IMG/VR virus record: IMGVR_UViG_3300044797_000015
Location: 1 to 35,595 of that record
Length of the DNA: 35,595 nt
Reading direction: 5' to 3' (one strand)
Origin: a virus
The first letter of the stretch is position 1, and each line of letters begins with the position of its first letter. A model generated the notes under the pieces. That model ran no database searches and had not been told where the DNA came from. It saw only the letters and a program-made list of their open reading frames with translations. Of this stretch, positions 1 through 35,595 are shown one piece after another. The translations under genes and the position numbers were made by a program.

Positions 1-127
1 AGTCTTTAGAACTCACAGGCTGCTACATTAACGAGTTATCGGAAGTTCCAAAAGCAGCCCTTGCCCATATGAAAGGACGGGTTAACCGTTACCCATCAAA
101 GGCATTCTGCAAAGAACCGTATTGGTC
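1..127. repeat. Terminal direct repeat, left copy
   Basis: These 127 bases are identical to the last 127 bases of the window (35469-35595). The terminase reading frame continues correctly from the right end into base 128 and beyond when one copy is removed. An overlap of exactly 127 bases is the usual trace of a circular contig from a k=127 assembly graph, so it probably marks circularity or circular permutation rather than a biological terminal repeat. Confidence 0.9.
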
Positions 128-1061
128 TGGAATCATTGCCGATACCAACCCACCGGAAGATGATCATTGGATATTCAAGGACTTTGAAGAGAATTGCGCA
201 GACAATCACATACTCTTTAAGCAACCGCCCGGATTAATTAAGAACAAAGATGGTGAATGGAGACGTAACCCAGATGCGGATAACATTTCCCATTTACCTC
301 ATCACTATTATGAAAACCTAGCTAGTGGACAATCAGAAGAGTTTATCAAGGTATTCTGTTTGGGTGAATATGGGGCTGTAGGCTTCGATAAGCGCGTTTA
401 TCCTGAGTTTAACGCCGATGTACACGCAGTTGATACCCTAGAAGCCATTCAAGGCGAAAAGCTCATATTGGGCTGGGATTTCGGTTTAACGCCTGCTTGT
501 GTGGTCTTGCAACTCTCAGCAAGAGGCCAATTGCTCATTCTAAAAGAGTATGTGAGTGATGGTTTGGGAATTAGAACCTTTGCCGAAATGGTGGTAATCC
601 CTAACTTACGCAAGGATTTCCCCTATTGTCAAATTGGAATGTCTGTAGCAGACCCGGCAGGTAATGCGCGCGATCAGATTCATGAAGAGATGAGTTGTAT
701 TGGTGAGCTTAATTCGCTAGGCATTGAAACGATTGCTGCACGTACAAATGATTTAGAACCACGGTTAGGGGCTGTTCGATTCTTCCTTAATCGCATGGTT
801 GATGGGAAACCAGCATTGCTATTGGACAAGAAGAATTGCCCAACATTATTCAAGGGATTTGTTAAGAAGTATGTTTATGCCCGAATTGCGGTATCAGGTG
901 AGGAGCGTTACAAGGACAAGCCCACAAAGAATATGTCATCTCACCCAATGGACGCCCTAGGTTATGGTTGCTTAGAGATTGCGAGCGACCAAGTAACACA
1001 AGATAAGTTCGGAACAAATAAGCACGAAAATATGTTTAATCCTGTAATGAGGATATTTTAA
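1..1061 (+). CDS. Terminase large subunit, C-terminal part (gene crosses the window ends)
   Basis: This is the rest of the packaging motor gene that begins at 34973; joined, it encodes 518 aa. The segment starts at about residue 167, just before the Walker B-like stretch TGCYINELSE (171-180). The C-terminal half carries the RNase H-like nuclease that cuts concatemers: GWDFG with D325, VADPAG with D383 and HPMDALGYG with D483 are the expected acidic metal ligands. The frame is open from base 3, and the annotation as a partial gene is only an effect of where the circle was cut. The gene ends in TAA at 1059-1061. In the mature enzyme the ATPase translocates DNA into the prohead through the portal, and the small subunit encoded at 32258 would recognise the DNA. 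Confidence 0.95.
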   Translation, partial: SLELTGCYINELSEVPKAALAHMKGRVNRYPSKAFCKEPYWSGIIADTNPPEDDHWIFKDFEENCADNHILFKQPPGLIKNKDGEWRRNPDADNISHLPHHYYENLASGQSEEFIKVFCLGEYGAVGFDKRVYPEFNADVHAVDTLEAIQGEKLILGWDFGLTPACVVLQLSARGQLLILKEYVSDGLGIRTFAEMVVIPNLRKDFPYCQIGMSVADPAGNARDQIHEEMSCIGELNSLGIETIAARTNDLEPRLGAVRFFLNRMVDGKPALLLDKKNCPTLFKGFVKKYVYARIAVSGEERYKDKPTKNMSSHPMDALGYGCLEIASDQVTQDKFGTNKHENMFNPVMRIF

Positions 1062-1082
1062 ATTAGCGCGCATCATGAGTAC

Positions 1083-1517
1083 TTGTTTGATTACAGGTAC
1101 AAAGACCTTGAAACAGGCAAGTTAAACATTGATAGGCTTACAACAATAAATAGCTGTCAATCTTATTCTGATTTGGTAAATAGTGGCACTGAATGCAGTT
1201 ATGAGTATTACGAACAAAGGCGTAATGCGTGGGAAAATCGCATTATTCGCCAACAAGAGCGAGAAAAGTATGCGCTTGAACAAGAATTATGGCAAAAAGA
1301 ATATGAAATTAGGCGTGAAAAAGAACGAAAAGAACAAGAAGAACGCGACTTAACACTAAGGGAACTCAGGGAATACAGGGAACGATTAGAGGCAAGAGAA
1401 GCAGAATTGGCACGCAATAGACGCTTACGAGAAGAAGAGACGCGACAAATTTATTTGGGCGGTTCCAATCATGGGCAATACATCATAACAAATAGTGGCA
1501 AAGTAAAAGTAGGTTAA
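1083..1517 (+). CDS. Coiled-coil protein of unknown function
   Basis: The 144-aa product has a short N-terminal part and a long, highly charged helix (about residues 45-125) rich in Glu, Arg and Lys with heptad spacing, so a coiled coil is likely. It ends in a glycine-rich tail. I do not recognise a family. The start is uncertain: no in-frame ATG exists, and the best candidate is TTG at 1083 with no good ribosome binding site. The frame is open right back to the terminase stop at 1059-1061 and is the same frame as terminase, so ATT at 1062 or low-level readthrough are alternatives. The position beside terminase suggests a packaging or morphogenesis role, but that is inference only. Confidence 0.7.
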   Translation: MFDYRYKDLETGKLNIDRLTTINSCQSYSDLVNSGTECSYEYYEQRRNAWENRIIRQQEREKYALEQELWQKEYEIRREKERKEQEERDLTLRELREYRERLEAREAELARNRRLREEETRQIYLGGSNHGQYIITNSGKVKVG

Positions 1518-1520
1518 TAC

Positions 1521-1691
1521 ATGTGTGCAAGATGTTTATATTGTGGGAAATATGGCAAGAAGATGTTAGCGAATAAATGTTTGGAGTGTTTGAAGGAGTT
1601 ACGCGACATTACAGACATGCTAAATAACAAGCCAAAGAAGGACATTAAATACGAAAACAACGTGATACCGTTAAGGATTGTAAGTAAATGA
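1521..1691 (+). CDS. Small zinc-ribbon protein
   Basis: The 56-aa product starts with MCARCLYCGK and has CxxC-x2-C in the first eight residues, followed by a second Cys pair (KCLEC, about 20-23). This fits one zinc-binding ribbon with a basic C-terminal tail. The start ATG at 1521 follows the previous stop by three bases. The stop TGA overlaps the start of the next zinc protein (ATGA at 1688-1691), so the two are probably translated together. No specific function can be assigned; nucleic-acid or protein binding is typical of such tiny phage zinc proteins. Confidence 0.65.
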   Translation: MCARCLYCGKYGKKMLANKCLECLKELRDITDMLNNKPKKDIKYENNVIPLRIVSK

Positions 1692-1840
1692 AGAAATGCA
1701 CAGGATGTGGTAGGTTCTATAACCAACAAAAAGATGACAAAATGTGTAGGGAATGCAAGCGTCTTCATGAGATTGCTTTTCATAAGCTCAAAAATAATAA
1801 GGCATTACATGATGTGATGCTTCGCCTAGCCGATAGATAA
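1688..1840 (+). CDS. Small zinc-ribbon protein
   Basis: The 50-aa product has a Cys4 pattern, KKCTGCGR (Cys4, Cys7) and MCRECKR (Cys20, Cys23), followed by a basic helix. It overlaps the preceding zinc-ribbon gene by four bases (ATGA), which supports both start sites and translational coupling. The two adjacent zinc ribbons are related in layout but not obviously copies. The function is unknown. Confidence 0.65.
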   Translation: MKKCTGCGRFYNQQKDDKMCRECKRLHEIAFHKLKNNKALHDVMLRLADR

Positions 1841-1851
1841 GGAGATCCACA

Positions 1852-2112
1852 ATGACAGTTCAAGCCGTAGTTACGTTACTATTAAACTTTTCCGGTGAAA
1901 ACAATGAAGTGATTCCACGTTTGGGTCGCTTGTATGCACCAAACAACACCCTTTCGCAAGTTTCTGCTGCGGGGTTCCTCGACAATTACTTAAAGACTTC
2001 AAACAACAGTTTGTTAGCGACTGACTTTGTTTTTTGTGTGGCTTCGGATGGTCATCAAACATATAAGCCAGTGTTTACAAACGGCTCTTGCCAATTAACA
2101 GTTTTACCATAA
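1852..2112 (+). CDS. Unknown late protein, possible virion component
   Basis: The 86-aa product is rich in hydrophobic and Asn/Thr residues, has no predicted signal peptide or membrane helix, and looks like a compact beta-rich domain (TDFVFCVASDG near residues 57-67). A strong ribosome binding site (AAGGAG) lies eight bases before the ATG. It sits among small late genes ahead of the portal gene. I recognise no family. A small structural or decoration protein is possible on position alone. Confidence 0.65.
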   Translation: MTVQAVVTLLLNFSGENNEVIPRLGRLYAPNNTLSQVSAAGFLDNYLKTSNNSLLATDFVFCVASDGHQTYKPVFTNGSCQLTVLP

Positions 2113-2121
2113 GGAAAAAAT

Positions 2122-2406
2122 ATGGCCTGTAAATGTAAAAATCCAGATGGCACTTTAAGTGATGTGTGTATTGGCGCATGCGTTAAAGATTCAATTGTTA
2201 AGCAAGAGGAAGAAGCTAGGCGAGATCCCATGAATGGATTTGCAGAGCTTATTTTGTCTCAAGTTGAGCAAAGAATACAAAATAGAATGACAACATTACA
2301 GGTCACATTTCAAAAAGAACAATTTGAACTCTACAAGAAAGCCTTCTTAGACGGTCTTAATGAAGGGATTGAAATTGGAAAAAGACTTAATCAAAACGAT
2401 TATTAA
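2122..2406 (+). CDS. Unknown late protein with N-terminal cysteines
   Basis: The 94-aa product has four Cys in its first 20 residues (CKCK, then CIGAC), perhaps a small metal site. A predicted helix rich in Gln and Glu follows (about 35-90). It starts nine bases after the previous stop, behind the purine-rich AAGGAAAAAAT. I do not recognise a function. It lies in a run of short, closely spaced late genes. Confidence 0.6.
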   Translation: MACKCKNPDGTLSDVCIGACVKDSIVKQEEEARRDPMNGFAELILSQVEQRIQNRMTTLQVTFQKEQFELYKKAFLDGLNEGIEIGKRLNQNDY

Positions 2407-2424
2407 TCACAAGGAGAGGTATAG

Positions 2425-2676
2425 ATGTTATTTTTAGAAGCTTTAGCACAATTGAAAGCAGGTGAACCAATGCGCCGTACTGCATGGGCAGACAGTGAAG
2501 GGTATTTAAAAATTCTTCCTGATATGGGTTATGTGTGGAAAATCGTTACACAACCTACGCCCAATGCTGGCAACTTCATCTTTTCAATCGCTGATTTTGA
2601 TGGTGATGACTGGGTAAAGTTTGAAGCTCCAAAACCTGCTATTGAAGAAGAAAAAGAGTTGCACGAAGCAGCTTAA
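2425..2676 (+). CDS. Tad2-like (DUF2829) domain protein, late copy
   Basis: The 83-aa product has the pattern of the DUF2829 / Thoeris anti-defence 2 family. It opens with a helix and strand FLEALAQLKAGEPMRRTAW (residues 3-21), continues with a central strand around GYLKI, and ends with an acidic DDWVKFE motif. Known Tad2 proteins are of this size and block Thoeris defence by sequestering the cyclic ADP-ribose signal; whether this copy does so is inference. The start has a good site (AAGGAGAGG). A longer relative is encoded in the early operon at 24077-24451. The C-terminal 15 residues are an acidic tail not needed for the fold. Confidence 0.6.
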   Translation: MLFLEALAQLKAGEPMRRTAWADSEGYLKILPDMGYVWKIVTQPTPNAGNFIFSIADFDGDDWVKFEAPKPAIEEEKELHEAA

Positions 2677-2720
2677 GCTACAAAGTCGGCTCAGGATGAG
2701 GCGATTAAAAGAGTTTAAAA

Positions 2721-2752
2721 CGTGACTTTGACATAGATTTGTTGAAGTCACG
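2721..2752. promoter_or_regulatory. Inverted repeat before the portal gene
   Basis: Perfect 8-base arms CGTGACTT (2721-2728) and AAGTCACG (2745-2752) are separated by 16 bases and lie just before the portal gene. There is no U-run, so it is not a standard terminator. It may be an RNA hairpin near the ribosome binding site or a protein-binding site. Confidence 0.4.
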
Positions 2753-2787
2753 ATTTAATTATGTTTACCCAACGGACGGGGAAAAGC

Positions 2788-4995
2788 ATGGAAATCATTG
2801 CTGAACAATTGGCTGTCGAAGACATAGACAGCATAAACGAAGAATTACAAGCTTCTCTCTATGATGCTGGGATAGACGAAGCAGAAGTATTAACCAAAGC
2901 CCGTGAAGACATGGTGCAATGGGATGGGTACTTTGGTGAAAACCAAGTGCGTGGAAAAGATGATATGAACTTTGTATTGCGCGATCAATGGTCGGCAGTA
3001 GAGCGTTCGGAATTTAGTAGATTGTTTAAACCTCCGATGGTTTTTAACAAACTCTATGACCCAATTAAAAAGATTTTAGGCGAACAGCGCAAGAATAAGC
3101 CTGATTTAATGGTACGTTCTATCACTGGCAACGCGTCACAGGAACAAATCAATTTACGTGCGGATTTGGTGCGCACCATCTCTTACCAATCACAAAACGA
3201 TTTAGTGTACCAAACAGCATTTAAGCAAGCCTTAATGATGGGTCACGGTGCGTTTGAAATCTTACTCGAATATGAAAGCCCACGTTCATTTAATCAAGTT
3301 ATTCGTTATGACCTTATACCCGATGTAACACGCACAGCCTTTGACCCTACCGCTTTAAAACCCCACAAAGGAGACGGTAACTTTTGTTCAAGGCAATTTG
3401 TTTATAAGAAGGAAGAATTCTATGCGACATATCCTCATGTGCTTAACCCTATTAGCTACTCCGATCCGCGTTCATTACTCGACTTCCAATGGGAAACGCG
3501 CGATTCTATCGTGGTATGTAAGTACTCACGTAAAGAATGGTTCCCCATTAAAGTACTGCTCTTAACAGATGGAAGCACAGTAACAGAGGAAGAATGGGAA
3601 GACATGCGCAAAGAGTTGGAGTTTAAAAAGGCTCTGGCTGATAGTTCGCAAGTGGTAGGCGACATGATACGCAAAAGCATTCCAGAAGTTCATGCAGAGC
3701 GTATGAGCAAGGACTTTAAGATTCGACAATACATGCTTACGCAAAACCAAATCATCAAGTTTAATGACTGGCCATCTAAATATTTACCCCTTATTTTCGT
3801 TGATGGAGATTCAAACTTCATTGATGGACAACAATACACCCGTTCATTCATTCATGAAGCCAAAGACGCCCAGAAGTTTGTCAACTATGTAGGCTCTGAA
3901 ATTGCAGCCGAAGTGAAGAATCGTAGACGTGAACAGTGGATTGGAACACCTGATAACATCCAAGGCAATGAACAAATGTGGCGTAATCCTGAGCTACAAA
4001 ACGGTATTTTGGTCGCAAAACCAGACCCAAAGACCGGACAAATGCCCACAAAAATGTCTCCTTGGGAAATTTCACCGTCTTTATTGGCTCAATACCAACG
4101 CGGAAGCCAAGATATACGCGAGATTTTAGGCTTTTCAGAGAACGAAGCACTGCAAGGTAAGGACATATCAGGAAAAGCGCGTAGAGAGCGTAAAATGGAA
4201 GGCTCAATGTCTGCTTACGTATGGTTCGATAACCTTAATCAAGCACTTGAGCAAGGCGGCCGAGTTGTACTTGACCTCTTACCAGTGATTGCAGGTGAAT
4301 TTGAGCGTCCTATGGTTATTTCTAAAGCGGATGGTCGCACTGATTCAATCGTTTTAAACAAAGTCGTTGGAGATGACGAGGATGGCAACCCAATCCGAGA
4401 GAACGTACTTGATTCTGGCGATTATGATATTGAGATTGACACCGGCCCAAGCTTTGCGGTTCAGAAGGATATTGCTTTAGAATTCATGCAGCAGACTTTG
4501 CAAGCAAATCCTACTATATTTCCTTTAATTGCAGATTTATGGGCTAAGAATTTGGATGTCCAATTTATGCCACAAATAGCAGAAAGATTTAAAACTTTAG
4601 TTCCTCCAGAAATAATTGCAAAAGAAGAGGGAAAGCCAATTCCTCCTAAACCCCCAAATCCTCAAGAGATGATGGCTCAGCAACAAATGAAAGCTCAGCA
4701 ACAACAGATGATGATGAATGAGCAGAAAATGCATCTCGAAGAACAAGCACTAATGGAAAGAGCAGAAGAACTTAAAATTAGGAAAGAGAAGCATCTTCTT
4801 GATCAAGCAGAAATGATACTTAAAGCTCAAGAGATGCAAACTAAGATGGGATTGGAACAACAAAAAATAAAAGTAGATCACGGAAGACTTTTATTAGATG
4901 CCGATAAGTCTGAAAAAGACTTTTCTTCTAAAATTGCTACTGTTTTATCACAACTTCATGTTCATCATAATCCTCATGAAAAGAAAGATATGTAA
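2788..4995 (+). CDS. Portal protein, P22 gp1-like
   Basis: The 735-aa product (744 aa if started at 2761) matches the size class of P22-type portals (about 725 aa), which form the twelve-subunit ring for DNA entry and exit. Visible features are an N-terminal mixed domain with WDGYF near residue 40, a long central region typical of this family (ENEALQGKDISGKARRER), and a C-terminal Gln/Met/Lys-rich helical barrel from about residue 620. I prefer ATG 2788 because GGGG sits six bases upstream, whereas ATG 2761 has no binding site. The last 500 bases differ in composition from the rest: they are AT-rich and use AGA/AGG for Arg. The 3' end overlaps an antisense endonuclease gene by 59 bases. Confidence 0.9.
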   Translation: MEIIAEQLAVEDIDSINEELQASLYDAGIDEAEVLTKAREDMVQWDGYFGENQVRGKDDMNFVLRDQWSAVERSEFSRLFKPPMVFNKLYDPIKKILGEQRKNKPDLMVRSITGNASQEQINLRADLVRTISYQSQNDLVYQTAFKQALMMGHGAFEILLEYESPRSFNQVIRYDLIPDVTRTAFDPTALKPHKGDGNFCSRQFVYKKEEFYATYPHVLNPISYSDPRSLLDFQWETRDSIVVCKYSRKEWFPIKVLLLTDGSTVTEEEWEDMRKELEFKKALADSSQVVGDMIRKSIPEVHAERMSKDFKIRQYMLTQNQIIKFNDWPSKYLPLIFVDGDSNFIDGQQYTRSFIHEAKDAQKFVNYVGSEIAAEVKNRRREQWIGTPDNIQGNEQMWRNPELQNGILVAKPDPKTGQMPTKMSPWEISPSLLAQYQRGSQDIREILGFSENEALQGKDISGKARRERKMEGSMSAYVWFDNLNQALEQGGRVVLDLLPVIAGEFERPMVISKADGRTDSIVLNKVVGDDEDGNPIRENVLDSGDYDIEIDTGPSFAVQKDIALEFMQQTLQANPTIFPLIADLWAKNLDVQFMPQIAERFKTLVPPEIIAKEEGKPIPPKPPNPQEMMAQQQMKAQQQQMMMNEQKMHLEEQALMERAEELKIRKEKHLLDQAEMILKAQEMQTKMGLEQQKIKVDHGRLLLDADKSEKDFSSKIATVLSQLHVHHNPHEKKDM

Positions 4996-5482
4996 TTGCT
5001 GATTTAATAATAGCAATTGAATCTTGAAATAATCCAAGCGCGGTATTGCATTTAGAGCAAAGCAATCCGCGCACTTTTCCAGATTTATGATTATGATCGA
5101 TAGCCAATCTTTTTATTGTTAAATTTAAATCAATATCTGTTCGAGTTCTATTTTTATGACTTTTTGAAGTTTCACATTTATTGCAAATTGCGCAAAGACC
5201 ATTTTGTTTTTGATTTAATTCTTCATATTTACTTTCATCAATTAATAATTGTCTTTTATATTTTTTGTCACGTTCAAGACATTTTTCATAATGTTTTTTT
5301 CTTTGCTCTAAAGCATATGCCCTATATTTATCAGGATTAGCATCATACAATCTTTTTTTCTTATCACTCACACAAATCTTACATTGAAAATATGGATATC
5401 TCTTTTCTTTATGAATTGAATATTGTTGATAAACCATATCAATTGTTAATTCACCATGAATCTTACATATTTTTACAATCAT
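4937..5482 (-). CDS. Endonuclease VII-type HNH endonuclease (homing type)
   Basis: The 181-aa product has the recombination endonuclease VII fold signature: zinc pair CAIC (97, 100), DHNH (129-132) and CSKCN (142-146) followed by LGLFQDS. A basic Lys/Arg-rich helix (40-80) precedes it. An extra N-terminal Cys pair (34, 37) may form a second zinc site. ATG 5482 is chosen because AAGGAG lies eight bases upstream; 25 residues further upstream are open but poorly supported. The gene runs against all its neighbours, sits between portal and scaffold, is very AT-rich and overlaps the portal 3' end. This is the usual look of a free-standing homing endonuclease rather than a Holliday-junction resolvase for packaging, though the latter is not excluded. 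Confidence 0.85.
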   Translation of the reverse strand: MIVKICKIHGELTIDMVYQQYSIHKEKRYPYFQCKICVSDKKKRLYDANPDKYRAYALEQRKKHYEKCLERDKKYKRQLLIDESKYEELNQKQNGLCAICNKCETSKSHKNRTRTDIDLNLTIKRLAIDHNHKSGKVRGLLCSKCNTALGLFQDSIAIIKSAITYLSFHEDYDEHEVVIKQ

Positions 5483-5560
5483 TAAATAACTCCTTATGAA
5501 CTGCAAATTGTACTGCAAACTATAATTTAAATCAAAATAAATGATGGGGTCGTACATATG

Positions 5561-5689
5561 GGGTCGAAAGACCCTTGTAATGGGTCTAATATTTAACTAT
5601 CGGGCAAAGGATTTGCCTAGGGTCTCAGGCCGCCGGAAGGTCTAGGGTTAGTTGTCTACCGTATTGACGACTGACATCTTGGAGATGTC
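5561..5689 (+). ncRNA. Multi-hairpin structured leader before the scaffold gene
   Basis: The 224-base gap between the endonuclease and scaffold genes contains consecutive perfect or near-perfect hairpins: GGGTC-GAAA-GACCC (5561-5574), GGCAAA-GGA-TTTGCC (5603-5617), AGTTGTC/GACGACT with one G-U pair (5650-5672), and GACATCT-TGG-AGATGTC (5673-5689) stacked directly on the previous one. A longer CCTAG/CTAGG pairing (5616-5646) and a competing AGACCC/GGGTCT hairpin (5569-5587) would give alternative folds. The scaffold ribosome binding site follows six bases later. It could be an mRNA control element or a separate RNA; no known family is recognised. Confidence 0.5.
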
Positions 5690-5706
5690 AACATGGAGAA
5701 GTTGAG

Positions 5707-6528
5707 ATGCACGAGGACGAAAACGCTTTAGCTGAACAAGTTAGTGGTGATGATGAAGATGGACAGACAGGGGCAGTCGATCCCGGCTACGAATCGGAGC
5801 AGGAAGCTCAGGAAGTAGGCGAGGAGAACCACGAAGAAGGAGATGGACATCTTTCTGCCGTGCAAAAAAGAGTACACGCCCTTAAACGTAACCACCGCAA
5901 GGAAATCAGAGAACTTCATGACCGTATATCGGCTATGGAATCAATGAGAAGCGGTGATAGCGCGAACCCTGGCCAACAGATACATCACAACCCTTACGAT
6001 TCACCCGGACAGCCTCCGGTTGTTGGGATGAATGAAGAGGAGCGAATACAGCACGCAGTACGCATGGCTCTTGGAATGAAGGATCACGAAGAGAGACAAG
6101 CCAAAAATGCAGAAATGCAGACTCACGTCCACAAACAGTACCAACGTTTGAACGATGAGTTTGATAATGCATCAGAAAAGTACGATGATTTTGACGATGT
6201 TGTGAGAGACAAAGATATGCCTTTCACTCCACATGTGCGGGATGCACTGTTACTTGTCGAAAACCCTGCTGAGGTAGCTTACAAGTTAGGCAAAAATCGT
6301 GGCGAACTTGAACGTATTTCAAAACTCCATCCCTTAGATCAGGCAAGGGAAGTTAACAAGCTGTCATTTAGTTTAATGGGGAACCACGGCAATAAGCCGA
6401 CTGCTAACCAGAAAACCGCCCCTATGGGTGGCATTAGACCAAATCCAGTAAGTTCTTCCACTGCTGTTACAGGCAAGACGCCTCCGGGTGAAATCCGTAG
6501 GCGTATGAAGGCTGGTACATGGAAGTGA
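5707..6528 (+). CDS. Scaffolding protein, P22 gp8-like
   Basis: The 273-aa product lies between portal and coat, as scaffold does in P22 (303 aa). The first 50 residues are extremely acidic. A basic helical stretch follows (KRVHALKRNHRKEIRELHDR, about 55-75), then helix-rich sequence, and the end is strongly basic (GEIRRRMKAGTWK), matching the C-terminal coat-binding helices of known scaffolds. It would guide coat assembly and leave the prohead. A GGAG site lies eight bases upstream of the ATG. Its long structured leader may control how much scaffold is made relative to coat. Confidence 0.8.
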   Translation: MHEDENALAEQVSGDDEDGQTGAVDPGYESEQEAQEVGEENHEEGDGHLSAVQKRVHALKRNHRKEIRELHDRISAMESMRSGDSANPGQQIHHNPYDSPGQPPVVGMNEEERIQHAVRMALGMKDHEERQAKNAEMQTHVHKQYQRLNDEFDNASEKYDDFDDVVRDKDMPFTPHVRDALLLVENPAEVAYKLGKNRGELERISKLHPLDQAREVNKLSFSLMGNHGNKPTANQKTAPMGGIRPNPVSSSTAVTGKTPPGEIRRRMKAGTWK

Positions 6529-6533
6529 TCTAA

Positions 6534-6608
6534 GGGTTTCAAGGACGAAACCCAAACCGTGAGACCCTTGTGACACCGCTATGTACCCATTTAACGGACT
6601 AAATGGAG
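6534..6608 (+). promoter_or_regulatory. Hairpins in the coat gene leader
   Basis: A hairpin GGGTTTC/GAAACCC (6534-6553, loop of six) is followed by CCATTT/AAATGG (6587-6606). The second helix includes part of the coat ribosome binding site (GGAG 6605-6608), so it could mask the coat start. Between them lies GACCCTTGT, which is also present in the scaffold leader at 5570-5578. Confidence 0.4.
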
Positions 6609-6615
6609 ACTAGCA

Positions 6616-7827
6616 ATGGCTAACCAATTTATTACAACCGACTTGGTATCAAATACCGCGTTGGCAATGTTTGCAAACAATGCGCCTTTCGTGATGACTG
6701 CATCACGTATTTACCAAGATGACTTCGTGTCTTCTGGGTATAAGATAGGTGATACGTTACAAGTACGTAGACAGAATCACTTTATTGTTGGTGATGGCTC
6801 TGTAGCTACCCCTCAATCAATCATTGAGACTGTAGAAACAATCGTCATTCAGCATCAATACCATGCTCTGATTGCCTACACTATCCAAGATTTGTCTTTA
6901 AGAATCGAAGACTTTTCCAGATTGTTTATTGCTCCTGCTATTCAGGAAGTAATTACCCAAATGGAAAAAGACATAGCCGCGGCTGCTGAACAAGAGCTTA
7001 ACTTCTTCACCGGAACCGCTGGTGTTGCGATTAACTCGTTCACTACTGTTGATATGGCTGGTGCTAAGTTGCTTGAGCAGGGCGTAAATATTGCGTCTGA
7101 TGCTTATATGGCAATGACAGTTCGAGACGGTTCTAGCTTGAAAGGTGCGTTGTTAAACAACTTCACTCCTGTATTCAACGAAGACATCGTTCGTTCTTCT
7201 GCAATTGGTCACTTGTCATACTTTGACATATTCCAATCTCAGAACATCAAACATCATATTGCTGGTGCTGGCCCACAATTGCATTCTTCTGATGCTCTTT
7301 TGGTGAACGGTCAAGTTACTTCCGGTAATACAATTGTTATGGATGGCGCAACGATTAACATAGCTAACTATTTCGTAGTTGGTGATGTGTTCTCGATCGC
7401 TGGTGTTCAATCAGTTAACCCTGTAGGTCGAGCCTCAACTGGTCAAGACATGCAGTTTGTTGTTACAGCTAATGCTAGTTCCGATGGTTCAGGTAACTTA
7501 ACTGTACAAGTCGCTCCTATCATTATCTCTGATACTTTGAACCCTAACCGTAACGTTAGTAATCCAATCCCTGATGATGCGCCTGTTACGTTGGTTGGTT
7601 CTTACAATTGTAACGTAGCATATCCAAGCCGTGGTTTAGATATCGTTTGTCCTCCACTTTACAAACTGCAAGTTCCTTATGCGTCTGTAGCTGTTGACCC
7701 TGAAACTGGTTTATCACTTGCGGTAACGCAAACTGGTGACATTTTAGGTTACCAAAACTATATGCGTATCGACTTACTTTGCGGCTTTAAGTGGCATGCG
7801 CAATACGCAGTCAAAGTACTGTCTTAA
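6616..7827 (+). CDS. Major coat protein, P22 gp5-like
   Basis: The 403-aa product follows the scaffold gene and matches P22-type coat proteins (about 430 aa) in length and in the opening region, a helix followed by the extended arm (YKIGDTLQVRRQNHF, about 43-57) and long helix (MEKDIAAAAEQELNFF). A middle segment rich in Gly, Val and Thr (about 220-330) would correspond to the inserted I-domain. It would build the icosahedral shell. The binding site GGAG is eight bases before the ATG and partly inside a hairpin. The gene has the highest use of favoured codons in the window, as expected for the most abundant protein. Confidence 0.9.
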   Translation: MANQFITTDLVSNTALAMFANNAPFVMTASRIYQDDFVSSGYKIGDTLQVRRQNHFIVGDGSVATPQSIIETVETIVIQHQYHALIAYTIQDLSLRIEDFSRLFIAPAIQEVITQMEKDIAAAAEQELNFFTGTAGVAINSFTTVDMAGAKLLEQGVNIASDAYMAMTVRDGSSLKGALLNNFTPVFNEDIVRSSAIGHLSYFDIFQSQNIKHHIAGAGPQLHSSDALLVNGQVTSGNTIVMDGATINIANYFVVGDVFSIAGVQSVNPVGRASTGQDMQFVVTANASSDGSGNLTVQVAPIIISDTLNPNRNVSNPIPDDAPVTLVGSYNCNVAYPSRGLDIVCPPLYKLQVPYASVAVDPETGLSLAVTQTGDILGYQNYMRIDLLCGFKWHAQYAVKVLS

Positions 7828-7838
7828 GGAGTGAGCAT

Positions 7839-8039
7839 ATGCTGACTTGTATTTATCATCCCCTAGACCACTTTCGAGTGGTTGAACATGACGAAGCCGA
7901 CCGCCTGAAAGCATCAGGCGTTTGGTTTGATTGTCCAAAGAAAGCGAAAGCTTATCGAGATAGGGTCGAAGAGGATGTGAAGAACGAAAAAGCCGAGGCT
8001 TCAAAGCCTAAAGCTAAAGGACAAACCAAGGAGAAATAG
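7839..8039 (+). CDS. Small basic late protein
   Basis: The 66-aa product has a folded-looking N-terminus (MLTCIYHPLDHFRVVEHDEADRL in outline, with HPL and a Cys) and a Lys/Glu-rich flexible C-terminus (residues 45-66). ATG 7839 is chosen for its AAGGAGTGAG site; an upstream in-frame start inside the coat gene has none. Its place just after coat suggests a head-associated role. The family is not recognised. Confidence 0.65.
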   Translation: MLTCIYHPLDHFRVVEHDEADRLKASGVWFDCPKKAKAYRDRVEEDVKNEKAEASKPKAKGQTKEK

Positions 8040-8041
8040 CC

Positions 8042-8245
8042 ATGAAAGATAACAAAATGGTTCAGTCAAACAACGAGTTTGTTAGATCTGAACAGGCCAA
8101 GCAAAAAAAGATGATGGGCAACCGTCCTAAGATGAAAAAGGAAATGGAAGAGTTTAATGCATACATGAGCAATGATGGCGAAAATGCGCAAGACTTCGGT
8201 CGCAAACTATGTAAAGGTTTGGATGATGCATTTCCTTTGAAATAA
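8042..8245 (+). CDS. Small charged late protein with MMGN motif
   Basis: The 67-aa product is highly basic in its first half (QKKMMGNRPKMKKEMEEF, about 21-38) and ends in a short conserved-looking tail (FGRKLCKGLDDAF). It starts three bases after the preceding stop with an AAGGAG site. The KKMMGN motif also occurs in the tiny gene at 32670-32804. The function is unknown. It is the last gene before a strong terminator. Confidence 0.65.
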   Translation: MKDNKMVQSNNEFVRSEQAKQKKMMGNRPKMKKEMEEFNAYMSNDGENAQDFGRKLCKGLDDAFPLK

Positions 8246-8253
8246 GTCTATAG

Positions 8254-8288
8254 CGTCGACATATCAAATTAATATGTCGACGTTTTTT
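8254..8288 (+). terminator. Rho-independent terminator after the coat cluster
   Basis: A perfect 11-bp stem, CGTCGACATAT (8254-8264) with ATATGTCGACG (8272-8282), has a seven-base loop and is followed by six T. This is a textbook intrinsic terminator. It would reduce transcription from head genes into neck and tail genes. Confidence 0.9.
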
Positions 8289-8315
8289 ACTTTTTTCATC
8301 ATAAGGAGATGAGCT

Positions 8316-9053
8316 ATGACCCAAATCGTCAAGACCACAAATCAGTTGATCATCAATTCACTGTACCTGATTGGCGAATTGGGCGTTGGTGAAACACCTG
8401 ATGCATTCATGCTCAGTTCAGGACTTGAGCTAATTAATGAACTATTAGCTAAATTTGCCGAAGACAGTATCTATATACCCTATTTGACTGAGTTGAACTT
8501 CAATCTTGTTGTTGCTCAAGCGTCTTATGTTATTTCGGATATGGTTCCTAATCCTGATGTGGTTGCCGACAGAATCGTTGATTTGTCTTTTGCAAACTAC
8601 ACAGTGCCAAGTGCTGGCCAAGGTATCATTTATCCACTACAAATCATTAACAAAGCACAATACTACGGTGTTACAAGGCTATTACCCCTAAATACTAGAC
8701 CGGGGTTTATCTTCCTTGATAAGCAAGACGTAGAAAGTATTATTACCTTATATCCTGCACCAGACCAGCCCTACCCTTGTACGCTGGGCGTAAAATGCAT
8801 GATTAATAGTTTGACTGCTAATTCAAATCTTGAAGCGTTACCACCTTTTTACTACGGGTTCTTGAAATACTGTTTGGCTCGAAAATTCTTGTCTTACTAT
8901 CCTTCTGGCAATTGGCCTCAAACATCAGAGGATGAGTATAACGATTATTTTAGCTCAATTAAGAACGCTAACGAAACCGATGTCACAGTACGACCATCCG
9001 CAATCTTAAGCAGACCGGAACCGTTCTACTGGCAAAACATTTTGGCGTACTAA
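8316..9053 (+). CDS. Head-tail adaptor, P22 gp4-like
   Basis: The 245-aa product has the helical opening of gp4-type tail accessory factors (TNQLIINSLYLIGELGVGE, about 8-26, and ELINELLAKFAED, about 37-49), then a longer beta-rich C-terminal half than P22 gp4 (166 aa), with YPAPDQPYPCTLGVKC near 150. In P22, gp4 binds the portal and is the platform for gp10 and the tailspike. Here it comes directly before the gp10-like gene, with only two bases between. Start site AAGGAG is strong. The extra C-terminal domain could mean a somewhat different neck architecture. Confidence 0.7.
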   Translation: MTQIVKTTNQLIINSLYLIGELGVGETPDAFMLSSGLELINELLAKFAEDSIYIPYLTELNFNLVVAQASYVISDMVPNPDVVADRIVDLSFANYTVPSAGQGIIYPLQIINKAQYYGVTRLLPLNTRPGFIFLDKQDVESIITLYPAPDQPYPCTLGVKCMINSLTANSNLEALPPFYYGFLKYCLARKFLSYYPSGNWPQTSEDEYNDYFSSIKNANETDVTVRPSAILSRPEPFYWQNILAY

Positions 9054-9055
9054 TT

Positions 9056-10870
9056 ATGGCGAGTGATTGCAAAGATTATGACTTTGTAGGCAGTTACGAT
9101 AATCAGCGTATCAGTACAATCAACGCTGAACGTAGCGTTAATCTCTTTGAGTATTTAGACCCACAAGGTAAACGTGATAAATCGCTTATTTCTACCTCTG
9201 GATTGGTAAATTCAGGGTTAGATTTTGCACCTGAAACAGGCGGTTCACGGGCAACATTTGTATTTAATAGTCAAATTTATCAGATTTTTGGCCCATCTGT
9301 TTTTTTAATTACTGGAACGGTTGGTTCGCTTGTTAAATCGTTACTCGGAACCATAGTAACAACTACGGGATACGTTGGAATTGATGCAAACCAATACCAA
9401 GTAATCTTTGTGGATGGAACAGAAGGGTATATTTGGGATACAAATGCGACTACTTTTGAGCAAATTACTGATGTGGGATTCCCAGCAAATCCAATTGATG
9501 TCTGTTATCTCGATGGATACTTTTTGGTTGCCGCTGGCGGTACTAACAACTTTTACTTGTCACTGATTAATAACGGGATGGTTTGGAGTGGTGGAAGTGC
9601 AACCTTTACCGCTGATTCAACAACGGACGTTCTAACATTGAGTACAAGCAATGCGAATTTCCAAACAGGTGTTCCGATAACGTTTACGACCACGGGAACA
9701 TTGCCAACACCTTTAAATTCGACCACCACCTACTATGTGATTATGGTCGGAACTCCAGCAACGAACCCCGGAACGATTAAAGTTGCCTTAAGTTATGCTG
9801 ATGCGATTGCAGGAACCGCCATTGATATAACCATGAATGGTGCACCAACAAATACCGTATTGGTATCAGGACAATTGCAGTTTGGTAGCATTACATCCCA
9901 TCCGGGAACAATTGTTGCCTGTAGGACATTACACAGACGAATATTTTTATTCTCACAGTTTTATACCGAGGTTTGGGAAAATGCAGGGCTTGGAACGAAT
10001 TTACCATTTAGGCGTAATAATTCCTTGCTTATGGAAGTCGGAACCCCTGCATTGGGAAGTGTTGCCGTGGGATTTGACCGTATGTTCTTCTTGGCTCAAG
10101 ACCGAGACGGATTAGCTGGCGTTATGGAAGTTAAGGGTACTGAATCACTTTTGGTAAGTAATAGGGCATTAGATTATCAGTTGGCGCAATACGCTGCTGG
10201 CCCCGGTGTTTCTGATGCCAGAGGGATATTAATTAAAGAAAACGGATTGATATTTTATAGACTAAACTTTACAGCGGCTAATCATACATTTGTTTTGAAT
10301 GTCTCGATGAGTACTTCTGATGCGCCTAAATGGCATGAAGAGGAGGTCATCAATGGCGATAGGCATCCCGCCCAAACTCACGCTTATTTTACTGGTGTTA
10401 ATTTCTATGGAGATTATGAGAAGGCTTTATTTTACATCGTAAGCGATCAGGTCACCACAAATAACGGTGAGCGCATCAGACGTATGAGAATAGGCCGTCA
10501 AATGAGTCCAGAAGGTTACAAGCGATTGCGCATTGACCGATGGCACCTTGATTTATTACAGGGCGCATTGTCTACGGGTGCACTAGGATTTACTCCCGAT
10601 CATGGTCTCGACAATATTTTGACGATTCCTTATACGCCTAATGCTCAACCTACCGTTTATTTGTCTGTATCAAAAGATGGAGGCCAAAGCTATGGTAATA
10701 ATCTGCACTCGACAATGGGCAAAACAGGTGAGCGAACACATAGAACCGTGTGGCGAAAGATTGGAACCACACCAAGAGGCCAAGGGTTCGTTCCTAGGGT
10801 CGAATTTTTCAGTGAGATCCCCTTCATCATCTTGGGTGCCGCTTGGAATTTTGAGATTTTACCGGAGTAA
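9056..10870 (+). CDS. Packaged-DNA stabilisation / tail hub protein, P22 gp10-like
   Basis: The 604-aa product shows the beta-propeller-like repeats and C-terminal block typical of the gp10 family. Around residues 480-590 it has WHLDLLQG, then YLSVSKDGGQSYG and KTGERTHRTVWRKIG, close to the end of known hubs. It is longer than P22 gp10 (472 aa) because of an inserted Thr-rich domain at about 180-270 (TADSTTDVLTLSTSNANF). In P22 this protein closes the neck and keeps DNA inside. It starts two bases after the gp4-like stop, and the lack of a strong binding site suggests coupling. Confidence 0.85.
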   Translation: MASDCKDYDFVGSYDNQRISTINAERSVNLFEYLDPQGKRDKSLISTSGLVNSGLDFAPETGGSRATFVFNSQIYQIFGPSVFLITGTVGSLVKSLLGTIVTTTGYVGIDANQYQVIFVDGTEGYIWDTNATTFEQITDVGFPANPIDVCYLDGYFLVAAGGTNNFYLSLINNGMVWSGGSATFTADSTTDVLTLSTSNANFQTGVPITFTTTGTLPTPLNSTTTYYVIMVGTPATNPGTIKVALSYADAIAGTAIDITMNGAPTNTVLVSGQLQFGSITSHPGTIVACRTLHRRIFLFSQFYTEVWENAGLGTNLPFRRNNSLLMEVGTPALGSVAVGFDRMFFLAQDRDGLAGVMEVKGTESLLVSNRALDYQLAQYAAGPGVSDARGILIKENGLIFYRLNFTAANHTFVLNVSMSTSDAPKWHEEEVINGDRHPAQTHAYFTGVNFYGDYEKALFYIVSDQVTTNNGERIRRMRIGRQMSPEGYKRLRIDRWHLDLLQGALSTGALGFTPDHGLDNILTIPYTPNAQPTVYLSVSKDGGQSYGNNLHSTMGKTGERTHRTVWRKIGTTPRGQGFVPRVEFFSEIPFIILGAAWNFEILPE

Positions 10871-10874
10871 ATAG

Positions 10875-11174
10875 ATGGCTCGTGATTTTGACTTTTTCCC
10901 AACGTATGACCCTTTAGTAAGGGATCAGGTTTATTTGAGTAACGTTTGGGGCGACTTCATGGCGACATTCGTGGAGTCATTGCGCGAATACTTGTCATCT
11001 GGTGGAATTTTTGTACCAAGACTTACCAAAGCGCAACAGGCATTGATTCAAACGCCACAAGAAGGGCAGATGGTATATATCACTGATTTTAATACGCCAA
11101 CATTGCCAAGGACGGCAGCATTGCAAATATGGCAAGTGGTGGCAGGAGTAGGACAATGGACAACCATTGTTTAA
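10875..11174 (+). CDS. Small tail protein in the tail-needle position
   Basis: The 99-aa product starts with MARDFDFFPTYDPL and contains VPRLTKAQQALIQTPQEGQMVY (about 48-69), a pattern seen at the surface-facing ends of many fibre and head-fibre proteins. It occupies the place of P22 gp26 and gp14 but is far shorter than gp26 (233 aa), and I see no long coiled coil. It may plug the hub or link a fibre. The start lies four bases after the hub stop, behind GGAGTAAATAG. Confidence 0.6.
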   Translation: MARDFDFFPTYDPLVRDQVYLSNVWGDFMATFVESLREYLSSGGIFVPRLTKAQQALIQTPQEGQMVYITDFNTPTLPRTAALQIWQVVAGVGQWTTIV

Positions 11175-11201
11175 AGATTAATTAGCACAAGGAATGTGAC
11201 T

Positions 11202-11807
11202 ATGGCTTTCGATAGCGGGCAGTTTGGAAGTGGCCTTGGAGGTTTTTTAGGTGGCCTTTTTGGCGACTCCGGCAAACCGTATGACAAGGCAATGGAGCAA
11301 TACCAAAAGTATATGCAAATGGGTCAAGGCGTACAACAACCTTACCTAGATGCAGGTAAAGAAGGTCTTGGAAATTATCAGGAATGGCTAAAAGGCCAGA
11401 AAGACCCAAGCGGTTTTATTAATAACCTAATGGGTAATTACCAAGAAAGCCCTTATGCGCATATGCTTCAACAGCAAGCCATGAATGCCGGGAATAACTC
11501 AGCGTCCGCTAGTGGTATGATGGGAAGTAGCGCATTAATGCAGCAACAAATGCAAAACGCTGGTCAAATTGCTTCGGGTGATATGAACTCTTGGCTGCAA
11601 AATGTGTTGGGAATTAATACTCAGTATGGTCAAGGACAAAATAATTTAATGCAAGGCGGTCAAAATTCTGCAAATAAATTATTAGATATGTACTCTAATA
11701 TGGGAAATAAAATGGGTGAACAATCGTATAATAAAGAATCTTCTAAACAGAATAATTTTTGGAATACGATTGGCGGCGGATTAAGTATGCTTGGCAGCTT
11801 TTTATAA
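11202..11807 (+). CDS. DNA ejection protein, P22 gp7-like
   Basis: The 201-aa product is rich in Gly, Gln, Met, Asn and Ala with low complexity. Its N-terminus is glycine-rich and hydrophobic (GQFGSGLGGFLGGLFG), and its C-terminus is similar (IGGGLSMLGSFL). This is typical of small podovirus ejection proteins that leave the capsid with the DNA. Size and order match P22 gp7 (229 aa), ahead of gp20. I choose ATG 11202 because AAGGA lies eight bases upstream; GTG 11196 overlaps that spacing. The leader is nearly identical to the one before the fibre gene at 14248. Confidence 0.7.
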   Translation: MAFDSGQFGSGLGGFLGGLFGDSGKPYDKAMEQYQKYMQMGQGVQQPYLDAGKEGLGNYQEWLKGQKDPSGFINNLMGNYQESPYAHMLQQQAMNAGNNSASASGMMGSSALMQQQMQNAGQIASGDMNSWLQNVLGINTQYGQGQNNLMQGGQNSANKLLDMYSNMGNKMGEQSYNKESSKQNNFWNTIGGGLSMLGSFL

Positions 11808-11818
11808 GGAGATTAATT

Positions 11819-13180
11819 ATGGCAATTCCATCAGTTAACATGCTCTCCAATTTGCCGGGTGGTGCTTTACCTAATGTTTTAGATGCGCATAATACATTTG
11901 CTAAAAATAGAGCAGATAGACGATACAGTGAAGCAAAAGCTAACTATGCGCCTCTTACTATGCAAGCCCAAGCTGCCTCACAACTCGCCTATGCAAAACT
12001 TATGGGTCCTCAATACGTAGCTAAACTATTACAGAATGATGGCATATTGGCTAACCTTCCTGATGCCGAAAAGAAAGCATTACTTGGGATGGTTACAAAT
12101 GCGGGCGTTAGTGCCACACAAGGCGGTAATGCTTTAGGGCAAATGCCACAACAAGACCCTCAACATACAGGGATTGGCCAGCCATCTACAAACAACTTTG
12201 CAGGATTTTTGAAGAATGCTTTTAAAGGATTAATTGGTCAAGGTCAAACACAAAATCAACCAATAAATCCTTTTGCCCAATCAGCGCAAGCTATGCAGCC
12301 AATGCCGAAAAATCAGAATGCGCTTACAATGCCTCAAGGTAATCCGCCTATGAATGCCACACCGGGCAAAAGGCCAAAAGATGGTGTAACAGTTGAAGGG
12401 CAGCAATGGTATAACGCTAAGGGTGAGCCAGTTTATGCAGAAGAAGAACAGGTGAATGAACCGGGCGATAATGCTATGGAACTTAAATTGACCGAAGGAC
12501 AAAGAGGCAAGAAAGAGCCAACATGGGAAGAAAACACAGGTAAATTTAAAGGTGTTGTTAGAGAAGGTGAGGAACTTGGGAAAATTAGGGCTGCAAGTGT
12601 TAAAGAACTTGACCAAGATTATCAGCAAGCCTTGCAATTAAAACAGCCGATAGATTTGCTTGGTAAAATAATTACTAATCCCAAGTTCCAAAACCTAAGG
12701 AATTTACCCGGTTTTCAAAAATTACAGATGAATGGTAAGGCCACTTTTGGTACACCGGAAGAGAAAAAATTAATTGGTGAGTTCCAAGCCGCTGCAAGAC
12801 AAGTCGTATCAGCAACGGTTAAGGGATTTGGTGGACGAATTCTTGCCAGTGAAATACCTTTATCTGAAAGCATGAAATTAAGTGACAATGATTCTATTGA
12901 AGCCATGCTTGGTAAAGAGCCTGTCATCAAAGCATTTAATGAAATGACACTACAACGTTCCCGTATTGCATCAAAACTAATGAAAGATTATCACCTAGAC
13001 AAAGGTGATGCATTAGAACAAGCTGATAAAATGGTGGATGGTGAAGCTATACGTAAAAAAGTCGATCAAGAACTTAATCCTATTAGTGATGAAGATATTG
13101 AAGAGACTGCTAAAGCTAACGGTATGACTCGTGAGCAAGTTATCCAACGCTTAAAGAAAGAGGGGCGTTATAATGGGTAA
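11819..13180 (+). CDS. DNA ejection protein, P22 gp20-like
   Basis: The 453-aa product has about the length of P22 gp20 (471 aa) and its place in the order. The N-terminal 100 residues are Ala/Gln/Leu-rich helix, residues 125-210 are a Gln/Asn/Pro-rich disordered linker, and the second half (about 230-453) is charged and helical (SVKELDQDYQQALQLKQPID). The true start is ATG 11819 behind AAGGAG; the frame is open 20 codons upstream inside the previous gene. It overlaps the next gene by eight bases. In P22 such proteins form part of a conduit through the cell envelope during infection. Confidence 0.7.
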   Translation: MAIPSVNMLSNLPGGALPNVLDAHNTFAKNRADRRYSEAKANYAPLTMQAQAASQLAYAKLMGPQYVAKLLQNDGILANLPDAEKKALLGMVTNAGVSATQGGNALGQMPQQDPQHTGIGQPSTNNFAGFLKNAFKGLIGQGQTQNQPINPFAQSAQAMQPMPKNQNALTMPQGNPPMNATPGKRPKDGVTVEGQQWYNAKGEPVYAEEEQVNEPGDNAMELKLTEGQRGKKEPTWEENTGKFKGVVREGEELGKIRAASVKELDQDYQQALQLKQPIDLLGKIITNPKFQNLRNLPGFQKLQMNGKATFGTPEEKKLIGEFQAAARQVVSATVKGFGGRILASEIPLSESMKLSDNDSIEAMLGKEPVIKAFNEMTLQRSRIASKLMKDYHLDKGDALEQADKMVDGEAIRKKVDQELNPISDEDIEETAKANGMTREQVIQRLKKEGRYNG

Positions 13181-14090
13181 AAATTTATTTGCTGATGACG
13201 ATAAGCAATTACAACCTGCGACTAAACAACCAAGAAACTTGTTTGAGGATAGTGCGCCCGAAGAAGAAGAAAGTAATTGGAAAAAAATACCAAGAGATGT
13301 TCTTATTGGCCTTACACATGCTGGACGTAATCTTCATAATTTACCGCATGACATAGCGCATTTAGCTGATGTGGTTGGAAGCAAAATTGGTAGAACTTTG
13401 GGTGCGCCTGAACTTCAATACAAAGATAGTGATTTAGCATCTTATCTTCCTTATGATAAAGAAAGTTATGCAGATGTATGGGGTCAAAAAGGTAAACCAT
13501 CTGGGTTAGATACGGCAATTCAGAAAGGTGTTGAGTATGCACCGGATGTAATAGGTGGATTAAATGCACTTAGAGGAATTGGATTATTACCTCATTTAAC
13601 TAGACGTGGTGCTAGTGGTTCACTACGTCAAGCAAGACAACTGACCCGTGGCAGAAATATAGGGCCAATTGATGTTGATCCAAACATCATTGAAGATACA
13701 GCCCAGTTTTTACCTAGAACGGCTCCTTATCGCAATGCTATAGAAGATGCTCACTATGGAGATTATGATTCTTTATTTAGGTTGCAATCAGATTTAGGAA
13801 AACATTCATCTGATTATGCCGGATCATTATTTTCAGCATCAGAAAGAGCACATGGAAGAGCAGGGCTTGCTACAAGAAATAGTTTACTTGATGAAATGCA
13901 TGCTGGACTTAATGCGCAAGGTCATCAGGATATTTCGCAATTATTAAGAAGAGGCCAAGACGAATATAGGCGATACATGCGGTTTAGACCGTATCGAAAC
14001 GCGATTGGTGGGGCTGCTGCATTATATGCAATGCCTAAAAACGCATTAATAGATTTAGCTAAAAAATTACTATCAGCACGAAATGGTTAA
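13173..14090 (+). CDS. DNA ejection protein in the gp16 position
   Basis: The 305-aa product starts with an acidic, disordered 40 residues (two copies of a NLFxDxxP-like motif at the N-terminus). Helical, partly hydrophobic segments follow (DVLIGLTHAGRNLHNL; IGGLNALRGIGLLPHL), and the C-terminus has basic clusters. It follows the gp20-like gene with an eight-base overlap, the position of P22 gp16 (609 aa), but is only half as long and lacks any visible lytic transglycosylase motif. I infer an ejection role from position and amphipathic character. An unrelated internal virion protein remains possible. Confidence 0.55.
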   Translation: MGKNLFADDDKQLQPATKQPRNLFEDSAPEEEESNWKKIPRDVLIGLTHAGRNLHNLPHDIAHLADVVGSKIGRTLGAPELQYKDSDLASYLPYDKESYADVWGQKGKPSGLDTAIQKGVEYAPDVIGGLNALRGIGLLPHLTRRGASGSLRQARQLTRGRNIGPIDVDPNIIEDTAQFLPRTAPYRNAIEDAHYGDYDSLFRLQSDLGKHSSDYAGSLFSASERAHGRAGLATRNSLLDEMHAGLNAQGHQDISQLLRRGQDEYRRYMRFRPYRNAIGGAAALYAMPKNALIDLAKKLLSARNG

Positions 14091-14247
14091 TACTCATTCT
14101 TTCTTTGGATTACGGCTTGAATGATATTATAAATAATGAATGCTGTTAAAATAAAACTAATCATAGGACTCTGATTGGTTGATAAAAATACATTGTAATG
14201 TATTGAATGGGTAAAAAACAAGCATTAACTTCACAAGGAATGTGAAT

Positions 14248-15837
14248 ATGGCAATTACTTACGTACAAGCGTTTCCGCCACTTTGGTACATCGTTGGTAA
14301 CGATGGCCTTGCGGCTGGCGGCGCACAAATGTTTACTTATGACTCTATAACCCGTCAACCTAAACCTGTGTATCAAGACCCAGCAGGAACATTAGCTTGG
14401 CCTAATCCTGTGATATTCGATCTTAACGGAACAAAAGGCCCGTTTTATTGGCAAGAGGATAGCGACAACCCAGACGATTTATATTATGTCGAAGTGTATG
14501 ACAAACAAGGTAATCTGTTATGGCAAGCAAATGACTTTCCAGCCAGTGGATCGGGTGGTGGTGGAAACGTAACCACATATATTCCTATCGTCAACTACAT
14601 CACCAACAACCAATTCATTAACCACATCGGGGCGCAAGTGGGTCCTCTCCCTACCAACTTGGTTATCGCCCCATCTAATCACAAAGGATTTACGCCAGCC
14701 TTAACTAATCCAATCGTGGGTACCTACGGCGTTCTAGGCCCAGACATTCGCTTTGTGAAAAATAATACTAACGCTACGGACTCCTTAAGCTTTCCAGCAT
14801 TTGCTTTAGCGGCAGCACCATTAACAGGGGATGTAACACCTGTCGAATATTTAAGGTACCAATGTACCAATACGCCAGCGGGTGAAACTTATAAAAGCTT
14901 CCAATTTCCTATAACACAAAAGGTTAAGAATTTATCTAATACCATTATGACCTTTGGATTTTGGGCAGCCGTTACCGCAACTCCTGTCACCGTAAATATT
15001 TATTGTAGGCAGTATTACGGGTCTGGAACTGGTGCTACACCTGAATCAGAATCAACCAGAACTAATATTGGCTCTGCAACCTTAAGTTCAACATGGACTT
15101 GGTTCCCTATTAACTTTACCGTTCCATCAGTTGCATCGGGTTCTCTAGGGACTCCGGGAATGCAAACCGATGATGATGCACTTTATATACAAATTGATAT
15201 GCCGTTAGGCACACCATGTGATGTATTGTTTACAAAACCCGCATTGTTCTTAGGGGCCGTCGATCCCGATGTTGAATTTGATTCGTATGATATGATTGAT
15301 TCTATCGATCAGACCCCACGAACAGGGGATATTCGAGTTAGTTATTGGTCATCCGCTCCTCTGGGATGGTTGCCAATGAATGACGGAACGATTGGCAATA
15401 CAGGTTCAGGGGCAACATTAGCAGCCGGACAATGGGTGTTCCAACTCTATAAAACGCTTTGGGATGCTGTATCAAATACGTATGCGCCTGTAACAGGTGG
15501 CAGGGGTGCAACGGCTCAAGCCGATTTTATAGCTAATAAACCTATGCAACTTCCATTGTCTTTAGGACGGGCACTTGCTGCAAATGGCTTGGGAAGTGTG
15601 CTTGGACAAAATGCGGGTGCTAATAGTGCGTCAATCACTTTAGTAGCGGCTAACCTTCCGCCACACTCACATACCTATACTAATTCATCGGTGGCAGGAA
15701 CCAGTTATACCTTCGCGGGAGGTGCTATATTAACAACCGCTACATATAATACAGGTAATGGGCCTGGAACTTCCCAGCCATTTACTGTTCCTACATTACC
15801 CTTAACCTCATTCATGAATGTGTTTATAAAACTATAA
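14248..15837 (+). CDS. Tail fibre or spike with C-terminal collar-like domain
   Basis: The 529-aa product begins with a short domain (ITYVQAFPPLWYIVGNDGLA...FDLNG) common in head-binding ends of podovirus fibres. Beta-rich carbohydrate-binding-like sequence follows (about 110-350), then a tail-collar-like region near 370 (TPRTGDIRVSYWSSAP, GWLPMNDGTIG) and a C-terminal LPPHSHTYTNSS segment. These are marks of receptor-binding fibres that trimerise. ATG 14248 is chosen for its AAGGA site. A 150-base gap before it holds no convincing gene. Host recognition is the likely role; no enzymatic depolymerase motif is visible. Confidence 0.75.
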   Translation: MAITYVQAFPPLWYIVGNDGLAAGGAQMFTYDSITRQPKPVYQDPAGTLAWPNPVIFDLNGTKGPFYWQEDSDNPDDLYYVEVYDKQGNLLWQANDFPASGSGGGGNVTTYIPIVNYITNNQFINHIGAQVGPLPTNLVIAPSNHKGFTPALTNPIVGTYGVLGPDIRFVKNNTNATDSLSFPAFALAAAPLTGDVTPVEYLRYQCTNTPAGETYKSFQFPITQKVKNLSNTIMTFGFWAAVTATPVTVNIYCRQYYGSGTGATPESESTRTNIGSATLSSTWTWFPINFTVPSVASGSLGTPGMQTDDDALYIQIDMPLGTPCDVLFTKPALFLGAVDPDVEFDSYDMIDSIDQTPRTGDIRVSYWSSAPLGWLPMNDGTIGNTGSGATLAAGQWVFQLYKTLWDAVSNTYAPVTGGRGATAQADFIANKPMQLPLSLGRALAANGLGSVLGQNAGANSASITLVAANLPPHSHTYTNSSVAGTSYTFAGGAILTTATYNTGNGPGTSQPFTVPTLPLTSFMNVFIKL

Positions 15838-15848
15838 GGAGCCCCATA

Positions 15849-16151
15849 ATGGCAGTTCAACTATGCAACATAACCGCCCTAGATCCTAATGCCTACACCG
15901 GCCCAACAAGGGTGATGTCAGGTGTTGCACGGACAGGAAACGCATCTTTAGATACCTATTATGGGTCTAATGGTTCAGTAGAATTCGCTCGCTGGCTTTA
16001 TGTCGGCGTGCAGGGTGACATTTCTTATACAAAATGGGATGGCACTAATCAGACTCTTACGGGGCTCGCTGCGGGCGTGTGGCATCCTATTTTTTCGATA
16101 AGGATTAATACAAGCGGCACGACGGCAACAGGAATCGTATGGGGAAGTTAG
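15849..16151 (+). CDS. Small spike-base-like beta protein
   Basis: The 100-aa product ends in a block, RWLYVGVQGDISYTKWDG, then LAAGVWHPI and TSGTTATGIVWGS, that matches the pattern of the small spike-base proteins of the gene transfer agent Rcc01079 type and of many phages (YVGVxGDVT, AAGxxLPI, TTATxIV). Such proteins adapt fibres to the tail tip. It has an AAGGAG site and sits between two fibre genes, in keeping with a connector role. The family match is by eye. Confidence 0.6.
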   Translation: MAVQLCNITALDPNAYTGPTRVMSGVARTGNASLDTYYGSNGSVEFARWLYVGVQGDISYTKWDGTNQTLTGLAAGVWHPIFSIRINTSGTTATGIVWGS

Positions 16152-16196
16152 CTAACTTCGATGGTAATATTATCAATCATTTAAAAGGACTTTAAA

Positions 16197-17183
16197 ATGA
16201 CTACAAGTTTAGGACAAACAGTACTGTTTAACGATTTAACCCCAGCGCGAGTGGTATCTTTATCAAACGTTGCTGGAACTTATTACAATGGCCCTAATAA
16301 CAATGGAGTGGGTGCTACCCTTACCGTTGCTGCTAGCTCCTTAACAGTCGATGGCGTGGTTTTAAGTGTTGGTGACAGGGTTCTTTTACAGAATCAAACA
16401 GCCGCACTTCAAAATGGCGTTTATATTGTTGAATTAATTGCCTCAACAGTTGTTCTTGCTCGTGCCTTTGACCAACAAAGCCTTGAGCAATTGAAAGCAG
16501 GTCAATTCATTCTGATAGGAGCAGGTACAGTTAACGCTGGTGCTGCTTTCTGTCTAGTTGAACCTTTACCTCAAAACATTGGTGTGGATGCGTTTGTGTA
16601 CTTATCCTCTCCCTTGAGTGCTGCAATGGGTACAGCGGGTGCAAAAGCTGCCACTAACAACGCGCTCCCTGATGTTGTTTCCTCTGCTGGATCAGGCTTT
16701 ACCGCTGGCAACTTCATCTCTGCTGCTGATACTGCTGGTTCTGCGCAAGATTCAGGATTTAACGTATCTAACGTTCTGCAACATGCTCGTGTGGCTATGA
16801 CTGCTGCTCAATGGAATGGAATGTATGCGGCTCCTTTCTTATTGGTAGCTGCACCCGGTGCTAACAAAATCAACGTGGTTGAACAAATTACCCTAGGCAT
16901 GACTTTCGTATCTGCGGCTTATGCTGCTGGTGGCGTGGTTGGGGCTCAATACGGTAGTACTGTTCATGGCGCAGGTTCTGCTGCAAGTTCTACCGAGGCC
17001 GCAGCAGACTTCTTCGCAGGTGCAAGCACAATGTTCCGTTTAGGAAGTGGCGTTGCTACTGGCGCACCATTTGCTAATGCTGCAAACGCTGGAATCTATT
17101 TAAGTAACTTAAGTGGTGCGTTTACGACTGGTGACAGTACTTGGATTGTTGACGTTTATTACAGAACGGTTGCTACGGTATAA
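16197..17183 (+). CDS. Tail fibre protein
   Basis: The 328-aa product contains the motif GDRVLLQNQTAALQNGVYIV (residues 61-80), a small beta domain repeated in many phage fibre proteins. An Ala/Gly/Ser-rich middle (about 140-200) and a C-terminal beta domain ending in WIVDVYYRTVATV follow. It would contribute to a fibre or adhesin complex with its neighbours. The site AAAAGGA precedes the ATG. The gene ends seven bases before a strong terminator. Confidence 0.65.
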   Translation: MTTSLGQTVLFNDLTPARVVSLSNVAGTYYNGPNNNGVGATLTVAASSLTVDGVVLSVGDRVLLQNQTAALQNGVYIVELIASTVVLARAFDQQSLEQLKAGQFILIGAGTVNAGAAFCLVEPLPQNIGVDAFVYLSSPLSAAMGTAGAKAATNNALPDVVSSAGSGFTAGNFISAADTAGSAQDSGFNVSNVLQHARVAMTAAQWNGMYAAPFLLVAAPGANKINVVEQITLGMTFVSAAYAAGGVVGAQYGSTVHGAGSAASSTEAAADFFAGASTMFRLGSGVATGAPFANAANAGIYLSNLSGAFTTGDSTWIVDVYYRTVATV

Positions 17184-17188
17184 ATGAC

Positions 17189-17212
17189 AAGGGGGATTCG
17201 TTCCCCCTTTTT
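17189..17212 (+). terminator. Rho-independent terminator after the fibre gene
   Basis: Stem AAGGGGGA (17189-17196) pairs with TCCCCCTT (17202-17209) around loop TTCGT and is followed by T. The GC-rich stem and T-run make it a strong intrinsic terminator separating the fibre gene from the next small gene. Confidence 0.85.
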
Positions 17213-17226
17213 AAAAGGATTTAAAG

Positions 17227-17361
17227 ATGCAAGGTGCATATGGTGGATTAATCATTGTTATTGCTTATGGGATTGGCCAAGGAATTATAGAAGACTATTT
17301 TCTATGGCTTGATACCACACCGTTCACTCTTTTAAGTGGCGAACGATTAACATTATTGTAA
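17227..17361 (+). CDS. Tiny membrane-like protein
   Basis: The 44-aa product has one hydrophobic, Gly/Ile-rich stretch (GGLIIVIAYGIGQGII, residues 6-21) that could cross the membrane, then an acidic and Leu-rich tail. AAAAGGA lies eight bases before the ATG. It sits between a terminator and the large fibre gene, with the next start 13 bases after its stop. The function is unknown. A role in lysis or superinfection exclusion is possible but unsupported. Confidence 0.5.
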   Translation: MQGAYGGLIIVIAYGIGQGIIEDYFLWLDTTPFTLLSGERLTLL

Positions 17362-17373
17362 GGGATTACAAGC

Positions 17374-19731
17374 ATGTCTAAAAATATATTGCAGGTCTAT
17401 CAAGACAACCCAATTACCACGAACCAATCTACGGATTTAATGTATTTTGGCCGCTCTCCATATGGGCTTGGGGATGATACTGCTATGCAGTTTTCAGACT
17501 TTGCGGCCCAATTTGGCACCCCTTTTACTCCTTCCTCACTAACTGCAACGCCCGATACAAATGTTACCATCTCTTTAGGTGGCTCACCGTTAACAGCTTT
17601 GTTACAAGCAACATCAATTACTCTAGGATGGACTGGTCAATTATCAGTTGTACGAGGAGGGACTGGGCTTGGAACAATTGCTCAGGGTGATATTTTGTAT
17701 GGAAGCGCTGTTAACACACTAAGTGCTTTACCAAAAAATACATCAGCCACTCGATATTTATCAAACACAGGAGCCTCTAATAACCCAGCGTGGGCGCAAG
17801 TAGACCTAAGCAATGGGGTTACTGGAAACTTACCTGTGACAAATTTAAACAGCGGAACTTCCGCGACTAACTCAACATTTTGGCGAGGCGATGGAACTTG
17901 GGCTACACCCGCTGGAACAGGAGTAAGTTCTGCTCAAGGAACCGCCAATCAGATTCTTGTTAATGCTACTAGTGGCAGCCCGCAAACAGGCGCAGTAACA
18001 CTGACATTGCCCAGTACTTTAATCGCACCTGGAACGGTTGCCGTGGGTAATATGCTGCTTGATACCAATACTTTATCTGTGACCAACTCAAATGGTAATT
18101 TGAATTTAGTAGCTAATGGCACCGGAATAGTTTTACTGAATAACAGCACCGCAATTACAATTTCCGGAGTAACTCCTACCGTCGAAATTAACAATACTAC
18201 TGGCGGTGGCATGTTAATAAGTCGATTTATTAATTCAGCGTCTAGTCCAAGCACGCTTTATCTTAAAAGTCGCGGAGCCACAATAAACAGTCTTGGTGCA
18301 GTACAAAATGGTGATTTATTAGGTGTTAATTATTTCTATGCGGATGATGGCTCGACTTATAACACACTTGCCGCAGCAATGGCGGTTCAAGTTTCTGGCT
18401 CTGTGAGCACGGGAATTGTTCCCACTCAAATGAGCTTTAGCACCATGAACACTTCGGGTGTATTAACCGCTGCTATGGGTTTGACTAATGATCAACATAT
18501 GACATTACAAAATCCATTACAATTAGCTTATGGGGGAAGCAATGCTGCACTTACTGCGTCTAATGGAGGCATAGTCTATAGCACAGCATCCGCAATGGCT
18601 ATTTTAAGCGGCACAGCTACAGCAAACTTGCCATTGCTCTCAGGTTCAACTGCTGCTCCGTCATGGGGTGCGTTTGCCTTAAGTTTGGGTGGCGCGTTAA
18701 CCACTGCTGGTGCTCATACTTTATCAGGGGCTTTTGCCAGCACATTTACTTTTACAAATACAACTTCTGTAACTTTCCCAACTTCTGGTACATTGGCTAC
18801 AACGTCTCAATTACCTGCTGGTGCGGCTCTTACCGCAACAAACGATACCAACGTAACCTTAACTTTGGGTGGAAGTCCAACAACAGCCCTTGTAAATGCG
18901 GCCTCCTTAACGCTTGGATGGACAGGTCAATTAGGATTAACACGAGGCGGAACAAATGCTAGTTTAACGGCATCAAATGGTGGAATTATTTATTCTACTG
19001 CTTCCGCAATGGCTGTATTAGCAGGAACCGCAACAGCAGGTCAAATGCTCCAATCTGGAGCCAGCACCACACCCGCATGGTCTACTACAACTTATCCAGC
19101 TACTAATGCGGTGAACACCTTATTATACGCATCCTCTGCTAACGTTATGGCTGCTTTAGCAACTGCGAATAGTTCTGTATTAGTTACCTCAGCAGGAGGC
19201 GTACCCAGTTTAAGTACCGCACTTCCATCTGGCCTTACTGCTACAAACATGAACTTAACCACTCCAACGCTAGGGGTGGCGTCTGCAACAAGCATTAATT
19301 TTGGTGGTGGTGCATTAGCAAGTTACGTTCCCAAGACTTCCTTTACTCCAACATTTACCTTTGCAACTCCTGGTGATTTGAGTGTTTCATATGCGACTCA
19401 AGTTGCATTGTATGAACGCATTGGAAATGTTGTAACTTATACCATTTATCTGACCTGTACCCCAACGTTTACAACTGGAGCAGGTGCTATTCGTATTGCT
19501 GGACTTCCGCTTACTGTATTAACAGGTGGTTATACATTCTATGGGAATATTGTTAATGATGGTGGTTTGACTTACACAGGAACAACCATATATGCGCTGC
19601 CTACTAGTGGTCAAACTTACATTACGATAGAACAAACAAAATCAGCAACCGCAGAGGGAACTTTAGCTGCTACAGCACTTGTTTCTGGTGTAGCAATAAC
19701 CTTTAAAATAGCTGGTTCCTATATGGTTTAA
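17374..19731 (+). CDS. Large repetitive tail fibre
   Basis: The 785-aa product is a Thr/Ser/Ala/Gly-rich fibre. It has an N-terminal anchoring segment (about 1-50), internal repeats, and a C-terminal beta domain (about 650-785) likely to trimerise and bind receptor. A 42-residue unit beginning [10 protein letters not shown] is repeated at 17539-17664 and 18829-18954 (31 of 42 identical), each ending in RGGT. A second unit with LTASNGGI and YSTASAMA occurs at 18547-18624 and 18961-19038. The repeats differ at DNA level, so the duplications are old. The start is an ATG with only a weak upstream site. It is the largest protein in the window. Confidence 0.75.
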
Positions 19732-19759
19732 TGATAAAGTCCTCTTTAAGGAGGGGTTT

Positions 19760-19897
19760 ATGATTCCATGCATTTTAGAGGTTATAAAATTAGGATTTTC
19801 GTTACATCTGATTTTTAGATTCTATACTGAACCTAGATTTGAAAGATGGGATTTTTATTTATTATGTATGGTTATTTTGCTTTATATTTATTTTTGA
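19760..19897 (+). CDS. Tiny membrane protein
   Basis: The 45-aa product has two hydrophobic stretches (about 3-20 and 32-45) separated by a charged FYTEPRFERWD segment, so a two-pass hairpin is possible. The ribosome binding site AAGGAGGGG is one of the strongest in the window, which supports expression despite the small size. It lies just after the last fibre gene. It resembles a small holin or antiholin in layout, but the clear lysis genes are elsewhere (31577-32217). Confidence 0.5.
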   Translation: MIPCILEVIKLGFSLHLIFRFYTEPRFERWDFYLLCMVILLYIYF

Positions 19898-19989
19898 AAT
19901 GAAGTCTTTGTAGGATTATTATAAAATTCTAATTATTATGATATGGTGCATTTGTATTATTTTTATATTTAACTCAAGGAGGCAGTTGA

Positions 19990-20205
19990 ATGAAGTACGA
20001 TTCAAACCAAATAAGCTTGGAACTGAAAGCACTCGCACATAATAAGGATTTAACATTCCAACAATACCATAAAATTTGTGGGGCTATTGAGATGCTTGAG
20101 GCTATGCAAAAAACAGCATTACAAGGCGAAAAGGAAGAGCAGGAAAAAATTAATGCAGAAGAAAATTCCGAGATAGAACCAGTTTGTGAAAGTGAATCTG
20201 CTTAA
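19990..20205 (+). CDS. Small acidic helical protein
   Basis: The 71-aa product is mostly helix with a strongly acidic C-terminus (EKEEQEKINAEENSEIE). It has an excellent AAGGAGG site ten bases before the ATG. It is the last gene of the rightward late block, and its stop overlaps the end of the convergent WGR gene by four bases. No family is recognised. The AT-rich 90 bases before it could carry its own promoter. Confidence 0.6.
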   Translation: MKYDSNQISLELKALAHNKDLTFQQYHKICGAIEMLEAMQKTALQGEKEEQEKINAEENSEIEPVCESESA

Positions 20206-20438
20206 TTGATTATAGGCGCAACAAGTTCATAGCCACGACTTTTGCGCCTTTTCATCATCTGCTCAATCGTTTTTTTCGCTTCTTCTTTGGAACACAACGA
20301 AATGCTCTTAACACCACCGCGATTTGAATTACAGCTACCCCAATGGTAATCGAGGACAATATTAGTAAGTCCATTTTGTTTGACTGTTATTTGATAGAAT
20401 CTGTCTTTAGCGCGGTTTAGCCATTGGTAGGTCAGCAT
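20202..20438 (-). CDS. WGR-domain-like protein
   Basis: The 78-aa product is essentially one WGR-type domain. It opens with a strand after the N-terminus (DRFYQITVKQNG, residues 12-23), then YHWGSCNSNRGGVK (31-44) in the place of the WGR signature, an alpha helix (KEEAKKTIEQMMKRRKS) and the closing RGYELV. The third signature residue is replaced (WGS). WGR domains bind nucleic acid ends or sense DNA breaks in PARP enzymes and also occur alone in bacteria and phages. The start lies inside the end of the preceding small gene, so the two are likely coupled. A role in DNA metabolism or defence interference is inference. Confidence 0.6.
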   Translation of the reverse strand: MLTYQWLNRAKDRFYQITVKQNGLTNIVLDYHWGSCNSNRGGVKSISLCSKEEAKKTIEQMMKRRKSRGYELVAPIIN

Positions 20439-20550
20439 AGGTATTCAACATCTCATCTAAAGTTTGTTTGATTTCTGTATATTCCTCTTCGTCCATAAAG
20501 AAAGTTGGGTCTTGTACGTCCAGTTGTAGACCGTCTACGTAGAATGTCAT
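20407..20550 (-). CDS. Small acidic protein coupled to the WGR gene
   Basis: The 47-aa product starts MTFYVDGLQLDVQDPTFF, and its middle is acidic (MDEEEYTEIKQTLDEML). It overlaps the WGR gene by 32 bases. There is no strong ribosome binding site, but a promoter-like pair lies 28 bases upstream. No family is recognised. It could be a partner of the WGR protein. Confidence 0.4.
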   Translation of the reverse strand: MTFYVDGLQLDVQDPTFFMDEEEYTEIKQTLDEMLNTYADLPMAKPR

Positions 20551-20577
20551 TTACTTATTTACGCCTAAAAAGTTGGC

Positions 20578-20606
20578 ATAGTACAAAATCATGATCTCTG
20601 ATGCAA
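20578..20606 (-). promoter_or_regulatory. Candidate leftward promoter for the WGR unit
   Basis: On the minus strand TTGCAT (20606-20601) is followed after 17 bases by TACTAT (20583-20578). The same TTGCAT with 17-base spacing is seen at 28672-28644. Transcription would start about 20 bases before the gene at 20550. Confidence 0.4.
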
Positions 20607-20640
20607 GTCAATTCATTCTAAAACTATCCTTAGCGTGAAT

Positions 20641-20711
20641 TTTTTCCCGGAAAATTTCCCGTCGGGAAACGGGAAAAGCGGAAAAACTCAACCGTGACTT
20701 TTTCCGGAAAG
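20641..20711. promoter_or_regulatory. Cluster of TTTCCC/GGGAAA palindromes
   Basis: This stretch contains the near-perfect palindrome TTTCCCGTCGGGAAA (20655-20669), flanked by CCCGGAAAA and ACGGGAAAAGCGGAAAAA. A further TTTTTCCGGAAA follows at the right end, so GGAAA or TTTCC occurs six or more times in 70 bases. It lies between a leftward gene end and the candidate promoter at 20606. It could be an operator array, a replication or partition site, or a bidirectional terminator; the sequence does not decide. Confidence 0.45.
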
Positions 20712-20712
20712 T

Positions 20713-20934
20713 TTAACTCCCTTCATCTTCCTGTACATTTCCCAATAGTTGTGCTAGCTCAACATCAAGGGCAATTGAATCAGGCGTGAGAAACCCTTCA
20801 TTCATTTCTCGCACAAGGTGAATGAGGAACATGTAGGCTTTTTGAATGGCTTGGGGGTTTCTGGTTTTAACGCTTCGTTCCATGTTATCGAGGAACTTAT
20901 GGCATATAGTGATTATATTGCATTTTTCAATCAT
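20713..20934 (-). CDS. Small unknown early protein
   Basis: The 73-aa product is predicted helical (MERSVKTRNPQAIQKAYMF, about 18-36) with an acidic C-terminus. It has no zinc or membrane motif. The start lacks a clear binding site. It lies in the leftward region between the recombinase and the palindrome cluster. The function is unknown. Confidence 0.5.
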   Translation of the reverse strand: MIEKCNIITICHKFLDNMERSVKTRNPQAIQKAYMFLIHLVREMNEGFLTPDSIALDVELAQLLGNVQEDEGS

Positions 20935-20963
20935 TACTTTTTAGGGAATGTTTTTTGTATAAA

Positions 20964-21107
20964 TCAACCAAGAGATCCTCTATAGCCCTTATGGGGTATG
21001 GTGAATTTGCTTATGTTACATTTACGCAGGAATGTGGTTAATGCCCTCTTATGGACATTCTTTAATTCACGCAATACGCCTAAACGCATTTTATTAAGTT
21101 CAGTCAT
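20964..21107 (-). CDS. Tiny basic protein
   Basis: The 47-aa product is strongly basic (KNVHKRALTTFLRKC) and could bind nucleic acid. The gene fills the gap between the recombinase and the preceding small gene. It has only a weak ribosome binding site. No family is recognised. Confidence 0.35.
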   Translation of the reverse strand: MTELNKMRLGVLRELKNVHKRALTTFLRKCNISKFTIPHKGYRGSLG

Positions 21108-21140
21108 TGAATCAGCTTTTTAGGAAAAAAGTATTATATT

Positions 21141-21698
21141 CTATAATGCGAGGGCTTTATAAATAGTAGCTCGGGCTAGGTTCATCTTGATGGCAATCTG
21201 GCGAATGCTTGTGCCTTTTTCCTTAAGAGCGTGCACTTCTCTCTCTACTTCTTTATTTATCTTGGTCTTTCTTCCTAGCTTCCTGCCGTTCTTCTTCGCC
21301 ATATCAATGCCTTCTTTCTGTCTGGAACGAATCATTGATCGCTCAAATTCGGCGAAGGCACCCATCATTTGAAGCATGAGCGTTGCCATTGGATCAGCAT
21401 TGGCCGTAAAAAAAAGGTTTTCTTTAACAAAGCAGACAGACACGCCTTTCTTTAAAAGCTCGTGAATAATTTCTTGTAGGTCTCTTAAGTTTCGCGCAAG
21501 CCTGTCGATGCTATGAACGGCAAACGTATCGCCTTCGCGAACATAGTCCATAGCCTCACGAAGTTTTACTCGGTCATTCGCACTTTTTCCGCTCATGACC
21601 TCAGTAAATACTTTATCAAGCTCTTTTCCGTCCAATTGTCTGTCGGTGTTCTGACCTTCGGACGAAACACGAATGTAACCTATTACTTGATGCTTCAT
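21141..21698 (-). CDS. Small serine recombinase (resolvase/invertase)
   Basis: The 185-aa product is a complete member of the Tn3 resolvase/Hin-Gin invertase family. It has catalytic Ser12 in YIRVSS, the SIDRLARN motif with Arg66 and Arg69, the long helix E (FAEFERSMIRSRQKEG) and a C-terminal helix-turn-helix (TSIRQIAIKMNLARATIYKAL). The usual size is 180-200 aa, so nothing is missing. It is too small for phage integration of the large-serine type. It could resolve dimers of a circular genome, invert a fibre segment, or insert at a dif-like site. No obvious pair of crossover sites was spotted near it or the fibre genes. Confidence 0.9.
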   Translation of the reverse strand: MKHQVIGYIRVSSEGQNTDRQLDGKELDKVFTEVMSGKSANDRVKLREAMDYVREGDTFAVHSIDRLARNLRDLQEIIHELLKKGVSVCFVKENLFFTANADPMATLMLQMMGAFAEFERSMIRSRQKEGIDMAKKNGRKLGRKTKINKEVEREVHALKEKGTSIRQIAIKMNLARATIYKALAL

Positions 21699-21788
21699 AC
21701 ATTTACCATAAAAAAATATTAGGGTATTTCACTCTTAAAATCCCCGTAATTATAAACAACACTATTAATAAGATTAATTTAATGTCTG

Positions 21789-22013
21789 TCATTTATGAAA
21801 GTAAGACAACAGACCAAATAATATTCCTGATGTTGCGATAATTAGAGATCCTAATTTCATAGTAATAGAACTTATTTTATTTTCTAGTTCTATTTTTATG
21901 TTCAAAATTTTACTTTCAATCTCAAGTCCTAAAATCTTTAAGTCTTTCTGCGTAGCAACATGATCTTCGTGTGAATATGTAAACTCATGCTTTTCGGATT
22001 TTTCGTATGTCAT
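21789..22013 (-). CDS. Coiled-coil protein with C-terminal membrane anchor
   Basis: The 74-aa product has a charged N-terminus, then a heptad-rich helix (TQKDLKILGLEIESKILNIK, about 21-40, continuing to about 52) and a hydrophobic C-terminal segment (LGSLIIATSGILFGLLSYF). This resembles the many small phage and bacterial proteins with a coiled coil and tail anchor (DUF1640/Bdr-like layout). A TAGGAG site precedes the ATG and a good promoter lies 26 bases upstream. The role is unknown. Confidence 0.6.
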   Translation of the reverse strand: MTYEKSEKHEFTYSHEDHVATQKDLKILGLEIESKILNIKIELENKISSITMKLGSLIIATSGILFGLLSYFHK

Positions 22014-22038
22014 TTTAAACTCCTAAGTTATAGGATCA

Positions 22039-22066
22039 ATTATACCACATTAATAGACATTGTATA
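22039..22066 (-). promoter_or_regulatory. Leftward promoter before the membrane protein gene
   Basis: On the minus strand TATACA (22066-22061) is followed after 16 bases by a perfect TATAAT (22044-22039). It would transcribe the membrane protein, the serine recombinase and downstream genes. Confidence 0.5.
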
Positions 22067-22155
22067 GAAACTAATGAATTTAACTTTACGACACCCCTAA
22101 ATGGCACTTTAGGATATGGACTAAAAAAGTGTACTTTTATGACATAGCAAGAAGG

Positions 22156-22248
22156 TGAGGGAATTCCACCCTCAATCACGTTTAGTTGCTGGCGTGTGTG
22201 CAAAGCTACATTAGAGTCGCGCTCTCCTCTGGCTTGGTAGCTATAGCC
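22156..22248 (-). ncRNA. tRNA-like four-hairpin RNA element
   Basis: On the minus strand four hairpins follow each other: GGCT/AGCC with a ten-base loop (22248-22231), AGAG/CTCT (22225-22213), TTGC/GCAA (22203-22186) and TGAGGG/CCCTCA with the seven-base loop TGGAATT (22174-22156). The order matches the D, anticodon, variable and T arms of a class II tRNA, and the last loop keeps U54, a purine at 57 and A58. No acceptor stem or CCA is visible. It resembles the elements at 25045-25347. It fills most of a 314-base gap without genes. Confidence 0.4.
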
Positions 22249-22288
22249 TCTCAATCATCGGCTAGCATCCCGATTGAGTTCTTGAGTA

Positions 22289-22321
22289 CCGCAATTGCGG
22301 AACCATTTACCGTAATTGCGG
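22289..22321. promoter_or_regulatory. Tandem palindromic sites
   Basis: The perfect 12-base palindrome CCGCAATTGCGG (22289-22300) is followed 21 bases centre to centre by CCGTAATTGCGG (22310-22321). The two-turn spacing puts both on the same face of the helix, as for two dimers of one protein. They lie just beyond the end of the DnaB-like gene. An operator, a partition site or an origin element are all possible. Confidence 0.5.
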
Positions 22322-22327
22322 TGACAA

Positions 22328-22954
22328 TTAACCTTCTTCGTGAGTGTCTTCGATGTGACGAATAGTATCAACAAGAGCCTTGTTCACTTCTATAAGAGTG
22401 AATTGCAAATAGCTTTCACAAAACTCATGGGGATTTGATGAATCAATCTCTTCCGCTAATTCTCTAAATAAGGAAGCTAGGCGCACTTGCTCCGTACAGA
22501 AAGCAGGGCTGTATAAATCTTTTACCTTGCTTTCGGCATCGTCCAATATTTTTGCTATGGCTTTGTTTCCGGGCTTTTTAGCTTCGTGTGCTATTTCTGT
22601 AGCGACTTGAAGCAATTGTCTTTGAACTGATTTCTCACGAATAATATCAGCATGGGCGCAAATATTGGCAACAGACGGGCATTCATTAGCTAAGTTAAGA
22701 AGCAATGATTCTAGTGAGTTTTTTAATTCACATGATTTATTTTCACCCATTTCATCAACTATCATAGCAATATCAAATGTTTTTCTTTTGTCGTGAAGTA
22801 TGCTCATCGTATAAAATATTGTTCCAAATATTTCTCTACTAAAATCTTCTGGTGCTATTTTTTCATGTACTTTTAAAAATTGGCTACTATCTAATAACAA
22901 TCCGCCAATAACAGCTTTTTCTGATTCTATCGATTCAATTTTACGTCCTTTCAT
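22328..22954 (-). CDS. DnaB helicase N-terminal domain protein without the ATPase domain
   Basis: The 208-aa product matches the first part of replicative helicase DnaB. Residues 8-30 (ESEKAVIGGLLLDSSQF) and ICAHADIIREKSVQRQLL (98-115) are typical of the N-terminal domain, and LDDAESKVKDL (137-147) of the linker helix. After that the sequence departs from DnaB and stops before any Walker A motif; the whole RecA-like motor (about 250 aa) is absent. I see no separate gene for it. It may bind host primase, DnaB or the phage helicase loader (gene at 29725) as a decoy or regulator. It overlaps the DUF6378 gene by four bases. Confidence 0.75.
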   Translation of the reverse strand: MKGRKIESIESEKAVIGGLLLDSSQFLKVHEKIAPEDFSREIFGTIFYTMSILHDKRKTFDIAMIVDEMGENKSCELKNSLESLLLNLANECPSVANICAHADIIREKSVQRQLLQVATEIAHEAKKPGNKAIAKILDDAESKVKDLYSPAFCTEQVRLASLFRELAEEIDSSNPHEFCESYLQFTLIEVNKALVDTIRHIEDTHEEG

Positions 22955-23214
22955 TGTGGTTCTCCTTGTTTAAGTAAATGTTCGGCACATTCAACATAGC
23001 CCACTATGTCAACGTAACTGTCTCGGTGATTATTATTCTTTGCGCGGGAAACTTTTAAAAGGATCATCATCTTTGCCACGTCTAAAGCATCAACGTGTAA
23101 ACCTAGGTAGGCAGACCAAAGGCCAGCTATTCGCTTGAATGAATCGGACATGTCGCCGTAATCGGTGCGTCTATCACCATGTACTAATTGGTGCGCTTCT
23201 TCCGTAATACTCAA
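22951..23214 (-). CDS. DUF6378 domain protein
   Basis: The 87-aa product fits the DUF6378 pattern: HGDRRTDYGD (13-22), FKRIAGLWSAYLG (26-38), then VAKMMILLKVSR and the NHRDSYVDIVGYV block (62-74). This small helical family is common in phages next to nucleotide or DNA metabolism genes, and its function is not established. The start is well supported by AAGGAGG. Its end overlaps the start of the DnaB-like gene by four bases (ATGA), so both are made together. Confidence 0.7.
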   Translation of the reverse strand: MSITEEAHQLVHGDRRTDYGDMSDSFKRIAGLWSAYLGLHVDALDVAKMMILLKVSRAKNNNHRDSYVDIVGYVECAEHLLKQGEPQ

Positions 23215-23229
23215 TCTATCCTCCTTGAT

Positions 23230-23268
23230 AGGTATAATTCATACTATTTTTATACTTAACCTATACCT
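23230..23268. promoter_or_regulatory. Inverted repeat upstream of the DUF6378 gene
   Basis: AGGTATA (23230-23236) and TATACCT (23262-23268) form an inverted repeat with arm centres 32 bases (three helical turns) apart, just before the ribosome binding site of the gene at 23214. The AT-rich DNA between them may hold its promoter. It is a candidate operator. Confidence 0.35.
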
Positions 23269-23301
23269 TTTGACATGAGGTTAATTACCTTTTACATCCT
23301 C

Positions 23302-23395
23302 GCTAAATCTATGATAGGGTGGTAAGCACCCATCTTGAGCATTCCTAACTAAGCTGAAATAGCGATAGGGTTACAGAGGCTTTGAGGGCTTAGTT
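23302..23395 (-). promoter_or_regulatory. Intergenic hairpins before the DUF6378 gene
   Basis: The 180-base gap holds an 8-bp pairing AACTAAGC/GCTTAGTT (23347-23354 with 23388-23395) and a second hairpin around GGGTG/CACCC (about 23316-23331). There is no T-run. These could be RNA processing or stability structures between two parts of the leftward operon. No gene is seen here. Confidence 0.3.
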
Positions 23396-23562
23396 TACTC
23401 CTCTTGCGGTGTCTCTGTGACAGGTTCGCCGCAAAAGTAGGCGTATGATACAGGCATCCACGGATGGCCAGCAATAAATTTTCTATCTTGTTCGCTTAAT
23501 TTACGGCCACATTTATTTTCACAGGCTGGGCTTGCACAATAACTTTTATCTTTGTAACTCAT
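23395..23562 (-). CDS. Small Cys-rich protein
   Basis: The 55-aa product has a Cys cluster YCASPACENKCGRKL (about 8-22) that probably binds zinc, followed by VSYAYFCGEP. Similar tiny proteins are frequent in phage early regions and have no known role. The start ATG 23562 is fixed by a four-base overlap (ATGA) with the preceding gene; an upstream in-frame ATG has no binding site. Confidence 0.6.
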   Translation of the reverse strand: MSYKDKSYCASPACENKCGRKLSEQDRKFIAGHPWMPVSYAYFCGEPVTETPQEE

Positions 23563-23726
23563 TTCCCACACCTTATACATTTATCGTATCGTTGAACATA
23601 AATGGGTTCTCCATTAGTGAGGAACCCGTAAAAGTCTCTGTGTTGAGTTCTATCATGGCCTAGAACACTACATTTAAATCGCGCAAGAATCGTGCCAAGT
23701 CTGCTATTCTTCGTCTTTGCATCCAT
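23559..23726 (-). CDS. Small zinc-ribbon-like protein
   Basis: The 55-aa product carries FKCSVLGH near residues 18-24 and ends in KCIRCGK, giving three or four zinc ligands as in other short phage ribbons. Its ATG (23726) lies inside the end of the preceding gene, behind GGGGTAAAAA, and its stop overlaps the next start. This chain of overlaps is good evidence that it is a real gene despite its size. Confidence 0.55.
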   Translation of the reverse strand: MDAKTKNSRLGTILARFKCSVLGHDRTQHRDFYGFLTNGEPIYVQRYDKCIRCGK

Positions 23727-23919
23727 TTTTTACCCCGTAGTAAATGCTACCTATACGTTTTTGCATCATCTCTAAAAGCTGATGCATTTCGTCTTTAGCT
23801 TCTTCCACTACGTCATGAGGGCTATTAAGATGCATAATTAAACGCCCTGTTATCTCACCCAATAACAGGGCTGTGCGCTGCTCAACATCGACTAACTCTT
23901 TTATATCTACTTCATTCAT
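23704..23919 (-). CDS. Small helical early protein
   Basis: The 71-aa product is predicted all-helical (VEQRTALLLGEITGRLIMHL, then VVEEAKDEMHQLLEMMQKRI). It overlaps the preceding gene by four bases (ATGA at 23919-23916) and the next by 23. No family is recognised. Its place within a tightly coupled early operon suggests host takeover or replication support. Confidence 0.55.
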   Translation of the reverse strand: MNEVDIKELVDVEQRTALLLGEITGRLIMHLNSPHDVVEEAKDEMHQLLEMMQKRIGSIYYGVKNGCKDEE

Positions 23920-24080
23920 GATTGATAAAACCTTAATAATTCCTCATAAGCATTTTCAATTTTACCGATGACAACTTCCACTTCAAACTCTATATTTTCA
24001 AGATCATTAAGTGAATCTAGCGCAAGCGTCAGTCCATCCAACGCGCTTGAAACAAGTTCTTGCTTTTCAAATTCAGTCAT
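23916..24080 (-). CDS. Tiny acidic helical protein
   Basis: The 54-aa product is acidic and helical throughout (LDGLTLALDSLNDLENIEFE). Its start overlaps the stop of the Tad2-like gene and its stop overlaps the next start, both by ATGA. The overlaps support it as a gene. The function is unknown. Confidence 0.5.
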   Translation of the reverse strand: MTEFEKQELVSSALDGLTLALDSLNDLENIEFEVEVVIGKIENAYEELLRFYQS

Positions 24081-24451
24081 ACTTCGATCCAATCTTCTGC
24101 TTTAAAATCCCCAAAGGTAGGATTGAAAGTAAACTGTGACATCTTATGTAAAACCAGACCGTCTGTTGGGTCTAGGTAAATATAAAACTCAGGCTTCCAA
24201 TCACTCATCCAAGCGCGTGTACCTTTTTGCAAATCTGGTATTATTTCGCAAAAGGTCTTTGCCTCGGGTGCACCTTCGACCATCCAACCATCAGACACCA
24301 TAATGTCTTCGGTATATATATAATGCTCTAACACTGGTTGATACGAATGCACTTTTCCTTCTTCCATTAAAAAGTACAGGCCATCACGCCAATCATTTCG
24401 GGTAACTTTCTTTCCTGCTTTTAGCAAATCCATTGCATCGCAAAAGTTCAT
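24077..24451 (-). CDS. Tad2-like (DUF2829) domain protein, early copy
   Basis: The 124-aa product opens with FCDAMDLLKAGKKVTRNDW (3-21), the signature of DUF2829/Thoeris anti-defence 2 proteins, and closes with FGDFKAEDWIEV, the matching C-terminal strand. The middle is longer than usual (typical members are about 70-100 aa) and holds a second Trp-rich part (RAWMSDWKPEFYIYLD), so a partial duplication is possible. Known Tad2 proteins bind and hide the signal made by Thoeris TIR enzymes. Early expression would fit such a job, but this is inference. It overlaps both neighbours by four bases. Confidence 0.65.
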   Translation of the reverse strand: MNFCDAMDLLKAGKKVTRNDWRDGLYFLMEEGKVHSYQPVLEHYIYTEDIMVSDGWMVEGAPEAKTFCEIIPDLQKGTRAWMSDWKPEFYIYLDPTDGLVLHKMSQFTFNPTFGDFKAEDWIEV

Positions 24452-25029
24452 TCTCCAATCTCCTTTAATCGTTCCGTGATTACACTGCTATGAACGGGTC
24501 GTAAGTTATGAAGCTCTACGGCCACGTTAAAATAATTTTCGTCCTCTATGTAAGTATCAAAGGCTTCTCTAATCATCATCTCGCCTTCATTTGTCATTAG
24601 CGAATACAAATTGCTATGACCAACTTGAACTTTATTGCTATGCAAATGACCGTGAACATTAAGCCAAAATCGACCACCCAAATGCTGAGGATGTACGGGA
24701 ATGTGGGTTAATATACATCTCTTCCAATAGTGCGCACCAAAGAGCCTTTGAAAATGACGAACATATAAATCGAAGCTATGACAATCGTGATTCCCCATAA
24801 CGAGACGCTTGTGGCCATTAAGCCTGTCAGCAATAGGCACATTGATAGCACCAAAAGCAAAGTCACCGAGATGAAATACAATGTCTTTCGGACGCACCGT
24901 ATCATTCCAATTGGCAATAAGTTGTTCATTCATTTCCTCCACGGTATCGAATGGGCGAGCTTCCTTCTCATATTCAAGGATATTCTTGTGTCCAAAGTGG
25001 TGATCGGACGTAAACCAAGTCTCAATCAT
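24448..25029 (-). CDS. Calcineurin-like metallophosphoesterase
   Basis: The 193-aa product has all motifs of the metallophosphoesterase fold: SDHHFGH (8-14), HLGDFAFG with Asp56, GNHD (79-82), LTHIPVH (108-113) and NVHGHLH (124-130). These coordinate two metal ions. Members of this size cleave phosphodiester bonds in nucleotides, cyclic signals or RNA ends; the substrate cannot be told. An AAGGAAG site precedes the ATG. It follows the tRNA-like RNA block by 15 bases and is coupled to the Tad2-like gene, so degradation of defence signals or processing of RNA ends are tempting hypotheses. Confidence 0.85.
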   Translation of the reverse strand: MIETWFTSDHHFGHKNILEYEKEARPFDTVEEMNEQLIANWNDTVRPKDIVFHLGDFAFGAINVPIADRLNGHKRLVMGNHDCHSFDLYVRHFQRLFGAHYWKRCILTHIPVHPQHLGGRFWLNVHGHLHSNKVQVGHSNLYSLMTNEGEMMIREAFDTYIEDENYFNVAVELHNLRPVHSSVITERLKEIGE

Positions 25030-25044
25030 AATACTTCCTTAAAA

Positions 25045-25167
25045 TGGTGGGATGGCAGGACTTTCACCTGCACCTACCTCGTTACTCGCGTGCTAACCAC
25101 AAGCATCACGATCTCGCCAGAGGCAAAATTAGGCGCTCTTCGCTTATAGCTTTTCGAGCTCCATCCC
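25045..25167 (-). ncRNA. Large tRNA-like RNA with acceptor stem and ACCA end
   Basis: On the minus strand GGGATGG (25167-25161) pairs with CCATCCC (25055-25049) and is followed by ACCA (25048-25045), exactly as a tRNA acceptor stem with discriminator A and CCA. Inside are GCTC/GAGC in the D-arm place, CGCC/GGCG, CGTG/CACG and a T-arm-like GCAGG/CCTGC with loop TGAAAGT. At 123 nt it is longer than any normal class II tRNA and its T-loop lacks the usual UUC, so a standard decoding tRNA is unlikely. It ends 16 bases before the phosphoesterase start codon. Confidence 0.5.
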
Positions 25168-25178
25168 ATAAAGCGGGG

Positions 25179-25266
25179 AATTTGGTCATCGAATCGAACG
25201 ATGACTTTATAGCATCATTGCGCACTTCCACTATAAAGGTTATACCAATAACCCGATCCCATAATT
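25179..25266 (-). ncRNA. Cloverleaf RNA with canonical D and T loops
   Basis: The minus strand shows a 7-bp end stem with one bulge, AATTATGG (25266-25259) with CCAAATT (25185-25179). Next come a D-arm GGTT-ATTGGTAT-AACC (25253-25238), an extended middle arm TTTATAG/CTATAAA with an 18-base loop (25237-25206), and a T-arm GTCATCG/CGATGAC (25205-25185) whose loop TTCGATT is the consensus T-loop. The D-loop GG and the T-loop UUCGA are what make tRNA elbows. The oversized anticodon arm and missing CCA argue against ordinary translation use. Confidence 0.5.
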
Positions 25267-25273
25267 AAATGGT

Positions 25274-25347
25274 TGCGGGCTTCTCACCCGCATGTGTCTG
25301 ACATCTATTACTGCCGCCCCGCAGTTCGCTATTTATGGCTCACGCGA
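25274..25347 (-). ncRNA. tRNA-like four-hairpin RNA element
   Basis: On the minus strand TCGC/GCGA (25347-25326), CTGC/GCAG (25324-25311), ATGT/ACAT (25304-25292) and TGCGGG/CCCGCA with loop TGAGAAG (25292-25274) follow each other, the same order and sizes as the element at 22156-22248. The loop begins UG and has A at the fifth place, as in the two related elements. No acceptor stem is evident, although AACCA follows the last hairpin. A separate hairpin CTCACT/AGTGAG (25356-25380) lies between it and the SSB-like gene. Confidence 0.4.
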
Positions 25348-25386
25348 CCTTGCCTCTCACTTAGTGCCTAGGTGAGTGAGTTCTTT

Positions 25387-25878
25387 TTAAAAAGCTATAT
25401 CATCATCAGCAAATTGATCATCTTCTGCCTTTTGTGGTAAAGGCTTCTGATCATCATTCTTGATATAGTCCTCGATTTTGTTCTTATCAAAGTAACGAGT
25501 ACCCAAGGGTTTGCCTTTTAACTTATCTTGAGGAATTTCGCTACCCTGTTCGATAACTATTTTAACTTGAACACGTTTATTAATCGCGGTTTCTGAGCAA
25601 AGTTTCCCTTCTTCGTACTCTTTAACCATTCCGGCAGAGTCTGCGAAGTGAACAATCTTCCACATCATTTGCTTCGTGAACACTAAGAAATCACGAACAT
25701 CATGCGTCTTGCCGTTCTCATCATAAACCGCCACGGTAATATCCATCATTGGATGACCTTTACTTGAGGTGGTATCTTGTGAAGCGGTAACAACTGCCTC
25801 ATAGATTCCTTCTTTTATTAACTGGAACCGTTCGTTCATTGCTTCCTGCTCTGACATTGGTTGATACTGAAATGACAT
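25387..25878 (-). CDS. DUF669 SSB-like protein
   Basis: The 163-aa product matches DUF669, a family of phage single-strand binding-like proteins encoded beside annealing recombinases. It has an N-terminal region ending in LIKEGIYEAVVTAS, MDITVAVYD and DFLVFTKQMMWKI in the middle, and the very acidic tail DDQFADDDIAF that in SSBs contacts partner proteins. ATG 25878 is chosen because GGAG lies nine bases upstream, within the endonuclease 3' end. With the Sak4-like ATPase it would form the phage recombination module that anneals or repairs replicating DNA. Confidence 0.75.
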   Translation of the reverse strand: MSFQYQPMSEQEAMNERFQLIKEGIYEAVVTASQDTTSSKGHPMMDITVAVYDENGKTHDVRDFLVFTKQMMWKIVHFADSAGMVKEYEEGKLCSETAINKRVQVKIVIEQGSEIPQDKLKGKPLGTRYFDKNKIEDYIKNDDQKPLPQKAEDDQFADDDIAF

Positions 25879-26378
25879 TATATATTTCTCCATGTTATGT
25901 TACGAACGATTCTATCTATAGCGCTTATTGAAGTTCCATAGATTTTTGATAATTCTGTGCAATTCATTGTTTGTGAATATGACGCTCTTATTTTTTTAAT
26001 ATCTTGTTCTTTTAGCTTAGACCTCGCATTCTTCTCACCTTTAGACCCAACATATCCGTTCCTGTTCTTTTTAAACATGTCCTGTGTATTATCTTTTTTT
26101 GTTCCTAACCATAGATGCAATGGGTTAACACATTTCCTATTGTCACATGAGTGAAGAACGCACATACCTTCAGGAATACTACCAATAAAAAATTCATAAG
26201 AATATCTATGCGCATGGTTCCATTTTTTATTTAAACATTTAAATTGCCCATATCCATTGGACTTAATAGTTCCTTTCCATTCCAGGCATCCATTGCTATT
26301 AATTATGATATTAGAATAAAATCTATTCTTATCTGTATTCAATATTCCTGAATCTCGGATGCATCTATGTCTAGTCAT
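25878..26378 (-). CDS. HNH homing endonuclease with C-terminal HTH
   Basis: The 166-aa product has the HNH_3 core: VLHSCDN with His76, KCVNPLHLWLGT with Cys83, Asn85 and His88, then KKDNTQDM. Residues 115-160 form a DNA-binding helix-turn-helix of the kind found after HNH cores (LSKIYGTSISAIDRIV). It lies between the Sak4-like and DUF669 genes, which are usually direct neighbours. It begins two bases after one gene and overlaps the ATG of the other, so it fits without harming either. This is a free-standing homing endonuclease. Its DNA is AT-rich. Confidence 0.85.
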   Translation of the reverse strand: MTRHRCIRDSGILNTDKNRFYSNIIINSNGCLEWKGTIKSNGYGQFKCLNKKWNHAHRYSYEFFIGSIPEGMCVLHSCDNRKCVNPLHLWLGTKKDNTQDMFKKNRNGYVGSKGEKNARSKLKEQDIKKIRASYSQTMNCTELSKIYGTSISAIDRIVRNITWRNI

Positions 26379-26379
26379 G

Positions 26380-27222
26380 TTATCCCTCGATTTGCTTTTT
26401 TAAATGGTCTATACATTTTTGAATTTGCTCAGAAGTCATTTCTTCAAAGCATGTAGATTCGGATTTTGATAACCATTTATCAATTATTTCTTCGGATATT
26501 TTTAATAAATCTATTAATCTTTTAATTTCATTTACTTGCTCTTTTGTTGCTAAAACTTGAGGAATAGAATCTTTTTCTAATATTTCTTTACCAAATCTTT
26601 TAGATATTTCCGAATAACTAAATGAGAAAGTATCGCTATCAGGAAAACTTTCTATTCGTGATTTCCTAACTAGACCAACTCTTTCTTTTCCTCTTTTTTG
26701 TATTTCAAAAACCAAATCAAATAGGTAATCAAGTTTTTTGTAGCCGTCAAAAGTTTGGCCGAGTATTGCTAAATTCTGTCCGTATTCATTCTTGCTATGG
26801 CAAGTAATAATGACATTCATATCCAATCTAAAAAGAAGATTAAGCAATTGTTTCATTCTTTTGTTGCTTTCTCCGTAATGTCTGCCGAAATCAGTACCTA
26901 CTTTGCGCTCCGCCTTTTCTAATAGGTCGTTATAAAGAAGGGTTAGCGAATCAATTACTAGTGTTTTATATTCATGTTTTGTTGTTAAAAGCTCACGAAC
27001 TTCATTTATCATTTCGTCAAAATCAACCGTCATTAATACAGCACCATCAACTTTTTCAATTTGTTTGACATATTGAGGCTTATTAGTAGAACCCTCTGTA
27101 TCAATAATGTAAGGCTTAGGAAACTGTATTGCTGCAATCGTTTTACCTACCCCGGCAGACCCATAGAACAATGCTTTAAGTCTGCAATCAACTACTGATG
27201 GTTTCTTTGCTTTTAACGCCAT
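26380..27222 (-). CDS. Sak4-type RecA-like ATPase (single-strand annealing)
   Basis: The 280-aa product has a Walker A motif GSAGVGKT (21-28), a Walker B-like strand TLVIDSLTLL with Asp91, and the conserved opening LKALFYGSAG plus YIIDTEGST, as in the AAA_24/Sak4 group of phage recombinases. Residues 215-280 form a helical C-terminal part. These ATPases work with an SSB partner in recombination, here the DUF669 protein. ATG 27222 has a TAGGAG site; 11 more codons upstream are open but unsupported. The C-terminal third, next to the endonuclease gene, is more AT-rich than the N-terminal part. Confidence 0.8.
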   Translation of the reverse strand: MALKAKKPSVVDCRLKALFYGSAGVGKTIAAIQFPKPYIIDTEGSTNKPQYVKQIEKVDGAVLMTVDFDEMINEVRELLTTKHEYKTLVIDSLTLLYNDLLEKAERKVGTDFGRHYGESNKRMKQLLNLLFRLDMNVIITCHSKNEYGQNLAILGQTFDGYKKLDYLFDLVFEIQKRGKERVGLVRKSRIESFPDSDTFSFSYSEISKRFGKEILEKDSIPQVLATKEQVNEIKRLIDLLKISEEIIDKWLSKSESTCFEEMTSEQIQKCIDHLKKQIEG

Positions 27223-27260
27223 TTTAAAACTCCTAACAATTATAATTATGCTCATTTAAG

Positions 27261-27319
27261 AGCGTAGATAAACCCCATATACTCCCGGAGACCAGACGCA
27301 TAAAGTGTTTATCTACGCT
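27261..27319. promoter_or_regulatory. Long 13-bp inverted repeat between early genes
   Basis: AGCGTAGATAAAC (27261-27273) and GTTTATCTACGCT (27307-27319) are perfect 13-base arms around a 33-base spacer that contains CTCCCGGAG. It overlaps the stop of the gene at 27309 and lies 38 bases before the Sak4-like start. Without a T-run it is not a normal terminator. An RNase III type processing hairpin or operator is possible. Confidence 0.45.
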
Positions 27320-27515
27320 GCCCGTTTATACATTCAATAACCATATAAAAAGCGGCAAGCATTCCTTTTTCTTCCCCTATCATTATTCCCTCTTCAAATA
27401 TAACCTGCTCGCTTACGCAAGACGGCTCATACTTATGCTTTTCACAGATATTTTCCCAATAGTCGATTCGATGTTGTACCCAGTTTTTGACCTGCTCCAA
27501 AGTAGTTCTTTCCAC
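27309..27515 (-). CDS. Small early protein
   Basis: The 68-aa product is helical, with WVQHRIDYWENICEKHKYEP (12-31) and a second half with GMLAAFYMVIECI. It starts at GTG with AGAGGA seven bases upstream. No family is recognised. It lies second before the recombination module in the leftward operon. Confidence 0.5.
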   Translation of the reverse strand: MERTTLEQVKNWVQHRIDYWENICEKHKYEPSCVSEQVIFEEGIMIGEEKGMLAAFYMVIECINGQRR

Positions 27516-27580
27516 GTTCTTGTCCTCTTAAAATTCATTCTCTCGGATGCTGTTACTTGGTCTTTCATGAAATAGTTCAT

Positions 27581-27823
27581 TTAACCCTCTCCACTTTCTA
27601 GTAAGTCGATGTGTCCGATTGCTGCAAGGGATGCTTCCCCGGCAGAATCAAAGTACTCGTCTGCTTCCCTGATTACGGGCGTTCCCATCCAAAAGTGATG
27701 GTCTCCGCCCTTGTCCAGAATTTTGTAGTAGTAATACAAAGTGTCTGGGTAATCTTCATCGGGGTAAGCCCAAATTTCATAGTCGTAATGACTGTATCGG
27801 TCTTCCCGTACTAGCGTCTCCAT
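27581..27823 (-). CDS. Small Tyr/Asp-rich early protein
   Basis: The 80-aa product is acidic and aromatic (YSHYDYEIWAYPDEDYPDTL, 10-29, then FWMGTPVIREADEYFDSAGE) and looks like a small alpha/beta domain ending in a helix. It overlaps the preceding gene by 13 bases. The acidic, aromatic surface recalls DNA-mimic or inhibitor proteins, but this is only an impression. The family is unknown. Confidence 0.6.
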   Translation of the reverse strand: METLVREDRYSHYDYEIWAYPDEDYPDTLYYYYKILDKGGDHHFWMGTPVIREADEYFDSAGEASLAAIGHIDLLESGEG

Positions 27824-28341
27824 ACGACATCACCATGATCCATGTCTTGCTCTGAGCGATAACCTGCTTCATGCATTTCATTGCAATAGTAATCTTGACA
27901 AGCGGTATCAATCAGTTCTTGCAATGTTTTGTGGTAGTATTTGAGTACGTTTACAGTCGTAACTTGTGCGAATTTGGCACGTGTTTTGGGGTTAGAATCT
28001 TTGAACATGGCAAGCATTGCGCAAAGAAAATCGCTATTTAAAGTCTGATCTTCTCCATAGCAAGCCCATTCTATTTCACGATCAATTGACTCTATGTATA
28101 GTCTGGCAAGCTCAAGCTGGCAGGGTGAGGAAAGCTTTTCGAGGTCAAGCTCGTAATGGTCTCCGCAATGTTTTGCGTAGCTATAAACAAGCTCTTGGGT
28201 GTAATCATTAAGATTACGGACATGATCGGACACCTTCGTTACTCCTGTAACAAAACCCTTAAAATCAAACGGGTCATCACTCCATGATGGTTCTTGGTGT
28301 TGCTTTTGTGCGTTAGAATACGCTAAACTTAATGCGTTCAT
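27811..28341 (-). CDS. Early protein of unknown function
   Basis: The 176-aa product is mostly helical, with a disordered start, LSSPCQLELARLYIESIDRE (70-89), and a C-terminal DTACQDYYCNEMHEAGYRSE stretch including Cys and His residues. It has a good AGGAG site. It is the first sizeable gene after the regulator in the leftward operon, where host takeover genes are common. No family is recognised. Confidence 0.6.
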   Translation of the reverse strand: MNALSLAYSNAQKQHQEPSWSDDPFDFKGFVTGVTKVSDHVRNLNDYTQELVYSYAKHCGDHYELDLEKLSSPCQLELARLYIESIDREIEWACYGEDQTLNSDFLCAMLAMFKDSNPKTRAKFAQVTTVNVLKYYHKTLQELIDTACQDYYCNEMHEAGYRSEQDMDHGDVVWRR

Positions 28342-28415
28342 TTATAATCTCCTGCAACGGATATTTATTATGTTCCGTGGATGATTGGTTCCAGCCAGTC
28401 ATTCACAGCCTATTT

Positions 28416-28601
28416 TTAACCTTCTTTTAGTATCTCTTCTCTTCTTCTTTTTTCTATTTTTAATTTATAATCATTAAACAATTTAGTTGCTAAATCTGTC
28501 ATAGAACAGTCCAAGTGAATTGCTTGCATCTTTAAAAACTTTAATATGTCTTTATCTATTCGCATGTTAAATGTACTGATGCCATTATCTAATTTTGCCA
28601 T
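28416..28601 (-). CDS. Ribbon-helix-helix (Arc/CopG-like) regulator
   Basis: The 61-aa product has the layout of Arc- or CopG-type repressors: a short beta strand TFNMRIDK (10-17), helix A ILKFLKMQAIHL, a turn with DCS, and helix B MTDLATKLFNDY, plus a basic tail. Such proteins bind DNA as dimers through the paired strands. It is the first leftward gene from the divergent control region, the right position for an autoregulated early switch. It has an AGGATG site. The operators are not known but should lie within 28602-28760. Confidence 0.7.
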   Translation of the reverse strand: MAKLDNGISTFNMRIDKDILKFLKMQAIHLDCSMTDLATKLFNDYKLKIEKRRREEILKEG

Positions 28602-28643
28602 TATTTACATCCTATATATTATTGTTTGCTTTCAATAAAATCA

Positions 28644-28672
28644 AATATACCAATAATTATTTATTCATGCAA
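28644..28672 (-). promoter_or_regulatory. Main leftward early promoter (candidate)
   Basis: On the minus strand TTGCAT (28672-28667) is followed after exactly 17 bases by TATATT (28649-28644). The flanks are very AT-rich. The start would be about 35 bases before the regulator gene at 28601, so this is the likely promoter of the leftward early operon. Confidence 0.5.
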
Positions 28673-28714
28673 GTATTTAATTAAATTAAATTTAAAATAA
28701 TATAAAAATGATAT

Positions 28715-28744
28715 TTGGATTTACTTTTGAAAGTGATTTATATT
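28715..28744 (+). promoter_or_regulatory. Rightward promoter of the replication genes (candidate)
   Basis: TTGGAT (28715-28720) is followed after 18 bases by TATATT (28739-28744). It points away from the leftward promoter, 43 bases apart, and would produce an RNA with a leader of about 190 bases before the initiator gene. Confidence 0.4.
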
Positions 28745-28781
28745 AGGATCATGGAAAATTAACGTGTAAACTAGAAGGGTT

Positions 28782-28918
28782 AGCAGCAAGTGACTTCATG
28801 TTCCAAGCTGCTGGAACTTTTGAAAACAGCGTGTGATTGCAAGACCGCCAAGTTAAGTCAATCGCACTAATAGAACTACCGGACGCCATTGTTTGGCATA
28901 AAACGGCTCAGTGCGTCC
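28782..28918 (+). ncRNA. Structured leader of the replication operon
   Basis: The gap of about 340 bases between the divergent genes holds the promoters and then this leader. GTTCCA-AGCTGC-TGGAAC (28800-28817) competes with AGCAGC/GCTGCT (28782-28812). GTGTGATTG pairs with CAATCGCAC (28831-28867), nine pairs including one G-U. GGACGC pairs with GCGTCC (28881-28918). The alternative first hairpins suggest a switch. The initiator start codon follows 22 bases after the last stem. It could be an attenuator, a riboswitch-like element or part of the origin; no known family is recognised. Confidence 0.45.
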
Positions 28919-28940
28919 ATACACTAAGGGCAATTATACA

Positions 28941-29762
28941 ATGAGCATCGTTAAAAATACACCCCATTATTTAAAACACTCCGGTTCTTTCTTCACAACC
29001 ATCATAAACAAGACCATTGAATCCATCCAAGACCCGGCAGCATTAGGCATTTATTTGTACTTAGCGTCCAAGCCTGATGACTGGCAAATATCCGAAACCA
29101 ACCTCAAAAACAGATTCAAGAAAGGAACCGACTTTATACGCCAAAGAATGGGGGAATTAAAGAAAATAGGTCTATTACAGAGTGTAGCCTACAAGAACGA
29201 AAAAGGGCAGGTAACCCGCTGGGAGACTGTACTTTACAATGAACCGCAGCCTATAAAAAAAGAAGCCAGAGAAGGTAAAAACCACAATGTGGAAAATCCA
29301 GCATCTGGAAAACCCACCATAGTGGAAAAACCACCTACAACAAATAAAGGATCTAAACAAAAGAAAGATATTAACAATCACACACACAGCGTGGAGTGCG
29401 ATTTGTTTTTGGAGTCTGAACAACAAAGAAAAGCCCTGATGCTCAGAGCAAAAACAGAAAATAATGAGAAGTGCCTAGAACTCTACGAACAACTACCCCA
29501 AGAGGTGAAAGAAGACAAGACGTTTTCAGACATCCATGACGAATGTGTAACCCACTACGCAACCCAGCCAGAGCCACAAATGGTAAGCCCACAGCGTTTA
29601 ATGTCTTGGATTAAGCGCGACATTAAGTACCACGCCACCCAAAAGCAATCTTCCAAACCAAAAAGCAAGCCCGGAGATTCCTTCAACGAGTTCATGAACC
29701 AAAACAAACAACAAGGTACGACCTATGAGCAATCAGGTAGCGTATATGACCCACTCCGTTAA
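28941..29762 (+). CDS. Replication initiator, lambda O-like with winged helix
   Basis: The 273-aa product has a winged-helix DNA-binding domain near the N-terminus: QDPAALGIYLYLASKPDDW (about 28-46), then LKNRFKKGTDFIRQRMGELKK and the wing GLLQSVAY. A disordered, charged linker (about 100-150) and a C-terminal domain likely to bind the loader follow. This is the layout of phage O-type initiators and replisome organisers. I choose ATG 28941 with AAGGG ten bases upstream; a GTG 30 bases earlier is open but lies in the leader hairpin. The origin is expected within or next to this gene, as in lambda. It overlaps the loader gene by 38 bases. Confidence 0.75.
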   Translation: MSIVKNTPHYLKHSGSFFTTIINKTIESIQDPAALGIYLYLASKPDDWQISETNLKNRFKKGTDFIRQRMGELKKIGLLQSVAYKNEKGQVTRWETVLYNEPQPIKKEAREGKNHNVENPASGKPTIVEKPPTTNKGSKQKKDINNHTHSVECDLFLESEQQRKALMLRAKTENNEKCLELYEQLPQEVKEDKTFSDIHDECVTHYATQPEPQMVSPQRLMSWIKRDIKYHATQKQSSKPKSKPGDSFNEFMNQNKQQGTTYEQSGSVYDPLR

Positions 29763-30636
29763 TCGGGAAATCATCACACGCCTATTTGCTAAGTTTGCTA
29801 ATCGTTACGGTAAGATTTGGACGACAAGACTAGGTGAAGGTGGCGACTGGAACGCGTGCGCTGATGATTGGCTGGAAGAGTTGCAACAATTTGACCTTGG
29901 CGTACTACGCGAAGGGGTTAGCGTAGCACTCGCAACCTGCAAAGAATATCCGCCAACACTTGGGCAATTGATTGACCTATGCCTGAAAGCAAGCGGTGTG
30001 CCTGAACCTTCGCAATTAATCCGCATGATGACAGCGAAAGACTTTAGCCATCCCGTGGTAAAGATGGTCTATGACAAGATTGGTTCATGGAAGCTGTCCA
30101 ATGGTAGCGAGAAAGAGATAGCCCAATTGGTGCGTGACCAATACGACACGATGGTTAATACCTTCAAATCTGAGCCTCAACAATGCTGGCAAAAGTTAAC
30201 AGACTTCAACGCCAAGCCAAAGGAATTGCCACCACCTGAGAAGATACCGAACAAAGACGAGATGAAATCGTTCCGTGAGTGTATGACTCGGTGCCAAGAG
30301 ATACTTAGCGAGAAAAAGATAGCCGGAGGCGGTAAAGCCTACAAAGAATTTGATGCAAACAAAATAAAGCAGGGTCACAAAGAGTTCGATCAGGGTGTGT
30401 TTGATGAGTACAAAGCGTACTTGATAGGCATTCCAGAAACGGAAACCATGATTTTACCAGCTACGTATTTAATGCAAAGAAATAAGTTTTTAAACATGGC
30501 AGAGCAAGCAGAATGGTTAAAGAAGCAACGCTACGTCCCTCCTAAAGAGCGGGAAGGGGTTGCATCTCCGAAAGGCTCTGATAGAAGTGGCGCAGGTAAA
30601 CCCGTGAAGGTTTACAAGAACTGGGCGCATGACTGA
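29725..30636 (+). CDS. Helicase loader, lambda P-like
   Basis: The 303-aa product follows the initiator as P follows O in lambda. Its N-terminal part has the P-family pattern NREIITRLFAKFANRYG (13-29), then WLEELQQFDLGVLREGVSVA and the closing PPTLGQLIDLC (76-86). The rest is helical and basic at the end. Such proteins deliver the host DnaB helicase to the phage origin. No complete helicase is encoded in this window, so dependence on host DnaB is expected. AAGG lies eight bases before the ATG. Confidence 0.75.
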   Translation: MSNQVAYMTHSVNREIITRLFAKFANRYGKIWTTRLGEGGDWNACADDWLEELQQFDLGVLREGVSVALATCKEYPPTLGQLIDLCLKASGVPEPSQLIRMMTAKDFSHPVVKMVYDKIGSWKLSNGSEKEIAQLVRDQYDTMVNTFKSEPQQCWQKLTDFNAKPKELPPPEKIPNKDEMKSFRECMTRCQEILSEKKIAGGGKAYKEFDANKIKQGHKEFDQGVFDEYKAYLIGIPETETMILPATYLMQRNKFLNMAEQAEWLKKQRYVPPKEREGVASPKGSDRSGAGKPVKVYKNWAHD

Positions 30637-30851
30637 TGCATAGGGCGTTATGGATAGCCAGAAAGAATTATTTATGCGCATTGATAAAAAAAGTTGCTGA
30701 TGGGCATGGCGGTGATGACATTGAATTTTTGCGCCAACACTGCAAAGAAGTGTTACACGCTCACCCTGATGAGAAAATAGAGGAGGCCATCAGATGCTAT
30801 GAAGAGATGGTCGAACAGTTGAAATACTACCCAGAAAGGAAACTGAAATGA
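30636..30851 (+). CDS. Small protein in the replication operon
   Basis: The 71-aa product is helical with ALWIARKNYLCALIKKVADG at the start and acidic helices after it. Its ATG shares a base with the loader stop (TGATG), and its own stop overlaps the next ATG. No family is recognised. It probably supports replication, judging only by its operon. Confidence 0.55.
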   Translation: MHRALWIARKNYLCALIKKVADGHGGDDIEFLRQHCKEVLHAHPDEKIEEAIRCYEEMVEQLKYYPERKLK

Positions 30852-31012
30852 GTACGATTCAAGGAGAGAAAGCAAAGAAGTTTGTTGCGTGGCTTGCTTG
30901 TGTGAAAGGATTTTTACCCAATAGCATGACCATTAGCGAGGCATCAGAAATATTTTTACGCCGTTGTGCGGACGAAGAGGAAGCGAAGAAGAATGAAAAG
31001 AAAAACGGTTAA
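30848..31012 (+). CDS. Tiny protein in the replication operon
   Basis: The 54-aa product has a helical, partly hydrophobic middle (FVAWLACVKGFLP) and a highly charged C-terminus rich in Glu and Lys. A four-base overlap with the preceding gene (ATGA) supports it. The function is unknown. Confidence 0.5.
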   Translation: MSTIQGEKAKKFVAWLACVKGFLPNSMTISEASEIFLRRCADEEEAKKNEKKNG

Positions 31013-31181
31013 TTTACGCGACCAACAGGAAGTTCTAGCGTTGATGAAGATTTTATACGGAAATAATGAGGTCAAGGATGACACGCAAATTTCTGATTCC
31101 AACAGAGAATCAAGAGCAAAGAGCATTGGTGAAGTGGTTGAGTCTGCACCCGTTGCTGAAAGAGTACTTTTACAAGAATAA
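30993..31181 (+). CDS. Possible small overlapping protein
   Basis: The 62-aa frame starts within the end of one gene and runs 104 bases into the VRR-NUC gene. Its first 28 residues (NLRDQQEVLALMKILYG) look protein-like and fill an otherwise empty gap; the rest may be a shadow of the nuclease gene. GAGGAAG lies upstream. I keep it at low confidence. Confidence 0.3.
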   Translation: MKRKTVNLRDQQEVLALMKILYGNNEVKDDTQISDSNRESRAKSIGEVVESAPVAERVLLQE

Positions 31182-31470
31182 TAACGAGGGCAAGCGGACG
31201 GAAGCACAGACTTGGAACCTAAAGTTGATGGGATTACGTCCGGGTGTGAGTGACTTGTTCATTCCCTACCCTAGCAAAACTAAGTTATACGCTGGCTTAT
31301 GGTTGGAAGTGAAGCGCAATATGCACTATCCACCATCAGCAAGGAAATCTGAAACTTGGATTAATCAGGAAATTTGGATTGAGAGAATGAAAGGCGTTGG
31401 TTTCGATGGTCACTTCTGCTATGGGTTTGAAGATGGCAAAAGAATCATCGAGTGCTATCTCTCCGCTTGA
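31078..31470 (+). CDS. VRR-NUC nuclease
   Basis: The 130-aa product has the PD-(D/E)XK signature of VRR-NUC nucleases: an early NQEQ (11-14), GLRPGVSDLFIP with Asp59, and WLEVKR with Glu77 and Lys79. Stand-alone phage members of this size cleave branched DNA such as Holliday junctions and take the role of RusA or Rap in lambdoid phages. ATG 31078 is preferred because GAGGTCAAGG lies directly upstream; four further codons are open. It closes the replication operon before a terminator. It would clear recombination junctions before packaging. Confidence 0.8.
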   Translation: MTRKFLIPTENQEQRALVKWLSLHPLLKEYFYKNNNEGKRTEAQTWNLKLMGLRPGVSDLFIPYPSKTKLYAGLWLEVKRNMHYPPSARKSETWINQEIWIERMKGVGFDGHFCYGFEDGKRIIECYLSA

Positions 31471-31516
31471 TTTTCTATTATTATTAATTTGTTTCATGAA
31501 AAATTCCTTGCTTTCT

Positions 31517-31541
31517 AGCCCTAGCAATAGGGCTATTTTTT
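31517..31541 (+). terminator. Rho-independent terminator after the replication operon
   Basis: AGCCCTA (31517-31523) and TAGGGCT (31528-31534) form a perfect 7-bp stem with a GCAA tetraloop, followed by A and six T. It is a clear intrinsic terminator between the nuclease and endolysin genes. Confidence 0.85.
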
Positions 31542-31549
31542 GCTACACT
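31541..31549 (+). promoter_or_regulatory. Candidate extended -10 promoter of the lysis genes
   Basis: TGCTACACT (31541-31549) fits an extended -10 element (TGN then TACACT) directly after the terminator, 28 bases before the endolysin start. No good -35 hexamer is present, which would suit an activator-dependent or weak late promoter. Confidence 0.3.
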
Positions 31550-31576
31550 TAAATCAACAAGACAAGGAAAGTTATC

Positions 31577-31990
31577 ATGCCAAAATTTTCTCAAGAATCA
31601 TTCTCTAAGCTTTGTACCTGTCATCCCGATCTACAAGCCTTGTTCTACGAGGTAATTAAATACTTCGATTGCACTATTTTGGAAGGCTATCGCAACGAAT
31701 CAGACCAAGAAAAAGCATTTGCTGAAGGTAACACAAAATTACACTGGCCTCATGGAAAGCATAATGCTAATCCTTCAATGGCTGTAGATGTCACGCCCTA
31801 CCCTGTAAATTTCAACGATGAGAAGCTTTCTATCTGGTTTGGTGGCTATGTACTGGGTATAGCTCAAAAGTTGAAGGACGAGGGTAAAATGAGCCATTCA
31901 GTGCGTTGGGGTGGTTCTTGGGATGGTCTTGGTAGATTGGATAAAGCCGGAGAGTTGAATGATGCCGATCACTTTGAACTGATTGTGTGA
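31577..31990 (+). CDS. Endolysin, M15 family peptidase
   Basis: The 137-aa product is a single-domain M15 (L-alanyl-D-glutamate/VanY-type) peptidase. Motif GKHNANPSMAVDV gives zinc ligands His62 and Asp71, and DADHFEL gives His132 with catalytic Asp129 or Asp131. The length is the same as the T5 endolysin class. There is no signal peptide, so it needs the holin encoded next door to reach the peptidoglycan, where it cuts the peptide stem. It has a binding site (AAGGAAAG) and is the first gene after the terminator. Confidence 0.85.
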   Translation: MPKFSQESFSKLCTCHPDLQALFYEVIKYFDCTILEGYRNESDQEKAFAEGNTKLHWPHGKHNANPSMAVDVTPYPVNFNDEKLSIWFGGYVLGIAQKLKDEGKMSHSVRWGGSWDGLGRLDKAGELNDADHFELIV

Positions 31991-31998
31991 GGTGAGCG

Positions 31999-32217
31999 AT
32001 GCATAGGGTTCGGGAATTATTAAAAAATAATCCTCATTTTGCTATATCAATTCCTACTATATTGTGCTTTGTTCAATTTGTTTATGAGATAATTGAAATT
32101 GTAAAAACAGGTAAATTTGATAGCACGATGCTAAATCAACTTATTTCATCAGCCAATGGCTTTGAAGCCGTATGTTTGTTTGTTATCATGCTGGTATTAA
32201 AGGACAAGAAGAAGTAA
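31999..32217 (+). CDS. Holin-like membrane protein
   Basis: The 72-aa product has two membrane segments (ISIPTILCFVQFVYEII, about 17-33, and FEAVCLFVIMLVL, about 55-67) and ends in the basic tail KDKKK, the layout of class II holins. It starts eight bases after the endolysin stop behind GGTGAG. Together the two genes form a lysis cassette. No spanin genes were recognised nearby. Confidence 0.7.
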   Translation: MHRVRELLKNNPHFAISIPTILCFVQFVYEIIEIVKTGKFDSTMLNQLISSANGFEAVCLFVIMLVLKDKKK

Positions 32218-32257
32218 TATACATTTATAGTTTTACATACACTAAAGGATTAGTGCA

Positions 32258-32719
32258 ATGACTAGAAACGCAAGGATTAAAAAGCCTGATGAAGCTAAAG
32301 ATGTTGGTAGGCCAAGCAAGTTTACGGCTGAACGCTGTGCTAAAATCATCCACGACATATCAAGGCGTGTTCCCTATGAATTAGCAGCCGAAGCAAACGG
32401 GATTTGTGAGGCTACGCTATTCGATTGGCTCAATACTGGTAAGGCTCATCAGCTAGAGGGTATTGATTCAGAATTCACCAAATTTTCAGAGTCTATAAAA
32501 AGAGCAGAGCTAGACAGAGTGCTAGAACACACCGACATGATTGCCGCGAAACCTGAGAGATGGCAGGCTGATGCGTGGCTTTTAGAGCGCAGATGGCCTA
32601 AGTATTTCGGTAACAATGTGTTGCTTAAAGAACTTAATGAACGTATGAACCAAATGATAGGAGCTAAGAATGGCCAAGGTAACGAAGAAGGAAGTCAAGA
32701 AGATGATAAAGAAGTCTGA
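32258..32719 (+). CDS. Terminase small subunit
   Basis: The 153-aa product has the small-terminase pattern: a basic start with DVGRPSKFTAERCAKI (15-30), a helix-turn-helix of the resolvase type (AAEANGICEATLFDWLNTGK), KFSESIKRAELDRVLEHTDM in the oligomerisation helices, and WLLERRWPKYFG. It ends in an acidic tail that would contact the large subunit. It recognises the packaging site. Unusually, the large subunit lies 2.2 kb downstream (34973) instead of next to it. It overlaps the next tiny gene by 50 bases. Confidence 0.85.
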   Translation: MTRNARIKKPDEAKDVGRPSKFTAERCAKIIHDISRRVPYELAAEANGICEATLFDWLNTGKAHQLEGIDSEFTKFSESIKRAELDRVLEHTDMIAAKPERWQADAWLLERRWPKYFGNNVLLKELNERMNQMIGAKNGQGNEEGSQEDDKEV

Positions 32720-32804
32720 AGCTAAAGATGTTAAGCAGGACAAGAAGATGATGGGCAATGAAGTGCTTAAGTCCAAGATAAAGAAAAAGGATTGTAAATA
32801 TTGA
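32670..32804 (+). CDS. Tiny lysine-rich protein
   Basis: The 44-aa product is extremely basic (KKEVKKMIKKSEAKD) with DKKMMGN in the middle, a motif also present in the late gene at 8042. It has an AGGAG site and starts inside the small-terminase gene. Nucleic-acid binding is likely from charge alone. It ends in KKDCKY, similar to KKDCM in the gene at 34030. Confidence 0.5.
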   Translation: MAKVTKKEVKKMIKKSEAKDVKQDKKMMGNEVLKSKIKKKDCKY

Positions 32805-33004
32805 ACGAATTCAAAGAGGGTGATGAGGTCTATATGATTGATTGTGTATTTCGTAGATGCAAAGTACACACTGGATTTGACGGACAGCTAACTCTGATTA
32901 ACCTAGATGCGGATTGGGAAAACAAAGGCATAAGAGCAATTGATACTCAGAACAAAGCAATAGATTTACTAATAGGGAAGCTAGAAGAACTAAAGGAGAA
33001 GTAA
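32801..33004 (+). CDS. Small protein between the terminase genes
   Basis: The 67-aa product looks like a small beta-barrel (FKEGDEVYMIDCVFRRCKVH, then GQLTLINLDADW) followed by a helix (AIDLLIGKLEELKEK). The start is TTG at 32801, overlapping the previous stop, with AAGG about ten bases upstream. No family is recognised. Confidence 0.5.
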   Translation: MNEFKEGDEVYMIDCVFRRCKVHTGFDGQLTLINLDADWENKGIRAIDTQNKAIDLLIGKLEELKEK

Positions 33005-33005
33005 C

Positions 33006-33176
33006 ATGGGCGCTAAATACACATCACCTAAACCAGATGGCTATCAAGCTACTCGCAACAACATTTACCTTGAGCGTGAACAGAAACAAGAGGTGCGCAC
33101 TTATGCAGAAGCCGGAGCATGTCGTAATTTGCCACAACAAACTAAAAAAAATTACGGGAAAGTTAATTATAAATAA
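33006..33176 (+). CDS. Small basic protein, C-terminus altered by insertion
   Basis: The 56-aa product is basic and helical (YLEREQKQEVRTYAEAGACR) and ends in PQQTKKNYGKVNYK. An AAAGGAG site precedes the ATG. Its last 15 residues are matched 9 of 15 by an orphan stretch beyond the adjacent endonuclease gene (33787-33837), so the original 3' end appears to have been displaced and replaced by a second version. The function is unknown. Confidence 0.6.
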   Translation: MGAKYTSPKPDGYQATRNNIYLEREQKQEVRTYAEAGACRNLPQQTKKNYGKVNYK

Positions 33177-33178
33177 TA

Positions 33179-33772
33179 TTAATCTTTGCCATGATAGTTA
33201 TAAGAAGGTAATCGATTGTTGCCAGAGAGGGCTATATGTCTAAGACAATGACAATTATGACACACAGGAACAAGATTGGTAATCAATCCGTTTTTCCTAT
33301 TGCCGTCTATATGATGAATTACAAGAAGTCGTTCATCAGTAATGTTGCAGTCATAGCATCTCTTATCAAATATATTCAAGGCTCTTTTCCTGTAGCTTCC
33401 TGGCATTTGCTTGGTGTGCGATTGAATATTCCAATGCTCAAGCCTGCACGAGTGAGTACAATAAGTTCCCGCTCCGGATCGGTTGGATCTGCTCAACCGA
33501 GACGGAGCAATATGAAAAGATTTATTACAAGAAAGGCAGATGCGTTCAACTTTATTAGAGCGAGATTGGGCATTACAGATTCGCGAGCAAAAAGTTTGTG
33601 TTTTTCTTTTAACAACAAACTCATTTTTGCAATGAAGGCATGTTTTCTTTGGTTTGGATTGCTTTCTAAGAATTCCCCTGCATTTATAACTACAAGTAAC
33701 GTATCTGTCTTGCGATATAAATATAGTGAATTCTATGCTACATATAGGACATACTTTAATTTTAGTTTTCAT
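33179..33772 (-). CDS. HNH homing endonuclease with zinc ribbons
   Basis: The 197-aa product has three Cys4 ribbons (Cys8/11/27/31, 45/48/62/66, 79/82/105/109) followed by an HNH core: CYDCNITDE (139-147), LLVIHHIDGNRKN with His153, His154 and Asp156, and VCHNCHCLRH. The zinc ribbons would give site-specific DNA binding. It runs against the surrounding genes, is AT-rich, and is flanked by two related C-terminal ends of a small gene. It has a weak translation signal on its own, as usual for such elements. Confidence 0.85.
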   Translation of the reverse strand: MKTKIKVCPICSIEFTIFISQDRYVTCSYKCRGILRKQSKPKKTCLHCKNEFVVKRKTQTFCSRICNAQSRSNKVERICLSCNKSFHIAPSRLSRSNRSGAGTYCTHSCRLEHWNIQSHTKQMPGSYRKRALNIFDKRCYDCNITDERLLVIHHIDGNRKNGLITNLVPVCHNCHCLRHIALSGNNRLPSYNYHGKD

Positions 33773-33786
33773 AAAAGGATTATACT

Positions 33787-33837
33787 ATGATACCAGCCCA
33801 AAGCAAAGCGAATTATGGAAAAAAAGAGTACAAATAA
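33787..33837 (+). pseudogene. Orphan C-terminal fragment left by the endonuclease insertion
   Basis: This frame reads IPAQSKANYGKKEYK and stop, closely matching the end of the protein encoded at 33006-33176 (LPQQTKKNYGKVNYK). It has no binding site of its own beyond AAAAGGA and no room for a domain. It is best read as the original 3' end of the gene, cut off when the endonuclease and a replacement end were inserted. Confidence 0.55.
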
Positions 33838-33869
33838 ATATTTTATCAATCACTTATAAGGACATAACC

Positions 33870-34040
33870 ATGAGTTTACTTAGTTCTATTATCCTTCCTA
33901 AGCTCGAAGCTGAATTGCTAGCACAAGAGCCAGCTATTGCCGAGTTCCTAGTCAAACAAGTACACACCTTAGCTACCGAAGTAATCGCATGGGCACAAGC
34001 CAAGGTTCCAGCTTTAGCAGGTGATCAGAATGCCAGCTAA
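33870..34040 (+). CDS. Small helical protein
   Basis: The 56-aa product is rich in Ala and Leu with heptad character (LPKLEAELLAQEPAIAEFLV) and may form a coiled coil or peripheral membrane helix. TAAGGA lies before the ATG. The frame is open 48 codons upstream only as antisense to the endonuclease gene. No family is recognised. Confidence 0.5.
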   Translation: MSLLSSIILPKLEAELLAQEPAIAEFLVKQVHTLATEVIAWAQAKVPALAGDQNAS

Positions 34041-34128
34041 AAAACCTATGAAGAAAGAATCCCCTAAAAAGGACATGAAGAAGAAAGACGGCAAAGACAT
34101 GAAGAAATCAAAGAAGGATTGCATGTAA
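34030..34128 (+). CDS. Tiny lysine-rich peptide
   Basis: The 32-aa product is almost half lysine (MKKESPKKDMKKKDGKD). It overlaps the gene before by 11 bases with AGGTG upstream, and its stop shares a base with the next start (TAATG). DNA or RNA charge binding is plausible. It resembles the end of the gene at 32670. Confidence 0.45.
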   Translation: MPAKKPMKKESPKKDMKKKDGKDMKKSKKDCM

Positions 34129-34328
34129 TGGATGATTCAGCGACTTTCAATACTGCCTTTGTAGTGCTTGATACCTCCGACTTGGACGCATTCTTGGATG
34201 TGTCCTTTCGTAGTCTTAAGCGTGAAGCAAAGAAGATAATTAATTCTGCTGGCACATACTCCATAATCATGGACATTAAAGCCGTAAGATTCGATGAAGC
34301 CAAGGCACAGGCTTTGCAACTGGAATAA
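34128..34328 (+). CDS. Small unknown protein
   Basis: The 66-aa product appears as a small alpha/beta domain (FVVLDTSDLDAFLDVSFRSL, then AGTYSIIMDIKAVRF). ATG 34128 shares a base with the previous stop and has AAGG upstream. No family is recognised. Confidence 0.5.
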   Translation: MDDSATFNTAFVVLDTSDLDAFLDVSFRSLKREAKKIINSAGTYSIIMDIKAVRFDEAKAQALQLE

Positions 34329-34351
34329 GTAGCGTAAAAGGAGTTTACGAA

Positions 34352-34573
34352 ATGGCTAAGTTAGATGCTAAAGAGCGAAGAAAGATACCTAAGGGTGAAT
34401 TTGGTTTGCCCGGTGAACGTAAATACCCAATGGAAGACAAAAATCACGCACGCGCGGCCAAAAGTAGAGCAAGTGAGATGGAGTCTAAGGGAAAACTATC
34501 AATGAGTTCTAAGGATAAGATAGATGCCAAAGCGAATAAGGTATTAGGAAAGAGCAAAGCCAAAAAGAAGTAA
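34352..34573 (+). CDS. Small basic phage protein (KIPKGEFGLPGERKYP motif)
   Basis: The 73-aa product has AKERRKIPKGEFGLPGERKYP (5-25), then a KNHARAAKSRASEM helix and a Lys-rich end. Proteins with this opening are common in phages, plasmids and bacteria as short DUF-type genes (DUF6582-like) without known role. An AAAGGAG site is strong. It sits in the tiny-gene run ahead of the large terminase. Confidence 0.6.
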   Translation: MAKLDAKERRKIPKGEFGLPGERKYPMEDKNHARAAKSRASEMESKGKLSMSSKDKIDAKANKVLGKSKAKKK

Positions 34574-34604
34574 TGCAGCAGTTAACACATAGGGATGTGA
34601 ACGC

Positions 34605-34790
34605 ATGGCTACCATTAGAAATACATGGGTTGAAAAGATTAAGAAAAAAAAGGAGCATGAAACCGCGCCTTCTTATGATCGCGATCCCTTGGCTGATACC
34701 TACGCTTATGACACAAAGAAGCCAAAGAAACGATTCTCTACGCCATCAACAGCCATCCTAGTTAAAACACTTCGCGGAGTGAGGAAATAG
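34605..34790 (+). CDS. Small basic protein
   Basis: The 61-aa product is basic (KIKKKKEHETAPS; KKPKKRFSTP) and probably disordered. AGGGATG lies upstream of the ATG. It ends directly before the NrdR-like gene. No family is recognised. An overlapping frame at 34573 is less credible. Confidence 0.5.
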   Translation: MATIRNTWVEKIKKKKEHETAPSYDRDPLADTYAYDTKKPKKRFSTPSTAILVKTLRGVRK

Positions 34791-34976
34791 ATGCAATGTC
34801 ACAGTTGTAACTATCCCGAATCACGCGTAGTAGACACGAAACGGGATGATAGGATGAACAAAATTATCAGACGCCGCGAGTGTATCAAGTGCGGTGTCCG
34901 CTTTTCTACGCAAGAAAACATTAGAGAAAATCCCAATTATCAAACCCCTCCACCACGGAGGATATTGGAAAAATGA
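34791..34976 (+). CDS. NrdR-type zinc-ribbon protein without ATP-cone
   Basis: The 61-aa product matches the first 45 residues of the transcription factor NrdR: MQCHSCNYPESRVVDTK with Cys3 and Cys6, then RRRECIKCGVRFSTQE with Cys31 and Cys34. NrdR uses this ribbon to bind NrdR boxes and an ATP-cone domain to sense nucleotides; here the cone is absent and only a short Pro-rich tail follows. It could act as a truncated regulator or an unrelated adaptor using the same ribbon. It starts right after the previous stop and overlaps the large terminase start by four bases. Confidence 0.7.
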   Translation: MQCHSCNYPESRVVDTKRDDRMNKIIRRRECIKCGVRFSTQENIRENPNYQTPPPRRILEK

Positions 34977-35595
34977 AATCTGCTGCCGAACTACTAAAGA
35001 CATTCAACGAATATGAAGCTGGAATTAATAAAGGCACTCAAAGACAATTAACAATACACCCAGATAGGATGATTATTCATGCGCATGAGCAAGATAAAAT
35101 TTATGTTCCAACTGCCACAGGTGCTATTTTTCATGACAGCGATCAATTTGTCCGTGTCATTATGGGGCCTTATGGAAGTGGCAAATCTACGCTATCAATT
35201 GCAGAAATCGTTAAGCGAGCCTGTGAAGTGCCTATATGGAATAACGGTAGAAGACGAAGCAGGTGGGGAATTGTGCGAAACACTTCTGGCGAGCTTGCAA
35301 CCACAACCCTAGCAACATGGCTCGCATGGTTTGATGAACTTGGAGACATCCGCAAACGCCAAAAGCCCATGCTTACCTACGAACACACCTTTAACGATGG
35401 CAAAGGAATTGTTGAGCTTGAATTACTCTTTATCGCATTAGACAGACCAGAAGATGTGCGAAAGATTAAGTCTTTAGAACTCACAGGCTGCTACATTAAC
35501 GAGTTATCGGAAGTTCCAAAAGCAGCCCTTGCCCATATGAAAGGACGGGTTAACCGTTACCCATCAAAGGCATTCTGCAAAGAACCGTATTGGTC
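34973..35595 (+). CDS. Terminase large subunit, N-terminal part (gene crosses the window ends)
   Basis: This is the start of the 518-aa packaging motor, whose remainder is at 1-1061. It overlaps the NrdR-like gene by four bases (ATGA). The ATPase domain shows the Walker A motif GPYGSGKS (65-72), a likely adenine/arginine region (RWGIVRNTSGELATTTL), and the Walker B-like TGCYINELSE just across the join. The frame runs into the 127-base repeat without interruption. The gene lies in the last place of the rightward run of small genes, far from its small subunit. Confidence 0.95.
   Translation, partial: MKSAAELLKTFNEYEAGINKGTQRQLTIHPDRMIIHAHEQDKIYVPTATGAIFHDSDQFVRVIMGPYGSGKSTLSIAEIVKRACEVPIWNNGRRRSRWGIVRNTSGELATTTLATWLAWFDELGDIRKRQKPMLTYEHTFNDGKGIVELELLFIALDRPEDVRKIKSLELTGCYINELSEVPKAALAHMKGRVNRYPSKAFCKEPYW
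35469..35595. repeat. Terminal direct repeat, right copy
   Basis: This is the exact second copy of bases 1-127. Its presence inside the coding sequence of the large terminase, in the same frame, shows that it is the overlap of a circle and not a separate repeated gene. Confidence 0.9.

Follow-up and report, generated by a model that had tools for sequence, protein, structure and literature searches.

Gene setting of the element

The stretch of DNA analyzed here, called the window throughout, is a 35.6-kb (35,595-nt) IMG/VR virus record from an uncultured phage, and all positions are numbered along its whole length. The window phage encodes P22-like portal and coat proteins, and its ssb-like protein has no match among 50,697 cultured-phage records. 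The ssb-like gene follows an HNH endonuclease gene and is itself followed by three structured elements, the phosphoesterase gene, and the Tad2-like (Thoeris anti-defense) gene; a serine recombinase (resolvase) gene lies at 21141-21698 on the minus strand. The features under discussion are these:

25387..25893, minus strand: ssb-like gene, upstream of the type B element (phrog_378, E = 7e-09)
25270..25386, minus strand: third structured element, directly after ssb (L057 5505-5625 at 62% identity; alignable stretch in L064)
25175..25260, minus strand: second tRNA-like element (fold z = -2.41; homologue at L084 5513-5578)
25168..25172, minus strand: 5′ leader TTTAT (sequence comparison)
25045..25167, minus strand: type B tRNA-like RNA element, encoded ACCA included (16-member alignment; covariance model 123.8 bits at 25049-25167, this being one of the model's own training sequences)
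25162..25167, minus strand: acceptor stem, 5′ strand GGGATG, pairing with 25049-25054
25135..25159, minus strand: D arm, GCTC/GAGC stem closing a 17-nt loop (paired in 100% of cells)
25076..25134, minus strand: anticodon arm, stem GCCTA/GAGGT closing a 49-nt two-hairpin domain (5 bp, from the alignment)
25055..25071, minus strand: T arm GCAGG-TGAAAGT-CCTGC, loop at 25060-25066 with G at its second position
25049..25054, minus strand: acceptor stem, 3′ strand CATCCC, pairing with 25162-25167
25045..25048, minus strand: encoded 3′ ACCA tail (read from the sequence)
24448..25029, minus strand: phosphoesterase gene, downstream of the type B element (phrog_547, E = 2e-47)
24077..24451, minus strand: Tad2-like (Thoeris anti-defense) gene (PF11195, 49.9 bits, cut-off 25)
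22150..22337, minus strand: candidate second large element, adjoining a DnaB-like gene (acceptor and T-arm descriptor; z = -2.68)

The phosphoesterase gene, which the initial annotation of this DNA had placed 16 bases after the element, has its ATG (25029) after a gap of 15 bases; a Shine-Dalgarno-like AAGGAA lies within those bases. Among related contigs, which we gathered by their ssb-like and phosphoesterase proteins, tRNA-like elements sit between the ssb-like and Tad2-like genes. In 45 of 61 contigs (window counted) a Tad2-like homologue follows ssb within 2.5 kb, and the other 16, some of them incomplete at their ends, have no Tad2-like gene near ssb. The elements therefore occupy the same cargo site as an anti-defense gene of a known kind, a neighborhood that we take as an association only. 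As judged by inspection, tRNA-like elements of one type or another lie downstream of ssb in about 23 of the 61 contigs (window counted); many related phages have no element at this place.

The 15-nt distance to the phosphoesterase start would suit a riboswitch-like cis-regulatory leader of the downstream gene, as would the T-loop, since cobalamin riboswitches also contain UGNRAN T-loop hairpins. Such a leader is nevertheless highly improbable: the downstream genes vary among relatives, Rfam yields no riboswitch match, and a model of this kind gives the encoded ACC tail nothing to do.

Fold of the window element

Read along the minus strand, the element forms a cloverleaf with an acceptor of 6 to 7 bp, a 4-bp D stem, a 5-bp anticodon stem, a variable loop of 4 nt (AGGU), and a T arm of 5 bp with a 7-nt loop. 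The stems that the initial annotation had read from the letters (GGGATGG...CCATCCC, GCTC/GAGC, two middle hairpins, and GCAGG-UGAAAGU-CCTGC) and the ACCA all lie where, and on the strand on which, it had placed them. Its acceptor of 7 bp holds as a stem but less well as a length: the seventh pair and the first pair of the T stem compete, which leaves an acceptor of 6 bp, or of 7 bp via U25168 with A25048. Members with a 7-bp acceptor, for example L211, show a spacing of 7 bp, 2 nt, and 4 bp. The single sequence folds with z = -2.64, and 3 of 200 dinucleotide shuffles fold equally well. A strict descriptor of an acceptor with a flush T arm matches the window twice (25048-25168 and 22150-22337), versus a mean of 0.017 matches over 60 shuffled windows.

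We aligned 16 type B copies, 15 of them from other phages. Given no structure, RNAalifold returned a tRNA cloverleaf (acceptor, D stem GCUC/GAGC, anticodon stem GCCUC/GAGGU, and T stem with a 7-nt loop) with compensatory change in 18 of 26 predicted pairs, and the tRNA shape first proposed from one sequence is thus recovered de novo. A hand-drawn structure, derived from the same 16 sequences that it scored, is paired in 96.7% of cells, versus 85.6% in shuffles and 41 to 47% with partners slid by 1 to 3 columns. It has double changes at 16 pairs (40 cells), and none of 500 shuffles reaches it on any of five measures; L087 and L181 each have one acceptor base more than the rest and fall out of register at the acceptor, at the cost of some cells. 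Double changes occur in 5 of 7 acceptor pairs, in 4 of 5 T-arm pairs (100% of T-arm cells are paired), and in 4 of 5 anticodon-stem pairs, where an A-G mismatch (25130/25080) is peculiar to the window. The D stem has a single double change (CG to UA, in L068), and the D-arm loop extends from 17 nt in the window to about 60 nt in relatives. Along with the D and anticodon stems, part of the long internal domain is conserved, and the type B cores show partial conservation between phages. In 12 of the 16 members the acceptor is followed by ACC, TTAT precedes most type B members and is also the type A leader consensus (see below), and the second T-loop base is G in 16 of 16, most loops reading UGAAANY. 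A lack of stem conservation in related phages had been set beforehand as what would refute the initial annotation; we found the opposite, strong compensatory change. That the window element has a tRNA-shaped RNA fold, and not one arisen by chance, is virtually certain.

The type B covariance model scores 70, 61.5, and 54.4 bits on copies outside its training set (L160, L225, and L226), and its next best matches, in a jumbo-phage tRNA array, are an ARAGORN tRNA-Leu and tRNA-Gly (24.3 and 20.8 bits). The model thus picks out real tRNAs, which ties the fold to tRNA by a route that does not assume tRNA. We set aside a weak match of this model at window positions 27473-27594 (13 bits), in which many pairs are missing.

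The view that this is not a decoding tRNA is borne out: a two-hairpin domain replaces the anticodon loop, which excludes decoding for type B, and ARAGORN finds no tRNA and no tmRNA in the window. We also rejected a decoding tRNA with an intron (there is no anticodon loop, and the internal domain is partly conserved), a DNA cruciform, and a short peptide from an ATG overlapping the 5′ end, whose frame is open in only some members (early stops in L006, L021, L087, and L181). Against the cruciform, G-U pairs are retained, in 11 of 16 members at one anticodon-stem position, which favors an RNA on the minus strand. At gathering cut-offs, Rfam has no match in the window, and its tRNA model (RF00005) likewise finds nothing there; membership in a known Rfam family was therefore rejected, in agreement with the earlier suggestion of a new small RNA. 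At E values up to 10, the region 24700-25700 has six Rfam matches, all far below their cut-offs, among them a DUF2815 RNA match (15.7 bits versus 41.2, E = 8.9) that overlaps the 3′ part of the element.

The initial annotation had not noted that several elements stand in tandem in the window or that the type B element comes from a large family. The second tRNA-like element (25175..25260) has a D-arm-like GGTTA-TTGGTA-TAACC, a long middle arm, and a T arm CATCG-TTCGATT-CGATG; only two members are known, and by inspection the L084 homologue has a terminal stem GCCC/GGGC in place of GGGA/UCCC. The third (25270..25386) has a T-arm-like hairpin GCGGG-TGAGAAG-CCCGC and no acceptor stem, and its fold z is only -0.88. 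The candidate at 22150..22337 has an acceptor AGAAGGT/ACCTTCT and a flush T arm GAGGG-TGGAATT-CCCTC; its counterpart in L099 is 89% identical and does not keep the acceptor 5′ strand.

A sister group and the wider family

A sister group, type A, was found via L012 and combines any acceptor with a GCGTGGACAGTGACACGC D arm, a hypervariable core of 29 to 157 nt, and the T-loop UGCAAUU. The exact type A 18-mer occurs in at least 80 IMG/VR viral contigs. With the T arm picked by motif rather than by complementarity, at least 7 of 8 acceptor pairs form in 74 of 80 copies, compared with about 13 of 80 after the 3′ strands are shuffled. The 80 copies carry 51 distinct acceptor 5′ strands, kept paired, and every acceptor pair occurs as at least four pair types in a set that was trimmed to helices; the invariance of the D-loop was imposed by the search pattern and is not evidence. 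In the L211 copy a D-stem change is compensated outside the search pattern (GCGCG/CGCGC). A start codon with a Shine-Dalgarno sequence lies within 150 nt on the sense side of 22 of 60 type A copies and on the opposite side of 1 of 60, indicating that the copies are co-directional with downstream genes. The exact 18-mer has 13 matches in GTDB genomes, of which, by inspection, about 9 are chance (no T arm follows) and 4 look real (L191, L192, L195, and L196). BLAST of the element or of the D-arm core against cultured phages and plasmids returned nothing credible.

The type A copies of L117, L126, L145, and L146 all carry the core GGAAGCAACGTAGCTGAGCCTTCTCCCCAGTGGAT...TTCAGCAAAACTGGAG, in which a pseudoknot could form. 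Subgroups with a common core such as this one, and conserved type A ends around hypervariable cores (29 to 157 nt), are consistent with a tRNA-scaffolded small RNA, whose cloverleaf base would serve processing and stability and whose variable core would be a phage-specific antisense or protein-binding payload. The type B cores, partly conserved across phages, are not free in this way, and we consider a scaffold unlikely.

Applied to 1.89 Mb of loci, a general descriptor found 75 non-tRNA elements; a Markov control gave none. The T-loop starts with U-G in 69 of these 75 and in none of the 7 tRNAs that the descriptor found, a contrast that is partly built in, since ARAGORN favors UU loops and since type A or type B patterns had been used to retrieve many of the loci. 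G for U at the second T-loop base is common to types A and B. Type A (or A-like) and type B elements occur within the same arrays in L056, L057, L079, L160, and L211, with the leader TTAT in common. Some elements lie at most 100 nt from real tRNAs, and mixed arrays occur in L160 and in the 224-kb contig G031.

Further units were observed in these loci. At L079 5283-5407, one tRNA-like unit is apparently nested in the core of another (AAAAAACG...CGTTTTTT, with its own T arm), and the type A element of L121 likewise appears to hold a nested unit. Possible additional types starting with TTTATGGC occur in the same arrays (L093, L129, L173, and L160 1957-2101). Tyr-like elements at L045 5509-5600 (on the contig of L023 and L003) and L004 5890-6093 (on the contig of L041 and L077) have a normal anticodon arm, CCCGC-CTGTAAA-GCGGG, and a T-loop UGAAAUC or UGGAAGC; the one in L023 scores 28.9 bits with the Rfam tRNA model, for which the cut-off is 29. 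G031 (L149, L216, and L228) carries a jumbo-phage tRNA array at about 62 to 72 kb of its 224.7 kb, with 25 tRNA matches over the Rfam cut-off on the contig, intermixed with tRNA-like elements, and with T-loops UGCGAGU and UGCAAGC in two Ser-tRNA-like genes.

Such loci might also arise from degenerate or selfish cassettes of tRNA origin that spread through recombination and bring the phage no benefit: the types shuffle between arrays (window, L056, L057, L079, and L211), tRNA-like units look nested within others (L079 and L121), and a homing endonuclease gene lies nearby. Compensatory changes in every helix argue instead for selection on the RNA fold, and make cassettes of this kind quite improbable.

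Proposed function

We regard a processed tRNA mimic as the most economical model. The acceptor, T arm, leader, and ACC tail, which are what tRNA-processing enzymes read, make up the conserved half of the element, and the divergent half is where a decoding tRNA is constrained. The element would be transcribed with the minus-strand replication operon; host tRNA-processing enzymes would cut at the TTAT/G leader and at the ACC(A) tail and release a discrete RNA, which would then persist as a stable small RNA. Its acceptor-T-arm half would resemble tRNA, and its anticodon half would present a domain that varies from member to member. Its likeliest use may be as a decoy or sponge for host tRNA-recognizing factors, above all tRNA-cutting or tRNA-sensing defenses, acting alongside the Tad2-like anti-defense gene of the same operon. 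Phage tRNAs counter tRNA-cutting defense (PMC10264068, PMC11555353), and the acceptor stem, T arm, and CCA tail are all engaged by at least one nuclease (PMC12851939). Type B T-loops lack C56 and U55, so their elbow is unlike that of canonical tRNA, and elbow-reading enzymes might miss type B. Our favored reading, a phage-encoded nondecoding tRNA mimic that is processed and probably serves as a counter-defense decoy, is put forward tentatively; its transcription as a discrete RNA, processing, partner, and function are what we infer.

Alternatively, the tRNA shape could be transcript punctuation, at which RNase P and a 3′ processing enzyme would cut, parting the ssb message from the downstream genes and leaving the excised RNA inert. 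A Shine-Dalgarno sequence and start codon at most 30 nt past the acceptor 3′ end in 8 of 19 type B copies would fit this, as would the AU-rich leader and tail, and a signal would need little beyond acceptor and T arm. However, conservation extends to the D and anticodon stems and to some of the internal domain, beyond what RNase P requires, the elements are found in arrays and among tRNAs, and many relatives have no element downstream of ssb; we hold punctuation to be rather unlikely.

If the decoy reading extends across the family, environmental phages could carry a fast-evolving arsenal of nondecoding mimics (G55 T-loop, exchangeable acceptors, hypervariable cores, arranged in arrays) that jams or sponges tRNA-targeting immunity, a wider picture that we offer more tentatively still. 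Such mimics would be a testable class of RNA counter-defense beside protein anti-defense genes, and the family could explain part of a long-standing puzzle, the purpose of phage tRNA arrays.

Comparison with known RNAs

The window element is part of a large family of tRNA mimics that environmental phages carry and that appears to be undescribed. The family was not found in Rfam 15 or in the full texts of an open-access library. RNAs with tRNA-like folds, and tRNA mimicry, are a known kind; a family with a G55 T-loop, exchangeable acceptors, and variable cores appears to be new, an undescribed anatomy despite the presence of type A in at least 80 viral contigs. Annotation of tRNAs in viral genomes would miss many of these elements.

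Like canonical tRNA (RF00005), the mimics have four stems in tRNA order with near-tRNA spacing, and ACCA. Unlike it, they lack a 7-nt anticodon loop (49 nt in the window, more in most relatives), have a T-loop that begins UG and not UU, and measure 119 to 183 nt between acceptor ends, and they fall below Rfam and ARAGORN detection. RAGATH-21 (RF03097) shares a closing stem flush with a UGCAAUU-loop hairpin and matches the type A element of L027 weakly, but at 23.9 bits versus a cut-off of 70.3 and with no D arm in the alignment shown; we rejected membership, 0 of 43 records being over the cut-off. YrlA, a bacterial Y RNA, is a nondecoding RNA with a tRNA-like fold, as is the type B element, which however has no Rfam match; no Ro60 domain occurs among the 30 window proteins scanned with Pfam, a scan of phage proteins only. 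In tmRNA, tRNA-like ends flank a long insert in place of the anticodon region. Type B likewise has tRNA-like ends and a replaced anticodon region, but retains D and anticodon stems, has no conserved reading frame, and gives no Rfam or ARAGORN tmRNA match.

Also comparable are the anti-defense tRNAs of phages, among which the tRNA-Tyr of T5 acts against retron-Eco7 (PMC11555353). Those tRNAs decode and replace tRNAs that have been cut, which a nondecoding RNA cannot do, and by analogy this would count against a decoy. The mimics nonetheless resemble them as tRNA-type genes in phage arrays that may counter a tRNA-cutting defense.
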